64,000 nucleotides of DNA, taken from the NCBI RefSeq assembly GCF_021545335.1, contig NZ_CP089312.1, positions 186,001 through 250,000 on the forward strand, read 5' to 3'. The translations under genes were made by a program, and so were the position numbers. Source of the stretch: Streptomyces sp. GQFP. GTDB lineage: Bacteria; Actinomycetota; Actinomycetes; Streptomycetales; Streptomycetaceae. Below the pieces are notes generated by a model that saw only the letters and a program-made list of their open reading frames with translations, did no database searches and had not been told where the DNA came from. Below are positions 1 through 64,000 of this stretch, one piece after another; the first letter of the stretch is position 1; each line of letters opens with the position of its first letter.

Positions 1-1164
1 GTCTCCTCGCTGGCCGAGCGCGTGCTCGAACTGCTGTCCTCCGGGCAGGCGACGACCCGGACCGAGCTGGCCGATCTGCTCGGCGCCGCGCCCTCGACGA
101 TCTCCTTCACCGTCGGCCAGCTGGTGACCCACGGGCTGGTCGCGGAGCACGGCACCCGGTCCTCCACGGGCGGGCGGCCCCGGAAGGTGCTGCGGCTCGG
201 CGGCAGCGACGGGTTCGCGGTCGCGGCGGACCTGGGCAGCAGGCATGCCCGGGTCGGGGTGGTGTTCCCCGGGGGCGGGCTCACCGATGTGTCGACGGTG
301 CCGTTCGCCACCGCCGAGGGCCCGGAGGCGGCGCTGCCCGGTCTCGCCGAGACCCTGGAGACACTGGCAGCCCGGCACGGCCGGGAGCTGCTGCGGGGTG
401 TCGGGCTGTGTCTGCCGGGCCCGGTGGACGTCGAGTCGGGCGTCGTCACCCTCCCGGCCCGGATGCCCGGCTGGAACAGGTTTCCGGTGCGGGCCTGGCT
501 GGAGGACCGCTTCGGTGTCCCGGCGGCGATCGAGAACGACGCCAACTGCATGGCCGTCGGCGAGCACAGCGTCCAGCCCGCCGAACGGCGCCAGTCGATC
601 ATGGTGAAGATGGGTTCCGGCATCGGCGCCGGTGTCATCGCCGACGGCCGGCTGTACCGGGGCGGCACCGGAGCGGCCGGCGAGATCACCCACGTCCGCG
701 TCGAGAACGAGAACGGCACACCCTGTTCGTGCGGCAACACCGGCTGCCTGGAGACGGTCGCGTCGGGTGCGGCGCTGGTGCGGATCCTGCGGGAGCGGGG
801 CGCCCGGGTCGACTCCATCGAGGACGTGGTCAAGCTGGCCATGGACGCCGACCCGGAGGCGACGGGTGCGGTGCGCCGGGCGGGCCGCTATCTCGGCACG
901 GTCCTGTCGGCGAACGTCAACTTCTTCAACCCCGACGCGGTGTATCTCGGGGGTCTGCTGTCGACGCTGGAGCCGTTCGTGGCAGCGGTGCGCAGTCAGC
1001 TGTACGAGGGCTGCCATCCCCTCGTCACCGAGCAGCTGGTGATCGAGCGGGCGAGTCTCGGCGCCGACGCCGGACTGGTCGGCGCGGGCCAGTTCGCGCT
1101 GCAACGGGCGCTGGCGCGTGCTCTGGAGGCCCTCACCGGGCCCTCTCCTTCCCCTCACTCCTGA
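1..1164 (+). CDS. ROK-family transcriptional regulator (5' end outside window)
   Basis: The reading frame is open from base 1 (387 residues visible), so the true start lies upstream; the GTG at 22 falls inside the first helix of the DNA-binding domain. The N-terminus is a winged helix-turn-helix (TELADLLGAAPSTISFTVGQ). The rest is a ROK sugar-kinase-like fold with the zinc-binding motif CSCGNTGCLE around visible residue 245 and the ROK motif GIGAGVIADGRLYRG. ROK repressors respond to sugars or phosphosugars, and family membership is clear. It lies 17 bp upstream of the M81 peptidase gene and is probably cotranscribed with it. The minus-strand sugar ABC operon about 4 kb away is a plausible target, but that is inference. 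Whether it also retains kinase activity cannot be told from sequence. Confidence 0.88.
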   Translation, partial: VSSLAERVLELLSSGQATTRTELADLLGAAPSTISFTVGQLVTHGLVAEHGTRSSTGGRPRKVLRLGGSDGFAVAADLGSRHARVGVVFPGGGLTDVSTVPFATAEGPEAALPGLAETLETLAARHGRELLRGVGLCLPGPVDVESGVVTLPARMPGWNRFPVRAWLEDRFGVPAAIENDANCMAVGEHSVQPAERRQSIMVKMGSGIGAGVIADGRLYRGGTGAAGEITHVRVENENGTPCSCGNTGCLETVASGAALVRILRERGARVDSIEDVVKLAMDADPEATGAVRRAGRYLGTVLSANVNFFNPDAVYLGGLLSTLEPFVAAVRSQLYEGCHPLVTEQLVIERASLGADAGLVGAGQFALQRALARALEALTGPSPSPHS

Positions 1165-1181
1165 ACCCCTGCCGAGGAGCC

Positions 1182-2705
1182 ATGCCCCAGTCCCGTACCG
1201 CCATAGCCCGCCCGGTGATCGCCGTCGCCGGGCTCGGTATCGAGTCGTCGACCTTCTCCCCCGCACGCACCGAGGCGCCCGCCTTCCATCCGCAGCGCGG
1301 CGCGGACGTCCTCACGCGTTACCCGTTCCTGGCTCCCGGTGAACCGCTGCGGGAGGCGGCCGAGTGGCGGGGAGCGCTGGTCGGCAAGGCACTCCCCGGC
1401 GGGACGGTGACGGCTGCCGCCTTCGCTCTGCTCTCCGACGAACTCATCGACTGCTTGCGGGAGTTGGGTCCCGTCGACGGCCTCTGGTACGACATCCACG
1501 GCGCGATGACGGTGGAGGGCGTCGACGACGCTGAGGTGGTCCTGCTGGAGCGGATCCGGGAGGTCGTCGGCCCGGACGCGATCGTGTCCACGTCCATGGA
1601 TCTGCACGGCAATGTGTCGCGCGAACTCGCCCACCAGAGCGATCTGATCACCTGCTACCGGATGGCCCCGCACGAGGACCACATGGAGACGAAGGAGCGG
1701 GCGGTACGGAACCTGGTGGACGTCCTGGTCAGCGGCGCCCCTCGGCCGGTCAAGGCCTGGATCCCGGTGCCGGTGCTGCTGGCCGGTGAGCAGACCTCGA
1801 CGCGGATCGAGCCCGCGCGGAGCGTGTACGCGGCCGTCGACGAGGTCGAGGCGACCGACGGTGTGCTGGACGCCGCGATCTGGGTCGGATACGCGTGGGC
1901 GGACGAGCCGCGCAACCGGGCGGCGGTCGTCGTCACCGGGTTCGACGAAGCAGCGGTTTCCGCCGGTGCCGAGCGGCTGGCACGCGGCTTCTGGGAGGCG
2001 CGGAGCAGGTTCGCGTTCGTCGCGCCGACGGGCTCACTGGACGCGTGTCTGGACGAGGCGCTCGCGTCGGACGCCCGGCCGTACTTCATCAGCGACACCG
2101 GCGACAACCCGACGGCGGGCGGTGCGGGGGATGTGACCTGGGGGCTCGGGCGCGTCCTGGACCGGCCCGAGTTCAAGGACCCGGACGGGCCGGCCGTGAT
2201 CTACGCATCCGTGCCGGGGCCCGCCGCCGTCGAGGCAGCGGTGGCGGCGGGCGTCGGGGCGGTTGTCACGGTCACCGCCGGTGCGGAGGTGGACGACCGG
2301 CATGCCGGGCCGCTCACCATGACCGGGGTCGTGCACGCGGTGCGGCACGGGGACCGGGACGCCGGGACCGAGGTCGTGCTGCGGGTCGGCAGCGTGCACG
2401 TGATCCTCACGCGGCTGCGGAAGCCGTACCACCACGAGCACGACTTCACCGACCTGGATCTTGATCCGCGCGGTGCCGATCTTGTCCTCGTCAAGATCGG
2501 CTATCTCGAGCCTGAGCTGTTCGACATGGCTGTGGGGTGGAAGCTGGCGTTGACCCCCGGTGGGGTTGACCAGGATCTGGGGCGGTTGGGGCACCGGCGG
2601 ATTCGGCGGCCCATGTTTCCGTTCGATCCGGAGATGGAGGCGCCTGACCTCGCGGCAAGGATCATTCCGCCGTCCGACGAGCCGCTGGGCGGGGCCGACG
2701 AATAG
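1182..2705 (+). CDS. M81 family metallopeptidase (MlrC-like)
   Basis: A 507-residue protein with the two-domain layout of the M81/MlrC family: an N-terminal DUF1485-type metal-binding domain (residues about 1-300, with YDIHGAM and SMDLHGN carrying likely metal-ligand histidines) and a C-terminal MlrC domain. MlrC acts in microcystin degradation, but most actinobacterial homologues have unknown substrates, often beside sugar or amino-acid transport genes. The start is ATG at 1182, preceded by GAGGAG about 5 bases upstream; the open frame extends further up only as a shadow of the ROK gene. The 17-bp gap to the ROK gene implies cotranscription. The family call is firm and the substrate is unknown. 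Confidence 0.85.
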   Translation: MPQSRTAIARPVIAVAGLGIESSTFSPARTEAPAFHPQRGADVLTRYPFLAPGEPLREAAEWRGALVGKALPGGTVTAAAFALLSDELIDCLRELGPVDGLWYDIHGAMTVEGVDDAEVVLLERIREVVGPDAIVSTSMDLHGNVSRELAHQSDLITCYRMAPHEDHMETKERAVRNLVDVLVSGAPRPVKAWIPVPVLLAGEQTSTRIEPARSVYAAVDEVEATDGVLDAAIWVGYAWADEPRNRAAVVVTGFDEAAVSAGAERLARGFWEARSRFAFVAPTGSLDACLDEALASDARPYFISDTGDNPTAGGAGDVTWGLGRVLDRPEFKDPDGPAVIYASVPGPAAVEAAVAAGVGAVVTVTAGAEVDDRHAGPLTMTGVVHAVRHGDRDAGTEVVLRVGSVHVILTRLRKPYHHEHDFTDLDLDPRGADLVLVKIGYLEPELFDMAVGWKLALTPGGVDQDLGRLGHRRIRRPMFPFDPEMEAPDLAARIIPPSDEPLGGADE

Positions 2706-2785
2706 GGGCCTCGTGGCGGTGCGGGGTGCGCGCGGGGCGTGGGCTGTGCATGGTGGTAGGGAGTCCGGTCGAGCAAGGAGACGTC

Positions 2786-2992
2786 ATGCCGATCAAGCGC
2801 TCTGATTCGTCCTCTCCGTCCGACGACAGCACGACCCCGGACGCCCTGCTGCACACCGGTTCCGAGCACGGGGCGTCCGCCGAGGATCTGGTGCTTGCGA
2901 CGGGACGTGATGTGACTCCGCGAAGTCTGGCGTGGGCGGAGCGGAAGTTGGCGGAGGAGGGGTCTGCTGCGTTGGACAAGTTGCTGCCGTAG
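2786..2992 (+). CDS. Small hypothetical protein, 68 aa
   Basis: A short hydrophilic protein starting at ATG 2786 with AAGGAG seven bases upstream. The first half is rich in Ser, Asp and Thr and probably disordered; the second half (SLAWAERKLAEEGSAALDKL) looks like an amphipathic helix. There is no signal peptide or membrane segment. I do not recognise a named family. It sits between the M81 gene and the IS element, on the same strand as the M81 gene. The good ribosome site and GC-rich third positions support it being real. Confidence 0.6.
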   Translation: MPIKRSDSSSPSDDSTTPDALLHTGSEHGASAEDLVLATGRDVTPRSLAWAERKLAEEGSAALDKLLP

Positions 2993-3020
2993 GGGTTCAT
3001 TTTCGGCTGCGGCCGGTGGG

Positions 3021-3048
3021 GGCTGGTCGCGCAGTTCCCCGCGCCCCT
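3021..3048. repeat. Copy of a dispersed Streptomyces intergenic repeat, cut by the IS element
   Basis: The 28 bases here are identical to 14936-14963. The second copy continues into a GCGCCCCTGAAGGGGCGC hairpin; this copy stops where the IS982 element begins. The core CGCAGTTCCCCGCGCCCC is, from general knowledge of Streptomyces genomes, a very common intergenic element. Confidence 0.75.
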
Positions 3049-4030
3049 AGACGAGTCATTCCGATGTGATCAGTGGTCATAAGCAATCAAGGACCGGATG
3101 ACGGGCTGGCCGGTCTTGTGGTTGTGCCAGATCGCGGCGGCCATCGCGAGGATGCGTTGGGCGACGCGGACGGCGACACCTTCGAAGGTCCGGCCGCCGT
3201 GCTGTTCCAGGTCGAGCTGGCCTTTGAGGGTGTCGTTGACCGACTCGATCAGCTGCCGCACCGACTTCAGGAGGCTCTCCCCTCTGCGCTTCCTCTCGCG
3301 CTTGAACGACGGCCGCAGCAACTCCGAGCCCCGGAAGGCCAGATCGGCCTCGAACTCCCTGGAGGCGAAGCCCTTGTCCGCGATGACCAGCAGGCCCGGC
3401 CGGTCCGTGGCCAGGTGCGGTTCGCGGTCCAGCATCGCCGACAGCACCTCCCGCTCGTCCAGTTTCGGGTTCGCCAGTGCCCACAGGACGGGCATCCCGG
3501 TCGGGGTGCACACCAGGAACAGGCGCAGGCCCCAGAAGAACCGGGAGTGCGAGGCGCAGTACCCGTATCCGGCCCAGCCGGCCATGTCCGACCGCTTCAC
3601 CGTCGGACGCGAGCGGCCGCACTCCACCGGCGTGGAGTCGATGATCCAGTGGTTGTCGAACCAGAAGTCCGTGTCGACGGCCAGCAGTCGTATTGCCTTC
3701 TTGACCAGCGGCAACGCGGCCCGCAGCCGCTTGTTCCAGCCCGGCTGCCTGGGAACGTAGGGGAACATCGCTCCCAGCCGGGAGTCCACGAACCGCAGCC
3801 AGCGCGACTCCGAGGTGAAGCCCAGCAGCGCCTGTGCGACCGCAAGGGTGACCAGCTCGGAATCCGTCAGCCGCGGCGGTCGGCCAAGCCATCGGGTACC
3901 TCCGATCTCGTCGTCGATCTTCACGTACAGTGCGGTCAGCAGGGCGTCTAGGTTGTTCGTCACACAACGATCTTGGACGCCCTGTCTGCGTTCCCGGACG
4001 CACCGTCAACATTCGGAATGACTCGTCTAG
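3047..4030. mobile_element. IS982-family insertion sequence, about 984 bp
   Basis: Perfect 18-bp terminal inverted repeats bound the element: CTAGACGAGTCATTCCGA at 3047-3064 and its reverse complement at 4013-4030. A single intact transposase gene fills the interior, and the length is typical of IS982. No convincing target-site duplication is visible: the left flank reads GCGCCC and the right flank AAGCAGG. Because CTAG is itself a palindrome, the exact ends could lie a few bases further in. It was inserted into the dispersed intergenic repeat at 3021-3048, whose other half is not found beyond the right end. Confidence 0.9.
3070..3963 (-). CDS. IS982 family transposase
   Basis: A 297-residue DDE transposase of the IS982 family, full length and uninterrupted. 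It starts with GTG at 3963, just inside the right inverted repeat. Recognisable catalytic blocks are WIIDSTPVE (first Asp), VIADKGF (second Asp) and the RQLIESVND segment (Glu). The stretch SDMAGWAGYGYCASHSRFFW is highly characteristic of actinobacterial members. The protein should be able to mobilise this IS. I saw no second copy of it in the window. Confidence 0.93.
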   Translation of the reverse strand: MTNNLDALLTALYVKIDDEIGGTRWLGRPPRLTDSELVTLAVAQALLGFTSESRWLRFVDSRLGAMFPYVPRQPGWNKRLRAALPLVKKAIRLLAVDTDFWFDNHWIIDSTPVECGRSRPTVKRSDMAGWAGYGYCASHSRFFWGLRLFLVCTPTGMPVLWALANPKLDEREVLSAMLDREPHLATDRPGLLVIADKGFASREFEADLAFRGSELLRPSFKRERKRRGESLLKSVRQLIESVNDTLKGQLDLEQHGGRTFEGVAVRVAQRILAMAAAIWHNHKTGQPVIRSLIAYDH

Positions 4031-4071
4031 AAGCAGGCACGTTGTCGGACTGCGCGACTTCGACGGGCCGC

Positions 4072-5982
4072 CTAGTTCTGCTGCACCGCCATCGGATCGA
4101 AGGTGATCCTGGTACGTACGCCGTGCTCTGCCCAGGTCACCTCGACCGTCGTGTCCGTCACCTCGACCTCGGAGATCACCTGCTCGGGTACCAGCGGGGT
4201 CGGGTCCGCCGTGAGAGTCGCCAGAGCCACGTACAGGGACGCGCCCTCGCCCGTCAGGCGGGGGACGACGGCCCAGCGGGTGTAGGCCGTGCCCTGGGGG
4301 GCTCGGGTCTCCTCCGCCTCCGGGGTCCAGCCGTACAGGCCGTGCAGGGTCGACGTCACCGCCTCCTCCGGGCCCGTCGCCCAGCCGGTGTGCGTGACGC
4401 GCGCCCCGGGCGGGGCGCCGATCACCCGGTGTACGCGCAGTTCGTGGCGGCCTCGTACGACCGTGATGCTCTCCACCCGCAGGCCCGGCACCATCGGCGG
4501 GCCCGCGGTGAAGACCGGACGGTGCCAGGAGGCCGCCCAGCCCCAGTCGTCGCCGTGGCCCGCGCCCAGGGGGTGGATACGGCGGCGCACGCTGCCCCGG
4601 CCGGCGATCTCCACGGAGAGATGGTTGTCGGCGATGTTGGCGGGAGCGGTCGGTCCTGAGTGGGTCGAGTAGGCCTGGCGGCCGTAGTGCGGGTCGTTCT
4701 CGGCCGCCGTCTCGCCCTCGTGCGGGCGGACGTGGTCGCTGCCGTGGTTGTGGAGTCGTACGATCCCGTCCGCGCGGGTCGACTGCACCAGCAGGCCGGG
4801 GGCGGGCAACGCCAGCACCCGGTCGCTCTCCTCCACCGGTGCCTGTTCCTCGCGGGCCGTCCAGAGGGGGGCGTCGGCGGGTGCGAGCAGGGAGACGAAG
4901 GCCTTCGAGGCCCAGTACGGGGATGCCGGGCCCGAGTACGTCTGGAGGGTCGCCTGGTGGGCGCCGTGCCAGCCGAGTGTCAGCAGGCCGTCCTCGGTCA
5001 GGGCGCCCCGGTCCAGGAAGTGGCGAAGGCTGCCGCTGATGAGGCGGCGGCTCGTTCCGGGGGTGAGCGGGGTGTCGCCGGTGAGGGCGCCCAGGCCTAC
5101 GGCAGCAGAGGCGGCGAAGCGGTACGACAGGGAGCGGCCGAAGTGGATCGGCGCGCCGTCTCCGCCGAACATCAGCGCGAAGCCGTCGAGGTGTTCTCGC
5201 AGGCGGGGGCCGTACAACGCCGACAGGTCCCGGTCGTCGCCCAGGTACGCGTCCAGCACCGGGTACAGGTGCAGGGCCCAGCCGTTGTAGTGGTCGAAGG
5301 CCCGGCCGTCGCCGTCCGCGTACCAGCCGTCGCCCCGGTACCAGGTCTCCATCAGCTCTTGGGCGCGTTCGCGGGACCTCGTCGTCTCCGCGTCGCCGCG
5401 CCCGACCGACTCGAGGAAACCGGCGACCGTGTACGGGAAGAGGTACCAGTTGTTCGGGGCCGGCGTGTGGCGCAGTGAGCCGCGCAGCCATTCCTCCGCG
5501 CGGTCCTGTACGGCTGAGTCGAGCCGTTTCCACAGCCAGGGCGCCGTCAGGCGCAGCCCGAGCGCCACTGAGGCCGACTCGACCATCGGCTGGCCCTGGA
5601 CGTCGTGGTCGAGGATGAGCGGCCAGGACTCGGTGTCCGCGCGGCCGGGGGTGCGGGTGCCCGCCGTGAGGCCCTGGGCGTAGCGGTCGAGCCAGCCGTG
5701 CGGGTCGTCGCCGTCCGCGCCCGCGACACGGAAGGCGGCGGCGAGGAAGGTGCGGGCGTAGCCTTCGAGTCCGTCGGAGCGCACGCCCGAGCGTGACGGC
5801 ACGCCGGGCAGGTCGAGCAGGGCGCCGCCGGGGGTGCTCCAGCGCCAGGCGGCGGCCAGCAGTCCGTCGGCCACGGCCTCCCAGTGGGCCCGCGTGTAGC
5901 CGGTGTGCGGGCTCGACTCGCGGTCCTCGGGCGGGAGTTCGAAGGGGATACCGCTGCTGCTGTTGCGGGTCGTGCTGCTCAT
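4072..5982 (-). CDS. DUF2264 domain-containing protein, likely carbohydrate-active
   Basis: A 636-residue soluble protein matching the DUF2264 family over most of its length (GYTRAHWEAVADGLL, LEGYARTFLAAAF, HYNGWALHLYPVLDAY, FGRSLSYRFAASAAVG). Family members resemble alpha/alpha-toroid polysaccharide lyases and unsaturated glycuronyl hydrolases, and are found beside sugar ABC transporters; the reaction is not established here. No signal peptide is seen, so it should act on an imported sugar. The start ATG at 5982 overlaps the stop of the upstream 2-hydroxyacid dehydrogenase as ATGA, indicating translational coupling. It is the last gene of the sugar cluster before the IS. Confidence 0.82.
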   Translation of the reverse strand: MSSTTRNSSSGIPFELPPEDRESSPHTGYTRAHWEAVADGLLAAAWRWSTPGGALLDLPGVPSRSGVRSDGLEGYARTFLAAAFRVAGADGDDPHGWLDRYAQGLTAGTRTPGRADTESWPLILDHDVQGQPMVESASVALGLRLTAPWLWKRLDSAVQDRAEEWLRGSLRHTPAPNNWYLFPYTVAGFLESVGRGDAETTRSRERAQELMETWYRGDGWYADGDGRAFDHYNGWALHLYPVLDAYLGDDRDLSALYGPRLREHLDGFALMFGGDGAPIHFGRSLSYRFAASAAVGLGALTGDTPLTPGTSRRLISGSLRHFLDRGALTEDGLLTLGWHGAHQATLQTYSGPASPYWASKAFVSLLAPADAPLWTAREEQAPVEESDRVLALPAPGLLVQSTRADGIVRLHNHGSDHVRPHEGETAAENDPHYGRQAYSTHSGPTAPANIADNHLSVEIAGRGSVRRRIHPLGAGHGDDWGWAASWHRPVFTAGPPMVPGLRVESITVVRGRHELRVHRVIGAPPGARVTHTGWATGPEEAVTSTLHGLYGWTPEAEETRAPQGTAYTRWAVVPRLTGEGASLYVALATLTADPTPLVPEQVISEVEVTDTTVEVTWAEHGVRTRITFDPMAVQQN

Positions 5983-7010
5983 GCGAGGAAGGCCAGCCTT
6001 TCGCGTCGTACGGGATGGCGGAATCCGGCGCCGGACGCCCAGTGTTCCGTCTCGCCGACGGCGAGGTCGGCAAGGCGGCGCCACTCGTTGCCCTGGGAAC
6101 CGGCGAGGTGGGGGGTGAGGAGAGCGTCGGGGCAGGTCCACAACGGGTGCTCGGGCGGCAGGACTTCGGGGTCGGTGACATCGAGCACGGCCCGGATGCG
6201 GCGTTCCCGGACCGCGTCGGTGAGGGCGTCCTGGTCGACGACGCCTCCTCGGGCGGTGTTGATGAACACGGCGCCCGGGCGCATGGAGTCGAGCAGGGCG
6301 CGGCTCACCAGGCCCCGGGTGGCGGGCAGCAGGGGGGTGTGCAGGCTGACCGTGTCGGAGCGGGCGAACAGGGCGTCCAACTCGACGCGTTTCACGCCTA
6401 GTTCGGCCGCTTCGGCGTCGGTGACGTAGGGGTCGTACAGGAGGATCTCGAAGTCGTGGGGGTGCAGGAGTTCGATGACTCGGCGGCCGACCAGGGAGGC
6501 GGAGACGATGCCCACGGTGCGGCGGTAGTTGCCGATCGTGCGGGAGGTGCGCAGCCAGTCGTCCCGGGTCTGGGTGGTGACGTACGCCTGGGCCCGTTCC
6601 AGGACGTGTTTGCCGGTGAGCAGGATCATGGCGAGGGTGTACTCGGCGACTGGCAGGGCGTTCGCGGCGGCGGCGGACGACACCTCGATGCCGCGCTCCC
6701 AGCAGGCCTCGGTGACATGCGGGCGGACACTGCCCGCCGTGTGTACGACCGCCCGCAGCCGGGGTGCCGCCGCGAGGGCGTCGGCGTCGAGGGCGGGGCA
6801 GCCCCAGCCGGTGACGAGGAGGTCGACGTCGGCGAGGATCTTGCGGGCGCGTTCGGTGCCGAAGTCGTCCAGGACCGGCAGCGGGGCGAGGTCACAGACG
6901 GTCGCGAGAGCGTCCAGCGAGGCGGGGTCGAGGACGGCGGCTGCGGCGTCCGGGGACATGGCGAGGGCGGCGCGGGGGCGGAAGCCGGGGCCCGGCGAGG
7001 ACACGGTCAT
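5979..7010 (-). CDS. D-isomer-specific 2-hydroxyacid dehydrogenase family protein
   Basis: A 343-residue NAD(P)-dependent dehydrogenase. The Rossmann segment reads VGIVSASLVGRRVIELL, in which the usual GxGxxG is altered to GxxxxxxxG as in many actinobacterial members. The catalytic regions are NTARGGVVDQDAL (Arg), DVTDPEVLPPEHPLW (Glu) and LTPHLAGS (His). It presumably reduces or oxidises a 2-keto or 2-hydroxy acid derived from the imported carbohydrate. It overlaps the DUF2264 gene by 4 bases. A 65-bp gap separates it from the permease gene and holds a GACAAC-TTA-GACAAC direct repeat, so a second promoter is possible. Confidence 0.85.
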   Translation of the reverse strand: MTVSSPGPGFRPRAALAMSPDAAAAVLDPASLDALATVCDLAPLPVLDDFGTERARKILADVDLLVTGWGCPALDADALAAAPRLRAVVHTAGSVRPHVTEACWERGIEVSSAAAANALPVAEYTLAMILLTGKHVLERAQAYVTTQTRDDWLRTSRTIGNYRRTVGIVSASLVGRRVIELLHPHDFEILLYDPYVTDAEAAELGVKRVELDALFARSDTVSLHTPLLPATRGLVSRALLDSMRPGAVFINTARGGVVDQDALTDAVRERRIRAVLDVTDPEVLPPEHPLWTCPDALLTPHLAGSQGNEWRRLADLAVGETEHWASGAGFRHPVRRERLAFLA

Positions 7011-7036
7011 TCGGGGTCGGGTACTCCTTACTGGTC

Positions 7037-7051
7037 GACAACTTAGACAAC
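7037..7051. promoter_or_regulatory. GACAAC direct repeat, possible operator
   Basis: GACAAC-TTA-GACAAC gives two hexamers with a 9-bp period, in the short gap upstream of the 2-hydroxyacid dehydrogenase gene. The motif differs from that of the DeoR/LacI hybrid regulator. The ROK regulator at the window start is a possible binder. This is weak evidence. Confidence 0.3.
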
Positions 7052-7075
7052 TCCGGTACGACGACCGCTACTTGC

Positions 7076-7939
7076 TCATTTCACCGAGCCCGCTGTCAGG
7101 CCGCTGCGCCAGAAGCGTTGCAGCAGGGCGAAGGCGAGGATGAGCGGAATGACGGCGAGCAGGGAGCCCATGATCACCACGGGGTAGTACTCGGGCGACA
7201 CGGAGGCCGAGCTGTTCCACTGGTACAGGCCGAGGCTGACGGGATAGAGGTCCTGGTCGGAGAGCATCACCATGGGCAGGAAGAAGTTGTTCCAGATGGC
7301 GGTGAGCTGGAAGAGGAAGACCGTGACCAGGCCGGGGCCGAGCATCCGCAGCGCCACCCGTACGTAGGTGGTGAGTTCGCCCGCTCCGTCGACGCGCGCG
7401 GCCTCCAGGACCTCGTCGGGGACATAGCCCTGGCTGAAGATCCGGCCGAGGTAGACGCCGAACGGGTTGAACAGGACGGGGATGAACACGGCCCAGTAGG
7501 TGTTGACGAGGCCGGCCTCCGAGGCCATCAGGTACAGCGGCAGCGCGAGCACCGTCTGCGGCACCATGACGGCCGCCAGGACCAGGCCGAACAGTTTCTC
7601 CTTGTGCCGGAAGCTGAACTTGTCGAAGGCGTAACCGCAGGCCACGCTCACCAGGGCACCGATCCCGGCACCGAGGACGGCGTACAGCAGGCTGTTGCCG
7701 TACCAGCGGCTGTACAGGCCGTCGTCCATCGCGAACAGGTCGCGCAGGTTCTGTACGAAGGAGAAGTCGCTCAGCGACAGCAGGTTGCTGCTGAACAGCG
7801 CGTCCCGGTTCTTCCCTGCGGCGAGGACCAGCCATAGGACGGGCAGCAGGGTGTAGAGGACGGAGAGCGCGACGACCACGTTGACCGTGGCCCGGCCGAG
7901 CAGGCGTGGGCGCATGAGGGTGCTGTCGCCGGTGCTCAT
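7076..7939 (-). CDS. Carbohydrate ABC transporter permease (MalG type)
   Basis: A 287-residue inner-membrane permease with about six transmembrane segments and the EAA loop typical of sugar importers (VLEAARVDGAGELTTYVRV, residues about 190-208), which contacts the ATPase. The start ATG at 7939 overlaps the stop of the partner permease as ATGA, so the two are translationally coupled. No ATP-binding gene is present in the cluster; in Streptomyces such importers commonly share the ATPase MsiK encoded elsewhere. Confidence 0.92.
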   Translation of the reverse strand: MSTGDSTLMRPRLLGRATVNVVVALSVLYTLLPVLWLVLAAGKNRDALFSSNLLSLSDFSFVQNLRDLFAMDDGLYSRWYGNSLLYAVLGAGIGALVSVACGYAFDKFSFRHKEKLFGLVLAAVMVPQTVLALPLYLMASEAGLVNTYWAVFIPVLFNPFGVYLGRIFSQGYVPDEVLEAARVDGAGELTTYVRVALRMLGPGLVTVFLFQLTAIWNNFFLPMVMLSDQDLYPVSLGLYQWNSSASVSPEYYPVVIMGSLLAVIPLILAFALLQRFWRSGLTAGSVK

Positions 7940-8925
7940 CGGGCCGTCTCCTCGGGGGTGTTGGCGCGGCTGGTCCAGCGGGTGACGCCGTAGGACAGGG
8001 CGATCGTGCAGACGAGCAGGACGACCGAGGCGGCTGCCGCCAGGCTGTAGTTGTTGCGGGTGAAGGCGGCGTCGTAGATGTACATGCTGGGCGAGAAGCG
8101 GGAGTTGATCATCGGGGAGGACTGGCTGAGCAGCATGGGCTCGGTGAACAGCTGCAGCGCCCAGATGAGGGTGAAGATGGCGACCATGACGATCGATGTG
8201 CGGACCAGGGGTGTCTTGACCTGGAGTGCCGTACGGACCGGGCCCGCGCCGTCGACGACCGACGCCTCGATGACCTCGCGTGGTACGGCCTGGAGGGCGG
8301 CGTAGAAGACGACCATGTTGTAGCCGAGGTTGCTCCACAGGGCGATGTTCACGATCGACGGGAGCACGGTGTGGATGCCGAGGAAGTCGATGGTGATGTC
8401 GGCCTTGGCGAACAGGTCGATGACCGGGCTGATGCCGGGTGTGTAGAGGTACAGCCAGATGAGGGCGGCGATGATGCCGGGCACGGCGTGCGGCAGGAAC
8501 AGGCCGAGCTGGGCCCAGGCGCGCAGCCGTACGACGCCGGAGTCGAGGAGCAGGGCGAGGGCGAGCGCGCCGATCACCATCAGGGGGATGTAGATCAGGC
8601 AGTACAGGGCGACCGTGCCGAGCCCGGACAGGAACGTCGGGTCGGTGAGGACGGCGGCGTAGCTGCGCAGGCCGACGAAGATGGTGCGTTCGGGGCCGAA
8701 GCCGAGGCCGGGCTGGTCGTCGCTGAAGAAGCTCAGGTAGATCGCCGTGCCGACGGGGATCAGGAAGACGGTGACGAGGAGGGCTAAGAAGGGGGCCATC
8801 AGGACGGCGCACGCGGCGAGTTGACGTCGGCGGGCCGCCTTGCGGGCGCGCAGGGTCGAGACGGGAGCGGCGGCGCGGGAGGCGGCGGCAGGCGCGGGGT
8901 GGTGGGCCTGGGTGGTCGCGGTCAT
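7936..8925 (-). CDS. Sugar ABC transporter permease (MalF type), TTA codon
   Basis: A 329-residue permease with a positively charged cytoplasmic N-terminus (about 35 residues) and six predicted membrane segments. The EAA loop reads VIEASVVDGAGPVRTALQV. Leu47 is encoded by TTA (complement of 8785-8787), a codon read in Streptomyces only by the bldA tRNA, so translation probably depends on development. It pairs with the MalG-type permease (4-bp overlap) and follows the binding protein gene after 47 bp. Confidence 0.92.
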   Translation of the reverse strand: MTATTQAHHPAPAAASRAAAPVSTLRARKAARRRQLAACAVLMAPFLALLVTVFLIPVGTAIYLSFFSDDQPGLGFGPERTIFVGLRSYAAVLTDPTFLSGLGTVALYCLIYIPLMVIGALALALLLDSGVVRLRAWAQLGLFLPHAVPGIIAALIWLYLYTPGISPVIDLFAKADITIDFLGIHTVLPSIVNIALWSNLGYNMVVFYAALQAVPREVIEASVVDGAGPVRTALQVKTPLVRTSIVMVAIFTLIWALQLFTEPMLLSQSSPMINSRFSPSMYIYDAAFTRNNYSLAAAASVVLLVCTIALSYGVTRWTSRANTPEETAR

Positions 8926-8972
8926 GGGGTGTCACCTGCCTTTCGGGCGGCGGACCGTAAGGAGTTTCTGGC

Positions 8973-10322
8973 TCATGTGCTGTGCTGCGTGGTCGACAGG
9001 CCGAGGGCCTTCAGGTCGGGCATCGTGCCCTCCTGGGCCGCGCGTACGGAGTCGATGAGGGAGCCCTGGCCGCCGCCGACGCGGGCGAAGTTGTCCTGCA
9101 TCACCCGCTGGGTGGCGGTGAAGCGGGGTCCCCAGACCCAGCCGTCGCGGATCTTGTGGGCCTCCTCCTCGAAGAGGGTGTAGATGTCCTGGCCGCCGTA
9201 GTAGGAGCGGTCGAAGGCCTCGCGGCCCACGGCGACCAGCTCGGACGCGGCCGGGTACTGGCTGCTGGTGCCGCTGGAGAGGCGGGCGCGCAGCGCGTCG
9301 GGGTGGGAGACCTGCCAGGCGATGAACTCCAGGGCGGCTTCCGGGTGTTGGCTGTCCTTGGTGACCGCGAAGGTGGAGCCGCCGTGGGTGCCGACGGACG
9401 GGCGGCCGGGATCCCACTGGGGCAGCGGGGCGATCCGCCACTGGCCGGCCTGCGCGGGCCGTGCCTTCATCTGGGCGCCTGCCTCCCAGGCCCCAGTGAG
9501 CCGGGTCAGGACGAGTCCGTCGGCGATCTGCGCGTCGGACTGTCTGCTCTCGACGGCGTTCATGAAGACGAGGTCCTCGTCGATGAGGCGCTGCCAGTAG
9601 GCGGCGACGCGCCGGGTGGGGGCGTCGGCGAGGGAGACGTTCCAGGCGCCGCGGGCGGTGTCGAACCACTGGGCGCCCGCCTGCCAGGAGTAGGCGGCGA
9701 ACTGGGTGCCGCCGTCCGTGGGGAAGAGCACCAACCGTCGGCCGGGGAGTTTGCGGCGGACGGCGCGGGCCAGTTCCTCGAACTCCGCCCAGGTGCCCGG
9801 CACTTCGAAGCCGTGCTCGGCGAACAGGTCGGCGCGGTAGTGCATCACCATCGGTTCGACGTCCAACGGGACGCTGAACACACGCTGTTCGAAGGTGGTG
9901 AGGCCCAGGGCCTGTGGCAGCAGCTTGGCGCGCAGTTCGTCGCTGACCATCGAGGTGAGGTCGCGGGCGACGCCGTCGATGGCGAAGCCAGGCACCTGCG
10001 GGTATTCGATGGTGGCCACGTCGGGGGCGTTGCCCGCGCGGGCCGCGTTGCTGAGTTTGGCGTAGCCGCCCTGACCGCCGGACGGGACCTGCTGATAGTC
10101 GACCTGGATGCTGTCGTGGGTGCTGTTGAAGGCGTCCACCACCTCCTGGCTGCCGCGCAGCGCGGACCAGAAGGTGACGCGGGCGACTTGCCCGCTCCCG
10201 GCGCGCGAGGCGGAGTCCGCTCCCCCACTGCAGGCGCTCACGGCTCCTGCCAGCGGTAATGCGGCCGCCGCGGCGAGCACGGAACGACGGCTTCGTCGAC
10301 GGGGGTTCTGTCGACCAGGCAT
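8973..10322 (-). CDS. Sugar ABC transporter substrate-binding lipoprotein, TTA codon
   Basis: A 449-residue extracellular solute-binding protein of family 1. The N-terminus has a twin-arginine-like RRRSRRS, a hydrophobic stretch and a lipobox LAGAVSAC (Cys at about residue 31), so it is a membrane-anchored lipoprotein. Segments such as VTFWSALRGSQEVVDAFNST and TRLTGAWEAGAQMKA fit the family. Leu22, inside the signal peptide, is a TTA codon (complement of 10257-10259). It is the first transporter gene after the regulator. Sugar specificity cannot be read from the sequence. Confidence 0.92.
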   Translation of the reverse strand: MPGRQNPRRRSRRSVLAAAAALPLAGAVSACSGGADSASRAGSGQVARVTFWSALRGSQEVVDAFNSTHDSIQVDYQQVPSGGQGGYAKLSNAARAGNAPDVATIEYPQVPGFAIDGVARDLTSMVSDELRAKLLPQALGLTTFEQRVFSVPLDVEPMVMHYRADLFAEHGFEVPGTWAEFEELARAVRRKLPGRRLVLFPTDGGTQFAAYSWQAGAQWFDTARGAWNVSLADAPTRRVAAYWQRLIDEDLVFMNAVESRQSDAQIADGLVLTRLTGAWEAGAQMKARPAQAGQWRIAPLPQWDPGRPSVGTHGGSTFAVTKDSQHPEAALEFIAWQVSHPDALRARLSSGTSSQYPAASELVAVGREAFDRSYYGGQDIYTLFEEEAHKIRDGWVWGPRFTATQRVMQDNFARVGGGQGSLIDSVRAAQEGTMPDLKALGLSTTQHST

Positions 10323-10376
10323 GGGTGCCTCCCGTCCTGTTCGATCGAGATACGGGAATCCTCATCGGCACACCAG

Positions 10377-10423
10377 AAACGGTCAATAGAGCGATCAGAA
10401 GAAAATAAAGCGGTCAAACGATC
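10377..10423. promoter_or_regulatory. Two direct operator-like repeats upstream of the sugar-binding protein gene
   Basis: Read on the minus strand, GATCGTTTGACCGCTTT (10407-10423) and GATCGCTCTATTGACCGTTT (10377-10396) are imperfect direct repeats 55-100 bp before the start codon. A closely related TCGTTTGAACGCTTT lies at 11542-11556, upstream of the regulator gene. The shared core fits sites of the cluster's own regulator. Confidence 0.5.
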
Positions 10424-10424
10424 G

Positions 10425-11525
10425 CTACACGCTGCGGGTCGACCCGCGAACCTTCAGCTCCGGCAGCAGTTCGATCCGCCTCGCCGGTACCGCCCCACCG
10501 CCGCGCGGATCCCTCAGCCGGTGCAGGAGCAGTTCGGCGGCGGCCCGGCCGACCTCACCCTTGGGCGGGGAGACGGCGGTGAGGGGGGTGCTGCCGAGGG
10601 CGGCCACGACGTCGTCGTACGCGACGACCGAGCAGTCCTCCGGCACCCGTACGCCGTGTGCCGCCAGGTCCTGGACCAGCATCAGGGCGTCCACGTCGCC
10701 GTGCAGCACACAGGCCGTGGCGTCCAGTTCGCGCAGGACGCCGGGCAGGTCGACGGCCGGACGGTCCGCGCCGGCCGAGCGGTCGGGGCCCGCGTCGGGG
10801 GAACTGAGGGTGAGGGTCCAGGCGTCGAGTTTCGGGTGGGCCCCGGCGATCTCGGTGAGGGCTGCGCGCAGCGCCCGTGCGGTGGGGCTGTCGTCGCGGG
10901 TGGCGAAGACGATCCTGCGGTGGCCGAGGGCGATCAGGTGCTCCACGGCCAGATGGGCGCCGTACCAGTGGTCGGAGCAGACCGAGTCCAGGGCGTGCAG
11001 CGCGCTGCCGGGGCGTGGTCTGCGTTCCATCAGGACGGTCGGTACGTCCAGTCCACACAGCCACTTCGCGTCGGCCTCCTCGTCGGCGAGGGTGCGCCAG
11101 CGCGGGGCGATCAGCACACCCCGGGCGCCGTCCGCCAACGCCCGCTCCACCAGGGGGTGTTCGGCGCCGGCGACCTGCGGGGCGATGTGCAGGGCGATGC
11201 GTACGCCGGCCTCCTCCAGGACGGGTCGGGCGCCGTGCAGGGTCTCGTAGAGGTAGGAGTGGCGGGCGGGTACGACCAGGACGACGGTGTCGCCGTCGCC
11301 GGGTGCGGTGACGCGCTCGGGCGGGGCGTCCGGTACGGGGAGGGTGGAGCGGGCGATGCCGTGGCCGCGCCTGAGCCTGCCCTCGCGGGCGAGTTCCTCC
11401 ACGTCCCGGCGGACGGTGACCACCGAGACCTCCAGCTCGGCGGCGAGATCGGTCACCCGGGCGGCACCGCGTGCCTGCACGGCGGCCAGGATCCGCTGCC
11501 GCCTCAGTTCGACCGGCTCGCGCAT
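10425..11525 (-). CDS. Hybrid regulator: DeoR-type winged helix plus LacI-type sugar-binding domain
   Basis: A 366-residue regulator. Residues 1-60 are a DeoR-type winged helix (RRQRILAAVQARGAARVTDL, then SVVTVRRDVEELAREGRLRR). From about residue 70 onward it is a periplasmic-binding-protein fold of the LacI/GalR effector class (VVLVVPARHSYLYETLHGA, VAYDDVVAALGSTPLTAVSP). This combination is a known but minor class in actinobacteria. It probably represses the downstream sugar uptake genes and itself, and is relieved by the transported sugar. Candidate sites occur before the binding-protein gene and before its own gene. Confidence 0.88.
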   Translation of the reverse strand: MREPVELRRQRILAAVQARGAARVTDLAAELEVSVVTVRRDVEELAREGRLRRGHGIARSTLPVPDAPPERVTAPGDGDTVVLVVPARHSYLYETLHGARPVLEEAGVRIALHIAPQVAGAEHPLVERALADGARGVLIAPRWRTLADEEADAKWLCGLDVPTVLMERRPRPGSALHALDSVCSDHWYGAHLAVEHLIALGHRRIVFATRDDSPTARALRAALTEIAGAHPKLDAWTLTLSSPDAGPDRSAGADRPAVDLPGVLRELDATACVLHGDVDALMLVQDLAAHGVRVPEDCSVVAYDDVVAALGSTPLTAVSPPKGEVGRAAAELLLHRLRDPRGGGAVPARRIELLPELKVRGSTRSV

Positions 11526-11541
11526 ACCGTTCGCTCCATGT

Positions 11542-11556
11542 TCGTTTGAACGCTTT
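11542..11556. promoter_or_regulatory. Candidate autoregulatory operator of the hybrid regulator
   Basis: TCGTTTGAACGCTTT shares CGTTTGAMCGCTTT with the site at 10407-10423. It is nested in a near-palindrome GTTCGTTTGAAC (11540-11551), 17-31 bp upstream of the regulator's start codon. Confidence 0.45.
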
Positions 11557-11758
11557 GTCGCGCAGCATAGCGATCGGCGGGCCGGACGGCGGCACCACTA
11601 CCGGAACAAGGGATTCCGACCGGGTCTCACCTTTTCCAATCGACCCTGACCTTCGGTCAAACAAAATTCACAGACTACTCGCGGTAACCACTTGCTTTGA
11701 TCGCACGCGAGGCGAGAATTTCCCCCTCAACGCGCTGCACCTCGGGGGGAATTGGCAT

Positions 11759-12643
11759 ATGCAAGGAACAATTGACGGATTCAGTTACGGGTTTGTCACC
11801 CCAGTGGCCGCGTTTGTCATGGCCTGTCTGGGAGGCGCACTCGGACTGCGCTGTGTGGTCAGATCACTGCTCAACCAGGCTTCGCGGAAACCGGGTTGGC
11901 TGGCGATGGGGGCGGCGGCCATCGGGTGCGGAATCTGGACCATGCATTTCATCGCGATGATCGGGTTCCAGGTCGAGGAGACCGCGGTCCGGTACGACGT
12001 CGGACTGACGGTCACCAGTCTCGCCGTGGCGATAGTCGTCGTCGGAATCGGGGTGTTCGTCGTCGGCTATCGCGGCGCCACACCCGGGGCGCTCTCCGTC
12101 GCGGGCACCATCACCGGTCTCGGCGTCGCCGCGATGCACTACCTCGGCATGGCGGCGCTCCACCTCAACGGAGAGATCCACTACGCCGTGGTGACCGTGG
12201 CGCTCTCCGTGGTGATCGCGGTCGTCGCCGCGACGGCCGCGCTGTGGGCGGCCGTCTCCATCCGGGGCTTTCTGACCAGCCTCGGGGCGAGCCTGGTGAT
12301 GGGGGTCGCCGTCAGCGGGATGCACTACACGGGCATGGCCGCCGTCAGCGTGCATCTGCACGACTCGGGCGGCACCACCTGGGCCGGTGACTCACCGACC
12401 TCGCTGCTGCTGCCGATGCTGATCGGCCCGGCCATCTTCCTGCTGCTGGCCGCGGTCGTGGTGATGTTCGACCCGCTGCTGGTCCTGGGCGACGGCGAGT
12501 GGGGCGGAGAGGGTGCCCAGCAGCAACCCGCGCAGGACCCACGGCAGATCCACAGGCAGCCGTCGGCCAAGCGGGGCACGGGACAGTCGTCCCCCAGCTG
12601 GCAGCGGACCCCGACCTCGACGCGGACGGATCTTCGCCTGTAG
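11759..12643 (+). CDS. MHYT-domain integral membrane sensor protein
   Basis: A 294-residue membrane protein with about seven transmembrane segments and the three repeated motifs of the MHYT family, each at the end of a membrane helix: MHFIAM, MHYLGM and MHYTGM. MHYT is thought to bind copper and sense oxygen, CO or NO. Here it lacks any output domain: after the last membrane segment there is only a hydrophilic tail of about 50 residues rich in Gln and Pro. The start is ATG 11759 with GGGGGGA upstream. It is monocistronic. Confidence 0.9.
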   Translation: MQGTIDGFSYGFVTPVAAFVMACLGGALGLRCVVRSLLNQASRKPGWLAMGAAAIGCGIWTMHFIAMIGFQVEETAVRYDVGLTVTSLAVAIVVVGIGVFVVGYRGATPGALSVAGTITGLGVAAMHYLGMAALHLNGEIHYAVVTVALSVVIAVVAATAALWAAVSIRGFLTSLGASLVMGVAVSGMHYTGMAAVSVHLHDSGGTTWAGDSPTSLLLPMLIGPAIFLLLAAVVVMFDPLLVLGDGEWGGEGAQQQPAQDPRQIHRQPSAKRGTGQSSPSWQRTPTSTRTDLRL

Positions 12644-12780
12644 GACATACGCCTGTAGGACCTTGGCACGGTACCTACTGGCCTCCTGGTTCGGGGACCG
12701 AGGTGACCAGGCCGCTGACCCGGCCGCCTGGCACAATCGTGGGGGTGTGAACGTCCGTACGACGATCGTTGGAGGAGCTC

Positions 12781-13821
12781 GTGCCGTCCCCCTCACAGCC
12801 GCTGCGCAAACTGGGTTTTCTCACCATCGGGCTGTTCGACGGGGACGATCCACGGGCGGGTCACGAGTCGACGCTGGAGATCATCGAGCTGGGTGAGCGA
12901 CTGGGCTTCGACAGCGCGTGGCTGCGCCACCGCCATCTCCAGTACGGGATCTCCTCCCCCGTCGCCGTCCTGGCGGCGGCCTCGCAGCGCACCCGCCGGA
13001 TCGAGCTGGGCACCGCGGTGATCCCGCTGGGCTGGGAGAACCCGCTGCGCCTCGCGGAGGATCTGGCGACCGTCGACATCCTGTCCGGAGGCCGGCTCAA
13101 CCCGGGTATGAGCGTGGGCCCGCCGATGCACTACGACCAGGTCAAGGACGCCCTCTACCCCGACACGGCGGACGCCGAGGACTTCAGTTACGAGCGTGTC
13201 CAGCGCTTCCTGGACCTCGTACGCGGGAAGCCTGCCACCGACTTCAGCGGGGTCGAGGGGTTCGAGGTGTTCTCCGACCGGGTGCAGCCGCATTCCCCGG
13301 GGCTGGGGCGCCGGTTGTGGTACGGCGGCGGGAGTGTGCGGTCGGCGAAGTGGGCCGGTGAGCACGGGATGAACTTCCTGACCAGCAGTGTCGTGAAGGC
13401 CGAAGGGGGCGAGGGCGGCGAGGGGTCGCCGGACTTCGCCGAGATCCAGCTCGCGGGGATCCGGGCGTTCCGTGACAGTCATCCGGACGGCGAGCGGGCC
13501 CGGGTCTCCCAGGGGCTCGTCGTGATCCCCACCGACAGTGCCTCGCCCGAGCAGCGCGCGAAGTACGAGGAGTACGCGGCGAAGCGGTTGCCGCGGACCG
13601 CGACCCCGCAGGGTCCGGCGCGGCTGATGTTCGCGCCGGACCTCGTCGGGACGTCGGCCGAGATCGCCGAACGCCTGTACGCGCACGTCGCGTTCCAGCA
13701 GGTCGACGAGGTGGCTTTCGCGCTGCCGTTCACCTTCGACCACGAGGACTACGTCCAGATCCTCACGGACATCGCGACCCGGCTCGGCCCCGCACTGGGC
13801 TGGAAGCCGGCCGCCGGCTGA
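12781..13821 (+). CDS. LLM-class flavin-dependent oxidoreductase
   Basis: A 346-residue luciferase-like monooxygenase of the F420/FMN TIM-barrel class (LGFLTIGLFDGDDP at the start, GTAVIPLGWENPLRLAEDLA, LSGGRLNPGMSVG, LWYGGGSVRSAKWAGEHGMN). The start is GTG 12781, preceded by GGAGGAG at a 3-base spacing; a TTG 12 bases upstream overlaps that ribosome site and is unlikely. The substrate is unknown. It converges on the dioxygenase gene, with a hairpin across the stop codon. Confidence 0.88.
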   Translation: MPSPSQPLRKLGFLTIGLFDGDDPRAGHESTLEIIELGERLGFDSAWLRHRHLQYGISSPVAVLAAASQRTRRIELGTAVIPLGWENPLRLAEDLATVDILSGGRLNPGMSVGPPMHYDQVKDALYPDTADAEDFSYERVQRFLDLVRGKPATDFSGVEGFEVFSDRVQPHSPGLGRRLWYGGGSVRSAKWAGEHGMNFLTSSVVKAEGGEGGEGSPDFAEIQLAGIRAFRDSHPDGERARVSQGLVVIPTDSASPEQRAKYEEYAAKRLPRTATPQGPARLMFAPDLVGTSAEIAERLYAHVAFQQVDEVAFALPFTFDHEDYVQILTDIATRLGPALGWKPAAG

Positions 13822-13829
13822 TCGGCGGC
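13810..13829. terminator. Hairpin at a convergent gene end
   Basis: GCCGCCG (13810-13816) and CGGCGGC (13823-13829) form a 7-bp stem with a 6-base loop that overlaps the stop codon of the oxidoreductase gene. It lies between convergent genes and may terminate both ways. There is no T-tract. Confidence 0.4.
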
Positions 13830-13834
13830 AGCCT

Positions 13835-14836
13835 TCACCAGCGCCCGGGTTCGGTGCCGGTTACCGGCTCCGACGGCCTGCCGTCCACTCCTGCCGGGAT
13901 GTCGCCGGTCAGCATCACCCGGTGCATGACCCGGGGGTGGCCGAGGTGGGCGTTGTCGCTGGGGGCGAGGTGGATGGTGGCCCGGTTGTCCCAGAAGGCG
14001 ACGCTGCCGGGCTCCCAGCGGAACCGGACCGTGTACTCGGGCCTGGTCGCCTGTTCGAGAAGCATCTCCAGGAGCAGGCGGCTCTCCGCGCGGGAGACGT
14101 CAGTGATCTGTTCCAGGTAGTAGCCGTTGACGAACAGCACCCGCTCCCCCGTCTCCGGGTGGACCCGCACCAAGGGGTGCACCGAGGCGACCTGGTGGTC
14201 CAGCAGATGCCGGAGGTAGGCGTCGTCGCCGGGGCGTGACTGGTAGCCGACGCCGAGCCGGTGCTCGGCCCTGAGTCCGTCCACGAACTCCCGTACGGGC
14301 GCGGAGAGTCCGGCGTACGCGGCGGCAAGGTTGGACCAGGTGGTGTCGCCTCCGTACGGCGGTACGGTCTCGGCGCGCAAGATGGTCGCGGCGGGCGGGT
14401 CGATACGGGCGCCGTGGTCGCAGTGCCAGCCGCGCAGGAGTGAGTGGCGGCGGCGCTCCAGCCATTCGGCGTGCTCCATGCCGTAGCGTCCGCCCAGTTC
14501 CAGGCGGTCGGCGGTCGTCTCGATCTCGGGGAAGTCGGGCGGGGAGGCGCTGCCGCGGCGGCCCAGGACTACCGGCTCGCCGAACCTTCGCGCGAACGCG
14601 ATGTGGGCGGCGTGATCGAGCCGCTGGCCGCGGAAGAAGACCACTTTCCAGCGCAGGACGGCCGCCCTGATCTCGGCGACCGCCGTGTGGTCGAGGGGCT
14701 CGGTCAGGTCTACGCCCGAGATCTCGGCGCCGATGTGTCCGGCGACGGGCCTCACCTCCACGGCGGAGGTGGCTTTCGGCCTCGACTCCTGGGCAGGCGG
14801 CTGCACTTCGCCGTTCGTGGCGTGGTCCGTCGTCAT
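13835..14836 (-). CDS. TauD/TfdA-family 2-oxoglutarate/Fe(II) dioxygenase
   Basis: A 333-residue dioxygenase. The iron ligands are visible as HCDHG (HxD, about residue 145) and the distal His in VMHRVML near residue 310, followed by the region for the 2-oxoglutarate-binding Arg. Other family blocks are VVFFRGQRLDHAAHIAFARRF near residue 70 (N-terminal core) and GDTTWSNLAAAYAGLS. Taurine, sulfonates, alkyl sulfates or aryloxyalkanoates are typical substrates of the family; which one applies here is unknown. The chosen start MTTDHATNG (ATG at 14836) is where family similarity begins. Confidence 0.88.
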   Translation of the reverse strand: MTTDHATNGEVQPPAQESRPKATSAVEVRPVAGHIGAEISGVDLTEPLDHTAVAEIRAAVLRWKVVFFRGQRLDHAAHIAFARRFGEPVVLGRRGSASPPDFPEIETTADRLELGGRYGMEHAEWLERRRHSLLRGWHCDHGARIDPPAATILRAETVPPYGGDTTWSNLAAAYAGLSAPVREFVDGLRAEHRLGVGYQSRPGDDAYLRHLLDHQVASVHPLVRVHPETGERVLFVNGYYLEQITDVSRAESRLLLEMLLEQATRPEYTVRFRWEPGSVAFWDNRATIHLAPSDNAHLGHPRVMHRVMLTGDIPAGVDGRPSEPVTGTEPGRW

Positions 14837-14935
14837 GCACGCTCCGATCGTGGGGGCTTGTCTCGGGCTGTCGGCCTCGCTGGTGAGCGTAGGCGCTCCG
14901 CTGGGAGGGTGGTTCGTCTGCTGCGGGTCCGTCGC

Positions 14936-14974
14936 GGCTGGTCGCGCAGTTCCCCGCGCCCCTGAAGGGGCGCC
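14936..14974. repeat. Dispersed Streptomyces intergenic repeat with hairpin
   Basis: The first 28 bases match 3021-3048 exactly. They end in GCGCCCC-TGAA-GGGGCGC (14957-14974), a 7-bp stem that could act as a terminator or a REP-like element. It lies between the divergent dioxygenase and HIT-like genes. Confidence 0.75.
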
Positions 14975-15050
14975 CCGGCCGGGCGGGTTCACAAGCGCCG
15001 GTCGTACGACTGGGGTTTCGGCCTGGCTGGCGCTGGTGGAGACTGCTCGG

Positions 15051-15662
15051 GTGACCTTCGAGCCCAGTGAGTTCGTTCGGCGGCTGGCTGTCGGGGAGCG
15101 GCTGTCTGTGCCCGTTGAGTCGGTCGGCGGGTGGGAGACCTTTCCGTTTGAGGTGGTGGACGGGGAGTTGGTGGTCAAGCCGTTGCTGGCGCCCGTGCTG
15201 CCCGAGCCGAAGCGGGACGGGGAGGGTGGGGCCGGGGAGTGCGTGGTCTGTCGTAAGCCCGTGGTGGAGGCGCTCTGGGCGGACGAGCACTGGCGGGTGG
15301 ACGCGGTCGGCGGGGCGCGGTTGCCCGCTGTCGTGCTGCTCCAGCCGCGTGGGCACTACGACCTGGCCGATCTGCCCGCCGCCCGGTCGGCCGAGCTGGG
15401 CCCACTGTTGCAGCGCGCCGAGCGGGCCGTCCTCGCCGTGGACGGCGTCGCCCGGGTGCACGTCAACCGGTGGGGCGACGGCGGCGCCCACCTGCACTTC
15501 TGGCTGCTGGCCCGGCCCGCGGGGCTGACCCAGCTGCGCGGCACGTTCCTCCCCCTGTGGGAGGAACTCCTGCCCCCGGTACCGGAGTCGGAACGGCTGT
15601 CGGCCCATCGGCGGATCGCCACGACACTGGCCGCCGGGGGCGGAACGGCATACGTGCCGTAG
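15051..15662 (+). CDS. HIT-like protein
   Basis: A 203-residue soluble protein with features of the histidine-triad superfamily: CVVCRKPVVEALWADEHWRVD resembles the HIT N-terminal zinc/strand segment, VLLQPRGHYDLADLP the middle, and GGAHLHFWLLARP the HxHxx nucleotide-binding end, although the third histidine of the triad is replaced by Trp or Leu. It may therefore bind nucleotides without the usual hydrolase chemistry. The start is GTG 15051 with GGTGGAG upstream; the frame is open further up but runs over the neighbouring gene. Confidence 0.65.
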   Translation: MTFEPSEFVRRLAVGERLSVPVESVGGWETFPFEVVDGELVVKPLLAPVLPEPKRDGEGGAGECVVCRKPVVEALWADEHWRVDAVGGARLPAVVLLQPRGHYDLADLPAARSAELGPLLQRAERAVLAVDGVARVHVNRWGDGGAHLHFWLLARPAGLTQLRGTFLPLWEELLPPVPESERLSAHRRIATTLAAGGGTAYVP

Positions 15663-15832
15663 GGCGGGTTACGCGCCCACCCCCGCCATCCGCCACCCTT
15701 CTGTCCGGTCGTGCTGGGAGGGCGGGCCACCGACCGTACGGCGGCCGGGTCCGAACGCTTCGACCACGTCGTCCTCGCCACGCACGCCGAGGCGGCGGCC
15801 CAGTTGCTCCGCGAACTGGCCGGATAGGCACG

Positions 15833-16462
15833 TCAGTTGGCCGACCCGTCCGCATGCCGCCGGGCTGACTCGTTCTCCTGGGCCATGCGCCGCAGCGCCA
15901 AGAGCGCGGGTTCCAGGAGGACGGTGAGCAGGAGGGCGCGCTCGGCGACCTCCAACGGGTCCTCGATCCCGTCCAGTTGGTCGAGGTCGAGGACCGCGGT
16001 CTGCTCGGCCAGTCGGGCGTACGGCAGGAGCACCCGCCAATCCAGCGGTAAGCCGAGAGTTCGTAGCGAGGCCAGGGTCTCGGCCAGGGTGGCGCGGGCG
16101 GGTGCGGACCCGTGCACGTTCCAGCCCAACTTCCCGATCAGCGCGTCGACTTCGGCCGGTTCCGAGGAGTCCGGTTCGGTCTCGTCAGCCAACCGGATCG
16201 CCCCGAGGGTGAGTCCGAGAAGGCGGTGGGTGTCTGTGGTGTCCTCGGCGAGAGCGCCCAGCACCTCCCGGGTCGTGCTGACGGACAGGCCGCGTACGCC
16301 GATCAGCGCACGGATCAGCCGGAGTCTGCGCAGGTGGTTCTCGTCGTACTCGGCCTGGGTCACCGACAGCTGGCGGCCGGCCGGGAGGAGACCTTCGCGG
16401 AGGTAGTACTTGATCGTCGGGACAGAGACACCACTACGGCGGCTCAGCTCGGACATACGCAT
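15833..16462 (-). CDS. MerR-family transcriptional regulator, TTA codon
   Basis: A 209-residue regulator with an N-terminal MerR winged helix (MSELSRRSGVSVPTIKYYL) and a long helical region, ending in an all-helical effector domain without obvious metal-binding cysteines. Leu138 is a TTA codon (complement of 16049-16051), implying bldA-dependent production. It is divergent from a small ORF and a DHA2 exporter, across a 67-bp gap holding an 11-bp inverted repeat. The likely role is drug-responsive control of the exporter. Confidence 0.9.
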   Translation of the reverse strand: MRMSELSRRSGVSVPTIKYYLREGLLPAGRQLSVTQAEYDENHLRRLRLIRALIGVRGLSVSTTREVLGALAEDTTDTHRLLGLTLGAIRLADETEPDSSEPAEVDALIGKLGWNVHGSAPARATLAETLASLRTLGLPLDWRVLLPYARLAEQTAVLDLDQLDGIEDPLEVAERALLLTVLLEPALLALRRMAQENESARRHADGSAN

Positions 16463-16483
16463 CGGTCGGGCTCCGCTCTGGTC

Positions 16484-16528
16484 ATTGGATACCTACACTG
16501 TCTAACATGGATAGTGGAGGTATCCAAT
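16484..16528. promoter_or_regulatory. MerR operator/promoter, 11-bp inverted repeat
   Basis: ATTGGATACCT (16484-16494) and AGGTATCCAAT (16518-16528) are a perfect inverted repeat with a 23-bp spacer. Within it, TTGGAT (16485-16490) and GATAGT (16510-16515) could be -35 and -10 boxes separated by 19 bp, the long spacing that MerR proteins correct by DNA distortion. Confidence 0.6.
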
Positions 16529-16529
16529 A

Positions 16530-16694
16530 ATGCCCCTGCTTCACCCTGACTCTCAGAAGAAGGCCGCAGCCATGCCCACCTTCACCTTCTGGGAGACACC
16601 GTCGGCGGGCCTGCCCATCGACTGGTCGGACGCACGCGACCGGCTGGCCGCCCAGGAGCGGGCGGACGCCGACGGCAGCTCCCCGGCCACCTGA
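16530..16694 (+). CDS. Small ORF (54 aa, or 40 aa from the inner ATG) ahead of the exporter
   Basis: The frame runs from ATG 16530 to TGA 16694 in the gap between the MerR operator and the exporter. An inner ATG at 16572 has AGAAGAAGG eight bases upstream and would give MPTFTFWETPSAGLPIDWSD and so on (40 residues). From the outer ATG the mRNA would be nearly leaderless if the proposed -10 at 16510 is right. No family is recognised. It could be a small companion protein or a leader peptide for the exporter. Confidence 0.45.
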   Translation: MPLLHPDSQKKAAAMPTFTFWETPSAGLPIDWSDARDRLAAQERADADGSSPAT

Positions 16695-16775
16695 CCCCAC
16701 CTGCCCGTCCGCCCCACGACCCCACCACCGGATCACTGGATCAGCCACTCCCCTTCCCTAGGAGACTCCCCCGCC

Positions 16776-18254
16776 ATGACCCTGTCCGAAGAGAACCCGG
16801 CCCTGGAGGACTCGGCCGACGCGCCGTCGGTCGGCGGCCGGCGTGTGCCGCTGTGGCTCGCGATCGTCGCGTGCAGCGTGCCCATGTTCATGGTCGCGCT
16901 CGACAACCTGGTCGTCTCGACCGCCCTGCACACCCTGGCCGTCGACCTGAAGGCGGACACCCAGCAGCTCCAGTGGTTCGTCAACGCATACGTCCTCAGT
17001 TTCGCCTGTCTGCTGATGACCGGAGCCGCGCTCGGTGACCGCTTCGGCCGCCGCACCGTCTTCGTGGTCGGCGTCGTCGTCTTCACGCTGGCCTCGGTCG
17101 GCTGCGGCCTCTCCGACACCAGCGCGCAGCTGATCACGTTCCGTACCGTGCAGGGCTTCGGCGCCGCGGCCGTGATGCCGCTGTCGCTGACCCTGCTCTC
17201 GCAGGCCGTCCCGGACCGGCTGCGCGGGCTGGCGCTCGGTCTGTGGTCGGGCGTCAGCGGCCTCGCCGTCGCGATGGGCCCGGTGGTGGGCGGCGCGGTG
17301 GTCGACGGGCTGGACTGGCGGTGGATCTTCTGGATCAACGTGCCGGTGGGCGTCATAGCCGTGCCGCTGATCCTGCTGACGCTCCGCGAAAGCTCGCTGC
17401 CGGGGACCCGTCTCGACCTGGTCGGCATGGTGCTGGCCGCCGTCGGCCTGTTCGCGCTGGTGTGGGGCATCGTGAACGGCGAGACGGACGGCTGGACCTC
17501 CGCCGAGGTGCTCGGCGCGTTCGCCGCGGGTGCGGTGCTGCTCGCGGTGTTCGTCGCCTGGGAGGCGCGGGTCCCGCAACCGATGCTGCCGCTGTCCTTC
17601 TACAAGGTGCGGGCGTTCACCCTCACCAACATCGTCTCGGCGACCATGTACTTCGGTGTCTTCGGGTCCCTCTTCCTGCTCGCCCAGTACCTCCAGATCG
17701 TGCCGCCGCGCACCCCGTTCGAGGCCGGTGTCCGCACTCTGGCCTGGACGTTGATGCCGATGTTCGTCGCGCCCGTCGCGGGCCTCCTCACCGACAGGGT
17801 GGGCGGCGGGCGGCTGATGGCGCTCGGCCTCTTCCTCCAGGGTGTCGGGCTCGGCTGGATCAACCTGGTCGCGGGCACCGACACCGCGTACCCCTCCCTG
17901 GTCGGGCCGATGATCGTGGCCGGGATCGGCATGGGCTTCGTGTTCGCGCCGACGGCGGCCGTCGTGCTGGGCTCGGTCAGCCGCGAGCACGCGGGCAAGG
18001 CGTCCGGCGCCAACACCACCGTCAGGGAGATCGGCGGGGCCCTCGGAATCGCCGTGCTGAGCACGGTGTTCGTGGCGCACGGCAGCACGGGTTCGCCGCA
18101 GCAGTTCGTGGACGGGCTGCACCCGGCGGTCTGGGTCGGCGTCGTCGTGGTGTTCGCGGGCGCGGTGTGCGCACTGGGGATTCCGCGTCACCCACGGCCG
18201 GAAGCGGCGGCGGAGGTCCAGGTCCCGGCCGGGGCGGTGGCCGAACGGGCCTGA
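16776..18254 (+). CDS. MFS drug exporter, DHA2 family (14 TM)
   Basis: A 492-residue proton-coupled exporter of the EmrB/QacA type. It has the family motif LGDRFGRRTVFVVG after the second membrane helix and motif C-like GLAVAMGPVVGGAVVDGLDW in helix 5. About 14 transmembrane helices are expected, and the N- and C-terminal tails are short and hydrophilic. The start is ATG 16776 with AGGAG upstream. It probably exports a toxic compound sensed by the divergent MerR regulator; the substrate is unknown. Confidence 0.92.
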   Translation: MTLSEENPALEDSADAPSVGGRRVPLWLAIVACSVPMFMVALDNLVVSTALHTLAVDLKADTQQLQWFVNAYVLSFACLLMTGAALGDRFGRRTVFVVGVVVFTLASVGCGLSDTSAQLITFRTVQGFGAAAVMPLSLTLLSQAVPDRLRGLALGLWSGVSGLAVAMGPVVGGAVVDGLDWRWIFWINVPVGVIAVPLILLTLRESSLPGTRLDLVGMVLAAVGLFALVWGIVNGETDGWTSAEVLGAFAAGAVLLAVFVAWEARVPQPMLPLSFYKVRAFTLTNIVSATMYFGVFGSLFLLAQYLQIVPPRTPFEAGVRTLAWTLMPMFVAPVAGLLTDRVGGGRLMALGLFLQGVGLGWINLVAGTDTAYPSLVGPMIVAGIGMGFVFAPTAAVVLGSVSREHAGKASGANTTVREIGGALGIAVLSTVFVAHGSTGSPQQFVDGLHPAVWVGVVVVFAGAVCALGIPRHPRPEAAAEVQVPAGAVAERA

Positions 18255-18274
18255 CCACCCCGGCCGGGAGCCCT

Positions 18275-18319
18275 GTGCCGGTGACTGCCCGTACGTGACG
18301 GACGGGCGGTCACCGGCAC
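18275..18319 (+). terminator. Long hairpin terminator after the exporter
   Basis: GTGCCGGTGACTGCCCGT (18275-18292) pairs with ACGGGCGGTCACCGGCAC (18302-18319) over 18 bp with one U-G wobble and a 9-base loop, 20 bp beyond the exporter stop. There is no T-tract, as is usual in Streptomyces. Confidence 0.65.
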
Positions 18320-18435
18320 GACCCGTCCACCGGGCGCCCCTCCCATCCCCCCTTTCCGCCGGCCGCGCCGCCCCTTAAGGTCATCCTGAGATGTCATGGA
18401 CGCGCTCACACTCTCGCCTTGAGGGGACCCCCACC

Positions 18436-18870
18436 ATGCGCAACCTGCTTCGCACCGCCACGGCCGGAGCCGTCACCGTCGCCGCGGTCCTCGTCGGCGG
18501 CACCGCCCAGGCGACGCCGCCGGGGCCGGGAGTCTCGGGCGTGGTCATCGCCCAGAAGACCATAGGCGACACCGACTACACCCTGCGCGAGATCACTATT
18601 CCCGCAGGTCAGGCCACCGGCTGGCACTACCACGACGGCCCGGTGTACGCCGTCGTCAAACAGGGCACCCTCAGCCACTTCGACGCCACCTGCGCGTCGG
18701 ACGGCGTGTATCCGAAGGGCAGCGCCCTCAGCGAGCCGGGCGGTCCCGGGGACGTCCACCTCGGCCGGAATCTGGGCACCGAACCCCTCGTACTGGACGT
18801 CCTGTACGTGCTGCCGCACGGCTCGCCCTTCTCGGAGGACGTGCCGAACCCCGGGTGCGACTTCGAGTGA
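18436..18870 (+). CDS. Secreted cupin-domain protein
   Basis: A 144-residue protein with a clear Sec signal peptide (MRNLLRTATAGAVTVAAVLV, cleavage likely after AQA at about residue 27). The mature part is a small beta-barrel cupin: ITIPAGQATGWHYHDGPVYAVV carries the HxH of cupin motif 1, followed by GTLSHFDATC. Two cysteines in the mature part (TCASDG and NPGCDF) could form a disulfide. The start is ATG 18436 with GAGGGG upstream. Its role outside the cell is unknown. Confidence 0.82.
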   Translation: MRNLLRTATAGAVTVAAVLVGGTAQATPPGPGVSGVVIAQKTIGDTDYTLREITIPAGQATGWHYHDGPVYAVVKQGTLSHFDATCASDGVYPKGSALSEPGGPGDVHLGRNLGTEPLVLDVLYVLPHGSPFSEDVPNPGCDFE

Positions 18871-18900
18871 CCGCCGGCTGAGCCGGACCGGCCTCGGAGG

Positions 18901-21267
18901 TCACTCGGCGGGCAGGGGCTGCTCCGCCCAGATGGTCTTGCCGGTGCCCGTCTGACGGCTGCCCCAGCGCTGGGTGAGTTGGGCGACGAGCAGCAGACCA
19001 CGGCCACCCTCGTCGTAGGCGTGCGCCCGGCGCAGATGCGGTGAGGTCGAACTGCCGTCGGAGACCTCGACGATGAGGGCGCGGTCGCGGATCAGCCGGA
19101 GCTGGATGGGCGGTTCGCCGTACCGGATGGCGTTGGTGACCAGTTCGCTGACGACGAGTTCGGTGACGAAGCCTTCCTCCTCCAGCCCCCAGACGGCCAG
19201 TTGCTCCAGCGCGCCCTGACGGGCGACGGCCACGTGCGCGGGGTCCTGCGGGACGTCCCAGGTGGCCACCCGGCCGGCACCGAGCCCGTGCGTACGGGCG
19301 AGCAGCAGGGCCACGTCGTCCCCCGGCTGCTCGGGCAGCACGGCCTTGAGCACCGCGTCGCACACGGCGTCGAGCGAGGCGCCGGGCAGGTCCAGGGCGC
19401 GGCACAGCTCGGCGGTGGCGTGGTCGATGTCCCGGTCGCGGTCCTCGATCAGCCCGTCCGTGTAGAGGGCGAGGAGCGAGCCCTCGGGCAGTTTCAGCTC
19501 GGTCGCCTCGAAGGGCAGGCCGCCGACGCCGAGCGGCGGTCCGGCCGCCACCTCGATCAGCTCGGGGACACCGCCGGGCGGTACGACAGCGGGCGGCGGG
19601 TGTCCTGCGGAAGCGAGGGTCAGCCGGCGCGAGACCGGGTCGTAGACGGCGTACAGGCAGGTGGCGCCGAGTTCGGCGACGTCGTCGCCGTCCTCCTCGT
19701 CGGCCAGATGGGTGACCAGGTCGTCGAGGTGGGTGAGGAGTTCGTCGGGCGGCAGATCGACGTCCGCGAGGGTCCGTACGGCCGTCCGCAGCCGTCCCAT
19801 GGTCGCGGAGGACTGGATGCCGTGGCCGACGACGTCTCCGACGCAGAGGGCGACGCGGCTGCCGGACAGCGGGATGACGTCGAACCAGTCGCCGCCGATG
19901 CCGGCCACCGAGCCGCAGGGCAGATAGCGGTGAGCGACCTCGACGGCCGCCTGGCCGGGCAGTCCCCGGGGCAGCAGGCTGTGCTGGAGGGCCAGCGCGG
20001 TGGTGCGTTCACGGGCGAACCGGCAGGCGTTGTCGACACAGACGGCGGCACGGCTGGCCAGTTCCTCGGCGAGGACGACATCGTCGTCGGTGTAGGGGTC
20101 GGGGCGGGCGATGCGCAGGAAGACGGCGACGCCCAGCGTGGTGCCGCGGGCCCGCAGCGGCACGGCGACCATGGAGTGGACGCCCTTGCGGTACGGGCGG
20201 CCGACGGGCTCGCGGGCGTTGCGCTCCGCCACCCACTCGTCGAACGCCTGCTCGCCGGCCCGGCCGAGCAGCGCCCGGCCCTCCGCCATCGCCCGCACGG
20301 GCAGGCTGGACGGCGGATAGGTGTCCTTCGCGCCCAGCGGTATGACGGCCTCGGGGGTGCCCTCGGTGACGGATCCGTGGGCGACCCGGCGCAGCACGAT
20401 CTCGTCGGCCGCCGTCGGGGGTTCCTCCGCGCCGAGGACCCAGTCGAGCAGGTCCACGCTGACGAAGTCGGCGAACCGGGGCACGGCCAGTTCGACGAGT
20501 TCCTCGGCGGTGCGGACCACGTCGAGGGTGGTTCCGATGGTGGTCGCGGCCTCGTTGAGCAGGGCGAGCCGCCACCGTGCCCAGTGCTCCTCGCTGCTGT
20601 CGAACGCGGCGATGCCCACCGAGATGATCGCGCCCGAGTCGTCGCGCACCGGCCACATTTCGAGGCTCCAGGCGTATTCCAGGCCGTCGTCCGCGTTTAG
20701 GCCGAAGGTCTCGTAGCGCACGGGGACGCCGGTGCGGGTGACCTCGCGCAGGTTGAGCAGGAATCCCTCGCTGATCCGCTCGTCGGGCACGAATTTCCCG
20801 TCCGCGTAGAACTGTCCGACCAGGGCCTGCTCCTCGGCCGTCATCAGGCCGCAGGCGACGTCGTTGAGCCACATGTAGCGCTGGTCCGTGTCGAAGACGG
20901 ACATCGCCACGGAGGCCTGGCGGATCGCCCGCTCCAGCGAGGCGGGCCGCTGCGCGGTCGCCTGCGGCTCCGGTGCCGTCGGTTCGGGGAGGGCGGTGAC
21001 GACGAATCCCTGGACGTCGCCGTCCTCGCCCAGTACGGGGCAGGCGCTGACGGCGAGTTCGACGCGGTGGCCGTCCCGGTGGCGGAGAGCGACCACTCCG
21101 GTCGGCTCGGTCAGCGCCGTCGGCGGCAGGGGCTCGGCGAGCAGTTCGGCGGCCGGGCGTCCGACGACGGTCTCGGCCATGTGTCCCGTCAACCGCCGGG
21201 CGCCCTCGCTCCATCCCGTCACCATGCCTCGGGCATCGATGATCACCGCGGCGGCGACTTGTTTCAT
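18901..21267 (-). CDS. PAS-GAF-SpoIIE phosphatase with C-terminal histidine-kinase-type ATPase domain
   Basis: A 788-residue multidomain signalling protein: PAS (about 1-110), second PAS (about 125-245, SVFDTDQRYMWLNDVACGLM), GAF (about 260-420), PP2C/SpoIIE phosphatase (about 430-650; IGGDWFDVIPL and CVGDVVGHG carry metal-binding Asp) and HATPase_c_2 (about 665-788; SELVTNAIRYG N-box, GGRGLLLVAQL G-box). Such proteins control anti-sigma/anti-anti-sigma partner switching. No membrane segment is present. The start is taken at ATG 21267 (MKQVAAAVII); an upstream ATG at 21303 is possible. Both starts have weak ribosome sites. The SigB/F-type sigma factor at 36552 is a conceivable downstream partner. 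Confidence 0.88.
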   Translation of the reverse strand: MKQVAAAVIIDARGMVTGWSEGARRLTGHMAETVVGRPAAELLAEPLPPTALTEPTGVVALRHRDGHRVELAVSACPVLGEDGDVQGFVVTALPEPTAPEPQATAQRPASLERAIRQASVAMSVFDTDQRYMWLNDVACGLMTAEEQALVGQFYADGKFVPDERISEGFLLNLREVTRTGVPVRYETFGLNADDGLEYAWSLEMWPVRDDSGAIISVGIAAFDSSEEHWARWRLALLNEAATTIGTTLDVVRTAEELVELAVPRFADFVSVDLLDWVLGAEEPPTAADEIVLRRVAHGSVTEGTPEAVIPLGAKDTYPPSSLPVRAMAEGRALLGRAGEQAFDEWVAERNAREPVGRPYRKGVHSMVAVPLRARGTTLGVAVFLRIARPDPYTDDDVVLAEELASRAAVCVDNACRFARERTTALALQHSLLPRGLPGQAAVEVAHRYLPCGSVAGIGGDWFDVIPLSGSRVALCVGDVVGHGIQSSATMGRLRTAVRTLADVDLPPDELLTHLDDLVTHLADEEDGDDVAELGATCLYAVYDPVSRRLTLASAGHPPPAVVPPGGVPELIEVAAGPPLGVGGLPFEATELKLPEGSLLALYTDGLIEDRDRDIDHATAELCRALDLPGASLDAVCDAVLKAVLPEQPGDDVALLLARTHGLGAGRVATWDVPQDPAHVAVARQGALEQLAVWGLEEEGFVTELVVSELVTNAIRYGEPPIQLRLIRDRALIVEVSDGSSTSPHLRRAHAYDEGGRGLLLVAQLTQRWGSRQTGTGKTIWAEQPLPAE

Positions 21268-21394
21268 ACGCCCCAGGATGGTCCCTGGGCTCCCTGGCAT
21301 CAACCCAGATGAACCACCTCGGCACGGTGAGTCCGCGGAACCTGTCCCTCCGCCGGACAGGAGGGACGGCCGGGCGACTCCCCGGGCAGAAAGG

Positions 21395-21862
21395 TCAGCT
21401 CTGATGGGCTCGGAGTGCTTCGAGGGCGCGGTCCGCGTGGGTGTTCATCCGCAGCTCGCTCGTCACCACCTCCAGGACCGTGCGGTCCTGGGCTATGACG
21501 AAGGTGACCCGCTTGGTGGGCATCATCGAGAAGCCGCGCTTCACACCGAACAGCTCACGGACCGTCCCGTCGGCGTCGGACAGCAGAGGCATGCCGAGCG
21601 TGTGGCTCTGCGCGAACTCCTGCTGCTTGTCGACCGAGTCCCCGCTGATCCCGACCGGCCGCGCGCCGACGGCGGCGAACTCGGCGGCCAGGTCCCGGAA
21701 GTGGCAGGCCTCGGCGGTGCAGCCGGGCGTCAGGGCGGCGGGATAGAAGAAGAGGACGATCGGCCCGTCGGCGAGGAGTTCGGACAGCCGCCTGGGCGCT
21801 CCGCTCTCGTCGGGCAGCTCGAAGTCCTCGATCTTGTCTCCGACGTTCACCTTGCGTGTCAT
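21395..21862 (-). CDS. Peroxiredoxin, BCP/PrxQ type
   Basis: A 155-residue thiol peroxidase. TPGCTAEACHFRD gives the peroxidatic Cys48 and a likely resolving Cys53 five residues later, the PrxQ/BCP spacing. The preceding VLFFYPAALTPG and following RPVGISGDSVDKQQEF are family-typical. It reduces hydrogen peroxide and organic hydroperoxides using thioredoxin. The start at MTRKVNVG (21862) overlaps the stop of the DoxX gene as ATGA, so the two are coupled. Confidence 0.92.
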   Translation of the reverse strand: MTRKVNVGDKIEDFELPDESGAPRRLSELLADGPIVLFFYPAALTPGCTAEACHFRDLAAEFAAVGARPVGISGDSVDKQQEFAQSHTLGMPLLSDADGTVRELFGVKRGFSMMPTKRVTFVIAQDRTVLEVVTSELRMNTHADRALEALRAHQS

Positions 21863-22239
21863 GACCAGCCCTCTCCGTTCTTCGCGACACTGCGTGCCCA
21901 CAGGACGAGCGGCACCTGGAGCGGCAACCGCGCGATGGCACCGGCCCGCAGGGGTGCGGGCCGGTTTCGCCAGTCGACGGCCATCTTCACGTTGGCCGGG
22001 AACACCCCGACGAAGAAGCCCGCCGTGGCGAGCGCGGCGACCCGCCGGGTGCGCGGCAGCGCCACCCCGGCCGCCAGCGCGAGTTCGGCGACACCACTGG
22101 CGTACGTCCAGGTCCTGGGCGTGCCCGGCAGTGCGCGCGGCACGATCGCGTCGTACTGGCGGGGCGCGACGAAGTGGGTGACCCCGGCGGCGGCCAGCAG
22201 CCCGGCGAGCAGCAGGGGCGAGCGTTGGGACCGTGGCAC
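21859..22239 (-). CDS. DoxX-family membrane protein
   Basis: A 126-residue membrane protein with about four transmembrane helices (SPLLLAGLLAAAGVTHFVAP, YASGVAELALAAGVALP, VAALATAGFFVGVFPANVKM). The GTG start at 22239 is preceded at one base by GAGGAGGAAG, a strong ribosome site; an ATG 45 bases further up lacks one. It is coupled to the peroxiredoxin gene by a 4-bp overlap, consistent with a role in membrane redox or thiol balance as described for mycobacterial DoxX. Confidence 0.85.
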   Translation of the reverse strand: MPRSQRSPLLLAGLLAAAGVTHFVAPRQYDAIVPRALPGTPRTWTYASGVAELALAAGVALPRTRRVAALATAGFFVGVFPANVKMAVDWRNRPAPLRAGAIARLPLQVPLVLWARSVAKNGEGWS

Positions 22240-22323
22240 GCTTCCTCCTCGGATGGTGTGCCGGGCGATCCTACGGGACGGCAATTACGGGCGGAGAAGC
22301 GGGTGTTCGACTGTCACCCGTGA

Positions 22324-23037
22324 TCAGGCCGGGGGCTCGCCGGGTTCCGCGAGGGTGCCCAGCCACTGCTGGAGCAGGGCCGCCTCCACCACGGTGAGCT
22401 GCTGCGGGGGTTCGGCGCGCAGCCGCGCCGCGAGGGTGGCCGCGGCTGTCGGTACGGCGTTCCCCGAGCCGGTGTCGCGTGGTTCGCCGGTGTCCGGGGG
22501 GCGGGTGATGGAGTCGATCACCGAGTCGCGCAGCCGGGCGGCGAAGCGGATGTCGGGGTACTGCTCGGGCCTGGTCAGCATGGACAGGGCCGCGCCGACG
22601 TTCGCCGCCATGACGATCCGGGTGGCGGCCTCCGGGGGGACGGTCAGCAGCCCGGCCGCCGCACACCGCTCCAGCACGCCGTGCAGCAGGGCGTGGGCCT
22701 CCTTCGCGGCGGCGGGGGGTGCGGTCAGCTCGGGCGAGTACATCAGGCGGTAGTGGTTGGGGTGGTCCAGTGCGAACCGCATGTGGTTGTCCCAGCCGCG
22801 CTTGAGGTCGGCGACGGGGTCGGCGCTGGGGCGGGCGGCGCGCTTGGAGGCGAGGTACTGCTCGAAACCCCGGTCGACCACTGCGGCAAGCAGCCCCGCC
22901 TTGTCGCCGAAGAGCCGGTAGAGCATCGGCGCGCCCACGCCCGCGGCCTCGCACACGGCGCGCGTCGAGACATCGGCGGCCGGCGCCCCGGCCAGCAGTT
23001 CCGTGGCGGCGTCCAGGATCTTCCCTCTCGCGTCCAT
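22324..23037 (-). CDS. TetR-family regulator, divergent from an SDR gene
   Basis: A 237-residue TetR protein: the helix-turn-helix segment VSTRAVCEAAGVGAPMLYRL lies near residues 25-45, then a helical ligand domain. The start is taken at MDARGKILDAATELL (ATG 23037); an upstream ATG at 23055 in the same frame cannot be excluded. It is divergent from the short-chain dehydrogenase gene across about 110 bp holding two copies of a 15-bp palindrome, so it very probably represses that gene and itself. Confidence 0.9.
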   Translation of the reverse strand: MDARGKILDAATELLAGAPAADVSTRAVCEAAGVGAPMLYRLFGDKAGLLAAVVDRGFEQYLASKRAARPSADPVADLKRGWDNHMRFALDHPNHYRLMYSPELTAPPAAAKEAHALLHGVLERCAAAGLLTVPPEAATRIVMAANVGAALSMLTRPEQYPDIRFAARLRDSVIDSITRPPDTGEPRDTGSGNAVPTAAATLAARLRAEPPQQLTVVEAALLQQWLGTLAEPGEPPA

Positions 23038-23056
23038 GCGTTCACGGTACGCCATT

Positions 23057-23137
23057 CGTAGCGGCGTTACGAGCACCACTTAACATCGCTACGATCCCGT
23101 GATACCGTCGATACGAATCGACCGTAACGTCGCTACG
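23057..23137. promoter_or_regulatory. TetR operators: two CGTARCGNCGYTACG palindromes
   Basis: CGTAGCGGCGTTACG (23057-23071) and CGTAACGTCGCTACG (23123-23137) are the same 15-bp palindrome in opposite orientation, one near each divergent start. Degenerate half-sites (ATCGCTACGAT, GTCGATACGA) lie between them. Confidence 0.7.
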
Positions 23138-23149
23138 AAGGGAACCGTC

Positions 23150-23923
23150 ATGACCAGTCAGCCCAGCACGCCTCCGTCCGACCGCCCCCTCACCGGCCCG
23201 CGCGTCGCGATCGTCACCGGCGGCTCGCGCGGCATAGGGCGTCAGGTGGCCCAGCAGCTCGCCGCCGACGGATTCGCCGTGGTGGTCGGCTACGCGGGCA
23301 ACAAGGAGGCCGCCGAGGACGCCGTCAGCACCATCGAGGCCGCCGGCGGCACCGCACTCTCCGCCCGCGCCGATGTCGCCGACGAGAACGACGTGAGCGC
23401 CCTGTTCGACCTCGCGGAGAGTACGTACGGCGGTGTCGACGCCGTCGTCCACGCGGCCGGCCGGATGGCCCTGTCGCCGATAGCCGACCTCGACCTGGAC
23501 GAACTCGACGCCGTGCACCGCACCAACATCCGGGGCACGTTCGTCGTCGACCGGGAGGCGGCGCGCCGGCTGCGGCCGGGCGGAGCGCTCGTCAACTTCT
23601 CCACGTCGGTCCTCGGACTGTCGTTCCCGGGATACGGCGCCTACGCGGCGAGCAAGGGAGCCGTCGAAGCCCTCACGCTGATCCTCGCCCGGGAGATGCG
23701 CGGCCGGGACATCACCGTCAACGCCGTCGCGCCCGGACCGACGGCCACCGACCTGTTCCTCGACGGGAAGGACGAGGAGACCGTCGCCCGCCTGGCCGCC
23801 CAGCCCCCGCTGGAACGCCTGGGCACACCGCAGGACATCGCCTCGGTCGTGTCCTTCCTGGTCGGCCCGACCGGCCACTGGGTCAACGGCCAGGTACTGC
23901 GCGCGAACGGAGGCATCGCCTGA
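23150..23923 (+). CDS. Short-chain dehydrogenase/reductase
   Basis: A 257-residue classical SDR. The cofactor motif is VTGGSRGIGRQ (TGxxxGIG), the active site YAASKGA (YxxxK) with the upstream Ser in VNFSTSVLGL, and the PG motif APGPTATDLF. VVVGYAGNKE after the second strand suggests NADP preference. The C-terminus GPTGHWVNGQVLRANGGIA is typical of 3-oxoacyl-ACP reductase-like SDRs. The start ATG 23150 follows AAGGGAA. It is controlled by the divergent TetR, and the substrate is unknown. Confidence 0.9.
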   Translation: MTSQPSTPPSDRPLTGPRVAIVTGGSRGIGRQVAQQLAADGFAVVVGYAGNKEAAEDAVSTIEAAGGTALSARADVADENDVSALFDLAESTYGGVDAVVHAAGRMALSPIADLDLDELDAVHRTNIRGTFVVDREAARRLRPGGALVNFSTSVLGLSFPGYGAYAASKGAVEALTLILAREMRGRDITVNAVAPGPTATDLFLDGKDEETVARLAAQPPLERLGTPQDIASVVSFLVGPTGHWVNGQVLRANGGIA

Positions 23924-24011
23924 TCCGCCCGCGCCCCGGCACGTCACCGTCCGCGCGGTGCCGTCGTCCTCCAGGCTCGGGGAGCCGACGGCTCACGGGG
24001 TGCGGAGAGGA

Positions 24012-24350
24012 ATGACCATGGCGGCCGCGGAGCAAGACACCGGTGACCGGGACGGCAAGGGAGGCCCGGTCCACCGACGGGGATTCCTCAAGGCCGCGAG
24101 CGGTACGGCGCTCACGGCGGCCGGAGTCGGCGCCGCACCAGCCGCCACCGCCGCCCGCACCCATGCCGTGACCTCCAGGATCGAGGACACCATGCCCTCA
24201 CTCACCTTCGACGCCCCAGCCACCCAACGACGACTCGGCAGGCTCTACGCGTCCACGCTCACGGATATGTCCGACCGCAACAAGGGATTGCGGGACAGGC
24301 CCTGGCCGATCGCACCGCGGGAACGGTGCGACACGGCACAGGGCGGCGTG
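24012..24350 (+). pseudogene. Remnant of a Tat-secreted protein, N-terminal fragment only
   Basis: The start ATG 24012 has GAGAGGA upstream and encodes an intact twin-arginine signal: RRGFLKAASGTALTAAG followed by an Ala-rich cleavage region, then about 50 residues (TMPSLTFDAPATQRRLGRLY and so on). After roughly residue 110 the frame continues only as antisense of the MarR gene, so no plausible mature domain exists. The original product is not recognisable. The end point is approximate. Confidence 0.5.
24312..24331 (-). terminator. Hairpin downstream of the MarR gene
   Basis: CGCACCG (24312-24318) and CGGTGCG (24325-24331) form a 7-bp stem with a 6-base loop, 20 bp after the MarR stop on the minus strand. 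Confidence 0.45.
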
Positions 24351-24872
24351 TCAGGCGCTGGGAAGCGGCTCGGCGGCGCCCGCCTCGCCCTCCTCCTCGA
24401 AGGAGTAGGTGAGGAAGTCGTCGACCATCCGGTGGAACAGGCCGGCGAGCTGCTGGAGTTCCTCGGCGGACCAGTTGCCGAGGGCCATCCGCATACCGCG
24501 GATGCTCGCTTCCCGGATGCGTTCCACGGCCTCCTCGCCCGTGGCGGTCAGCTCGATGCGCTGGGCGCGACGGTCGTCGGGGTCGGGTACGCGGGTGACG
24601 TAACCGGCCTTCTGGAGCTGCTGTACCTGGCGGGTGACATGGGAGGCCTCGACCGCGAGCCGGTTGGCGAGTTCGCCGGGGCGCATCGGTTCCGAGTCGG
24701 CGATCTGCCGCAGGAGCGCGGTCGCGGCCCGGTCCAGCGGGACTCCGGCGACCGCCATCAGACGCTCGTGCTGCCGGGCACGGCTGACCAGATAGGAGAT
24801 GCGGGTGAGAGCTCGCTCGATCTCGGCCACATCCTTCGGGGCAGGAGGGGTTTTGGGTGGCGGTGTGGACAT
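24351..24872 (-). CDS. MarR-family regulator of the ferredoxin/reductase operon
   Basis: A 173-residue MarR protein: LANRLAVEASHVTRQVQQLQ is the recognition helix region, and DPDDRRAQRIELTATGEE the wing. It lies directly after the reductase gene on the same strand. A 17-bp palindromic site (24894-24910) lies 21 bp upstream of the start and overlaps the end of the reductase gene. The same site occurs twice upstream of the ferredoxin gene, so autoregulation plus operon control is likely. The ligand is unknown. Confidence 0.9.
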   Translation of the reverse strand: MSTPPPKTPPAPKDVAEIERALTRISYLVSRARQHERLMAVAGVPLDRAATALLRQIADSEPMRPGELANRLAVEASHVTRQVQQLQKAGYVTRVPDPDDRRAQRIELTATGEEAVERIREASIRGMRMALGNWSAEELQQLAGLFHRMVDDFLTYSFEEEGEAGAAEPLPSA

Positions 24873-24893
24873 ACCCTCAACTTTACCATCTCG

Positions 24894-24910
24894 TTGCGTA
24901 ACTCAAGTAA
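24894..24910. promoter_or_regulatory. MarR-type operator O1
   Basis: TTGCGTAACTCAAGTAA matches the palindrome TTRCTTGASTCAAGYAA at 15 of 17 positions. It lies immediately before the MarR gene and includes the stop codon of the reductase gene. Confidence 0.65.
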
Positions 24911-26090
24911 ATTCCGCCGCCGGGGCCGCTCCCGCCACGGCATCATGCCAGGCGGTGCCCACCGCGATGGCCTGGCGCCACCGGCGGATCGCCTTCGGCG
25001 GCATACCGACGGCCAGTACGCCTACCAGCCGGTCACCCGTGCGGTAGGCGGCCAGGAACCGCCGTTCCGTCAGGTCGCCCTCGACGACCGCGACCTCGTC
25101 GTGGCCGCGCAGATAGCCGTACGCCTGGATCTTCATGTCGTACTGGTCGGACCAGAAGTACGGGACCGGCGCGAAGGGCTTGCGGGCGTCCGGGGCGAGC
25201 AGGTTGCGGGCCGCCGCCATGCCCTGTTCGGCGGCGTGGGTGCGGTGCTCGATCCGCATCCGGGTGCCGAACAGGGGGTTGTACCAGCGGGCCACGTCAC
25301 CGGCCGCGTACACGTACGGTGCCGCCGCGCAGTACTCGTCGCAGACCAGACCGTCGTTCAGGGTCAGTCCGCTGCCGGCCAGCCACTCGGTGTTGGGGCT
25401 GGAGCCGACGGCCACCAACACCTCCTCGGCGTCGAGGAGTTCACCGTCGGCGAGGCGTACCCCGTCCTCGGTCACCTCGCTCACACCGACACCGGTGCGC
25501 AGGTCGACGCCGTGGTCCAGATGGGCCGTGGACAGCACCCGCCCGACCTCCTCGCCGACCGCGTGGGCCAGCGGCACGGGCGCCGGTTCGAGGAGCGTGA
25601 CCTCGGCGCCGAGCCCCCGGGCCACGGCCGCGGCCTCGGCGCCCAGGAAACCGGCGCCCACCACGATCAGACGTCGCCCCGGCGCGAGCCGGTCACGGAG
25701 GGCCAGGGCATCGTCGACGGTGCGCAGGACGTGCGCGCCCTCGCCGGGCAGCCGGCGCGGGCGGACTCCGGTGGCCACGATCAGCCCGTCATAGGGGATC
25801 CGGGCGCCGTCGGCGAGCGTCACGGTGCGGTCGGCCGGTTCGAGGGCGGTCGCGGCGGTGCCAAGACGCAGATCGAGGTCGAGCGCGGCGAGGTCGGACT
25901 GCTCGCGCAGCGCCAGCCGGTCGGGGTGCCACTCCCCCGCGAGGATCTGCTTCGACAGCGGCGGACGGTCGTACGGGGCCTCGGGCTCGTCCCCGACGAG
26001 GGTCAGTGTGCCGTCGTAGCCCTGGCGCCGGAGCGTCTCGGCCGCCGCCAGTCCGGCGGCCGAAGCACCGACGATCAGGATTCGCCTCAC
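24903..26090 (-). CDS. FAD-dependent ferredoxin reductase (P450-type redox partner)
   Basis: A 395-residue flavoprotein of the rhodocoxin/putidaredoxin reductase type. It has an FAD Rossmann motif at the N-terminus (RILIVGASAAGLAAAETL), an NAD(P)H Rossmann motif near residue 145 (LIVVGAGFLGAEAAAVARGL), the FAD motif YVYAAGDVARW near residue 270, and a C-terminal reductase domain (WSDQYDMKIQAYG). It transfers electrons from NAD(P)H to the ferredoxin encoded just upstream, with which it overlaps by GTGA. The start is GTG 26090. Confidence 0.92.
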   Translation of the reverse strand: MRRILIVGASAAGLAAAETLRRQGYDGTLTLVGDEPEAPYDRPPLSKQILAGEWHPDRLALREQSDLAALDLDLRLGTAATALEPADRTVTLADGARIPYDGLIVATGVRPRRLPGEGAHVLRTVDDALALRDRLAPGRRLIVVGAGFLGAEAAAVARGLGAEVTLLEPAPVPLAHAVGEEVGRVLSTAHLDHGVDLRTGVGVSEVTEDGVRLADGELLDAEEVLVAVGSSPNTEWLAGSGLTLNDGLVCDEYCAAAPYVYAAGDVARWYNPLFGTRMRIEHRTHAAEQGMAAARNLLAPDARKPFAPVPYFWSDQYDMKIQAYGYLRGHDEVAVVEGDLTERRFLAAYRTGDRLVGVLAVGMPPKAIRRWRQAIAVGTAWHDAVAGAAPAAEFT

Positions 26091-26290
26091 TGCTCGACCA
26101 GCCGGATGGCCGCCGCCGGGCAGATCGCGACGGCTTCCCGGACGCCGTCGAGGAGACCGTCCTCGGGCGTCTCCTGAAGGACGATGGCGATGCCGTCCTC
26201 GTCGCGCTGGTCGAAGACCTCCGGCGAGGCCATCACGCACTGGCCCGAGGCGACGCACTTGGGCTCGTCCAGTTCCACACGCATGGTCAT
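26087..26290 (-). CDS. [3Fe-4S] ferredoxin (P450-associated)
   Basis: A 67-residue ferredoxin with three cluster cysteines at 12, 18 and 57 (CVASGQC and ICPAAAI). The second position of the usual CxxCxxC is not Cys, so a 3Fe-4S cluster is expected, as in Streptomyces ferredoxins that serve CYP105 enzymes. It starts at ATG 26290 with CAGGAG upstream and is followed by its reductase with a 4-bp overlap. No P450 gene adjoins it; the CYP105-like gene at 28641 is the nearest candidate partner. Confidence 0.93.
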   Translation of the reverse strand: MTMRVELDEPKCVASGQCVMASPEVFDQRDEDGIAIVLQETPEDGLLDGVREAVAICPAAAIRLVEQ

Positions 26291-26347
26291 GTAAGTGCTC
26301 CTGATTGTGTTCGTCGTTGTGTGTACGGGTTGAACGGCCGGCCCCGG

Positions 26348-26539
26348 TCACGGCGTGGAACCGCCGAGCCAGTAGCCGAAACCCCGGCGCGTGTGGATCA
26401 GCGCCGGTCTCTCCTGGTTCACCTTGCGGCGCAGCCGGGAGACGAGTTGTTCGATCGCGTTGCCGCCGCGGTACTCGCCCCAGACGTGCCGGGCGATCTG
26501 CTCCTTCGACAGCACCTTCCCGGAGTTGACCAGCAGATG
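26348..26539 (-). pseudogene. Remnant of an OmpR/PhoB-type winged-helix regulator (C-terminus only)
   Basis: On the minus strand the frame encodes LLVNSGKVLSKEQIARHVWG, then a segment with GGNAIEQLVSRLRRKV and HTRRGFGYWLGG. This is the C-terminal 60 or so residues of an OmpR-type DNA-binding domain. A TAA stop lies in frame shortly upstream and no ATG or GTG start is available. A strong GGAGGAGGG next to an out-of-frame GTG sits at the truncation point. The receiver domain and first helix are gone. It lies between the MarR sites and the ferredoxin gene. Confidence 0.7.
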
Positions 26540-26568
26540 GCACCCTCCTCCCGGGTTCGATATTTAGC

Positions 26569-26585
26569 TTGCTTGACTCAAGTAA
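26569..26585. promoter_or_regulatory. MarR-type operator O2
   Basis: TTGCTTGACTCAAGTAA is the best copy of the 17-bp palindrome (TTGCTTGA-C-TCAAGTAA). It is the nearer of two sites about 280-320 bp upstream of the ferredoxin start. Confidence 0.7.
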
Positions 26586-26596
26586 CTCACACGTGC

Positions 26597-26613
26597 TTGC
26601 CTAACTCAAGTAA
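26597..26613. promoter_or_regulatory. MarR-type operator O3
   Basis: TTGCCTAACTCAAGTAA is the second copy, 28 bp from O2 centre to centre, which is nearly three helical turns and places both dimers on about the same DNA face. Confidence 0.65.
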
Positions 26614-26733
26614 AAGCGAATCACCGAAGCCCGCGAAGCGAAAGAACCCGCAGGCACCGAGACCGGGGCCGCCTTGAGCGGAGGAGGCCCCGCCGCGCCG
26701 CACCCGTGGGGACGGGGAACGGCGCAGTCCTCG

Positions 26734-26772
26734 GACCCGGCGCCGGACAACTCCCCCGTCCGGCGCCGGGTC
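26734..26772. terminator. Very strong hairpin upstream of the SGNH pseudogene
   Basis: GACCCGGCGCCGGAC (26734-26748) and GTCCGGCGCCGGGTC (26758-26772) form a perfect 15-bp stem with a 9-base loop. Outer pairing continues with one mismatch to about 22 bp. It may insulate the ferredoxin operon promoter from the genes to the right. Confidence 0.6.
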
Positions 26773-26807
26773 CCAGGACACCAGCAGACGGAAGGCGGGA
26801 CTCCCCG

Positions 26808-27460
26808 ATGAGGACCTTCGTACGAGCCGGGCTGGCCGGTGCGCTCGCGTGCGGCGCGCTGGTCACCGTGCTCACCGTCGGACGAGGCGGCGACGCCCCG
26901 GCTCCCCCGCAGGGCCCGTACGTCGCGCTGGGCGACTCCTACACCTCCGGCCCCAGGATTCCCACCCAGACCGGGAAGCCCGCCGGCTGCGACCGTTCCG
27001 ACGGCAACTACCCCTCCCTGTACGTCTCCGACGGCGCCGATGAGGTGACGGCGCGGATCGACGCGGCGGGCGAGCGGCTGGCCGGCGCGCTCTCCGAGGT
27101 CAGGCGCCGGGCGCCACGGGCCGAGGTGTACGTCGTCGGCTATCCGGCTATCCGGCGATCCTGCCGTCCGGCGGGAACCGCTGCGCCGACGACATGACCC
27201 TCGCCCCCGATGACATGCGGTTCCTCGACGCCAAGGAACGGCAGCTCAACAGCGTGCTGCGCGAGCGGGCCGAGGCCGCCGGGGCGGTGTACCTCGACAC
27301 CTACGGGCCTTCCGTCGGCCGTGACGCCTGTGCGGCTCGGGACACCCGCTGGATCGAACCCCTGATGCCGGCGGCGGACGCGGCCCCGGTGCACCCCAAC
27401 GAGCGCGGTGAGCGCGGTATGGCCGATGCCGTCGTACGCGCCCTCAGGTCTTCGGGGTGA
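26808..27460 (+). pseudogene. SGNH-family lipase/hydrolase, broken by an internal deletion and a frameshift
   Basis: The N-terminus is intact: ATG 26808, a signal-like hydrophobic segment, then VALGDSYTSGP with the nucleophile Ser (block I). The next expected blocks, including the GxND oxyanion block and the Cys-rich middle, are missing: DGNYPSLYVSDGADEVTARI joins the early part directly to the late part. A tandem 8-bp duplication (GGCTATCC twice, about 27138-27153) then shifts the frame, ending it at 27197. The C-terminal part with the catalytic Asp/His block (APVHPNERGERGM) continues in another frame from 27194 to 27460. The product cannot be functional. Confidence 0.8.
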
Positions 27461-27537
27461 GCGCACCCGACCCCCGGATCTCCCCCCCACACACACACAA
27501 GAACAGCAATTCCCTTACTCAGAAGGCGAGTTACCCC

Positions 27538-28575
27538 ATGGCCACCATGAAGTCCGTCAAGACCGGCGCCCAGGGCAAGATCGAGGTCGTCGAGGTCGAG
27601 CGTCCGGTCCCCGGGCCCAAGGACGTCCTCATGCGCATCCGCGCCTGCGGTATCTGCGGCACCGACACGTTCTTCGTCCACATCGGCGGCAGCCCGTTCG
27701 GTCCGGACGGTTCGATGGTCTCCATCCCACTGGGCCACGAGCCTGCCGGTGAGGTGGTGGAGGTCGGTGCCGAGGTCGAGGGCCTCAAGGCGGGTGACCG
27801 GGTGGTCGTCAATCCGCAGGGTGTGTCGTCGGGCATCATCGGCTGTGGTGGCGCGCACGGCGCGATGAGCGAGTACCTGCTCCTCGACGACTGCGAGGTC
27901 GGCAAGACGGTCACCGTCTTCCCCGACACCGTCCTCTTCGACATCGCTTCCCTGAACGAACCGATGGCCGTCGCCCGGCACTGCGTGAACCGGTCCGAGG
28001 CCACCCCCGACGACACGGTCGTCGTCTTCGGCGCCGGACCCATCGGACTGGGCGCCACCATCTGGCTCAAGCTGCGCGGCGTCAAGCACGTCGTCGTCGC
28101 CGACGTCCTCCCCGAACGCCTGGAGACCGCCCTCGCCGTCGGCGCCGACGGCGTCATCAACTCCAAGACCGAGAACGTGACGGAACGGCTGACGGAACTG
28201 CACGGCCAGGCCACCAACGCCCTCGGCCAGCCCCGCCCCGGCACCGACATCTACATCGACGCCGCCGGAGCCCCCGCCGTCTTCCAGACCGTCGTCGACA
28301 ACGCCAAATGGAAGGCCAAGCTCGTCATGGTCGCCGTACAGAAGAAGGGATCCGACATCGACCTCGGCGGCATGCTCCGCAGCGAACTCACCCTCATCGC
28401 CTCCCAGGGCTACCCCACCGAGATCTTCGAAGTGACCCCCGAGATCGTCGAGCACCACGGACGCTTCGCCAAGCTCATCAGCCACCGCATCCCGTTCAAC
28501 GAGGTCGACACCGCCTTCACCCTCGCCCTCACCCCCGGAGCCGCCGAAAAGGTCGTCGTCACCTTCGACGAGTAA
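27538..28575 (+). CDS. Zinc-dependent alcohol dehydrogenase (MDR superfamily)
   Basis: A 345-residue medium-chain dehydrogenase. Catalytic zinc ligands are seen in CGICGTDTFF (Cys) and PLGHEPAGEVVEVG (His-Glu); the usual four-cysteine structural-zinc loop is absent. The cofactor site is VVVFGAGPIGLGATIWLKLR, followed by VVVADVLPERLE (Asp after the second strand, suggesting NAD). Homologues include sorbitol/threonine-dehydrogenase-like enzymes; the substrate is unknown. The start is taken at MATMKSV (ATG 27538). It converges on the P450 gene across a bidirectional terminator. Confidence 0.9.
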   Translation: MATMKSVKTGAQGKIEVVEVERPVPGPKDVLMRIRACGICGTDTFFVHIGGSPFGPDGSMVSIPLGHEPAGEVVEVGAEVEGLKAGDRVVVNPQGVSSGIIGCGGAHGAMSEYLLLDDCEVGKTVTVFPDTVLFDIASLNEPMAVARHCVNRSEATPDDTVVVFGAGPIGLGATIWLKLRGVKHVVVADVLPERLETALAVGADGVINSKTENVTERLTELHGQATNALGQPRPGTDIYIDAAGAPAVFQTVVDNAKWKAKLVMVAVQKKGSDIDLGGMLRSELTLIASQGYPTEIFEVTPEIVEHHGRFAKLISHRIPFNEVDTAFTLALTPGAAEKVVVTFDE

Positions 28576-28585
28576 GGCATGAAGT

Positions 28586-28627
28586 ACGGCGGGGCCCGAG
28601 GAGACACGGCTCCCCGGGCCCCGCCGT
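28586..28627. terminator. Bidirectional terminator between alcohol dehydrogenase and P450 genes
   Basis: ACGGCGGGGCCCG (28586-28598) and CGGGCCCCGCCGT (28615-28627) form a perfect 13-bp stem between two convergent genes, 11 bp after one stop and 14 bp after the other. Confidence 0.75.
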
Positions 28628-28640
28628 CACGTACGGGGTG

Positions 28641-29867
28641 TCACCACTCGACCGGGAGTTCGTGGACCCCGTACACCGAGCCGTCGTGCTTGAAGGTGAT
28701 GTTCTCCAGGTCTGTGGCCAGGCGCAGGGTGGGGATGCGGCGGTACAGCGTGCCGTAGACGACCTCCAGTTCCAGCCTCGCCAGGGGCTGGCCCAGGCAC
28801 TGGTGCACCCCGAAGCCGAAGGCGATGTGCCGGCGGGCGTCGCGGGTGAGGTCCAGGCGGTCGGGGTCGGGGAAGGTGTCGGCGTCCCGGTTGGCGATGT
28901 CGTTCGGCACGATGATGCCCTCGCCGGCCCGGATGACCTCCCCCGCGAACTCGATGTCCTCCAGGACCGCCCGACGCCGTCCGTTGTGGGTGATGTTGAG
29001 GTACCGCAGCAGTTCCTCCACCGCCGAAGCGATCAGCTTCGGGTCGTCCGAGTCGCGCAGCAGGGCCAGTTGGCCGGGGTTCTGGAGCAGGGCGAGGGTG
29101 CCGAGGGCGATCATGTTGGCGGTCGTCTCATGGCCGGCGATCAGCAGCAGGACGCCCATCTGGGCCGCCTCGTTGCGGCTCAGCTCCCCCGCCTCGATAC
29201 GCCCGACCAGGCCGGAGAGGAGGTCGTGACCCGGGGCGGCGATCTTCGCGCCCATCAGGTCGTCGAGGTAGTCGAGCAGATTGGTGCTGGCGGTCAGCCG
29301 CTCCTCGGGATCGATATCCCGCTTGATCAGGTTCTTGCTGTTGTCCTGGAAGAAGTCGTGGTCCGCGTACGGCACTCCGAGCAGGTCGCAGATCACCAGG
29401 GAGGGCAGCGGCAGGGCGAACGCCTCGACCAGGTCGACCGGTCGGGGACCGGCCAGCAGGCCGTCGATCAGGTCGTCCGTGAGTTTCTGGATGCCCGGTC
29501 GCATCGCCCGGGTGCGTTTCACGGTGAACGCCGCTGTCACCATCCGGCGCAGCCGGGCGTGTTCCGGGTCGTCCTTGAGGATGAAGCTGACGTTCGTCTC
29601 GCCGGTCACGGCGTTGGCCGGCGGGTAGCCGGGGGTCGCGGGGTCGGAGCTGACCCGGGGGTCACCCAGCAGGGTCCGCTGGTCCTCGTAGCGGGTCACC
29701 AGCCAGGGCGTACTGCCGTTCCACAGCCGGACCCTGCGCAGCCGGGCGTCCTGCTGGAGGTCCTTGAGGACGGGTGGGGGGTCGAAGGGGCAGCGGGCCG
29801 CCCGGGACATGGGGAACTCCGGGACCTCGGCCGGGTGTGCGGTGGGGGGATGGGCTGTGCTCGTCAT
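28641..29867 (-). CDS. Cytochrome P450, CYP105-like
   Basis: A 408-residue soluble P450. Visible landmarks are the I-helix oxygen-binding motif AGHETT (residues 244-249), E285-x-x-R288 of helix K, and the heme loop FGFGVHQCLGQPLAR with Cys357 as the heme ligand. The N-terminal CPFDPPP and LWNGSTPWLVTRYED resemble the CYP105 family, which oxidises diverse xenobiotics and macrolides using a [3Fe-4S] ferredoxin. No ferredoxin follows it directly. It is preceded on the same strand by a TetR gene (89-bp gap), so the two may be cotranscribed from the region at 30608-30766. Confidence 0.93.
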   Translation of the reverse strand: MTSTAHPPTAHPAEVPEFPMSRAARCPFDPPPVLKDLQQDARLRRVRLWNGSTPWLVTRYEDQRTLLGDPRVSSDPATPGYPPANAVTGETNVSFILKDDPEHARLRRMVTAAFTVKRTRAMRPGIQKLTDDLIDGLLAGPRPVDLVEAFALPLPSLVICDLLGVPYADHDFFQDNSKNLIKRDIDPEERLTASTNLLDYLDDLMGAKIAAPGHDLLSGLVGRIEAGELSRNEAAQMGVLLLIAGHETTANMIALGTLALLQNPGQLALLRDSDDPKLIASAVEELLRYLNITHNGRRRAVLEDIEFAGEVIRAGEGIIVPNDIANRDADTFPDPDRLDLTRDARRHIAFGFGVHQCLGQPLARLELEVVYGTLYRRIPTLRLATDLENITFKHDGSVYGVHELPVEW

Positions 29868-29956
29868 GACGTACTCCGGTACTCCGTGAGTGAGGGGGGA
29901 ACGGTGCCTCGTACGTGGTTTCCTCCTGCTTCCCTTCGGTGCTGCTCGCGGTGCTC

Positions 29957-30607
29957 TCATCCGGTGTGGGTGACAGGTGCCAGCCAGAGGCCGACGACCG
30001 CGTCCACCAGACCGGTGGCCGTGTCGTGCCAGTTGGCGCGGGGGGTGGTGCTGCGGTCGGCCAGGGCGCGTTCGCGCTCGGCGCACATGTTCAGGACCAG
30101 GTGGCGGGCCATGTCGCCCCGTTCGGCCCGGACGTCGGCCGGGAGGTGGGGCAGACAGCGGTTCAGGCCGTCGATGATCTCCCGCAGCCTCGGGGAGGCG
30201 AGGGCCTCCTCGGTCATGATCTCGTAGAGGGCGGGGTCGGCCATGACCTGGACACAGAACCGCGCGTACCAGGTGGGGTTGCCCAGGGCCGCGAGGTGCT
30301 CGGGGATCGGCCGGACCAGACAGTCCACCCAGTCCCGCAGGTCGGCGTCGGCCCGCAGACCGGCCAGGAGCCGCAGGCGCACCTCCTCGAGCTCCTGGGC
30401 GTGCTTGCGGACGATGGCCCGTACGAGGTCGGCCTTGGTGCCGAAGTGGTAGCCGACCGCCGCGTTGTTGCCCTGTCCGGCCGCCTCGCTGACCCGGCGG
30501 TTGGACACGGCGTACACACCGCGTTCGGCGAAGAGCCGCTCCGCCGCGGTGAGGATCAGCTCGCGGGTCGCGCCGACCGGCTCTTCCCGCACCGTTCTGG
30601 CCAGCAT
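29957..30607 (-). CDS. TetR-family regulator upstream of the P450
   Basis: A 216-residue TetR protein: the DNA-binding part is ILTAAERLFAERGVYAVSNR followed by RVSEAAGQGNNAAVGYHFGTK. The C-terminal domain is of the large ligand-binding type. It is divergent from a frameshifted exporter gene over 159 bp that holds TAAGTCA-N6-TGACTTA, and it is followed by the P450 gene. It probably controls P450 and export in response to a small toxic molecule. The start at ATG 30607 is where the conserved region begins; the ribosome site is weak. Confidence 0.9.
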   Translation of the reverse strand: MLARTVREEPVGATRELILTAAERLFAERGVYAVSNRRVSEAAGQGNNAAVGYHFGTKADLVRAIVRKHAQELEEVRLRLLAGLRADADLRDWVDCLVRPIPEHLAALGNPTWYARFCVQVMADPALYEIMTEEALASPRLREIIDGLNRCLPHLPADVRAERGDMARHLVLNMCAERERALADRSTTPRANWHDTATGLVDAVVGLWLAPVTHTG

Positions 30608-30707
30608 GGTCCACCGCCTCACTGGGACTTCGCGCGGCCCGCGACGAGCGGTCCCTCCGGTCGCCGGGCGTTTCCTCAACCCCGCACGATCAGGCAACTC
30701 CTGTGGC

Positions 30708-30739
30708 TGGCCTAAGTCAAGCAACTGACTTAACTTGAC
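30708..30739. promoter_or_regulatory. Operator region between TetR and exporter genes
   Basis: Two overlapping signals are present. TAAGTCA (30713-30719) and TGACTTA (30726-30732) form a perfect inverted repeat with a 6-bp spacer, a good TetR site. TGGCCTAAGTCAAGCAA (30708-30724) matches the MarR palindrome in its right half, and GTCAAG/CTTGAC arms (30716-30721, 30734-30739) mirror it. Cross-control by the MarR protein is possible. Confidence 0.55.
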
Positions 30740-30766
30740 GGAAACCGTTCGCCCGGAGGCGACGAC

Positions 30767-32286
30767 ATGTCCGAAGCACCTGCCCGACCTGCGGATTCGG
30801 CCGGACCGTCCGAATCGGGGGTGCCCGGCCCGCTGCGGGCGGACGCCGTCGTGGCGGTCCTGGCCTTCGCGGGGATCGTCGTGGCGCTGATGCAGACGCT
30901 GGTGATCCCGCTGCTGGCCGAGCTGCCGAAGCTGCTCGACGCCTCGCCCTCGGACGCCACCTGGGCGATCACCGCGACCCTCCTGGCGGGGTCCGTCGCG
31001 ACGCCGGTCGTCGGGCGGCTCGGCGACATGTACGGCAAGCGCCGGATGCTGCTGGCGAGCCTGGCCCTGCTGGTGGCCGGCTCGGTGGTCTGCGCCCTCA
31101 GCGACAGCCTGGCCCCGATGCTGGTCGGGCGGACCCTGCAGGGGATGTCGTCCGGGGTGATCGCGCTGGGGATCAGCATCATGCGCGACGAGCTGCCGAG
31201 CGAGCGGCTCTCGGGCGCCACCGCGCTGATGAGCGCCTCGCTCGGGGTCGGCGGCGCCCTCGGTCTGCCGGCCGCCGCGTTCCTGGCCGATCACGCGGAC
31301 TGGCATGTCCTGTTCTGGGCCTCCGCCGGGACGGGCGTCGTGGCCACCGCGCTCGTCGTACGGATCGTGCCGGAGTCGCCGGTGCGCACGGGCGGGCGCT
31401 TCGACGTGGTGGGCGCGGCCGGGCTGTCGACGGCGCTGGTGTGTCTGCTGCTGGCGATCTCCAAGGGCGCCGGCTGGGGCTGGGGCAGCGCCCGGACCCT
31501 GGGTCTGCTGCTCGCGGCGGTCGCGGTGCTGCTGGCCTGGGGCCGCTGGGAGCTGCGCGCCGGGCAGCCGCTGGTGGACCTGCGCACCACCGCCGCCAGG
31601 TGCTGTTCACCAACCTCGCGTCGCTGGTGTTCGGCTTCTCGATGTTCGCGATGGTGCTGGTCTTTCCGCAGATCCTGCAGTTGCCCGAGGCGACCGGATA
31701 CGGTCTGGGCCGGACGATGCTGACCGTCGGCCTGGTCCTGGCCCCGCAGGGCCTGGTGATGATGGCGACGGCCCCGCTCTCGGCCCGTCTGTCGAGGACC
31801 AAGGGCCCCAAGGTGACCCTGATGACGGGCGCCCTCGTGGTGGCCGCCGGTTACGGCCTGAGCCTCTTCCTCATGACCACCGTCTGGCAGCTCGTCCTGG
31901 TCTCCTGTGTGATCGGGGCGGGCGTCGGACTCTCGTACGGCGCGATGCCCGCGCTCGTCATGGGGGCGGTCCCGGTCTCGGCGACGGCCGCCGCGAACAG
32001 CCTGAACACGCTGATGCGGTCCATCGGTACGGCGGTGTCGAGCGCGGTGGCAGGCGTCGTACTGGCCCGGATGACCACCTCGTTCGGCGGAGTGCCGCTG
32101 CCCGCCGAGAACGGGTTCCGGGTGGTGATGGGCATCGGTGCCGGGGCCGCGGTGCTGGCCTTCGGCTTCGCGTCCTTCCTGCCCCGCGGACAGGCCGGCG
32201 CACCGGCTGTGGAGCTGGCCGAGGGGCGGTTGGTGGCTTCCGCGCCGGGTACGAACTCCCGCGACCAAGCGACCGGTTCGGAGTAG
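30767..32286 (+). pseudogene. MFS drug exporter with a frameshift near base 31600
   Basis: The start ATG 30767 has GGAGG upstream. The first frame encodes about 275 correct residues with membrane helices and the motif RLGDMYGKRRMLLASL, up to QPLVDLRTTAA, then turns into Arg/Cys-rich nonsense and stops at 31723. The correct continuation (QVLFTNLASLVFGFSMFAMV to the C-terminus at 32286) is in another frame. Loss of one base in the GCCGCC stretch around 31597-31606 would explain this. The total would be about 506 residues, a DHA2-type exporter. A sequencing error is an alternative. Confidence 0.8.
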
Positions 32287-32317
32287 GAGGGGGCTCCGGA
32301 GGGTCTATCGTGTCGGC

Positions 32318-33253
32318 ATGTCCGTCCCTGAACTGATCCGTATCGTCTCCCGCGACTCGCCCATGGCCCTGGCCCAGGTGGAGCGGGTACGTGCAGAGCT
32401 GGCCGTCGTCCACCCGCACACCCGCACCGAGGTCGTCCCCGTGAAGACGACCGGCGACAAGTGGATGGGCGATCTGTCCAAGGTCGAGGGCAAGGGGGCG
32501 TTCACCAAGGAGGTCGACGCCGCGCTGCTGGCCGGTGAGGCCGATCTCGCGGTGCACTGCGTCAAGGACGTGCCCGCCGACCGGCCGCTCCCGAAGGGGA
32601 CGATGTTCGCCGCGTTCCTCAAGCGGGACGACATCCGCGACGCCCTGATCCACCCGGGCGGTCTGACCCTGGACGAGCTGCCGGACGGCACCCGGATCGG
32701 TACGTCCTCGGTGCGCCGGATCGCCCAGCTGGCCGCCTCGCACCCGCACCTGGAGTGCGTGCCGTTCCGTGGCAACGCCAACCGGCGGCTGGAGAAGCTC
32801 GCGGCCGGTGAGGCGGACGCGCTGCTCCTCGCGGTGTCCGGCCTTGAGCGCATCGGCCGGATGGACGTGGTCAGCGAGGTCCTCTCCCCCGAGACGATGA
32901 TGCCGCCGATCGGCGCGGGCATCCTCGCCCTCCAGTGCCGTGAGGGCGACCACGAGCTGATCGACGCGGTCAGCGGCCTCGGCGACCCGGACACGCATCG
33001 GGAGGCGACGGCCGAGCGGATGTTCCTGCACGTTCTCCAGGGGCACTGCAACAGCCCGATCGCCGGGTACGCGAAGGTGTCCCGCAACGGCGAACTCTCC
33101 CTGCGCGCCTGCGTGTTCACCCCCGACGGCAAGGTCCAGCTGAACGCCCACGAGTGGGCGGGCCGGCTCGATCCGGCCACGCTCGGCACGTCCGTGGCGG
33201 TGGCGCTGCTGCGGCAGGGCGCGCGCGAGCTGATCGACAACATCGCGCACTGA
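32318..33253 (+). CDS. hemC: Hydroxymethylbilane synthase (porphobilinogen deaminase) paralogue
   Basis: A 311-residue enzyme that condenses four porphobilinogens to hydroxymethylbilane in heme and corrin synthesis. Hallmarks are [10 protein letters not shown] near the N-terminus, [53 protein letters not shown] and Cys244 in [12 protein letters not shown], the attachment site of the dipyrromethane cofactor. Several blocks differ from the usual HemC (for example [12 protein letters not shown]), and no hemA, hemD or hemB adjoins it, so this is probably a second copy. The start is ATG 32318, 32 bp after the exporter remnant. Confidence 0.88.
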
Positions 33254-33290
33254 GGAATGACACGCTGAGGAACAGGAAGCGGGAATCGAT

Positions 33291-33312
33291 ACCGCCCGGC
33301 ACGCCGGGCGGT
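33291..33312. terminator. Terminator between convergent hemC and hypothetical gene
   Basis: ACCGCCCGGC (33291-33300) and GCCGGGCGGT (33303-33312) form a 10-bp stem with a minimal AC loop, followed by TTCGGTCGTT. It lies between two convergent genes. Confidence 0.65.
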
Positions 33313-33320
33313 TCGGTCGT

Positions 33321-33878
33321 TCAGGTGGGTTCCGTCTGGCCCTTCTGGTCGCGCTGTTCCCTCAGGTCCCGCTGTTCCTTCAGGAAGTCGCTCGCCTGGA
33401 CGGCCACGCCGTCCCGGGCCGTTCCGTGGTGCGCGCCGGTGCCGGTGAAGTCCTCGGGGAGGCCGATCCCGCCCGCCCAGAGGTGCCGGGCGGTCCACTC
33501 CTCCTCGACGCGCAGCTGGATCTGTACGTCCACCTGCGCCAGGGACGCTTCCGGGCCTGCGGCGTACAGGACGGCCGTGGCGCGGCGCAGCGGGTGGACG
33601 TCGAAGCCCTCGATGAACTGCGAGTTCCGCCAGTCGATGAAGGCGCCCTCGCCGTCGGGGCCGAGCCGGACGTCGACCTGGCCGTCCTCCAGATGGACGC
33701 CGTAGTGCCGCTCGCCACGGTTCTCGACGGTCACCCGGAGGCTGAAATAGGTCAGCCCCTCGGCGGCGTCGTCGCGCCCGCGTGGCGGTTCGGCCGCCAC
33801 CAGACGGTGTACGCGGACACGCAGGCCGGCATGCTCGTCGTACTCGTGCCAGTCCCCGACCACGTTCGGCTCGCGCAC
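33321..33878 (-). CDS. Hypothetical protein, 185 aa, beta-rich
   Basis: A soluble protein starting with GTG 33878 behind GAGGTGG. The pattern YFSLRVTVENRGERHYGVHLEDGQVDVRL resembles an immunoglobulin-like beta-sandwich of the DUF4352 type found in some secreted and cytoplasmic proteins, but no signal peptide is present. The C-terminus is a short charged helix (FLKEQRDLREQRDQK). I do not recognise a specific family. It stands alone between two terminators or palindromes. Confidence 0.65.
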   Translation of the reverse strand: MREPNVVGDWHEYDEHAGLRVRVHRLVAAEPPRGRDDAAEGLTYFSLRVTVENRGERHYGVHLEDGQVDVRLGPDGEGAFIDWRNSQFIEGFDVHPLRRATAVLYAAGPEASLAQVDVQIQLRVEEEWTARHLWAGGIGLPEDFTGTGAHHGTARDGVAVQASDFLKEQRDLREQRDQKGQTEPT

Positions 33879-33972
33879 AGTCCACCTCTCGACCTCGGAT
33901 GGCTGCTTCCTATCCTTGTGCCCGGCGCACAGTCAAATGAGCGGAATGCGCTGTGGCCAGCGAATTCGCCCC

Positions 33973-33989
33973 CTTGATCACTGATCAAG
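33973..33989. promoter_or_regulatory. Perfect 17-bp palindrome CTTGATCAcTGATCAAG
   Basis: CTTGATCA (33973-33980), central C, TGATCAAG (33982-33989). It lies 95 bp upstream of the GTG of the hypothetical gene and downstream of the DrrB-like permease gene. It stands out as AT-rich in a GC-rich setting and is likely a protein-binding site. Confidence 0.55.
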
Positions 33990-34082
33990 CGGTGTGCAGC
34001 GGAAATCCGCCGAAGGGCACCCCGACCATGGTCGGCCGCGTGCCGCACATCACGTTCCGGTGCATGGTCGTGACCGGCGCGT

Positions 34083-34934
34083 TCAGCGGGCCAGGCGACC
34101 GAGGAGCGAGGAGGCCGCCACGATGCTGATGACGGCGGCGAGCAGCAGGACCCCGAAGTCGACGGCGAGGTTGGACGGGGTGCCGAGGAGGAGTCCGCGC
34201 AGGGCGTTCACCTGGTAGCTCAGCGGGTTGATCCGGCTGACCGTCTGGAGCCAGCCCGGCATCACGCTCACCGGGTAGAGGGCGTTGGAGCCGAAGAAGA
34301 GCGGCATGGTGATGGCCTGGCCGATGCCCATCAGCCGGTCGCGGGTGAGGACGATCCCGGCGATCGTCATCGACAGACACGAGAAGAAGGCGGAGCCGAG
34401 GACGACGGCCACCGCGACGCCGAGCAGCTTGAGCGGGTTCCAGGTCAGGGCCACTCCGAGGAGGGCGGCGATGACGATCACGACGACGGCTTGGATCAGC
34501 GCCTTCACACCGGCCGCGAAGGCCTTGCCGGTGACGAGGGCCGCGCGCGGGGTGGGGGTGACGAGGAGTTTGGTGAGGATTCCGGCGTCCCGCTCCCAGA
34601 TGATCATGATGCCGTAGAAGATGGCGATGAACATCGCGGACTGGGCGATGATGCCGGGCGCCAGATAGTCGAGGTAGGGGATGCCACCGGTCGGTATCGC
34701 CCTGATCCGGGTGAAGGTCTCGCCGAAGATCAGCAGCCAGAGGGCGGGCTGGATTGCCCTGGTGTACAGCTCGGTGCGGTCGTGGCGGAGTTTCTGCAGT
34801 TCGACTGCGCACATGGCGCCGACCCGGGCGGGCAGCAGCCGCCAGCCCGTTCTGGGCGTGGGCGGTACGAGCAGCAGGTTCAGGGCGGTGGGGTCAGCCG
34901 ACGCGGGACGCGGTGCGGCGGGTGCTGCGGACAT
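34083..34934 (-). CDS. ABC-2 type drug exporter permease (DrrB-like)
   Basis: A 283-residue membrane protein with six predicted helices and the ABC-2 signature region near the C-terminus (NPLSYQVNALRGLLLG). The N-terminal 50 residues are Ala/Pro-rich and cytoplasmic. The gene starts inside the 3' end of the ATPase gene (41-bp overlap), which implies translational coupling. Together they form a DrrAB-type efflux pump for drugs or lipids. Confidence 0.9.
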   Translation of the reverse strand: MSAAPAAPRPASADPTALNLLLVPPTPRTGWRLLPARVGAMCAVELQKLRHDRTELYTRAIQPALWLLIFGETFTRIRAIPTGGIPYLDYLAPGIIAQSAMFIAIFYGIMIIWERDAGILTKLLVTPTPRAALVTGKAFAAGVKALIQAVVVIVIAALLGVALTWNPLKLLGVAVAVVLGSAFFSCLSMTIAGIVLTRDRLMGIGQAITMPLFFGSNALYPVSVMPGWLQTVSRINPLSYQVNALRGLLLGTPSNLAVDFGVLLLAAVISIVAASSLLGRLAR

Positions 34935-35790
34935 CGCGGAAGTCTCCTGACCGTTCGTCGAGGCCGCTGCCGGCGATGTCCCGGAAGACGTCCTCCAGCG
35001 TGGGCGGCGGGGCGGTGTCGGACGCGCCCTCGGCCCGGCGTCGTTCACCGAGCCCCGCGCGGAGTTCGTCGGGGGTGCCGAGGGCGCGGATGCGGCCGTG
35101 GTGCATCAGGGCGACGCGGTCGCAGTACTGGTCGGCCTCGTCCATGTAGTGCGTGGTGACCAGGACGGTCATGCCGGTGGCGGCGCGCACGGCGTCGATG
35201 TGCTCCCACACGCCCGTTCTGGCGATGGGGTCGAGTCCGATGGTCGGTTCGTCGAGGATCAGCAGCCGGGGCGCGCTGACCAGTGCCTGGGCGAGTTCGA
35301 GCCGGCGCACCATGCCACCGGAGTAGGTGCTCGCGAGCCGGTCGGCCGCGTCGGTGAGCCCGACCGCCGCCAGGGCCTGGCCGACCCGTTCGGCGCGTTC
35401 GCGGCGCGGGACGTCGAAGACCCGGGCGAACAGGACGACGTTCTCGCGTCCGGTGAGCCCGGAGTCGGCGGACAGCTGCTGCGGTACGTACCCGAGCAGT
35501 CGGCGCACCGCCATCCGGTCCCCGGCGGCGTCGTGCCCGAAGACGCGGACCATGCCGGCGGGCACCGGCAGCAACGTGGTGACACAGCGGATCGCCGTGG
35601 TCTTGCCCGCGCCGTTGGGCCCGAGGAGGCCGAACACCTCCCCCTCCCGGACGCCGAGATCGAGCCCGTCGACGGCGTTGGTCTCACCGAAGGCGTACAC
35701 GAGTCCCGTACAGCTGACGGCTTCCCGGCTCTCGGGGATGTCAGCGTTCTCCGTGGTCTCGGTGATCTCGGTGGTCCTGTCGTACGTCAT
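34894..35790 (-). CDS. ABC exporter ATP-binding protein (DrrA-like)
   Basis: A 298-residue ATPase with Walker A GPNGAGKTTA, signature STYSGGMVRRLELAQ (SGG replaces SGGQ), Walker B LLILDEPTIGLD and the H-loop TTHYMDEAD. The C-terminal extension contains PTLEDVFRDIAG, typical of the DrrA regulatory tail. The start ATG 35790 overlaps the MarR stop as ATGA. It powers the following ABC-2 permease. Confidence 0.94.
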   Translation of the reverse strand: MTYDRTTEITETTENADIPESREAVSCTGLVYAFGETNAVDGLDLGVREGEVFGLLGPNGAGKTTAIRCVTTLLPVPAGMVRVFGHDAAGDRMAVRRLLGYVPQQLSADSGLTGRENVVLFARVFDVPRRERAERVGQALAAVGLTDAADRLASTYSGGMVRRLELAQALVSAPRLLILDEPTIGLDPIARTGVWEHIDAVRAATGMTVLVTTHYMDEADQYCDRVALMHHGRIRALGTPDELRAGLGERRRAEGASDTAPPPTLEDVFRDIAGSGLDERSGDFRDVRSTRRTASRVG

Positions 35791-36242
35791 GACTCCTCCG
35801 CCTCCTCGCGCAGGTTCCGGGCCAGTTTCCGCAGGGCCGGGAGCGCGGCCCGCAGGGCTTCCCGGTCGGCGTCGTCGAGACGCGCCACGTGCCGTCGTAC
35901 GAGAGCGGTGCGCCGTTCCCGCCAGTCCCTGAGGCGTGCCTCGGCCGCCGGGGTGGGCAGCAGCCGGGCGGCCCGCCGGTCGGCGGGGTCCGTACCGCGG
36001 ATCAGATAGCCGTCCTTGACCAGTTGGTTCACCAGCGTCGACACGGAGTTGCCCGCGAGGTACAGCTCCCTGGCCGCGTCCGAGATACCGATGCCGGGGC
36101 GGTCCATGACCAGGCGCAGCAGCTCGACCTCGGCGCCCCGCAGCCGGGGCACTTTCGTCCCGCTGCGCAGTCGGCGCCGGATGAGCCGCTGCACTCCGAG
36201 AAGCGCGTCGGCCAGTTCGTCCGCGAAGGTCGCTGGTTCCAC
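35787..36242 (-). CDS. MarR-family regulator of the DrrAB-like exporter
   Basis: A 151-residue MarR protein (ISDAARELYLAGNSVSTLVN recognition region, DPADRRAARLLPTPAAEARL wing). It is the first gene of a three-gene operon with the exporter ATPase and permease, with a 4-bp overlap to the ATPase. It probably represses its own operon until an exported compound binds. No clear palindrome is visible right upstream. Confidence 0.9.
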   Translation of the reverse strand: MEPATFADELADALLGVQRLIRRRLRSGTKVPRLRGAEVELLRLVMDRPGIGISDAARELYLAGNSVSTLVNQLVKDGYLIRGTDPADRRAARLLPTPAAEARLRDWRERRTALVRRHVARLDDADREALRAALPALRKLARNLREEAEES

Positions 36243-36551
36243 ACGCCGAGATTAGCTCTGTGTCAGAGGTATCCGGGGAACGGGGATGGAAAGGACGAGT
36301 CAAGAACATGTATGCGGCATCTTCCGCGCCGCCGCGAATTCGCACAGCGATCAGCGAGAAGCAGCAGGTCACTCTTTATGGTGATTTGTTTCCATGTCGC
36401 CGGGAGCGGGAATTTCCCTTTCAGTGCTTCGGACAGGAGGCACGTCCGTGGGAGCCGGTTCGCCGGGCCTTCGGCCGTCCTCCGTGCGGTCCGTGAGCGC
36501 ACCCTCCCGCGGTGTCTGTCCAGCCGGCACCGACCGAGGAAGGTGCGCGCG
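36243..36551. other. Intergenic stretch (309 bp) with a candidate SigB-type promoter
   Basis: This separates the divergent MarR operon and the sigma factor gene. It is less GC-rich than its surroundings. GTTT (36388-36391), a 16-bp spacer and GGGAAT (36408-36413) resemble the GTTT-N14-16-GGGTAT consensus used by SigB/F-type factors, which suggests autoregulation. I see no gene in it. Confidence 0.35.
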
Positions 36552-37376
36552 ATGCGTATCGCCACGAGAACGAATCGCCATCCGCACGACGACGCCCCCG
36601 ACACCGCCGCCGACTTCGAACGGCTCGTCCGCCTGCCCGAAGGGCCGGAGCGCCGCGCCCTCCGCGACGATCTCGTACGGGCCTGGCTGCCCATGTCGGA
36701 GCGGATCGCCGTCCGGTTCCGGGGCCGCGGCGAGGCGCTGGAGGATCTCTACCAGGTCGCGGCCGTCGGCCTCGTCAAGGCCGTCGACCACTACGACCCC
36801 ACGCGCGGCGCCGCCTTCGAGGCCTACGCCGTGCCGACCGTCACCGGTGAGATCAAGCGCCACTTCCGCGACCACCTGTGGGCACTGCATGTGCCGCGCC
36901 GGGTCCAGGACCTGCGCAACCGGGTACGCGTCGCCTCGAAGGAGCTGTCCGCCACCGTCCCGGGCCGGCCCCCGACCGTCGCCGAGATCGCCGCGTACAC
37001 CGAGCTGAGCGAGAGCGAGGTGCGTACGGGCATGGAGGCCCTGGAGTGCTTCTCCGTGCTGTCGCTGGAGGCGGAACTGCCGCGCACCGACGGGTACGCG
37101 CTCGCGGACACGGTCGGCGGAGCCGATCCCGGCTTCGACCTGATCGTCGACCGCGCGGCCGTCAGCCCCTGTCTGCGGGCTCTGCCCGAACGGGAGCGGA
37201 CCATCCTCTATCTGCGGTTCTTCGGCGGGATGACACAGAGCCGGATCGCCCGGCAGCTCGGCATCTCCCAGATGCACGTCTCCCGGCTGCTCAGCGCCTG
37301 CTGCGCACGCGTACGCGAGGAACTCGACGTGGACGAGGAACCGTCCGACGGAGAACTGCTCGCCGATGCCTGCTGA
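36552..37376 (+). CDS. RNA polymerase sigma factor, SigB/SigF/SigG subfamily
   Basis: A 274-residue sigma-70 group 3 factor. Region 2: YQVAAVGLVKAVDHYDPTRG and AFEAYAVPTVTGEIKRHFRD. Region 3: VPRRVQDLRNRV and TVAEIAAYTELSESEV. Region 4: LPERERTILYLRFFGGMTQS followed by IARQLGISQMHVSRLL. This group directs stress and sporulation genes in Streptomyces and is held by anti-sigma factors released through SpoIIE-type phosphatases. No anti-sigma gene adjoins it. The start ATG 36552 has GAGGAAGG upstream. The last 20 residues form an acidic tail. Confidence 0.93.
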   Translation: MRIATRTNRHPHDDAPDTAADFERLVRLPEGPERRALRDDLVRAWLPMSERIAVRFRGRGEALEDLYQVAAVGLVKAVDHYDPTRGAAFEAYAVPTVTGEIKRHFRDHLWALHVPRRVQDLRNRVRVASKELSATVPGRPPTVAEIAAYTELSESEVRTGMEALECFSVLSLEAELPRTDGYALADTVGGADPGFDLIVDRAAVSPCLRALPERERTILYLRFFGGMTQSRIARQLGISQMHVSRLLSACCARVREELDVDEEPSDGELLADAC

Positions 37377-37399
37377 GGAGCGGCGGCCCCGTACACCCC

Positions 37400-37434
37400 A
37401 GTCGCCCGGGCAGGTCATTCACAGCCGGGCGACT
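37400..37434 (+). terminator. Hairpin after the sigma factor gene
   Basis: AGTCGCCCGG (37400-37409) and CCGGGCGACT (37425-37434) form a perfect 10-bp stem with a 15-base loop, 24 bp past the stop. Confidence 0.6.
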
Positions 37435-37530
37435 GAGGGGCGGGCTCACTGCCGAACCCTCCCGGGAGCGATTCCCCAGCGTGCCCTGCTCCCCGGTGTC
37501 ACCGCAGGGGCGGGGTTGAAACACCCCCGG

Positions 37531-37878
37531 TCAGGAATAGCGCTCCGTGTCCGCCGTGTCACCCGGAATCCGGGTGGGTCCGAAGCGGTCCAGCGCGTCC
37601 TCCAGTTCGGCACGGATGTCGGACGGCATTTCTCCGTTCCGTCCCCAGATCAGAATCATCTCCGCGAGATTGCGGAGTTTGATGTTGGTGTGCTGGGAGA
37701 CCTCTTTCAGTACTTCCCAGCCCTGGTCGGGTGTGACCCGCCCCAGCGCGACCATCATGCCGATCGCCTGGTCCACGACGGCATGGGAGGTGACGGCCTC
37801 CTTGAGCTGGTCGACCTCGGCCCGCAGGGCGACGACCTGGTCGTCCTCGCTCGGGCCGCCGTCCATGGGCATGGACAT
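37531..37878 (-). CDS. ANTAR-domain protein (putative RNA-binding antiterminator)
   Basis: A 115-residue protein consisting of a short coiled-coil (VVALRAEVDQLKEAVTSHAV) and an ANTAR domain (DQAIGMMVALGRVTPDQGWE, then LKEVSQHTNIKLRNLAEMI). ANTAR proteins bind paired stem-loops in nascent RNA and prevent termination. There is no receiver or GAF domain, so control must come from a partner. The start is at ATG 37878 behind GGAGGTG; an upstream GTG is less likely. It converges on the sigma factor gene. Confidence 0.88.
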   Translation of the reverse strand: MSMPMDGGPSEDDQVVALRAEVDQLKEAVTSHAVVDQAIGMMVALGRVTPDQGWEVLKEVSQHTNIKLRNLAEMILIWGRNGEMPSDIRAELEDALDRFGPTRIPGDTADTERYS

Positions 37879-38043
37879 GGTCACCTCCGGGTCACGTCAA
37901 ACGTACTCCCCCATCGTCGCCACTGGGCCTGCCGGGTGCCAACAGGCCCGATCGGGGTACTCGACAGGCACCGGGACGGGGTTCGGCCGGAGACTGGTGT
38001 CCGGCCGGCGAACGCCGGTGGACGGAACCAGGACGCGAGTGCC

Positions 38044-38859
38044 ATGAACCACGACACGACACAGCCCAGCGGCGCGACGGACGTCGTCTCGACCCATTCC
38101 GTGTTCGGCGCCCCCTGCTGGGTGAGTCTGACCAGCCGCGATCTGCGGGCCACCGAGGCGTTCTACAGCGCCGTACTGGGCTGGCGGTGGCGTTCGGCCC
38201 GGCTCGGCGACCGCTTCCGGGTGGCGCTGGTGCAGGGCACACCGGTCGCGGGGATCGCCGCGGTGGCCTCCGTATGGCAGGTGGCGGTCGCCTGGATCCC
38301 GTACTTCGCCGTGCCGAGCGCGGACGAGGCGGCGGGCCGGGCCCGTGAGCGCGGCGGTACGACGGCGGTCGGACCGCTCTCCTTCCCGCCCGGCCGGGCG
38401 GCTCTGCTGGCCGACCGGGACGGGGCGATCTTCGGGATCTGGGAGGGCGAGCTGCTGGCCGGCTGGGAGGCCTGGCGACGCGCGGCACCGGCGTTCGTAC
38501 GGCTGCACACCCGCGACGCGTTCGACGCGGCCATCTTCTACGGGGAGATCCTGGACTGGGCCTCGGACCGCCCCGGTTGCTGCGAGGTCCACTACGAGGC
38601 CGACGAGGTCGTGCTGCGCAGTCGGGGCGATGTCGTGGCCCGTATCGTCTCGGGCGCCCTGGAGGCGGCGCCCGACCCCACGATCCGGCCGCACTGGCAG
38701 GTCCACTTCGCGGTCGAGGACGTGGCGGCCTGTGTCAAGGCCGCGGAGAACAACGGCGGCAGTGTGCTGCGGTACGACGCCGGTTCGGTGCCGTTCGAGG
38801 CGGTGCTGCGCGATCCGGACGGGGCACAGTTCACGGTGACCTCACGCGTCCCGCGCTGA
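38044..38859 (+). CDS. Two-domain VOC (glyoxalase/bleomycin-resistance-like) protein
   Basis: A 271-residue protein made of two tandem vicinal-oxygen-chelate domains: residues about 15-135 (PCWVSLTSRDLRATEAFYSA start, LLADRDGAIFGIWE end) and about 145-270 (PAFVRLHTRDAFDAAIFYGE start, AVLRDPDGAQFTVTS end). Metal ligands appear only partly conserved, so it may act as a binding protein or enzyme of unknown substrate. Such proteins are common in actinomycetes as glyoxalase-like or resistance proteins. It overlaps the next, convergent gene by 18 bp. Confidence 0.85.
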   Translation: MNHDTTQPSGATDVVSTHSVFGAPCWVSLTSRDLRATEAFYSAVLGWRWRSARLGDRFRVALVQGTPVAGIAAVASVWQVAVAWIPYFAVPSADEAAGRARERGGTTAVGPLSFPPGRAALLADRDGAIFGIWEGELLAGWEAWRRAAPAFVRLHTRDAFDAAIFYGEILDWASDRPGCCEVHYEADEVVLRSRGDVVARIVSGALEAAPDPTIRPHWQVHFAVEDVAACVKAAENNGGSVLRYDAGSVPFEAVLRDPDGAQFTVTSRVPR

Positions 38860-39399
38860 GCCCTCCGGCTGCCGGACCGACGAGTAGAGGTACTGGTCGT
38901 CCGCCAGCGGCTGGGTTCGGATCCTGCCGTTCCAGAGCAGCAGGCCGTGCCGCCGCTCCCAGCGGGAGACCCACCATGCGCGGGCCGACCACGCCGACGC
39001 GAAGATCAGCGGGAAGAGAGCCAGATCGCGCTCCCAGAACAGACCGCCGCCGACCGCGGACGCGGCCAGGAAGACGAAGAGCAACACGTTGACGCAGTTG
39101 CGGTACTCCTTGCCCCGCGTCGGCAGAACCGCGGCCGGCTCCTGCAGCGGAACCGCCTTGTCGAAGTCCCGCCCCTCACCGAACCACTTGATCCGGGAGA
39201 CGGTGAGCACCCCGAACCCGGCAACGAGCACCAGATAGGTCAGCCCGAGGGCGATCGCCCGGCCGACACCCCCCGGCGTCTCGGGGGCGCCTTCCACCCC
39301 GAACACCACCCCCGCGCTCACCAGCGCCGCGCAGACCGCGAGGAGCGCGCACGTCACCTCGTAGTGGACGTACCTGAACACGGTGTTCCCCCTGCGCAC
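38842..39399 (-). CDS. Hypothetical membrane protein, 185 aa
   Basis: Four predicted membrane helices: VTCALLAVCAALVSAGVVFG, GLTYLVLVAGFGVLTV, NVLLFVFLAASAVGGGLFW and LALFPLIFASAWSARAWWVS. The loop between helices 2 and 3 is hydrophilic. The start is taken at GTG 39399 behind AGGGGGAGC; a GTG at 39381 is an alternative. No family is recognised. Confidence 0.65.
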   Translation of the reverse strand: MRRGNTVFRYVHYEVTCALLAVCAALVSAGVVFGVEGAPETPGGVGRAIALGLTYLVLVAGFGVLTVSRIKWFGEGRDFDKAVPLQEPAAVLPTRGKEYRNCVNVLLFVFLAASAVGGGLFWERDLALFPLIFASAWSARAWWVSRWERRHGLLLWNGRIRTQPLADDQYLYSSVRQPEGSARDA

Positions 39400-39482
39400 G
39401 ATGCTCCCCCTGTGCCCCACCCCGGCCCCGAGACAGAGTGTCAACTCCACTATGCCCCGGGGGAGTCCGGAATGTGCCGCTC

Positions 39483-39986
39483 CTACACGTTCACGAGGGA
39501 GTCCCGCGCCCTGCCCGTCGCACCGGCGAAGGACGGGACCTCTCGGGGTACCCGGCGCGCCTCCCGCAGGGTCGGCGCGGGTCCGGTCGAGACCAGCGGG
39601 ACGCCTTCGCAGGAGCGGGCCCGGCGCGAGAACCAGATGATCTTGGCGCCGGTGTCCGTGGCACAGCAGCCCCAGCCGTCGCTCAGGGCGGCGATCCACG
39701 CCAGACAGCCGCGCAGTTCCTGGTCGGGACGCAGGTCGCGGTCGTGCTCGGCGATGGCGGTGATGAGGTGCTGGCCGTTCCACCACATCTCGATCACCGC
39801 GCGCTTGTCGGTCGCGTGCTCGTCGATTGCGCGCAGCAGCACTTCGGTGCCATGACAGACGGGTCCGACGAGGTGCTCCAGGTCCCACAGGCGGAGGTGA
39901 GCGGCCAGAATGCGCTCGACCTGGCCGACCCGTTCGGGGCAGACCTCCACGTCGAGGTGGTAGTAGCAGGGCTCTGCGGTCTTCAT
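39483..39986 (-). CDS. Degenerate histidine-kinase-type ATPase-like regulatory protein
   Basis: A 167-residue soluble protein whose layout follows HATPase_c_2 (anti-sigma-type) proteins: a helical start (VEVCPERVGQVERILAAHLR), a long helix where the N-box should be (VGPVCHGTEVLLRAIDEHAT), IEMWWNGQHLITAIAEHDRD in place of the strand and D-box, and AALSDGWGCCATDTGAKIIW matching the WG-GK-W ending. The N-box Asn is missing, so ATP binding is doubtful. It could be a non-catalytic partner-switching protein. It is divergent from the DUF5133 gene; the assignment is by pattern only. Confidence 0.5.
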   Translation of the reverse strand: MKTAEPCYYHLDVEVCPERVGQVERILAAHLRLWDLEHLVGPVCHGTEVLLRAIDEHATDKRAVIEMWWNGQHLITAIAEHDRDLRPDQELRGCLAWIAALSDGWGCCATDTGAKIIWFSRRARSCEGVPLVSTGPAPTLREARRVPREVPSFAGATGRARDSLVNV

Positions 39987-40140
39987 CGTCGTTGGCTCCT
40001 CACGGCGGACTCACGCTTCTGCACGCGCTGCGGGGCCGGGCCCCGAACGCGAAGCGTGAGCACTGTTCGCTTCTGAGTCAGCTCCAGAGTGGGAGCGCTA
40101 GTCCATTCGTGCAACACGAGCGCCCCCTGTGGTCGTTGAA

Positions 40141-40161
40141 GACCCAACAAGACGTTGGGTC
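40141..40161. promoter_or_regulatory. Perfect inverted repeat between divergent genes
   Basis: GACCCAAC (40141-40148), spacer AAGAC, GTTGGGTC (40154-40161). It lies in the 235-bp gap between the ATPase-like gene and the DUF5133 gene and is a candidate operator. Confidence 0.4.
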
Positions 40162-40242
40162 GCCACACGTGCACCATGAGTCAAGGTCTCGCTGTAGAAG
40201 CAGTCCGTCACGGAGTCAGTCATGAGGAAGGGGACCAGCGCC

Positions 40243-40539
40243 ATGCTGCTGCCCGCCAAAGCCGAGGTCGCCCGACAGCTGAACAAGTACCGGGCGTGGG
40301 AGCGCGTCATGCTCGCGGCCCCGTCCGACCGTTCGGCGCGCGACAGTTTCGAGGACTCGGGCTACACCTTGTGCGTACTGATGGGGAAGCGGTGCGCGCG
40401 AGAGGCCGCACACGCCGCCGAACGCTATCTCCGCACGAGCCTGGTCGCCTACCTGCGCGAGCAGGCCGGCTGGACCCACACCGACCGTTTCACCGGGCAC
40501 TCTCCGCCCACCGTCCAGCGCTCCGTCGCAGGCGGATAG
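40243..40539 (+). CDS. DUF5133-type small protein
   Basis: A 98-residue helical protein beginning MLLPAKAEVARQLNKYRAWE and containing DSGYTLCVLMGKR, the pattern of DUF5133 proteins of Streptomyces. Their function is not known to me. The start is taken at ATG 40243, where the family pattern begins, with AAGGGGAC upstream; an ATG at 40222 in frame adds seven residues. It precedes glgE by 64 bp on the same strand and could be part of that operon. Confidence 0.65.
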   Translation: MLLPAKAEVARQLNKYRAWERVMLAAPSDRSARDSFEDSGYTLCVLMGKRCAREAAHAAERYLRTSLVAYLREQAGWTHTDRFTGHSPPTVQRSVAGG

Positions 40540-40603
40540 CCCACCGGCACCGCTCGCGACGCCCGTCCCGACCCCCAACCCCAGTACGGCAGAGGTGAGA
40601 CCC

Positions 40604-42592
40604 ATGAGCCCGACTCCGGCCATCGGCCGCATCCCGGTCCGGGACGTGCGCCCGGCCGTCGAGGGCGGCAGACGCCCGGCGAAGGCCGTCGCGGGAGAGA
40701 CCTTCGAGGTCACCGCGACGGTCTTCCGCGAGGGCCATGACGCGGTCGGTGCGAACGTCGTGCTGTGCGACCCGGAGGGCCGCCCGGGCCCCTGGACGCC
40801 GATGCGTGAACTCGCCCCGGGTTCCGACCGCTGGGGCGCGGACGTCACCCCGGACGCGACGGGCCACTGGACCTACCGGGTCGAGGCGTGGGGCGATCCG
40901 ATCAGCACCTGGCGGCACCATGCGGGCATCAAGATCCCGGCCGGGATCGACACCGGGCTGGTGCTGGAGGAGGGCGCGCTGCTGTACGAGCGTGCAGCCG
41001 CGGGTGTGCCGCAGAAGGCGGCCCGTGCTGCCGTGCTGGCCGCCGCACGGGCCCTGGGCGACGACTCGCTCTCGGTCCCGGATCGTCTCGCACCGGCGCT
41101 GACCCCGGCGGTGGACGAGGTGCTGGCCCGGTTCCCGTTGCGTGAACTGGTCACGTCAAGTGAGCCGTTGGCGCTGGTGGTGGAGCGGGAGCGGGCTCTG
41201 TACGGGGCCTGGTACGAGTTCTTCCCCCGTTCCGAGGGGACCGTGCAGCAACCCCACGGGACGTTCCGCACCGCCGCCCGGCGGCTGGCGTCGATCGCCG
41301 CGATGGGCTTCGACGTCCTCTACCTCCCCCCGATCCACCCCATCGGCCACACCTTCCGCAAGGGCCCCAACAACACCCTCTCCGCCACCCCCGACGACGT
41401 CGGCGTCCCCTGGGCGATCGGCTCCGAGGACGGCGGCCACGACGCCGTCCACCCCGACCTCGGCACCCTCGACGACTTCGACTTCTTCGTCGCCGAGGCC
41501 GCCCGCCACGGCCTGGAGATCGCCCTCGACTTCGCCCTCCAGTGCTCACCCGACCACCCCTGGGTGCAGAAACACCCCCAGTGGTTCCACCACCGCCCGG
41601 ACGGCACGATCGCCTACGCGGAGAACCCGCCGAAGAAGTACCAGGACATCTACCCCATCGCCTTCGACGCCGACCTCCCCGGCCTCATCGCCGAGACCGT
41701 GCGCGTGCTGCGGCACTGGATGGACCACGGGGTACGGATCTTCCGCGTCGACAACCCGCACACCAAACCGGTCGTCTTCTGGGAACAGGTCATCGCGGAC
41801 ATCAACCGCACCGACCCCGACGTCATCTTCCTGGCGGAGGCCTTCACCCGGCCCGCGATGATGCACACCCTCGCCCAGACCGGCTTCCAGCAGTCCTACA
41901 CCTACTTCACCTGGCGCAACACCAAACCCGAACTCACCGAATACCTCACCGAACTGTCCGGTGACGCCGCCGCGTACATGCGCCCGAACTTTTTCGTCAA
42001 CACCCCCGACATCCTCCACGCGTACCTTCAGCAGGGCGGGCGTCCCGCTTTCGAGGCCCGTGCCGTCCTGGCCGCCACCCTCTCCCCCACCTGGGGCGTC
42101 TACAGCGGCTACGAACTCTGCGAGAACACCCCTCTGCACGAGGGCAGCGAAGAATACCTGGACTCCGAGAAATACCAACTCAGGCCCAGGGACTGGGAAT
42201 CGGCCGAGCGGAACGGGCTGTCGATCGCCCCGCTCATCACCGCCCTCAACCGGATCAGGCGCGACCATCCCGCCCTGCGCCGGCTCAGGAATCTGCACTT
42301 CCACCGGACCGACAACGACGCGGTGATCGCGTACAGCAAGCGCACCGGCGACGACACGGTTCTGGTGGTCGTGAACCTCGACCCTCACCACACCCAGGAG
42401 GCGACGGTCTCGTTGGACATGCCGCAACTCGGCCTGGACGAGCGGGAAACCGAACGGCATTCCCTGACGGTGCATGACGAGTTGAGCGGCGAGACCTACC
42501 ACTGGGGCCGGACCAATTACGTACGTCTGGAACCAGGCAGGGCGCCCGCACACGTCTTCCACCTGCTGCGGTACTCGACTGGAGGCCAGTAA
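40604..42592 (+). CDS. glgE: Alpha-1,4-glucan:maltose-1-phosphate maltosyltransferase
   Basis: A 662-residue GH13 enzyme that transfers maltosyl units from maltose 1-phosphate to the non-reducing end of alpha-1,4-glucan. An N-terminal beta domain (residues 1-110) is followed by a helical segment and the catalytic barrel: [18 protein letters not shown], then the nucleophile Asp383 in [11 protein letters not shown] and the acid/base Glu412 in FLAEAFTRP. The offset of 11 from the known S. coelicolor residues (D394, E423) fits a slightly shorter N-terminus. It is first of four tightly packed genes; ATG 40604 follows AGAGGTGAG. Confidence 0.96.
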
Positions 42593-42596
42593 CGCC

Positions 42597-44315
<1,719 letters not shown>

Positions 44316-44343
44316 GCGTGTGCCCGCGAAAGGACGCGTCACC

Positions 44344-45720
44344 ATGCCGAAGACCGCTTCTCTTCGCCCGAGCAGGACGGACCTCGCCCGGCCGCTGACC
44401 TCGCTCGGTGGGCTGCTGCGCGAATGGCTGCCCCAGCAGCGCTGGTTCGCGGGCAAGGACCGGCCCGTCACGGACCTGGGCCTGCTGTCGATGACCGAGC
44501 TGTTTCCGGGCTGTCTGCATCTGCTCGTCCGCACCGGCCACACGCCCGTCCCCGCACCCGGCGGCACTCCCCCGCCCGGCGACTGCTACCAACTGCTCCT
44601 CGGCGTACGGGACCGAATGTCACCGCACCTCCGCCGGGCCCTCCTCGGCCGCGCGGAGGAAGGGCCCTTGGCGGGGCTGCTGGTCTACGACGCCCTCCAG
44701 GACCCCCGGGCGGCGGAACTGCTGCTGGAGCGGCTCCGGCGCCCCGGCACGGCCGGCCCCCTGCGTTTCGAGGCCGACCCCGGTGTCACCGTGCCCGCCG
44801 GACTCGCCCCGCGGCTCCTCGACGTCGAGCAGTCCAACTCCTCGCTCGTGTACGGCGACTCGTTCATCCTGAAAGTGCTCAGACGCGTCCAGCCGGGTGT
44901 CCACCCCGACCTGGAGGTGCCCGCCGCCCTCGCCCGCCAGGGCTGCGCCCGCGTACCCGCCCCCGCCGCCTGGTTCCGGACCGACCTGCCGCAAGACGCG
45001 ACCCTCGGCGTGCTCCAGCCGTTCCTGCCCGGTGCCTCCGACGGCTGGACGCTGGCCCTGCGCGCCCTCGCCTCGGGGCACCCGTTCACCGACGAGGCCC
45101 ACGAACTGGGCCGCGCAACCGCCGACGTACACCTGGCCCTCGCGACCGCCTTCCCCGGCGACACCCGCAGCATGCGGCACGACACGCGTACGGCGGCTGC
45201 CATGGCCGAGCGTCTCGATGCCGCCGTACGCCATGTACCGGCGCTGCGGCCGTACGCCCGGGGGCTACGGGCCGCGTTCGACACGCCGGCCGGGTTCGAC
45301 GCCGGTCCGGACGCGCAGCGCGTCCACGGTGATCTGCACCTCGGACAGGTGCTGTGCACCGGGGGTACCGGCGGGGGCTGGTTCGTGATCGACTTCGAGG
45401 GTGAGCCGTCCCGTCCCCTGTCCGAACGCCGCAGCGCCCAGTCGCCGGTGCGGGACATCGCGGGCATGCTGCGCTCCTTCGACTACGCCGCCCGTACGCG
45501 TCGGCCGTGGCGCCCCGAATGGGCCCTGCGCTGCCGGGACGCCTACTGCGCGGGGTACGCGGCACGGGCCGGCTGGGACCCGCGCCGCATCCCCGGGCTG
45601 CTGCGCGCGTACGAGACCGACCGGGCCGTGTACGAGGTCGTCTACGAGGCCCGGCACCGCCCCGACTGGCTCCCTGTCCCCATGGCGGCGATCGAACGAC
45701 TCGCCGTCCGAGGAGGCTGA
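44344..45720 (+). CDS. pep2: Maltokinase
   Basis: A 458-residue kinase that phosphorylates maltose to maltose 1-phosphate for GlgE. The N-terminal cap contains [20 protein letters not shown], diagnostic for this family. The kinase lobe has [32 protein letters not shown] (catalytic Asp) and [16 protein letters not shown] (metal-binding Asp). The start is taken at ATG 44344 with AAAGGAC upstream; GTG 44320 would add eight residues. It forms a complex with TreS in mycobacteria. Confidence 0.93.
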
Positions 45721-45725
45721 CCGCT

Positions 45726-47942
45726 GTGGCCCTGCACGACTCCGCCCTCCCCGACCCGTCCTCCCTGGGCAGACCCGATGCCCTCTGGGAACCGGGCGAA
45801 CGGCAGCGCCTGCTCTCCGGCACCCATCACGACCCGCACGCGCTGCTCGGCGCGCATCCTGTGCCGGGCGGCGGGGTCGTCTTCCGTGCCCTGCGCCCGC
45901 TCGCGCGTGGCGTGAGCGTGGTCGTGGACGGGCGGGTCAGTGCGCTCGACGACGACGGTGACGGGTTCTTCAGCGCCCTGATCCCCCTCGATCGGCCCTT
46001 CGCCGAGACTCCCGACTACACGCTGCTGGTGTCGTACGAGGGCGGTGAGTCGAAGGCCGAGGATCCGTACCGTTTCCTGCCCGCCCTCGGTGAGCTGGAT
46101 CTGCAGCTCATCCGTGAGGGGCGGCACGAGGAGCTGTGGCGTGCCCTGGGTGCCGAGCCGATGACCCACCAGGGCGTCACCGGCACCCGGTTCACCGTCT
46201 GGGCACCCAACGCACGCGGGGTCCGGGTCGCCGGGGACTTCAACTTCTGGGACGGCACCGGGTATCCGATGCGGTCGCTCGGTTCCTCCGGGGTGTGGGA
46301 GCTGTTCGTGCCCGGCGTCGGGGAGGGCGAGCGGTACAAGTTCGAGGTCGTGGCGCGGGACGGCGGCCGGGTCATGAAGGCCGACCCGATGGCCCGGCGT
46401 ACCGAGGTGCCGCCCGCGACGGCGTCCGTCGTCACCGTCTCGCACTACGAGTGGGGCGACGAGGAGTGGCTCGCGCGCCGCTCCGGCAGTGCCGTGCACG
46501 AGGAGCCGTTCTCCGTGTACGAGGTCCATCTGCCCTCCTGGCGGCCCGGATTGACGTACCGTCAACTCGCCGATGAACTCCCCGCCTACGTCAGGGACTT
46601 GGGCTTCACCCATGTGCAGCTCATGCCGGTCGCCGAGCATCCCTTCGGCGGCTCCTGGGGGTATCAGGTCACCTCGTACTACGCCCCGACCGCCCGGCTG
46701 GGTTCACCCGACGACTTCCGGTATCTGGTCGACGCGCTGCACCGGGCCGGTGTGGGTGTGCTGTTGGACTGGGTTCCGGCGCATTTCCCCAAGGACGACT
46801 GGGCGTTGGCCAGGTTCGACGGGGAGCCCCTCTACGAACCCGGCGACTGGCGGCGGGCCGAGCATCCGGACTGGGGGACCTACGAGTTCGACCTCGGGCG
46901 GACCGAGGTGCGGAACTTCCTGGTCGCCAACGCCGTGTACTGGTGCGAGGAGTTCCACCTCGACGGGCTGCGCGTCGACGCGGTTGCCTCGATGCTGTAC
47001 CTCGACTACTCGCGTGACTCCGGGCAGTGGACGCCGAACGTGTACGGCGGGCGGGAGGACCTGGACGCGGTCGCCTTCCTCCAGGAGATGAACGCCACCG
47101 TGTACCGGCGGGTTCCGGGGGTCATGACGATCGCCGAGGAGTCCACCGCCTGGGGCGGGGTGACACAGCCCACCGACAGCGGCGGGCTCGGCTTCGGGCT
47201 GAAGTGGAACATGGGGTGGATGCACGACTCGCTCGGCTATGTGGCGCACGAACCGGTCCATCGCAAGTACCACCACCACGAGATGACGTTCTCCATGGTG
47301 TACGCGTACAGTGAGAACTACGTCCTGCCCATCTCGCACGACGAAGTCGTCCACGGCAAGCAGTCGTTGGTGTCGAAGATGCCGGGCGACTGGTGGCAGC
47401 AACGGGCCAACCACCGCGCCTACCTCGGTTTCATGTGGGCCCATCCCGGCAAGCAACTCCTCTTCATGGGGCAGGAGTTCGCCCAGGGCTCGGAGTGGTC
47501 CGAGGCCGACGGGCCCGACTGGTGGTTGCTGGACAAGGAGTACGCGGCCGAGCCCGACCACCGGGGCGTGCGCGATCTGGTCCGCGATCTCAACACCGTC
47601 TACCGGCACACCCCCGCCCTCTGGCAACGCGACACCGACCCCGCCGGCTTCCGGTGGGTGGCCGGGGACGCCGCTGAGGACAACGTCTTCGCGTTCCTGC
47701 GCTACGACGCGGCCGGGGCGCCCCTGTTGGCCGTCAGCAACTTCTCGCCCGTCGTCCGCCACGACTACCGTCTCGACGTGCCCGGCTCGGTGCCCGCCTG
47801 GCAGGAGGTCCTCAACACGGATGCCGCCAGCTACGGGGGCGGTGACGTCCGCAACTCCGGGCAGTTGAAGCCCCGTTCGTCGAGTGTCCGGCTTACGTTG
47901 CCGCCGCTCGCCACGGTGTGGCTGATGCCGGTGCGTGGGTGA
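45726..47942 (+). CDS. glgB: 1,4-alpha-glucan branching enzyme
   Basis: A 738-residue GH13 branching enzyme. Two N-terminal beta domains (residues about 25-230) precede the barrel: [32 protein letters not shown], nucleophile Asp418 ([16 protein letters not shown]), acid/base Glu471 (IAEESTAW) and Asp539 ([10 protein letters not shown]). A C-terminal beta domain follows. GTG 45726 lies six bases after the maltokinase stop, with GGAGG upstream. It introduces alpha-1,6 branches in the glucan made by GlgE, completing the pathway. Confidence 0.96.
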
Positions 47943-48114
47943 GGTGACGCGGGTCGAGTGCGGAAACCCTCTTCCGAAACCACTTTCTGAGCCTCTTCCG
48001 GAAACGTACTTCACAGTTCCCGACAACAACGTCCGCCACCTGAGCTAGATTCGTTCACCGTCGATAACTCCACTCGTCGGCGCGGTCACAGTCAGTACGA
48101 TCCAGGAGCAGCGC

Positions 48115-50022
48115 ATGCGCGACTTCGCCCTCGCTCCCCCCACCACCGCACCGCTGACGGGCGGTCTCGCCGACAGTGTCTTCGACACTGCGCTGCGGGA
48201 ACCCGACCTGCCGCAGCTCGCGCGCCGCCTCGACCCGGCCAAACCGGACTGGACCGAGGTGACGGCCGCCGATCTGCGGGACGAGGTCGTCGATCTCGCC
48301 AAGGGGTTCGTCGCCTCCGGCATCTCACCAGGCCACCGCGTGGCCATCATGGCCCGTACCCGCTACGAGTGGACGGTGCTCTGCTACGCGCTCTGGGCCG
48401 TGGGCGCCGAGGTCGTGCCGATCTACCCGACGTCCTCGCGCGACCAGGTCGCCTGGATCCTCTCGGACTCGCAGTGCAGCGCCGTCGTCGTCGAGGACGA
48501 ACAGGGCCTGATGACCGTCGGCTCGGTGTGCACCTCACTGCCCCTGCTGCGCAACGTGTGGCAGCTGGACGACGGAGCCCTGCCCCAACTCGTGGAGCTG
48601 GGGCGGCCGGTGCCGATGGCCACAATCGACTCCCTGCGCCGGATCGTGCTGCCGGACTCGACCGCGGTGATCGCCTACACCTCCGGCACGACCGGGCATC
48701 CCCGCGGCTGCGCCCTGAGCCACCGCAACCTGGCCAGCCCCTGCGACACCCTGCTCGCGGGCTGGCGGCAGACGGCGGCACCGCCCGGCGAGCAGCCCAG
48801 CGTCCTCGCGTTCCTGCCCTTCTCGCACGTGTACGGCCTGATGATCCAGGGCCTGTGTCTGCGCGGCGGCATGCTGATGGGGCACGAGCCGGACCTGAGC
48901 GGGGAGTCGCTGTCGTCGGCGCTGCTCTCCTTCCGGCCGACGTATCTGTACGCGGTGCCTTCGGTGTTCGAGAAGATCTACAAGAACTTCCTGCGCGCCG
49001 CCCAGAAGGCCGGCCGGGGCACCCTGTTCGAGCGGGCCGTCGGCACCGCGCGGGACTTCGCGACGGCTGTCGAACGGCAGCGGCTGGGCACCGGCTCCGG
49101 ACCCGGATTCGATCTGCGGCTCCAACACGCCCTCTACGAGCGGACGGTGTACCGCAAGCTCCGGGCCGCCCTCGGCGGGCGGGTGTGCGGCGCGGTCTCG
49201 GGCGGCTCGCCCCTCAACCGCGAACTGGCCCTGTTCTACGCGGGTATCGGCATCCTCGTCCACGACGGCTACGGCCTCACCGAGACCAGCGGCGGCATCA
49301 CCGCGCAGCCCGTGGGCCGGGAGAAGTTCGGGACGGTCGGGCAGGCGCTGCCCGGCTCGGAGATCCAGGTCGCGGACGACGGCGAGATCATGGTGTACGG
49401 CGCCTCCGTCTTCCAGGGGTACGTCAACGACGACGCCTCCACCCGGGCCGCGCTGTACGGCGGCTGGCTGGCCACCGGGGACATCGGGCGGCTGGACCAG
49501 GACGGGTATCTGACGATCACCGGGCGCAAGAAGGACATCATCATCACCAGCAGCGGCAAGAGCGTCGCGCCGGCCGCCCTGGAGCAGCGGCTGCGGATGC
49601 ATCCGCTGGTGCACCAGGCGGTGATCGTGGGAGACAACCGGCCCTGCGTGGGCGCCCTGATCACCCTCGACCCGGAGTTCCTGGCCCACTGGCGGGGCTC
49701 GCTCACTCTCCAGGACGACGCCCCGGAACGGCAGGGACGTGAGGAGAACGCCCTGCGGGAGGAGATCGGACGGGCCGTCGCCGCCGCCAACAGCACGGTG
49801 TCGCGGTCCGAGTCCATCCGGGTGTTCCGGGTCCTCGGGGAGCCCTTCGCCCTCAGCAACGGTCTGCTGACCCCCTCGATGAAACTGCGCCGGGACGCGA
49901 TCGTGCGGCACTACGCCGTCGAGATCGACGCGATGTACCAGGCCCGGGCGCCCATTCCCCGGCCCAACCCGGCGGCGGAGGAACTGGCGCGCTGGGAGGA
50001 CGCCGACAACATGTTCCGCTGA
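48115..50022 (+). CDS. AMP-forming long-chain acyl-CoA ligase (FadD-like)
   Basis: A 635-residue adenylate-forming enzyme. The ATP/AMP motif AYTSGTTGHPRGCALSHRNL lies near residue 185, the A5 motif DGYGLTETSGG near 385, WLATGDIGRLDQDGYLTITG near 455 and GRKKDIIITSSGKSVAPAAL near 475. It resembles the long-chain, eukaryotic-type (AMP-binding/FAA) branch used in lipid activation. The start ATG 48115 has AGGAG upstream. It appears monocistronic or leads the Gfo/Idh gene (102-bp gap). Confidence 0.92.
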   Translation: MRDFALAPPTTAPLTGGLADSVFDTALREPDLPQLARRLDPAKPDWTEVTAADLRDEVVDLAKGFVASGISPGHRVAIMARTRYEWTVLCYALWAVGAEVVPIYPTSSRDQVAWILSDSQCSAVVVEDEQGLMTVGSVCTSLPLLRNVWQLDDGALPQLVELGRPVPMATIDSLRRIVLPDSTAVIAYTSGTTGHPRGCALSHRNLASPCDTLLAGWRQTAAPPGEQPSVLAFLPFSHVYGLMIQGLCLRGGMLMGHEPDLSGESLSSALLSFRPTYLYAVPSVFEKIYKNFLRAAQKAGRGTLFERAVGTARDFATAVERQRLGTGSGPGFDLRLQHALYERTVYRKLRAALGGRVCGAVSGGSPLNRELALFYAGIGILVHDGYGLTETSGGITAQPVGREKFGTVGQALPGSEIQVADDGEIMVYGASVFQGYVNDDASTRAALYGGWLATGDIGRLDQDGYLTITGRKKDIIITSSGKSVAPAALEQRLRMHPLVHQAVIVGDNRPCVGALITLDPEFLAHWRGSLTLQDDAPERQGREENALREEIGRAVAAANSTVSRSESIRVFRVLGEPFALSNGLLTPSMKLRRDAIVRHYAVEIDAMYQARAPIPRPNPAAEELARWEDADNMFR

Positions 50023-50124
50023 GCTGACGGCGCGTAGACGGGGCTGATGTTGGTTGACGGTACGGCGGGCGGGCCCGCAGAGTGATCTCCGTATCGGCCC
50101 CTCCCGTACGGATTGGACCCTGTC

Positions 50125-51018
50125 GTGACCAGTACCGCCGCACCGTGGTCGCATCCGCCCGTCAAGGTCGGGCTCGTCGGCGCCGGACCCTGGGCGCAGG
50201 GGGTGTACGCGCGTGTGCTGGCCGCCGGGCCCGAGACCGAGCTGGCCGGGGTCTGGGCGCGCCGCCCCGAGGCCGCCGAGGAGACGGCGGCTCCGTACGG
50301 GGCGCCGGTCGCCGCCCGGTTCGAGGAACTGCTCGGCTCCTGCGAGGCGTTGGCGTTCGCCGTGCCGCCCGCCGTACAGGCCGAGCTTGCCCTGCGCGCC
50401 GCGAAGGCGGGCAAGGCACTGCTGCTGGAGAAGCCGATCGCGGAGGACCTCGGGGCAGCCCGGCGACTGGTCGATGCGATCGACGAGGCCGGGGTCGTCT
50501 CCCAGGTCACCCTGACCAACCGCTACCACCCCGAGACCCGCCGGTTCCTGGAAGCGGCGGGCGAGGCGGACGTGTTCGGCGCGCGGGCGGCCATTCTGAA
50601 CGGGGCCTTCCTGGGCGGCGCGTTCTCCACCCCCTGGCGGCTCGAACACGGCGCGCTGCTCGATCTCGGGCCGCATGCCCTCGATCTGCTCGACGCGGCC
50701 GTGGGGCGGATCGTCCGGGTGCGCGGGGCAGGGGATCCGCGCCGCTGGATCGAACTGACCTGTGAGCACGAGAACGGCGCGGTCAGCCAGGCCTCCCTGT
50801 CCGGTTCGGTGAACGTCGAACGGGGCGTCTCCCGCCTCGAACTCTTCGGTTCCGGCCCGGAGTTGGTGTTCGACAGCACCGACCTCGACCACGAGGAGAG
50901 CTGGCCGGTGCTGCGCCGCGAGTTCGCGACCGCCGTACGCACCGGAGTCTCCGGCGAGCTGGACGCCCGTCGGGGCCTGCATCTGCAGACCCTGATCGCG
51001 CAGGCGTCGGAGGGCTGA
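50125..51018 (+). CDS. Gfo/Idh/MocA-family oxidoreductase
   Basis: A 297-residue NAD(P)-dependent oxidoreductase. The Rossmann motif is VGLVGAGPWAQGVYARVL, the conserved EKP of the family is in LLLEKPIAEDL near residue 107, and the C-terminal beta-sheet domain starts after GALLDLGPHALDLLDAAVG. It is shorter than typical (330-380). The start is taken as GTG 50125, as a TTG at 50113 lacks support. Substrates in this family are usually sugars or cyclitols; none can be assigned. Confidence 0.86.
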   Translation: MTSTAAPWSHPPVKVGLVGAGPWAQGVYARVLAAGPETELAGVWARRPEAAEETAAPYGAPVAARFEELLGSCEALAFAVPPAVQAELALRAAKAGKALLLEKPIAEDLGAARRLVDAIDEAGVVSQVTLTNRYHPETRRFLEAAGEADVFGARAAILNGAFLGGAFSTPWRLEHGALLDLGPHALDLLDAAVGRIVRVRGAGDPRRWIELTCEHENGAVSQASLSGSVNVERGVSRLELFGSGPELVFDSTDLDHEESWPVLRREFATAVRTGVSGELDARRGLHLQTLIAQASEG

Positions 51019-51056
51019 GCACCCCCGGACACCCCTGTTCATCCCCCGAAACCCGA

Positions 51057-51072
51057 CGTGATGTGGATCACG
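51057..51072. promoter_or_regulatory. CRP/FNR-like palindrome CGTGAT-N4-ATCACG
   Basis: CGTGAT (51057-51062), spacer GTGG, ATCACG (51067-51072), perfect arms. The layout resembles sites for CRP/FNR proteins. It lies upstream of a gene for a cyclic-nucleotide-binding-domain protein. Confidence 0.55.
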
Positions 51073-51138
51073 CTCCACTTCGGGGCCGATGCGGAACAAC
51101 CCGGGGAGGTCGGCCGTTCTTACCTACGTGGCTGCGGA

Positions 51139-51153
51139 GGGGACAGTGTCCCC
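51139..51153. promoter_or_regulatory. 15-bp palindrome GGGGACAGTGTCCCC
   Basis: Perfect 7-bp arms GGGGACA and TGTCCCC around a single G. It is either an operator or, in RNA, an arm that would need a larger loop to fold. It lies between the CRP-like site and the structured region. Confidence 0.45.
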
Positions 51154-51290
51154 GGGCCTCACCTATAGCCCATGGGGAAGATCGTTCGGCTGAAGCCCCA
51201 TGGAGCCTTTCGCCGAGAGGCGACCGCCCTCCGCGTGCCACCACCTACGGCCCTGGCTGGTCTCCCCCGTCCAGCCAGGGCCTTCTCATG
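51154..51290 (+). ncRNA. Structured RNA candidate: leader/attenuator or small RNA
   Basis: In 375 bp without a gene, three stems follow each other on the plus strand: CCATGGGG/CCCCATGG (51170-51177, 51196-51203, 18-base loop), TCGCC-GAGA-GGCGA (51210-51223) and the 12-bp terminator at 51249-51282. Such an order fits a small RNA ending in its own terminator, or a riboswitch-like leader for the gene at 51394. The boundaries are guesses and I cannot match it to a known class. A 6C-type sRNA was considered; only one loop is C-rich. Confidence 0.4.
51249..51282 (+). terminator. Strong intrinsic terminator inside the gap
   Basis: GGCCCTGGCTGG (51249-51260) and CCAGCCAGGGCC (51271-51282) form a perfect 12-bp stem with loop TCTCCCCCGT, followed by TTCTCATGT. 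It lies 112 bp before the next gene start, so it either ends a small RNA or attenuates that gene. Confidence 0.75.
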
Positions 51291-51393
51291 TCAAAAATCG
51301 GTCTTGTTCCCGTCGTCGAGGTGCCCGAGGCGTCCGCAACGGCTCAAATGGGGGTAGGGGAAGCATCCAGATCGCCGGCGAGGAGCCCTGCTC

Positions 51394-51849
51394 ATGACCA
51401 AAGCGACAAAGCTGCTGTCCGCCCTTCCCCCGCCCCGCCGTGAGCGGCTGCTGGCGCTCGCGACCGAGGTGTCCTTTCCCGAGGACCACACGATCTTCGA
51501 GGCGGGCGGCACCGCCGACCGTTTCTGGGTCGTCCGCTCCGGCGCGGTCTCCCTGGTCCAGCAGGTGACGCCGGTGCAGCGGGTGACCGTGGCGAGCCTC
51601 GGGGCGGGCGATCTGCTCGGCTGGTCCTGGCTCTTCCCGCCCCATCAGTGGGACTTCGGTGCCGAGGCCTTCAGTCCCGTACGCGCGTACGAGTTCGACG
51701 CCGAGGCGGTGCTCAGGCTCTGCGACGAGGAACCGGCCCTCGGGCTGCAGCTGGTCCGGATCATCGCCGAGATCCTCGCCTACCGGCTGGAGCTGACCCG
51801 GGGCAAGCTGATGGACCACTACTCCCTGCACAAGCGTGCCACCGGGTAG
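51394..51849 (+). CDS. Cyclic-nucleotide-binding-domain protein without DNA-binding domain
   Basis: A 151-residue protein made of a single CNB beta-roll (FPEDHTIFEAGGTADRFWVV, VASLGAGDLLGWSWLFPP) and a helical end (LQLVRIIAEILAYRLELTRG). It stops where CRP-type proteins continue into helix-turn-helix. The phosphate-binding Arg of cAMP sites is not evident. It may be a sensor or a binding partner. The start ATG 51394 follows GAGGAG. Upstream lie a CRP-like palindrome and a terminator. Confidence 0.85.
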   Translation: MTKATKLLSALPPPRRERLLALATEVSFPEDHTIFEAGGTADRFWVVRSGAVSLVQQVTPVQRVTVASLGAGDLLGWSWLFPPHQWDFGAEAFSPVRAYEFDAEAVLRLCDEEPALGLQLVRIIAEILAYRLELTRGKLMDHYSLHKRATG

Positions 51850-51867
51850 ACAGTGCCGGTCCGGTGC

Positions 51868-53169
51868 TCAGACGCGGTAGCGGCGCAGCGCCGGCATCGC
51901 GGCCGCCAGGGCCAGGGTGACGGCGACGACCAGGAGTCCGCCGCCGGCGACGGCCGTGCGGGTGCCCAGGGCGGATGCCGTGGTGCCGTGCAGCAGGTCG
52001 GCCAGACGGGGACCGCCCACGACGACCACCGTGAAGACACCCTGCATCCGGCCGCGCATCTCGTCGGTCGCCGCCGACAGCAGGATCGCCACCCGGAAGA
52101 CGCTGGAGACCATGTCGGCGACCCCGGCGGCGACCAGGAACGCCACCGCCACCCACAGGCTGGTGCTCAGCCCGAAGCCCGTGATCGCCAGACCCCACGC
52201 GACGACCGCCCCGATCACCATCCAGCCGTGCCGCCGCGCCCGCGAGAAGGTGCCGGAGAACAGGCCGCCGACCACCGCGCCCACGGGGATCGCCGCGAAC
52301 ATCAGCCCGAGGGCGAGTCCCTCCCCGTAAGGGGCGTACGTCTGGGCGGCGAGCTGTGGGAACAGGGCGCGGGGCATGCCGAAGACCATGGCGACGATGT
52401 CCGCGAGGAAGGACAGCAGGAGCACCGTGTGCAGGGCGATGTAGCGGAATCCGGCCAGGACCTCCCGTGCGCCCGCCTTCCGGGAGGCCGCAGGGCCCGG
52501 CGGGAGTGCGGGGAGCCGTACGACGGACCACAGGGTGACGCAGAGGGCGAGCGCGTCGATCAGATACAGCTCGGCGAGGCCGACGACGGGTATGAGGGTG
52601 CCGGCGAGCAGCGGTCCCGCGACCAGGCCGGTCTGCATGACGGTCGTGCCGAGGGCGTTGGCGGCGGCGAGTTCCTCCTGCGGGACCAGCTGGGCGACGA
52701 CGGCGCTGCGGGCCGGTGAGTTCAGGCCGAAGAATGCCTGCTGGAGGGCGAGCAGGACCATCAGGGTCGCCACCGAGTCGAGGCCGACGAGTGCCTGGAT
52801 CCAGAACAGCAGCGACGTGACGGCGATGCCGGCGTTGGTGATCAGCAGGAGCTTGCGGCGGTCCATGCTGTCGGCGACCGCGCCGCCCCACAGGGCGAAC
52901 ACGACCAGGGGCAGGAGTCCGGCGAGGCTCGCGTAGCCGACCCAGGCGGAGGAGCCGGTGATGTCGTAGATCTGTTTGGGCACGGCGACGGCGGTGAGCT
53001 GGCTGCCGACGGCGGTGACGGCGGTCGAGGACCACAGGCGGCGGTAGGCGGGGCGGCGCAGGGGCCGGGTGTCCATGGCCCAGCGGCGTCCGGCCGGACG
53101 GGGCTCGGCCGTCGGGGTCTTCGGCTGGGAGTCCTCGTCGCTGCCGGTACTGCTCTCGCTGGGGTCCAC
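51868..53169 (-). CDS. MFS exporter (EntS-like, 12 TM)
   Basis: A 433-residue MFS protein with a 40-residue hydrophilic N-terminus followed by 12 predicted helices; ALWGGAVADSMDRRKLLLIT is the MFS motif between helices 2 and 3. The pattern RPAYRRLWSSTAVTAVGSQL is common in the enterobactin exporter/multidrug group. GTG 53169 is the start. It is in tail-to-tail order with the CNB gene and is followed upstream by a TetR gene on the same strand with a 33-bp gap (TetR ends at 53203), so TetR and exporter may be cotranscribed. Confidence 0.9.
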   Translation of the reverse strand: MDPSESSTGSDEDSQPKTPTAEPRPAGRRWAMDTRPLRRPAYRRLWSSTAVTAVGSQLTAVAVPKQIYDITGSSAWVGYASLAGLLPLVVFALWGGAVADSMDRRKLLLITNAGIAVTSLLFWIQALVGLDSVATLMVLLALQQAFFGLNSPARSAVVAQLVPQEELAAANALGTTVMQTGLVAGPLLAGTLIPVVGLAELYLIDALALCVTLWSVVRLPALPPGPAASRKAGAREVLAGFRYIALHTVLLLSFLADIVAMVFGMPRALFPQLAAQTYAPYGEGLALGLMFAAIPVGAVVGGLFSGTFSRARRHGWMVIGAVVAWGLAITGFGLSTSLWVAVAFLVAAGVADMVSSVFRVAILLSAATDEMRGRMQGVFTVVVVGGPRLADLLHGTTASALGTRTAVAGGGLLVVAVTLALAAAMPALRRYRV

Positions 53170-53202
53170 TGATGTCCTGGTTGCTAGTTACATCCAATCG
53201 GC

Positions 53203-53943
53203 TCAGCTTTCAATATCACAGGTCCCGCAGGGGCTGCCGGGGTCTTCCGCGGCGAGCGTCCGGGCGGCGCTGTCCAGCAGCATGTCGAGGGCGGTCGGAT
53301 AGGCGCTGGCGACCATGCGGGCGGCCAGCAGCGGGGCCGCCTCGGCGATGCGCGGGTGGGTGCTGCGGGGCAGGCGGGCGTAGGTCGAGCGCCACATGTC
53401 CTCGTCGGCGGTGAGGCTGGCGCGCGGCAGGGCCAGGGAGGCGGCGTCGAGGGCGGCGAAGGCCAGCGTCTGGTCGATGAAGGCGTGGTAGATCCGTACG
53501 GTCTCCGGCAGCGGGAAGCCGGCCGTGCGCAGGACGTCGAGGATGGCCTCGTCGGCGGCCAGTTCGTTGGCGCGGCCCGTGACCCGGCTGGCAGTCAGGA
53601 CGGCGGCCTGCGGATGGCCGACGTACACGGCGTGGATGCGCAGCCCGATGGCCCGCAGGTCCGGCAGCCACTCCCCCGTGGGCTGCCAGCCGTGGAGTGC
53701 CTGGCCGATGAGGGCGTCGCCGATGGCGAGGGTCAGGTCGTCCATGCCGCGGAAGTAGCGGTAGAGGGTGCTGGGGTCGGCGTCCAGGGCGAGGCCGAGG
53801 CGGCGGGCGGTGAGGCCGGCGCTGCCGTGTTCGCGGAGCATGCGCAGGGCGGTGTCGACGATCAGCCGCTCGGACAGCACGGTGCCGCTTCTGGTGGGGC
53901 GGCGGCGCCGTCGTTTCTCCTCCGGTACCACCGGTTTCGGCAT
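53203..53943 (-). CDS. TetR-family regulator
   Basis: A 246-residue TetR protein of the TetR_C/AcrR type. A basic N-terminal segment (KRRRRRPTRSG) precedes the helix-turn-helix LTARRLGLALDADPSTLYRY. ATG 53943 follows CGGAGGCG. It is divergent from the saccharopine-dehydrogenase-like gene over 160 bp with an inverted repeat CCAACGCC/GGCGTTGG, and upstream of an exporter gene. It may control both sides. Confidence 0.88.
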   Translation of the reverse strand: MPKPVVPEEKRRRRRPTRSGTVLSERLIVDTALRMLREHGSAGLTARRLGLALDADPSTLYRYFRGMDDLTLAIGDALIGQALHGWQPTGEWLPDLRAIGLRIHAVYVGHPQAAVLTASRVTGRANELAADEAILDVLRTAGFPLPETVRIYHAFIDQTLAFAALDAASLALPRASLTADEDMWRSTYARLPRSTHPRIAEAAPLLAARMVASAYPTALDMLLDSAARTLAAEDPGSPCGTCDIES

Positions 53944-53992
53944 GGTCGCTCGCCTCCGTGGTTCGTTCGTGGTCCGTTCGCGGGGTCTTATG

Positions 53993-54029
53993 CCAACGCC
54001 ATTGACCTTAGACGACGGCAGGGCGTTGG
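53993..54029. promoter_or_regulatory. Inverted repeat CCAACGCC-N21-GGCGTTGG
   Basis: Perfect 8-bp arms (53993-54000, 54022-54029) in the gap between the divergent TetR and dehydrogenase genes, about 50 bp from one start and 75 bp from the other. Candidate TetR operator. Confidence 0.45.
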
Positions 54030-54103
54030 ATCGGCGGACAACGGCATCGGAACCGCCGTAACCACCTGATCCTTCGAATCCTTCGTAAACAGGGAGTTTT
54101 GCC

Positions 54104-55321
54104 ATGCGTGTGCTGCTCGTGGGCGCCGGCGGGGTGGGGACCGCGATCACCCGGATCGCCGCCCGGCGCTCCTTCTTCGACCGGATGGTCGTGGCCGACT
54201 ACGACCCGGCGCGGGCCGAGGCGGCGGTCACGGCGCTCGGGGACGGGGACCGGTTCGTGGCGGAGCGGGTCGACGCGTCCGACGAGGGCGCGGTGGCGGA
54301 GCTGCTGGCCCGGCACGGGTGCGATGTGCTGCTCAACGCGACGGACCCGCGCTTCGTGATGCCGCTGTTCCGCGCGGCCCGCGCCGCCGGGGCCACCTAT
54401 GTCGACATGGCGATGTCCTTGTCGCGTCCGGATGCCGAGCGGCCGTACGAGGTGTGCGGGGTGAAGCTCGGCGACGAGCAGTTCGCGGCGGCGGACGAGT
54501 GGGCGAAGGCGGGTGCGCTGGCCATCGTCGGGATGGGCGTGGAGCCGGGCATGTCCGATGTGTTCGCCCGGCACGCCGCCGACGAACTCTTCGACGAGAT
54601 CGAGGAGATCGGCATCCGCGACGGAGCGAACCTCACCGTCGACGGCTACGACTTCGCGCCGTCCTTCAGCATCTGGACGACGATCGAGGAGTGCCTCAAC
54701 CCGCCGGTCGTCTACGAGTCCGGCCGGGGCTGGTTCACCACGGAGCCCTTCAGCGAGCCGGAGGTGTTCGACTTCCCCGAGGGCATCGGCCCGGTGGAGT
54801 GCGTGAACGTGGAGCACGAGGAGGTGCTGCTCGTGCCGCGCTGGATCGACGCGCGCCGCGTCACCTTCAAGTACGGCCTGGGCGACGAGTTCATCCAGAC
54901 CCTCAAGACACTGCACCTGCTCGGCCTGGACCGCACCGACCCCGTGACCGTCCCGAGCACCTCAGGACCGGTCGCCGTGTCGCCCCGGGACGTCGTCGCC
55001 GCGTGTCTGCCCGACCCGGCGACGCTGGGCGAGCGCATGCACGGCAAGACCTGTGCGGGGACGTGGGTCAAGGGCACGAAGGACGGGGCGCCGCGCGAGG
55101 TGTACCTGTACCACGTGGTCGACAACCAGTGGTCCATGGCGGAGTACGGCTCCCAGGCGGTGGTGTGGCAGACGGCCGTCAATCCGGTCGTCGCCCTGGA
55201 ACTCGTCGCCACCGGCGCCTGGACCGGCTCGGGAGTCCTCGGCCCGGAGGCGTTCCCGGCCCGCCCCTTCCTGGACCTGCTGGAGGCGTACGGCTCGCCG
55301 TGGGGCATGCGCGAGCAGTGA
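54104..55321 (+). CDS. Saccharopine dehydrogenase-like NAD(P)-binding protein
   Basis: A 405-residue protein of the Lys9/saccharopine dehydrogenase superfamily. It begins MRVLLVGAGGVGTAITRIAA (Rossmann), has VVADYDPARAEAAV (Asp suggesting NAD) and DVLLNATDPRFVMPLFRAAR, then VGMGVEPGMSDVFARHAADE typical of the family. Relatives make carboxynorspermidine or act in lysine or opine metabolism; the substrate is not known here. The start ATG 54104 follows CAGGGAG. It is probably controlled by the divergent TetR protein. Confidence 0.87.
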   Translation: MRVLLVGAGGVGTAITRIAARRSFFDRMVVADYDPARAEAAVTALGDGDRFVAERVDASDEGAVAELLARHGCDVLLNATDPRFVMPLFRAARAAGATYVDMAMSLSRPDAERPYEVCGVKLGDEQFAAADEWAKAGALAIVGMGVEPGMSDVFARHAADELFDEIEEIGIRDGANLTVDGYDFAPSFSIWTTIEECLNPPVVYESGRGWFTTEPFSEPEVFDFPEGIGPVECVNVEHEEVLLVPRWIDARRVTFKYGLGDEFIQTLKTLHLLGLDRTDPVTVPSTSGPVAVSPRDVVAACLPDPATLGERMHGKTCAGTWVKGTKDGAPREVYLYHVVDNQWSMAEYGSQAVVWQTAVNPVVALELVATGAWTGSGVLGPEAFPARPFLDLLEAYGSPWGMREQ

Positions 55322-55323
55322 GG

Positions 55324-55354
55324 TGCCCTCCCCGGGCCGGAACCCGGGGAGGCA
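55324..55354. terminator. Bidirectional terminator between convergent genes
   Basis: CTCCCCGGG (55328-55336) and CCCGGGGAG (55343-55351) form a 9-bp stem with loop CCGGAA, extended by TGC/GCA pairs around a bulged C. It lies between the dehydrogenase stop (55321) and the peptidase stop (55361). Confidence 0.7.
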
Positions 55355-55360
55355 GGAGCC

Positions 55361-56785
55361 CTAGGGAGCGGACGGCTTGCCCTTCGTGCCGATCCAGGTC
55401 TTGAACAGCGAGTCCAGGTCCTTGCCGGAGACGTGCTCGGCGAGGGCGGTGAACTGGGCGGTCGTACCGTGACCGTTGCGGTGCTGTGCGGCCCAGGTGC
55501 GCAGGATCTTGAGGAACGCCGTGTCACCGACCGCTTGGCGGAGCTTGTGCAGGGCCATGGCGCCGCGCTGGTAGACGGGACTGCCGAAGATGTTCGCGCC
55601 GCTGCCCGGGTCGGCGGGCGGGAAGGACCACAGGTCGTCGCTCGCGGCCGTGGCGTACAGGCCGTCGAAGGTCTTCTGGGCGCTCGGGCCGCCGTGCTGT
55701 TCCGCGTACAGCCACTCCGTGTAGGTCGCGAAGCCCTCGTTGAGCCAGATGTCCTTCCAGCTGGTGAGCGTGACGGAGTCGCCGAACCACTGGTGTGCGC
55801 TCTCGTGGACGAGGGTGCTCAGGTCGGGTGCCTGGTCGTACACGGGACGGGTCTGTGTCTCGAGCGCGAAGCCGACCTGTGGGGCGCGGTCGACGATGGA
55901 TCCGGCGGCCTTGTACGGGTAGGGGCCGAAGAGCTTGGCCTCCCACTCCAGGACGGACGGCAGTTTCTTCAGTACGGGAGCGGCGGCAGCGGCCTCGCGG
56001 GGGTCGACGGCGTTGTAGACCTTGATGCCGCTCCGGGTGGTGTACTGCTCGACCTTGAACTTCCCGACCGTGGCCGTGGCCAGGTAGGCGGCCATCGGCT
56101 CGGACTGGCGCCAGCGGAAGGTGGTTTTGCCGCCGGCGGTCTTCTGGCCCAGGAAGACGCCGTTGGCGACCGCGGTGCGCCCCTGGGGGACGGTGATCGT
56201 GAAGTCGTACGAGGACTTGTCCTTGGGGTGGTTGTTGCCGGGGAACCAGCTCATGGAGCCCTGCGGCTCCCCCGCGACGAACACTCCGTCGTCGGTGGCG
56301 ATCCAGCCGTCCTTCGAGCCGTCCGGGTCGATGACCGCCTTGGGGACACCGCTGTAGGTGACGGCGACCTGGAAGGTCTGGTTCTTGTTCAGGGCGCGGC
56401 GCGGGCTGACGATCAGTTCCTGCCCGGAGCGCCGGAATCCCGCCTTGACGCGGTCGACGGTGAGGGCGGTGACCTTCAGGCCGCTGAGGTCGAGGTTGAA
56501 GCGGGTCAGCTTCTGGGTGGCGCGGACGGTGAGCACGGCCTTGCCGTCGAGGCGGCGGCTGGTGGGGTCGTAGCGGAGGTTCAGGTCGTAGTGGCCGACG
56601 TGATAGCCGCCGTTTCCGGACAGCGGGAAGTACGGGTCCCCGACACCGGAGCTGCCGGTCGTCGCGGCTCCCGCCGGTCCGGCGGCGGCCAGCAGGGCCG
56701 CGAGGGCGACGGGCACGGTCGCGAGGACCGCGTCCCGGCGGAGGACCGCGGTGCGTGTGCCGGAGTACTTCCTGGGGGGTCTCAC
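55361..56785 (-). CDS. Secreted M1-family metallopeptidase
   Basis: A 474-residue zinc peptidase. A Sec signal (about residues 1-40: VLATVPVALAALLAAAGPAG, then AA) directs export. The zinc site is H327-ESA-H331 (LVHESAHQWFGDS) with Glu350 in IWLNEGFATY, 18 residues after the motif, as in aminopeptidase N. The exopeptidase motif GxMEN is replaced by GFALETQTR. It lacks the C-terminal ERAP-like domain, as do many Streptomyces secreted M1 proteins. The start is GTG 56785 with TAGGAG upstream. Confidence 0.92.
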   Translation of the reverse strand: MRPPRKYSGTRTAVLRRDAVLATVPVALAALLAAAGPAGAATTGSSGVGDPYFPLSGNGGYHVGHYDLNLRYDPTSRRLDGKAVLTVRATQKLTRFNLDLSGLKVTALTVDRVKAGFRRSGQELIVSPRRALNKNQTFQVAVTYSGVPKAVIDPDGSKDGWIATDDGVFVAGEPQGSMSWFPGNNHPKDKSSYDFTITVPQGRTAVANGVFLGQKTAGGKTTFRWRQSEPMAAYLATATVGKFKVEQYTTRSGIKVYNAVDPREAAAAAPVLKKLPSVLEWEAKLFGPYPYKAAGSIVDRAPQVGFALETQTRPVYDQAPDLSTLVHESAHQWFGDSVTLTSWKDIWLNEGFATYTEWLYAEQHGGPSAQKTFDGLYATAASDDLWSFPPADPGSGANIFGSPVYQRGAMALHKLRQAVGDTAFLKILRTWAAQHRNGHGTTAQFTALAEHVSGKDLDSLFKTWIGTKGKPSAP

Positions 56786-56945
56786 GCCAGCTCCTACGGT
56801 GTTGGGTCTGATCATCTTCAGGCTTTTCACCCTAGAGGCGCCACCGCACGGAATCCTCCCCCTTTTGGTCAAGTTGCGAGCCCCGGCGACCGACCGCATC
56901 ATTCTTTCGGCCAGTGCACCCGTATCTCCCAGCCGGAGGCCGCTC

Positions 56946-57311
56946 GTGACCGTCCGTGTCCGCCGCGTCTACGACCCTCCCGAGCCGGACGACGGCGTAC
57001 GCGTCCTGGTCGACCGGCTGTGGCCGCGCGGCCTGTCCAAGGACGCGGCGCAAGTCGACGAGTGGCCGAAGGCGCTCACCCCGTCGACCGAGCTGCGCCG
57101 CTGGTACCACGCCCAGGAAGCCGACGCGTACGAGGAGTTCCGGCGCCGGTACGAGGCGGAGCTGGCCGCACCTGAGGCGGCCGAGCCCCTCGACGCGCTG
57201 CGCGAACTGGCCGCCAAGGGCCCCGTGACGCTCGTGAGCGCCACCAAGTCCCTTGAGCGGAGCCATGCTTCGGTACTGGTCGAGCTGCTGACGTCCGGCG
57301 CCGAACCCTAG
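56946..57311 (+). CDS. DUF488-family protein
   Basis: A 121-residue protein with the DUF488 pattern VRRVYDPPEPDDGVRVLVDR followed by LWPRGLSKD, and WYHAQEADAYEEFRRRYEAE, ending PVTLVSATKSLERSHASVL. Function of the family is unclear. The start is GTG 56946 behind GGAGG. Its last four bases overlap the convergent FAD enzyme gene. Confidence 0.88.
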   Translation: MTVRVRRVYDPPEPDDGVRVLVDRLWPRGLSKDAAQVDEWPKALTPSTELRRWYHAQEADAYEEFRRRYEAELAAPEAAEPLDALRELAAKGPVTLVSATKSLERSHASVLVELLTSGAEP

Positions 57312-58981
57312 GCCGTCGCCCGCGCCGCCGCCCGGCCCGCAGCGCGGCCCGAGAAGAGGCAGCCGCCGAGGAAGGTGCCCTCCAGGGCGTTGTAGCCGTG
57401 TACGCCACCGCCGCCGAAGCCCGCCACCTCGCCCGCCGCGTACAGGCCCTCGACGGGTTCGCCCGTCGCGCCCAGCGCGCGTGAGTCGAGGTCCGTCTGG
57501 ATGCCGCCGAGGGTCTTGCGGGTGAGGGTGTGCAGTCTGACGCCGATGAGCGGGCCGGCCTCGGGGTCGAGGATGCGGTGCGGGGTGGCGGTGCGGCCGA
57601 GCCGGTCGCCGATGTAGCGGCGGGAGTTGCGGATTCCCTGGATCTGGGCGTCCTTGCTGTACGGGTTGGCGATCTGGAGGTCGCGGGCCTCGATCTGGCG
57701 GCGCACCTGGGCCGTGTCGAGCAGCGGCTTGTCCGTCAACCCGTTCATCTTCCCGATGAGTTGGTCGAGGTTGTCGGCGACCACGAAGTCCGCGCCGTGC
57801 TTCACGAAGTCGGCCACCGGGCCGGGGGCGCCCTTACCCAGGATGCGCTCCTTGAGGAACGCCTTACGGTTCTTGGCCGTGATGTCGGGGTTCTGCTCGG
57901 AGCCCGAGAGCGCGAACTCCTTCTCGATGATCCGCTGGGTGAGGATGAACCAGGAGTGGTCGTGCTCGGCGAGATCCTCGGTGGTGCGCAGGTACTTGAG
58001 GGTGCCGAGGGTGTCGTACCCGGGCAGGCAGGGGTCCGGGAGGCGGCGGCCGAGCGCGTCGAACCACATGGAGGACGGGCCGGGCAGGATGCGGATGCCG
58101 TGTCCTGGCCAGATCGGGTTCCAGTTCTGGATGCCCTCGGTGTAGTGCCACATGCGGTCGCGGTTGACCAGCCGGACGCCGGCCTCGGCGCTGATGTCGA
58201 GCATGCGGCCGTCGACGTAGGCGGGCACACCGGTGACCATGTTGGCCGGTGCCGTGCCGAGGCGTTCGGGCCAGTACTGGCGCACGATGTCGTGGTTGGC
58301 GCCGATGCCGCCGGTGGTGACGATCACGGCCTGGGCGGTGAGTTCGAAGTCGCCGATCCGGTCGCGGTTGGACGCCACTCCGCGCGGTGAGGTGTCCTCG
58401 GCGAGGACCGTGCCGCCTACCCCGCGCACGGCGCCGTCCGTGACGACGAGTTCGTCGACCTGGTGGCGGTGGTAGAAGGTCAGGAGTCCGGCGCGGGAGG
58501 CTTGTTTGGCGCTGAGCACGAAGGGCTCGACAACACCCGTTCCGGTGCCCCAGGAGACGTGGAAACGGGGTACGGAGTTGCCGTGGCCGTGGGCGCGCAG
58601 GTCGCCGCGCTCCGCCCAGCCGACCGTCGGCAGGAACGAGATGCCGTGCCCGGCGAGCCAGGACCGCTTCTCCCCCGCCGCGAACTCGACATAGGCGCGC
58701 GCCCATTTGACCGCCCAGGAGTCCTCGTCGTCGACGCGGTCGAACTGGGCGCTGCCCTGCCAGTCGCTCCAGGCGAGGTCGAAGGAGTCCTTGATGCCGA
58801 CGCGCCGCTGCTCGGGCGAGTCGACGAGGAACAACCCGCCGAAGGACCAGAAGGCCTGCCCGCCGAGGTTGGCGGCGTTCTCCTGGTCGACGAGTGCGAC
58901 CCGCCGGCCCTTGCTGGTCAGCTCGTGTGCCGCGACCAGTCCGGCGAGGCCGGCTCCGACGACGATGACGTCCGCATCCAT
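57308..58981 (-). CDS. FAD-binding dehydrogenase (KstD-like)
   Basis: A 557-residue flavoprotein of the succinate dehydrogenase/fumarate reductase flavoprotein-like superfamily, often annotated as 3-ketosteroid-delta-1-dehydrogenase. The FAD motif is DVIVVGAGLAGLVAAHEL, with VIVTTGGIGANHDIVRQYWP in the middle and GLYAAGEVAGFGGGGVHGYN near the C-terminus. The substrate is uncertain; FAD binding is clear. It follows the TetR gene on the same strand with 17 bp between, so the two form an operon whose control site is at 59665-59679. Confidence 0.9.
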   Translation of the reverse strand: MDADVIVVGAGLAGLVAAHELTSKGRRVALVDQENAANLGGQAFWSFGGLFLVDSPEQRRVGIKDSFDLAWSDWQGSAQFDRVDDEDSWAVKWARAYVEFAAGEKRSWLAGHGISFLPTVGWAERGDLRAHGHGNSVPRFHVSWGTGTGVVEPFVLSAKQASRAGLLTFYHRHQVDELVVTDGAVRGVGGTVLAEDTSPRGVASNRDRIGDFELTAQAVIVTTGGIGANHDIVRQYWPERLGTAPANMVTGVPAYVDGRMLDISAEAGVRLVNRDRMWHYTEGIQNWNPIWPGHGIRILPGPSSMWFDALGRRLPDPCLPGYDTLGTLKYLRTTEDLAEHDHSWFILTQRIIEKEFALSGSEQNPDITAKNRKAFLKERILGKGAPGPVADFVKHGADFVVADNLDQLIGKMNGLTDKPLLDTAQVRRQIEARDLQIANPYSKDAQIQGIRNSRRYIGDRLGRTATPHRILDPEAGPLIGVRLHTLTRKTLGGIQTDLDSRALGATGEPVEGLYAAGEVAGFGGGGVHGYNALEGTFLGGCLFSGRAAGRAAARATA

Positions 58982-58998
58982 GGCGACCGTTCCCTTTC

Positions 58999-59640
58999 TC
59001 ATTCGCCGCTGCGCGCGGCCGGGTTGTCGCTGCCGTGGGTGAGCAGTGCGGTGAGCAGCTGCCCCAGCCACACGCGCGCGTGCTCGACGTCCTTGTCGAG
59101 CAGCAGTTGGGTCGTGACCCCGTCGTACGCGGCGATCACCGCGTGGGCTGCGCCCTCGGCGTCGCCTAGTACGGCGGGCAGTTCGGTGTGTCCGGTGGCC
59201 CGGGCGAGCCGGTCCGCGATGGCTCCCCGGAGGCGCTCGCGGTGTTCCAGGAGGGTCTGGGCGACGGCTGGGGACCTGGCCGCGTGGACCAGGAAGTCGG
59301 TCTTGACCAGCAGCCAGTCCAGGTCGAGCAGCAGGACCTCGGTGACCCGGTCGACGGCGGCGGGCACGTCGAGGTCCGGGCCGTCCAGGGCGAGCGCGCC
59401 CGCGACCTGGTCGGCGATCAGACCGGCGCGCTCCCCGTAGAGGGCGAAGAACAGCTCGTCGAGGCTGTCGAAGTTCGAGTAGAAGGCGCCTCTGCTGTAG
59501 CCGGCGGCCTCGCAGACCTCCTCGATGGAGACCCGCCCGAACCCCTTCGCGGCGAACACCACGAACGCGGCCTCCAGCAGATTGGCGCGCGTGCGGACCC
59601 GGCGCCTGGTCACGCGCCCTGTCGTTCCCTCGACCGCCAT
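58999..59640 (-). CDS. TetR-family regulator of the KstD-like gene
   Basis: A 213-residue TetR protein (VSIEEVCEAAGYSRGAFYSN recognition helix, then FDSLDELFFALYGERAGLIA). ATG 59640 follows AACGGAGG. It forms an operon with the FAD enzyme and is divergent from the AlkB-like gene. The perfect palindrome ATGTATC-C-GATACAT lies 25 bp upstream and is the obvious site for autoregulation. Confidence 0.9.
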   Translation of the reverse strand: MAVEGTTGRVTRRRVRTRANLLEAAFVVFAAKGFGRVSIEEVCEAAGYSRGAFYSNFDSLDELFFALYGERAGLIADQVAGALALDGPDLDVPAAVDRVTEVLLLDLDWLLVKTDFLVHAARSPAVAQTLLEHRERLRGAIADRLARATGHTELPAVLGDAEGAAHAVIAAYDGVTTQLLLDKDVEHARVWLGQLLTALLTHGSDNPAARSGE

Positions 59641-59664
59641 CCCGGACCTCCGTTCGATACGGGA

Positions 59665-59689
59665 ATGTATCCGATACATCCATGTATCC
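59665..59689. promoter_or_regulatory. TetR operator ATGTATC-C-GATACAT plus extra half-site
   Basis: Perfect 15-bp palindrome at 59665-59679, followed by another ATGTATCC half-site at 59682-59689. It lies between divergent TetR and AlkB-like genes, in AT-rich DNA. Confidence 0.7.
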
Positions 59690-59765
59690 AAAGGGGTCGG
59701 GAAGGACGAGATCTCGCCACCCGCAAATAAGAACACATATTCGAATAGCGGAGTACGCTGACCCC

Positions 59766-60395
59766 ATGACCGCGCACCTCCAAGGTTCCCTCTTCGACCA
59801 GACCGACGAGCTGCGGCTCGGTGCGCTGACCGGGATGCGCCGTACACCGCTCGGTCACGGCGCCTGGATCGACGAACTGCCCGGCTGGCTCGGCGGCGCC
59901 GACGCCCTGTTCGAACAGTTGGCCGCCGAGGTCCCCTGGCGGGCCGAGCGCCGCAAGATGTACGACCAGGTCGTGGACGTACCCCGGCTGCTGGCCTTCT
60001 ACGGCGAGGGGGACGAACTGCCGCACCCGGTGCTGGCCCGCGCGCGGGACGCGCTCGGCGCGCACTACGCCGCCGAACTCGGGGAGCCGTTCACCACGGC
60101 CGGGCTCTGCTACTACCGCGACGGACGGGACAGCGTCGCCTGGCACGGGGACCGGTTCGGGCGTGGTGCGCGGGAGGACACCATGGTCGCGATCCTCTCC
60201 GTGGGCGCACCGCGCGACCTGCTGCTGCGGCCGATGCGCGGCGGCGGCGAGACGGTACGGCGTCCGCTGGGGCACGGTGACCTGATCGTGATGGGCGGCT
60301 CCTGCCAGCGGACCTGGGAGCACGCCGTACCCAAGAGCGCGCGGGCCACGGGTCCGCGGATCAGCGTCCAGTTCCGGCCGCACGGGGTGCAGTAG
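59766..60395 (+). CDS. AlkB-like 2-oxoglutarate/Fe(II) dioxygenase
   Basis: A 209-residue dioxygenase of the AlkB family, which demethylates alkylated nucleic acid bases. The iron ligands are the HxD of SVAWHGDRFGRG and the His of WEHAVPKS; the 2-oxoglutarate Arg lies in ISVQFRPHG. CYYRDGRDSVAWHGD matches the AlkB core. The start is ATG 59766; the ribosome site is weak. Its divergent position from the TetR gene suggests shared control. Confidence 0.9.
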   Translation: MTAHLQGSLFDQTDELRLGALTGMRRTPLGHGAWIDELPGWLGGADALFEQLAAEVPWRAERRKMYDQVVDVPRLLAFYGEGDELPHPVLARARDALGAHYAAELGEPFTTAGLCYYRDGRDSVAWHGDRFGRGAREDTMVAILSVGAPRDLLLRPMRGGGETVRRPLGHGDLIVMGGSCQRTWEHAVPKSARATGPRISVQFRPHGVQ

Positions 60396-60483
60396 GACAA
60401 CAGGGGTCCGCCCGGTGGTGATCCACTCCGGCGCCGTCTGCTTTGCTGTGCGTCATCCGGCAGCGAAGCAGAACGGGAAGATC

Positions 60484-61224
60484 ATGCGGGCAGACGTCCA
60501 GCAAGTCGCCGATGGCATTTACCTCGTGCACGGAAGCAACACCAACTGGGTGATCCTCAGCGAGGGGGACGCCGTCACCCTGATAGACACGGGGTACCCC
60601 GGCGACCGACAGCTGGTGCTCGACTCGCTTTCCCAGGTGGGGAGTTCACCGGAGGCGGTCACGGCGATACTCGTGACGCACGCCCACAACGACCACATCG
60701 GCTCGGCCGAGTACCTGCGCTCCACGTACGGCACGCCGGTGCTCACGCACGAGGCCGAAGTGCCGCACGCGCGGCGGGACTTCCTGCACCAGGTGAGCGT
60801 CGGGGACGTGCTGAAGAACGGGTGGCGGCCCGGTGTACTGCCGTGGGCGGTGCACGCGATCCGCTCCGGCGGTACGGCGCAGGTGCCGGTCATCGAGCCG
60901 CAGCCGTTCCCGGAGGTGCTCGACCTGCCGGGCGGGCCCGTGCCCGTGCACACGCCCGGGCACACCGACGGGCACTGCGCGTTCCTTCTGCCCGACGCCG
61001 GGGTCGTGGTCTCGGGCGACGCGCTGGTCAGCGGGCACCCGACGTCCCGGCTCAAGGGCCCGCAACTGCTGCCCGACATGTTCCACCGCGAGCGCGCCCG
61101 TGCCGTGGCCTCGCTGGACTTGCTGGAGGGACTCGCGGCTGACGTCGTACTCCCCGGGCATGGTCCCGTGCACCACGGGAGCGTGCGGGAGGCCGCCGGG
61201 CAGGCGCGGGAGCGGGCCCTGTGA
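60484..61224 (+). CDS. MBL-fold metallohydrolase
   Basis: A 246-residue metallo-beta-lactamase-fold enzyme. The metal motif is THAHNDHIGSAEYL (HxHxDH), with further ligands in PVHTPGHTDGHCAF, VVSGDALVSG (Asp) and VLPGHGPVHHG (His). It probably hydrolyses a thioester, lactone or similar compound. ATG 60484 lies after GGGAAG. No close operon partner. Confidence 0.9.
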   Translation: MRADVQQVADGIYLVHGSNTNWVILSEGDAVTLIDTGYPGDRQLVLDSLSQVGSSPEAVTAILVTHAHNDHIGSAEYLRSTYGTPVLTHEAEVPHARRDFLHQVSVGDVLKNGWRPGVLPWAVHAIRSGGTAQVPVIEPQPFPEVLDLPGGPVPVHTPGHTDGHCAFLLPDAGVVVSGDALVSGHPTSRLKGPQLLPDMFHRERARAVASLDLLEGLAADVVLPGHGPVHHGSVREAAGQARERAL

Positions 61225-61309
61225 GACGGCACGGCAAGGCGGCAAGGTGGCGTTCTAGAGTGAGCTGACGATCACCGGCGGGACGAGAACGAACGAGAAC
61301 GGTCAAGCC

Positions 61310-62563
61310 ATGGCATTGCAGATCAGCGCCACCAACCCCGAGCACCCCGTACTGCTGCTCGAACTGCCCTGGCACCTCCCTCTGGAGGAGTGGCCCGACC
61401 GCTATCTCGTTCCGCTGCCGCGCGGTATCTCCCGGCACGTCGTGCGCTACGCACGCGCCGGCGACGAGGTGATCGCCGTCAAGGAGCTGGCGGAGCGCCC
61501 GGCCCTGCGCGAGTACGAGCTGCTGGTGGACCTGGACCGGCTCGGCATCCCGGCCGTGGACCCCCTGGCCGTGGTCACCGGGCGTACCGACGAGGACGGC
61601 GACGCCCTGGAGCCGGTGCTGATCACCCGGCACCTCGGCGGCTCGATGCCGTACCGCTCGATGTTCGAGACGACCATGCGTCCGGCCACCATGCACCGCC
61701 TCATGGACGCGCTGGCGGTCCTGCTGGTCCGCCTCCACCTCGCCGGGTTCGCCTGGGGAGACTGCTCCCTGTCGAACACCCTCTTCCGGCGCGACGCGGG
61801 CGCGTACGCCGCCTACCTGGTCGACGCCGAGACCGGCGATCTGCACCCACAGCTCAGCGACGGACAGCGCGAGTACGACCTCGACCTCGCCCGCGTCAAC
61901 ATCAGCGGTGAGCTGCTGGACCTGGAGGCGTCCGGGGCGCTGCACCCCTCCGTGGACCCGATCGAGTTCGGCATGGAGATCTGCGCCCGCTACCAGCGGC
62001 TGTGGCAGGAACTGACCCGTACCTCCGTCTATCCGGCGGGCAAGTACCACTACATCGAGCGCCGCATCCGGCGCCTCAACGAACTCGGCTTCGACGTGGC
62101 CGAGATGCAGATCCAGCACTCCTCGAACGGCGACACCGTGACCTTCGTACCGAAGGTCGTCGACGCGGGCCACCACCAGCGGCAACTGCTGCGGCTGACC
62201 GGGCTCGACACCGAGGAGAACCAGGCGCGGCGGCTCCTCAGCGACCTGGAGAGCTGGATGGCCACCCAGGACGACTACGAGCCGGGCGACCCCCTCGGCG
62301 CCAGCCCCGAGGTGCTCGCGCACCGCTGGGTGCGGGAGGTGTTCCGGCCGACCGTGCGCGAGGTGCCGCGCGAACTGCGCGGCAACGTGGACCCGGCCGA
62401 GATCTACCACCAGCTCCTGGAACACCGCTGGTACCTGTCCGAGCGGGCGCAGCACGACATCGGCCTGGACGAGGCGGTCAAGGACTACATCGCGAACATC
62501 CTGCCCAAGGCCCGCCAGTCGCTGCCCCTTCCGACGGACGAGGAGGCGGCGCCGCCCGACTGA
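61310..62563 (+). CDS. DUF4032-family protein (kinase-like fold)
   Basis: A 417-residue protein. The first half resembles lipopolysaccharide-kinase-type folds: VIAVKELAERPALREYELL (Lys-Glu pair), VLITRHLGGSMPYRSMFE, FAWGDCSLSNTLFRRD and YLVDAETGDL (catalytic and metal Asp). The second half is the DUF4032 region (CARYQRLWQELTRTSVYPA onward). The substrate is unknown. It converges on the universal stress protein gene with one base between stops. Confidence 0.88.
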   Translation: MALQISATNPEHPVLLLELPWHLPLEEWPDRYLVPLPRGISRHVVRYARAGDEVIAVKELAERPALREYELLVDLDRLGIPAVDPLAVVTGRTDEDGDALEPVLITRHLGGSMPYRSMFETTMRPATMHRLMDALAVLLVRLHLAGFAWGDCSLSNTLFRRDAGAYAAYLVDAETGDLHPQLSDGQREYDLDLARVNISGELLDLEASGALHPSVDPIEFGMEICARYQRLWQELTRTSVYPAGKYHYIERRIRRLNELGFDVAEMQIQHSSNGDTVTFVPKVVDAGHHQRQLLRLTGLDTEENQARRLLSDLESWMATQDDYEPGDPLGASPEVLAHRWVREVFRPTVREVPRELRGNVDPAEIYHQLLEHRWYLSERAQHDIGLDEAVKDYIANILPKARQSLPLPTDEEAAPPD

Positions 62564-62564
62564 G

Positions 62565-63437
62565 TCACTCGTGCGGGACGACGGCCACCGGGCAGTGCGC
62601 GTGGTGCAGGACACCGTGGGCGACCGAGCCGATCCGCGCGCCCACGGCCGAGCGGTGGGCGCGCCGCCCGACGACCAGCAGCTGCGCCCGCGAGGCCACC
62701 GACAGCAGCACCTCGCCCGCGCTGCCCATCTCCACGTGCTGGGTGACCGGCACGTCGGGGAAGCCTTCGATCCAGGGTTCCAGCGCGGCGGCGAGCGCGT
62801 TCTTCTCGTACGGTTCCATGCCGCCGGCCTCGTCGAGGAGCTTCAGCGAGCCCGGGCTGTACGCGAACACCGGCGGCAGGCTCCACGCCCGTACGGCACG
62901 GACGGAGGCGCCGCGAGCCGCCGCGGCCTCGAACGCGAACCGCAGGGCCGGTGCGCTCTCCTCCGGGTCGCCGTGCTGCCCCACGACGACCTCGCGCCCG
63001 CCGGCCTCGTCGGAGGCGCGGTCCTCCGCCCGTACGAGGACGACGGGCCGCGTGGACTCGGCGATCACGTGCTGCCCGACGGACCCGAGCAGGAACCCGA
63101 CGACGGCCCCGTGTCCGCGGGAGCCGAGCACCAGCAGCTCGGATTCCGACGCCGCCTCGGCGAGGGTGTGCGTCGTGCTGCCCTCGATCACGTCGACGGT
63201 CACGTCCAGCTCGGGATGCCGTTCGGCGACGGTCCGCGCGGCCTCGTCCACCCCTTCCCGCACCCACGCGTCGTGGGTCTCCCGGGAGGCGGCCCCGAAC
63301 GCCTGGTCCGGCACCAGCTGCCAGGCGTGCAGCACGCGCAGCGCGAGGTTCCGGCGTACGGCCTCGCGGGCCGCCCAGTCCAGTGCCGCGTGACTTTCGG
63401 GCGTTCCGTCCACCCCTGCCGTGATCGGGCGCGTCAT
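62565..63437 (-). CDS. Universal stress protein, tandem domains
   Basis: A 290-residue protein with two UspA domains: residues about 1-140 (ITAGVDGTPESHAALDWAAR; ATP-binding loop GSRGHGAVVGFLLGSVGQHV) and about 150-290 (VVVGQHGDPEESAPALRFAF; GRRAHRSAVGARIGSVAHGV). The Gx2Gx9G(S/T) loop is complete in domain 1, while in domain 2 the first Gly of that motif is followed by altered residues. Such proteins bind ATP and support survival in stress. Confidence 0.92.
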   Translation of the reverse strand: MTRPITAGVDGTPESHAALDWAAREAVRRNLALRVLHAWQLVPDQAFGAASRETHDAWVREGVDEAARTVAERHPELDVTVDVIEGSTTHTLAEAASESELLVLGSRGHGAVVGFLLGSVGQHVIAESTRPVVLVRAEDRASDEAGGREVVVGQHGDPEESAPALRFAFEAAAARGASVRAVRAWSLPPVFAYSPGSLKLLDEAGGMEPYEKNALAAALEPWIEGFPDVPVTQHVEMGSAGEVLLSVASRAQLLVVGRRAHRSAVGARIGSVAHGVLHHAHCPVAVVPHE

Positions 63438-63660
63438 ACGGTTCCCTCCGTGTCGTGATCGGGCGTACCGGGCCCAGTCTCCCCTACCGTGTGCCCCCGA
63501 CTTCGGAGTGGGAACAGGTGATCGTGGACGCGGCGGACCCGGTCGCGCCGGGGAGCCGAACCGGAGCGAAGCGGGGTCGTCGAACATACGATGGGGCGGA
63601 GGCGGCGCGCCGCACCGGTGACGCCGCCCGGTGAATCCGACCGCTCGGGGTGGGAGACGT

Positions 63661-64000
63661 ATGGCACAGGCCGCGGACGCAGCGCGGACCGTCATTATGA
63701 CCGTGGACGACGACCCCGGAGTGTCCCGGGCCGTCGCCCGTGACCTGCGGCGGCGTTACGGCGAGTCGTACCGGATCGTGCGCGCGGAGTCCGGCGAGTC
63801 CGCGCTGGACGCGCTGCGGGAGTTGAAGCTGCGCGGGGATCTGGTGGCGGTGATCCTGGCCGACTACCGGATGCCGCAGATGAACGGCATCGAGTTCCTC
63901 GAACAGGCCCTGGACGTCTATCCGGGCGCGCGGCGCGTGCTGCTGACCGCGTACGCGGACACCAACGCGGCGATCGACGCGATCAACGTCGTCGACCTCG
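63661..64000 (+). CDS. Response regulator receiver domain, probably fused to thioredoxin reductase (3' end outside window)
   Basis: The visible 113 residues form a CheY-like receiver: IMTVDDDPGVSRAVARDL (acidic pocket), VILADYRMPQMNGIEFLEQA (phospho-acceptor Asp) and VLLTAYADTNAAIDAIN (Thr/Ala switch region). The wording closely follows the start of actinobacterial proteins in which this receiver precedes a TrxB-like flavoprotein domain, but that part lies beyond the window. ATG 63661 has GGGAGA upstream. It is divergent from the stress protein gene over 223 bp. Confidence 0.8.
   Translation, partial: MAQAADAARTVIMTVDDDPGVSRAVARDLRRRYGESYRIVRAESGESALDALRELKLRGDLVAVILADYRMPQMNGIEFLEQALDVYPGARRVLLTAYADTNAAIDAINVVDL

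Follow-up and report, generated by a model that had tools for sequence, protein, structure and literature searches.

The two TTA codons found in neighbouring sugar-uptake genes of Streptomyces sp. GQFP are quite probably recent, lineage-limited substitutions in an ordinary carbohydrate ABC-importer operon, and not a selected or conserved developmental switch. The operon lies in the window, which is the whole stretch of DNA that was analysed (64,000 nucleotides, bases 186001-250000 of a single 8.31 Mb contig). A preliminary description of this DNA had taken the codon pair as a sign of bldA control, by which uptake of the sugar should switch on late in development. The decoding premise of that reading holds, with a tRNA-Leu(TAA) and an adpA-like TTA-bearing gene present in the genome, but a selected switch of the operon is unsupported in view of the orthologues without TTA.

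Gene content and control region of the operon

Six genes on the minus strand make up the operon, in the order regulator, binding protein, two permeases, D-2-hydroxyacid dehydrogenase and DUF2264 protein. The regulator gene (10425..11525, 366 aa) encodes a DeoR-type DNA-binding domain (PF08220, E 1.8e-12) fused to a LacI-type sugar sensor (PF13377, E 2.6e-29), and the next gene (8973..10322, 449 aa) encodes an extracellular sugar-binding lipoprotein (SBP_bac_1, PF01547, E 3.8e-38), whose RBS-like GGGAGG and ATG are kept among relatives. Then come the genes encoding a MalF/UgpA-type permease (7936..8925, 329 aa; PF00528, E 2.6e-12) and a MalG/UgpE-type permease (7076..7939, 287 aa; PF00528, E 8.3e-11); the latter gene is without TTA, and its ATG overlaps the stop of the MalF-type gene. 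The last two genes encode a D-2-hydroxyacid dehydrogenase (5979..7010, 343 aa; PF02826, E 5.7e-46) and a DUF2264 protein (4072..5982; PF10022, E 4e-98), the probable start of the latter, ATG at 5982, overlapping the dehydrogenase stop. A transposase gene (DDE_Tnp_1) was observed just downstream of the operon, at 3070-3963.

An SBP_bac_1 lipoprotein and two BPD_transp_1 permeases, all above the Pfam cut-offs and encoded in one putative operon, were taken as a carbohydrate ABC importer, similar in composition to the MalE/MalF/MalG-type importers. Every NCBIfam match of the transporter proteins was far under its cut-off and no equivalog reached it, the top match of the MalF-type permease being UgpA, likewise under its cut-off. 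No ATPase gene was found among the six operon genes. There are Streptomyces importers that share the MsiK ATPase, and the present importer resembles them in having no ATPase gene among the six.

The closest solved relative of the DUF2264 protein is 9o4u, named beta-D-glucuronic acid dehydratase (E 8.7e-26), and resemblance was also found to the chains 9nwf (named glucuronic acid dehydratase) and 8oi4 (named beta-galactosidase). Because of the likeness to chains named glucuronic acid dehydratase, a uronate-containing sugar may be guessed as the substrate of the operon. A literature search for the word DUF2264 found no paper containing it.

Between the regulator and binding-protein genes, a block on the minus strand (10376..10424) carries two TTGACCG elements, the first of which is TTGAGCG in the consensus of the relatives. 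Strong conservation of the block was seen across 55 distinct sequences, the window and relatives with at least 78% binding-protein identity, and it is likely to be the operator and promoter. The conserved control of the operon is most likely transcriptional, acting through the DeoR/LacI-type regulator and this operator-like block.

Position of the TTA codons and chance expectation

Codon 22 of the binding-lipoprotein gene (10257..10259) and codon 47 of the MalF-type permease gene (8785..8787) are both TTA (Leu), in frame on the minus strand, so that the two codons named in the preliminary description were confirmed. Codon 22 falls within the hydrophobic stretch of the signal peptide. The codon-model caller puts the start of the binding-protein gene at 10280 and not at 10322, and the TTA is in frame with either start.

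The same description had counted only three TTA codons, which is also what the codon-model caller gave: of the 59 genes it called in the window, 3 have a single TTA, and the one outside the operon is 15833-16456. A cruder GC3 caller gave seven TTA in 47 window ORFs; the four extra ones sit upstream of the codon-model starts, in three ORFs called by both. The window total is thus 3 to 7, with the extra four counting only if these three genes start further upstream, and 3 was used here. The codon-model starts are rough, and TTA close to a true start may be missed or non-coding TTA counted.

To obtain a chance expectation, 60 stretches of 20 kb across the contig (1.2 Mb) were sampled with the codon-model gene caller. 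TTA was carried by 34 of 997 genes, with 36 TTA among 34,073 Leu codons, a rate that may truly be higher in the genome since the caller can trim gene starts. At this rate the six-gene operon, with 279 Leu codons, is expected to hold 0.295 TTA, and the probability of at least two is 0.036 for a single operon chosen in advance. Of the 450 adjacent pairs in the 1.2 Mb sample (same strand, gap under 150 bases), 1 had TTA in both genes against 0.52 expected, corresponding to about 3.6 expected pairs per genome. The pair had been called striking; it is uncommon and only weakly above chance, but not exceptional. Another adjacent TTA pair was seen in the sample at L284 2478-5356 (codon 10; codons 125 and 629).

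TTA in the sample was concentrated near gene starts, 15 of the 36 lying within codons 2-50 as counted from the rough starts. The TTA share of Leu codons was 0.30% in codons 2-50 and 0.072% later, a ratio of 4.15 that is approximate because the codon-model gene starts are rough, while the early/late ratio of CTA (238 of 34,053 in the sample) was 1.21. This agrees with the positional bias of TTA to gene starts in Streptomyces described in PMC4255298.

Comparison with orthologous operons

A total of 150 loci was compared, consisting of the window, 69 loci of the genus and 80 loci from a second relative set, which were 80 of 176 relatives. Among the genus matches, every one of the 65 with at least 63% binding-protein identity was used (not counting that of the window), together with 4 out of 15 at 54-57%; matches below 50% identity were left out as another family. 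The relative sets overlap, and distinct-sequence counts are therefore given beside the locus counts. The 80 (of 176) binding-protein relatives were all labelled Streptomyces or Kitasatospora. In the relatives these genes stand on one strand at a single locus; where one is missing, the contig mostly ends there, but a few are truly absent (L128, L129). The dehydrogenase gene was found in 145 of the 150 loci and the gene for the MalF-type permease in 144, some of the remaining loci ending at a contig border. The closest relatives among the matches listed were S. geranii A301 (95% protein identity; about 94% DNA identity in the binding-protein gene) and S. turgidiscabies Car8 (91% protein identity).

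At codon 22 of the binding-protein gene, the 150 loci have CTG (53), GTA (36), CTA (22), CTC (9), GCG (8), GTG (7), CTT (6), GCA (3), TTA (2) and TTG, GTT, ACC and ATC (1 each). The two TTA belong to the window and S. geranii (L147), leaving 1 of 149 relative loci with TTA. At codon 47 of the permease gene, the 144 loci have TTC (131), CTC (4), CTG (3), ACG (3) and TTA, TAC and CTA (1 each), and the only TTA is that of the window (0 of 143 relative loci). S. geranii has TTA at codon 22 and TTC at codon 47, and S. turgidiscabies has CTG and TTC. The preliminary description had named orthologues without TTA at both positions as refuting its reading; TTA is absent from 148 of 149 relative loci at codon 22 and from 143 of 143 at codon 47, and a conserved developmental link of the operon is not supported.

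Two further searches were made. In a separate DNA search of 61 relatives, 17 matched, all of the window's genus, and the further loci from the DNA search (overlapping genomes and more distant family members) had no TTA at either site, 13 of them covering codon 22 and 24 covering codon 47. A second draw from the genus added no strain to the S. geranii group: 1 of 391 genomes matched at E <= 1e-256, namely the already-known G143.

Over all six operon genes, 112-118 distinct relatives per gene, the window not counted, have 1 TTA in 31,778 Leu codons, whereas 33.6 would be expected at the sampled rate of this genome, indicating that the operon is normally TTA-free. This depletion is partly general codon bias, since CTA is scarce too (56 of 31,778 in the relatives' operon against 238 of 34,053 in the genome sample). 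Measured against the near-zero TTA rate of the operon in relatives the pair is more unusual, but this comparison is post hoc. By a rough estimate, that a nearly TTA-free operon should gain TTA twice in a single lineage would be a coincidence of perhaps 1 in 50, a point against the reading as chance substitutions.

Origin of each TTA codon

Ancestral states were inferred from the codon comparisons across loci. The TTA at codon 47 does not appear to be a recoded Leu, because 131 of 143 relative loci have Phe (TTC) there. It is most simply read as a missense change from Phe to Leu, one base from TTC and confined to this genome. The A-ending share of this column is 2%.

The column of codon 22 is different in composition, with 40% A-ending codons among 115 distinct sequences (window included), the fifth highest share of the gene. 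CTA, one base from TTA, occurs in 17 of the 115 and CTG in 43, so the lipoprotein TTA plausibly arose by one base change from CTA, in an A-ending-rich column of the signal peptide. The proposed substitutions are a change from CTA to TTA at codon 22, common to the window and S. geranii, and a change from TTC to TTA at codon 47 in this genome only. The first TTA may have survived one speciation, since it is kept in S. geranii, which counts against a merely chance origin of the pair.

Another reading of codon 22 is that its A-ending state is locally selected, through a slow or weakly structured signal-peptide message, so that TTA is just one of the allowed states and has no developmental meaning. 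This fits the rank of the column within the gene, and also the codons 15-35, which in the same 115 sequences are on average 11.2% A-ending against 2.6% after codon 35. It would cover the first site only, given the low A-ending share of the permease column, and the CTG found in 43 sequences also argues against it. We consider such selection possible, though doubtful; it is compatible with recent lineage-limited substitution as the best explanation and may be part of it. Taken over the 115 distinct sequences, the signal-peptide region of the binding-protein gene shows a roughly fourfold enrichment of A-ending codons.

Decoding of TTA in this genome

One tRNA-Leu(TAA) was detected with ARAGORN (G000:C1:6294177-6294260), matching that of genome G233 at 84 of 85 compared positions; the anticodon check covered 41 of 60 tRNA places, including all of 80 nt or more, in an assembly rated 78% complete. 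As a positive control, an adpA-like gene was also found, with TTA at codon 225, between the DJ-1/PfpI domain (residues 57-192) and the AraC-type HTH (254-332), and it adjoins an RNase_T gene. The bldA-adpA arrangement described for streptomycetes in PMC4255298 is present in this genome. The one tRNA-Leu(TAA) detected and the TTA-bearing adpA-like gene make the existence of a bldA-type switch in this strain very probable, and both importer genes have an in-frame TTA with one genomic tRNA reading UUA.

No tRNA-Leu(CAA) was found in the 78%-complete assembly, and BLAST with the G233 gene gave nothing good. The BLAST miss means little, since the query matches only 35 of 121 genomes of the genus. 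The response-regulator gene beside tRNA-Leu(CAA) in G233, which we take to be PdtaR-like, has a best match of 45% identity in this genome. A real loss of tRNA-Leu(CAA) was considered and set aside, a missing stretch of assembly being judged more likely at a completeness of 78%. If tRNA-Leu(CAA) were really absent, the reading of UUG would also fall to the bldA tRNA, which could then hardly be dispensable.

The state of the assembly also bears on whether a sequence error accounts for part of the TTA pattern. The permease codon is one base off TTC, the single-contig assembly is rated incomplete, and the flanking response regulator is only 45% identical at best. Missing stretches, however, imply no base errors, the open frames of the six operon genes are all intact, and the first TTA was independently found in S. 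geranii, making an error highly improbable.

Consequences for bldA dependence

The two codons put translation of both proteins formally under tRNA-Leu(TAA), and a bldA-limited delay of sugar uptake in this strain is therefore possible as a side effect. A late switch-on is no automatic consequence of TTA, since PMC4932002 notes TTA genes that are expressed in bldA-deficient strains. If the dependence is real, near strains with other codons at the two sites would provide a neat natural experiment.

It is also conceivable that the operon has been captured by bldA. In that case the first TTA, dating from the common ancestor with S. geranii, would have made translation of the importer late, and the second would have followed as a reinforcement or, with the first already fixed, as an almost neutral change. 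The sharing with S. geranii, the place of both codons near gene starts, which is typical in the genome sample and in PMC4255298, and the presence of one tRNA-Leu(TAA) with a TTA-bearing adpA-like gene are consistent with capture, and the SCO0381-0401 cluster, with two TTA genes in one possible operon (PMC2000904), offers a precedent. Against it, neither site is TTA in the close S. turgidiscabies (CTG and TTC), codon 47 of S. geranii is TTC, and the permease TTA seems to be the product of a Phe missense mutation and not a Leu recoding. We hold it unlikely that in the S. geranii lineage an operon nearly TTA-free elsewhere in the genus recently came under bldA by a first TTA in the signal peptide and, in this species, a later one in the permease. 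If true, it would give a snapshot of an operon drawn stepwise into a developmental translation switch. Under the preferred reading of recent lineage-limited substitutions, the operon illustrates, clearly if on a small scale, how TTA codons are known to come and go in Streptomyces, and TTA in a gene alone is no evidence of developmental control.

Comparison with known TTA-bearing genes

Streptomyces genomes are described as having 51-505 TTA ORFs, with a mean of 177, which tend to the chromosome arms and whose TTA codons are mostly poorly conserved (PMC10327506). The importer genes resemble the Streptomyces TTA genes described in PMC10327506 and PMC4255298 in that rare TTA codons of low conservation stand near the starts of auxiliary genes, beside one tRNA-Leu(TAA). 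They differ from typical ones in that two in one operon are uncommon, though a few such pairs per genome are expected.

The adpA-like gene is a TTA-bearing gene of the same genome. The adpA TTA is described as present in all streptomycetes analysed, with its importance proven by mutagenesis (PMC4255298), whereas the two codons of the operon are not conserved; orthologue comparison in this way separates recent TTA substitutions from kept ones.

The deoxysugar/glycosyltransferase cluster SCO0381-0401 of S. coelicolor likewise has a possible operon with TTA in two non-regulatory genes. In a bldA mutant, 4 of 5 measured proteins of this cluster were reduced and downstream proteins were missing, for which polarity was suggested (PMC2000904). 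That cluster is biosynthetic and was studied by proteomics, whereas the operon described here encodes an importer.

When the literature on bldA or TTA was searched together with sugar, carbohydrate or ABC-transporter, no title on TTA in importers of this type was found among the matches listed, and no claim of novelty is made. TTA codons were noted in txtR and in two cellulose-related genes in PMC5332605.
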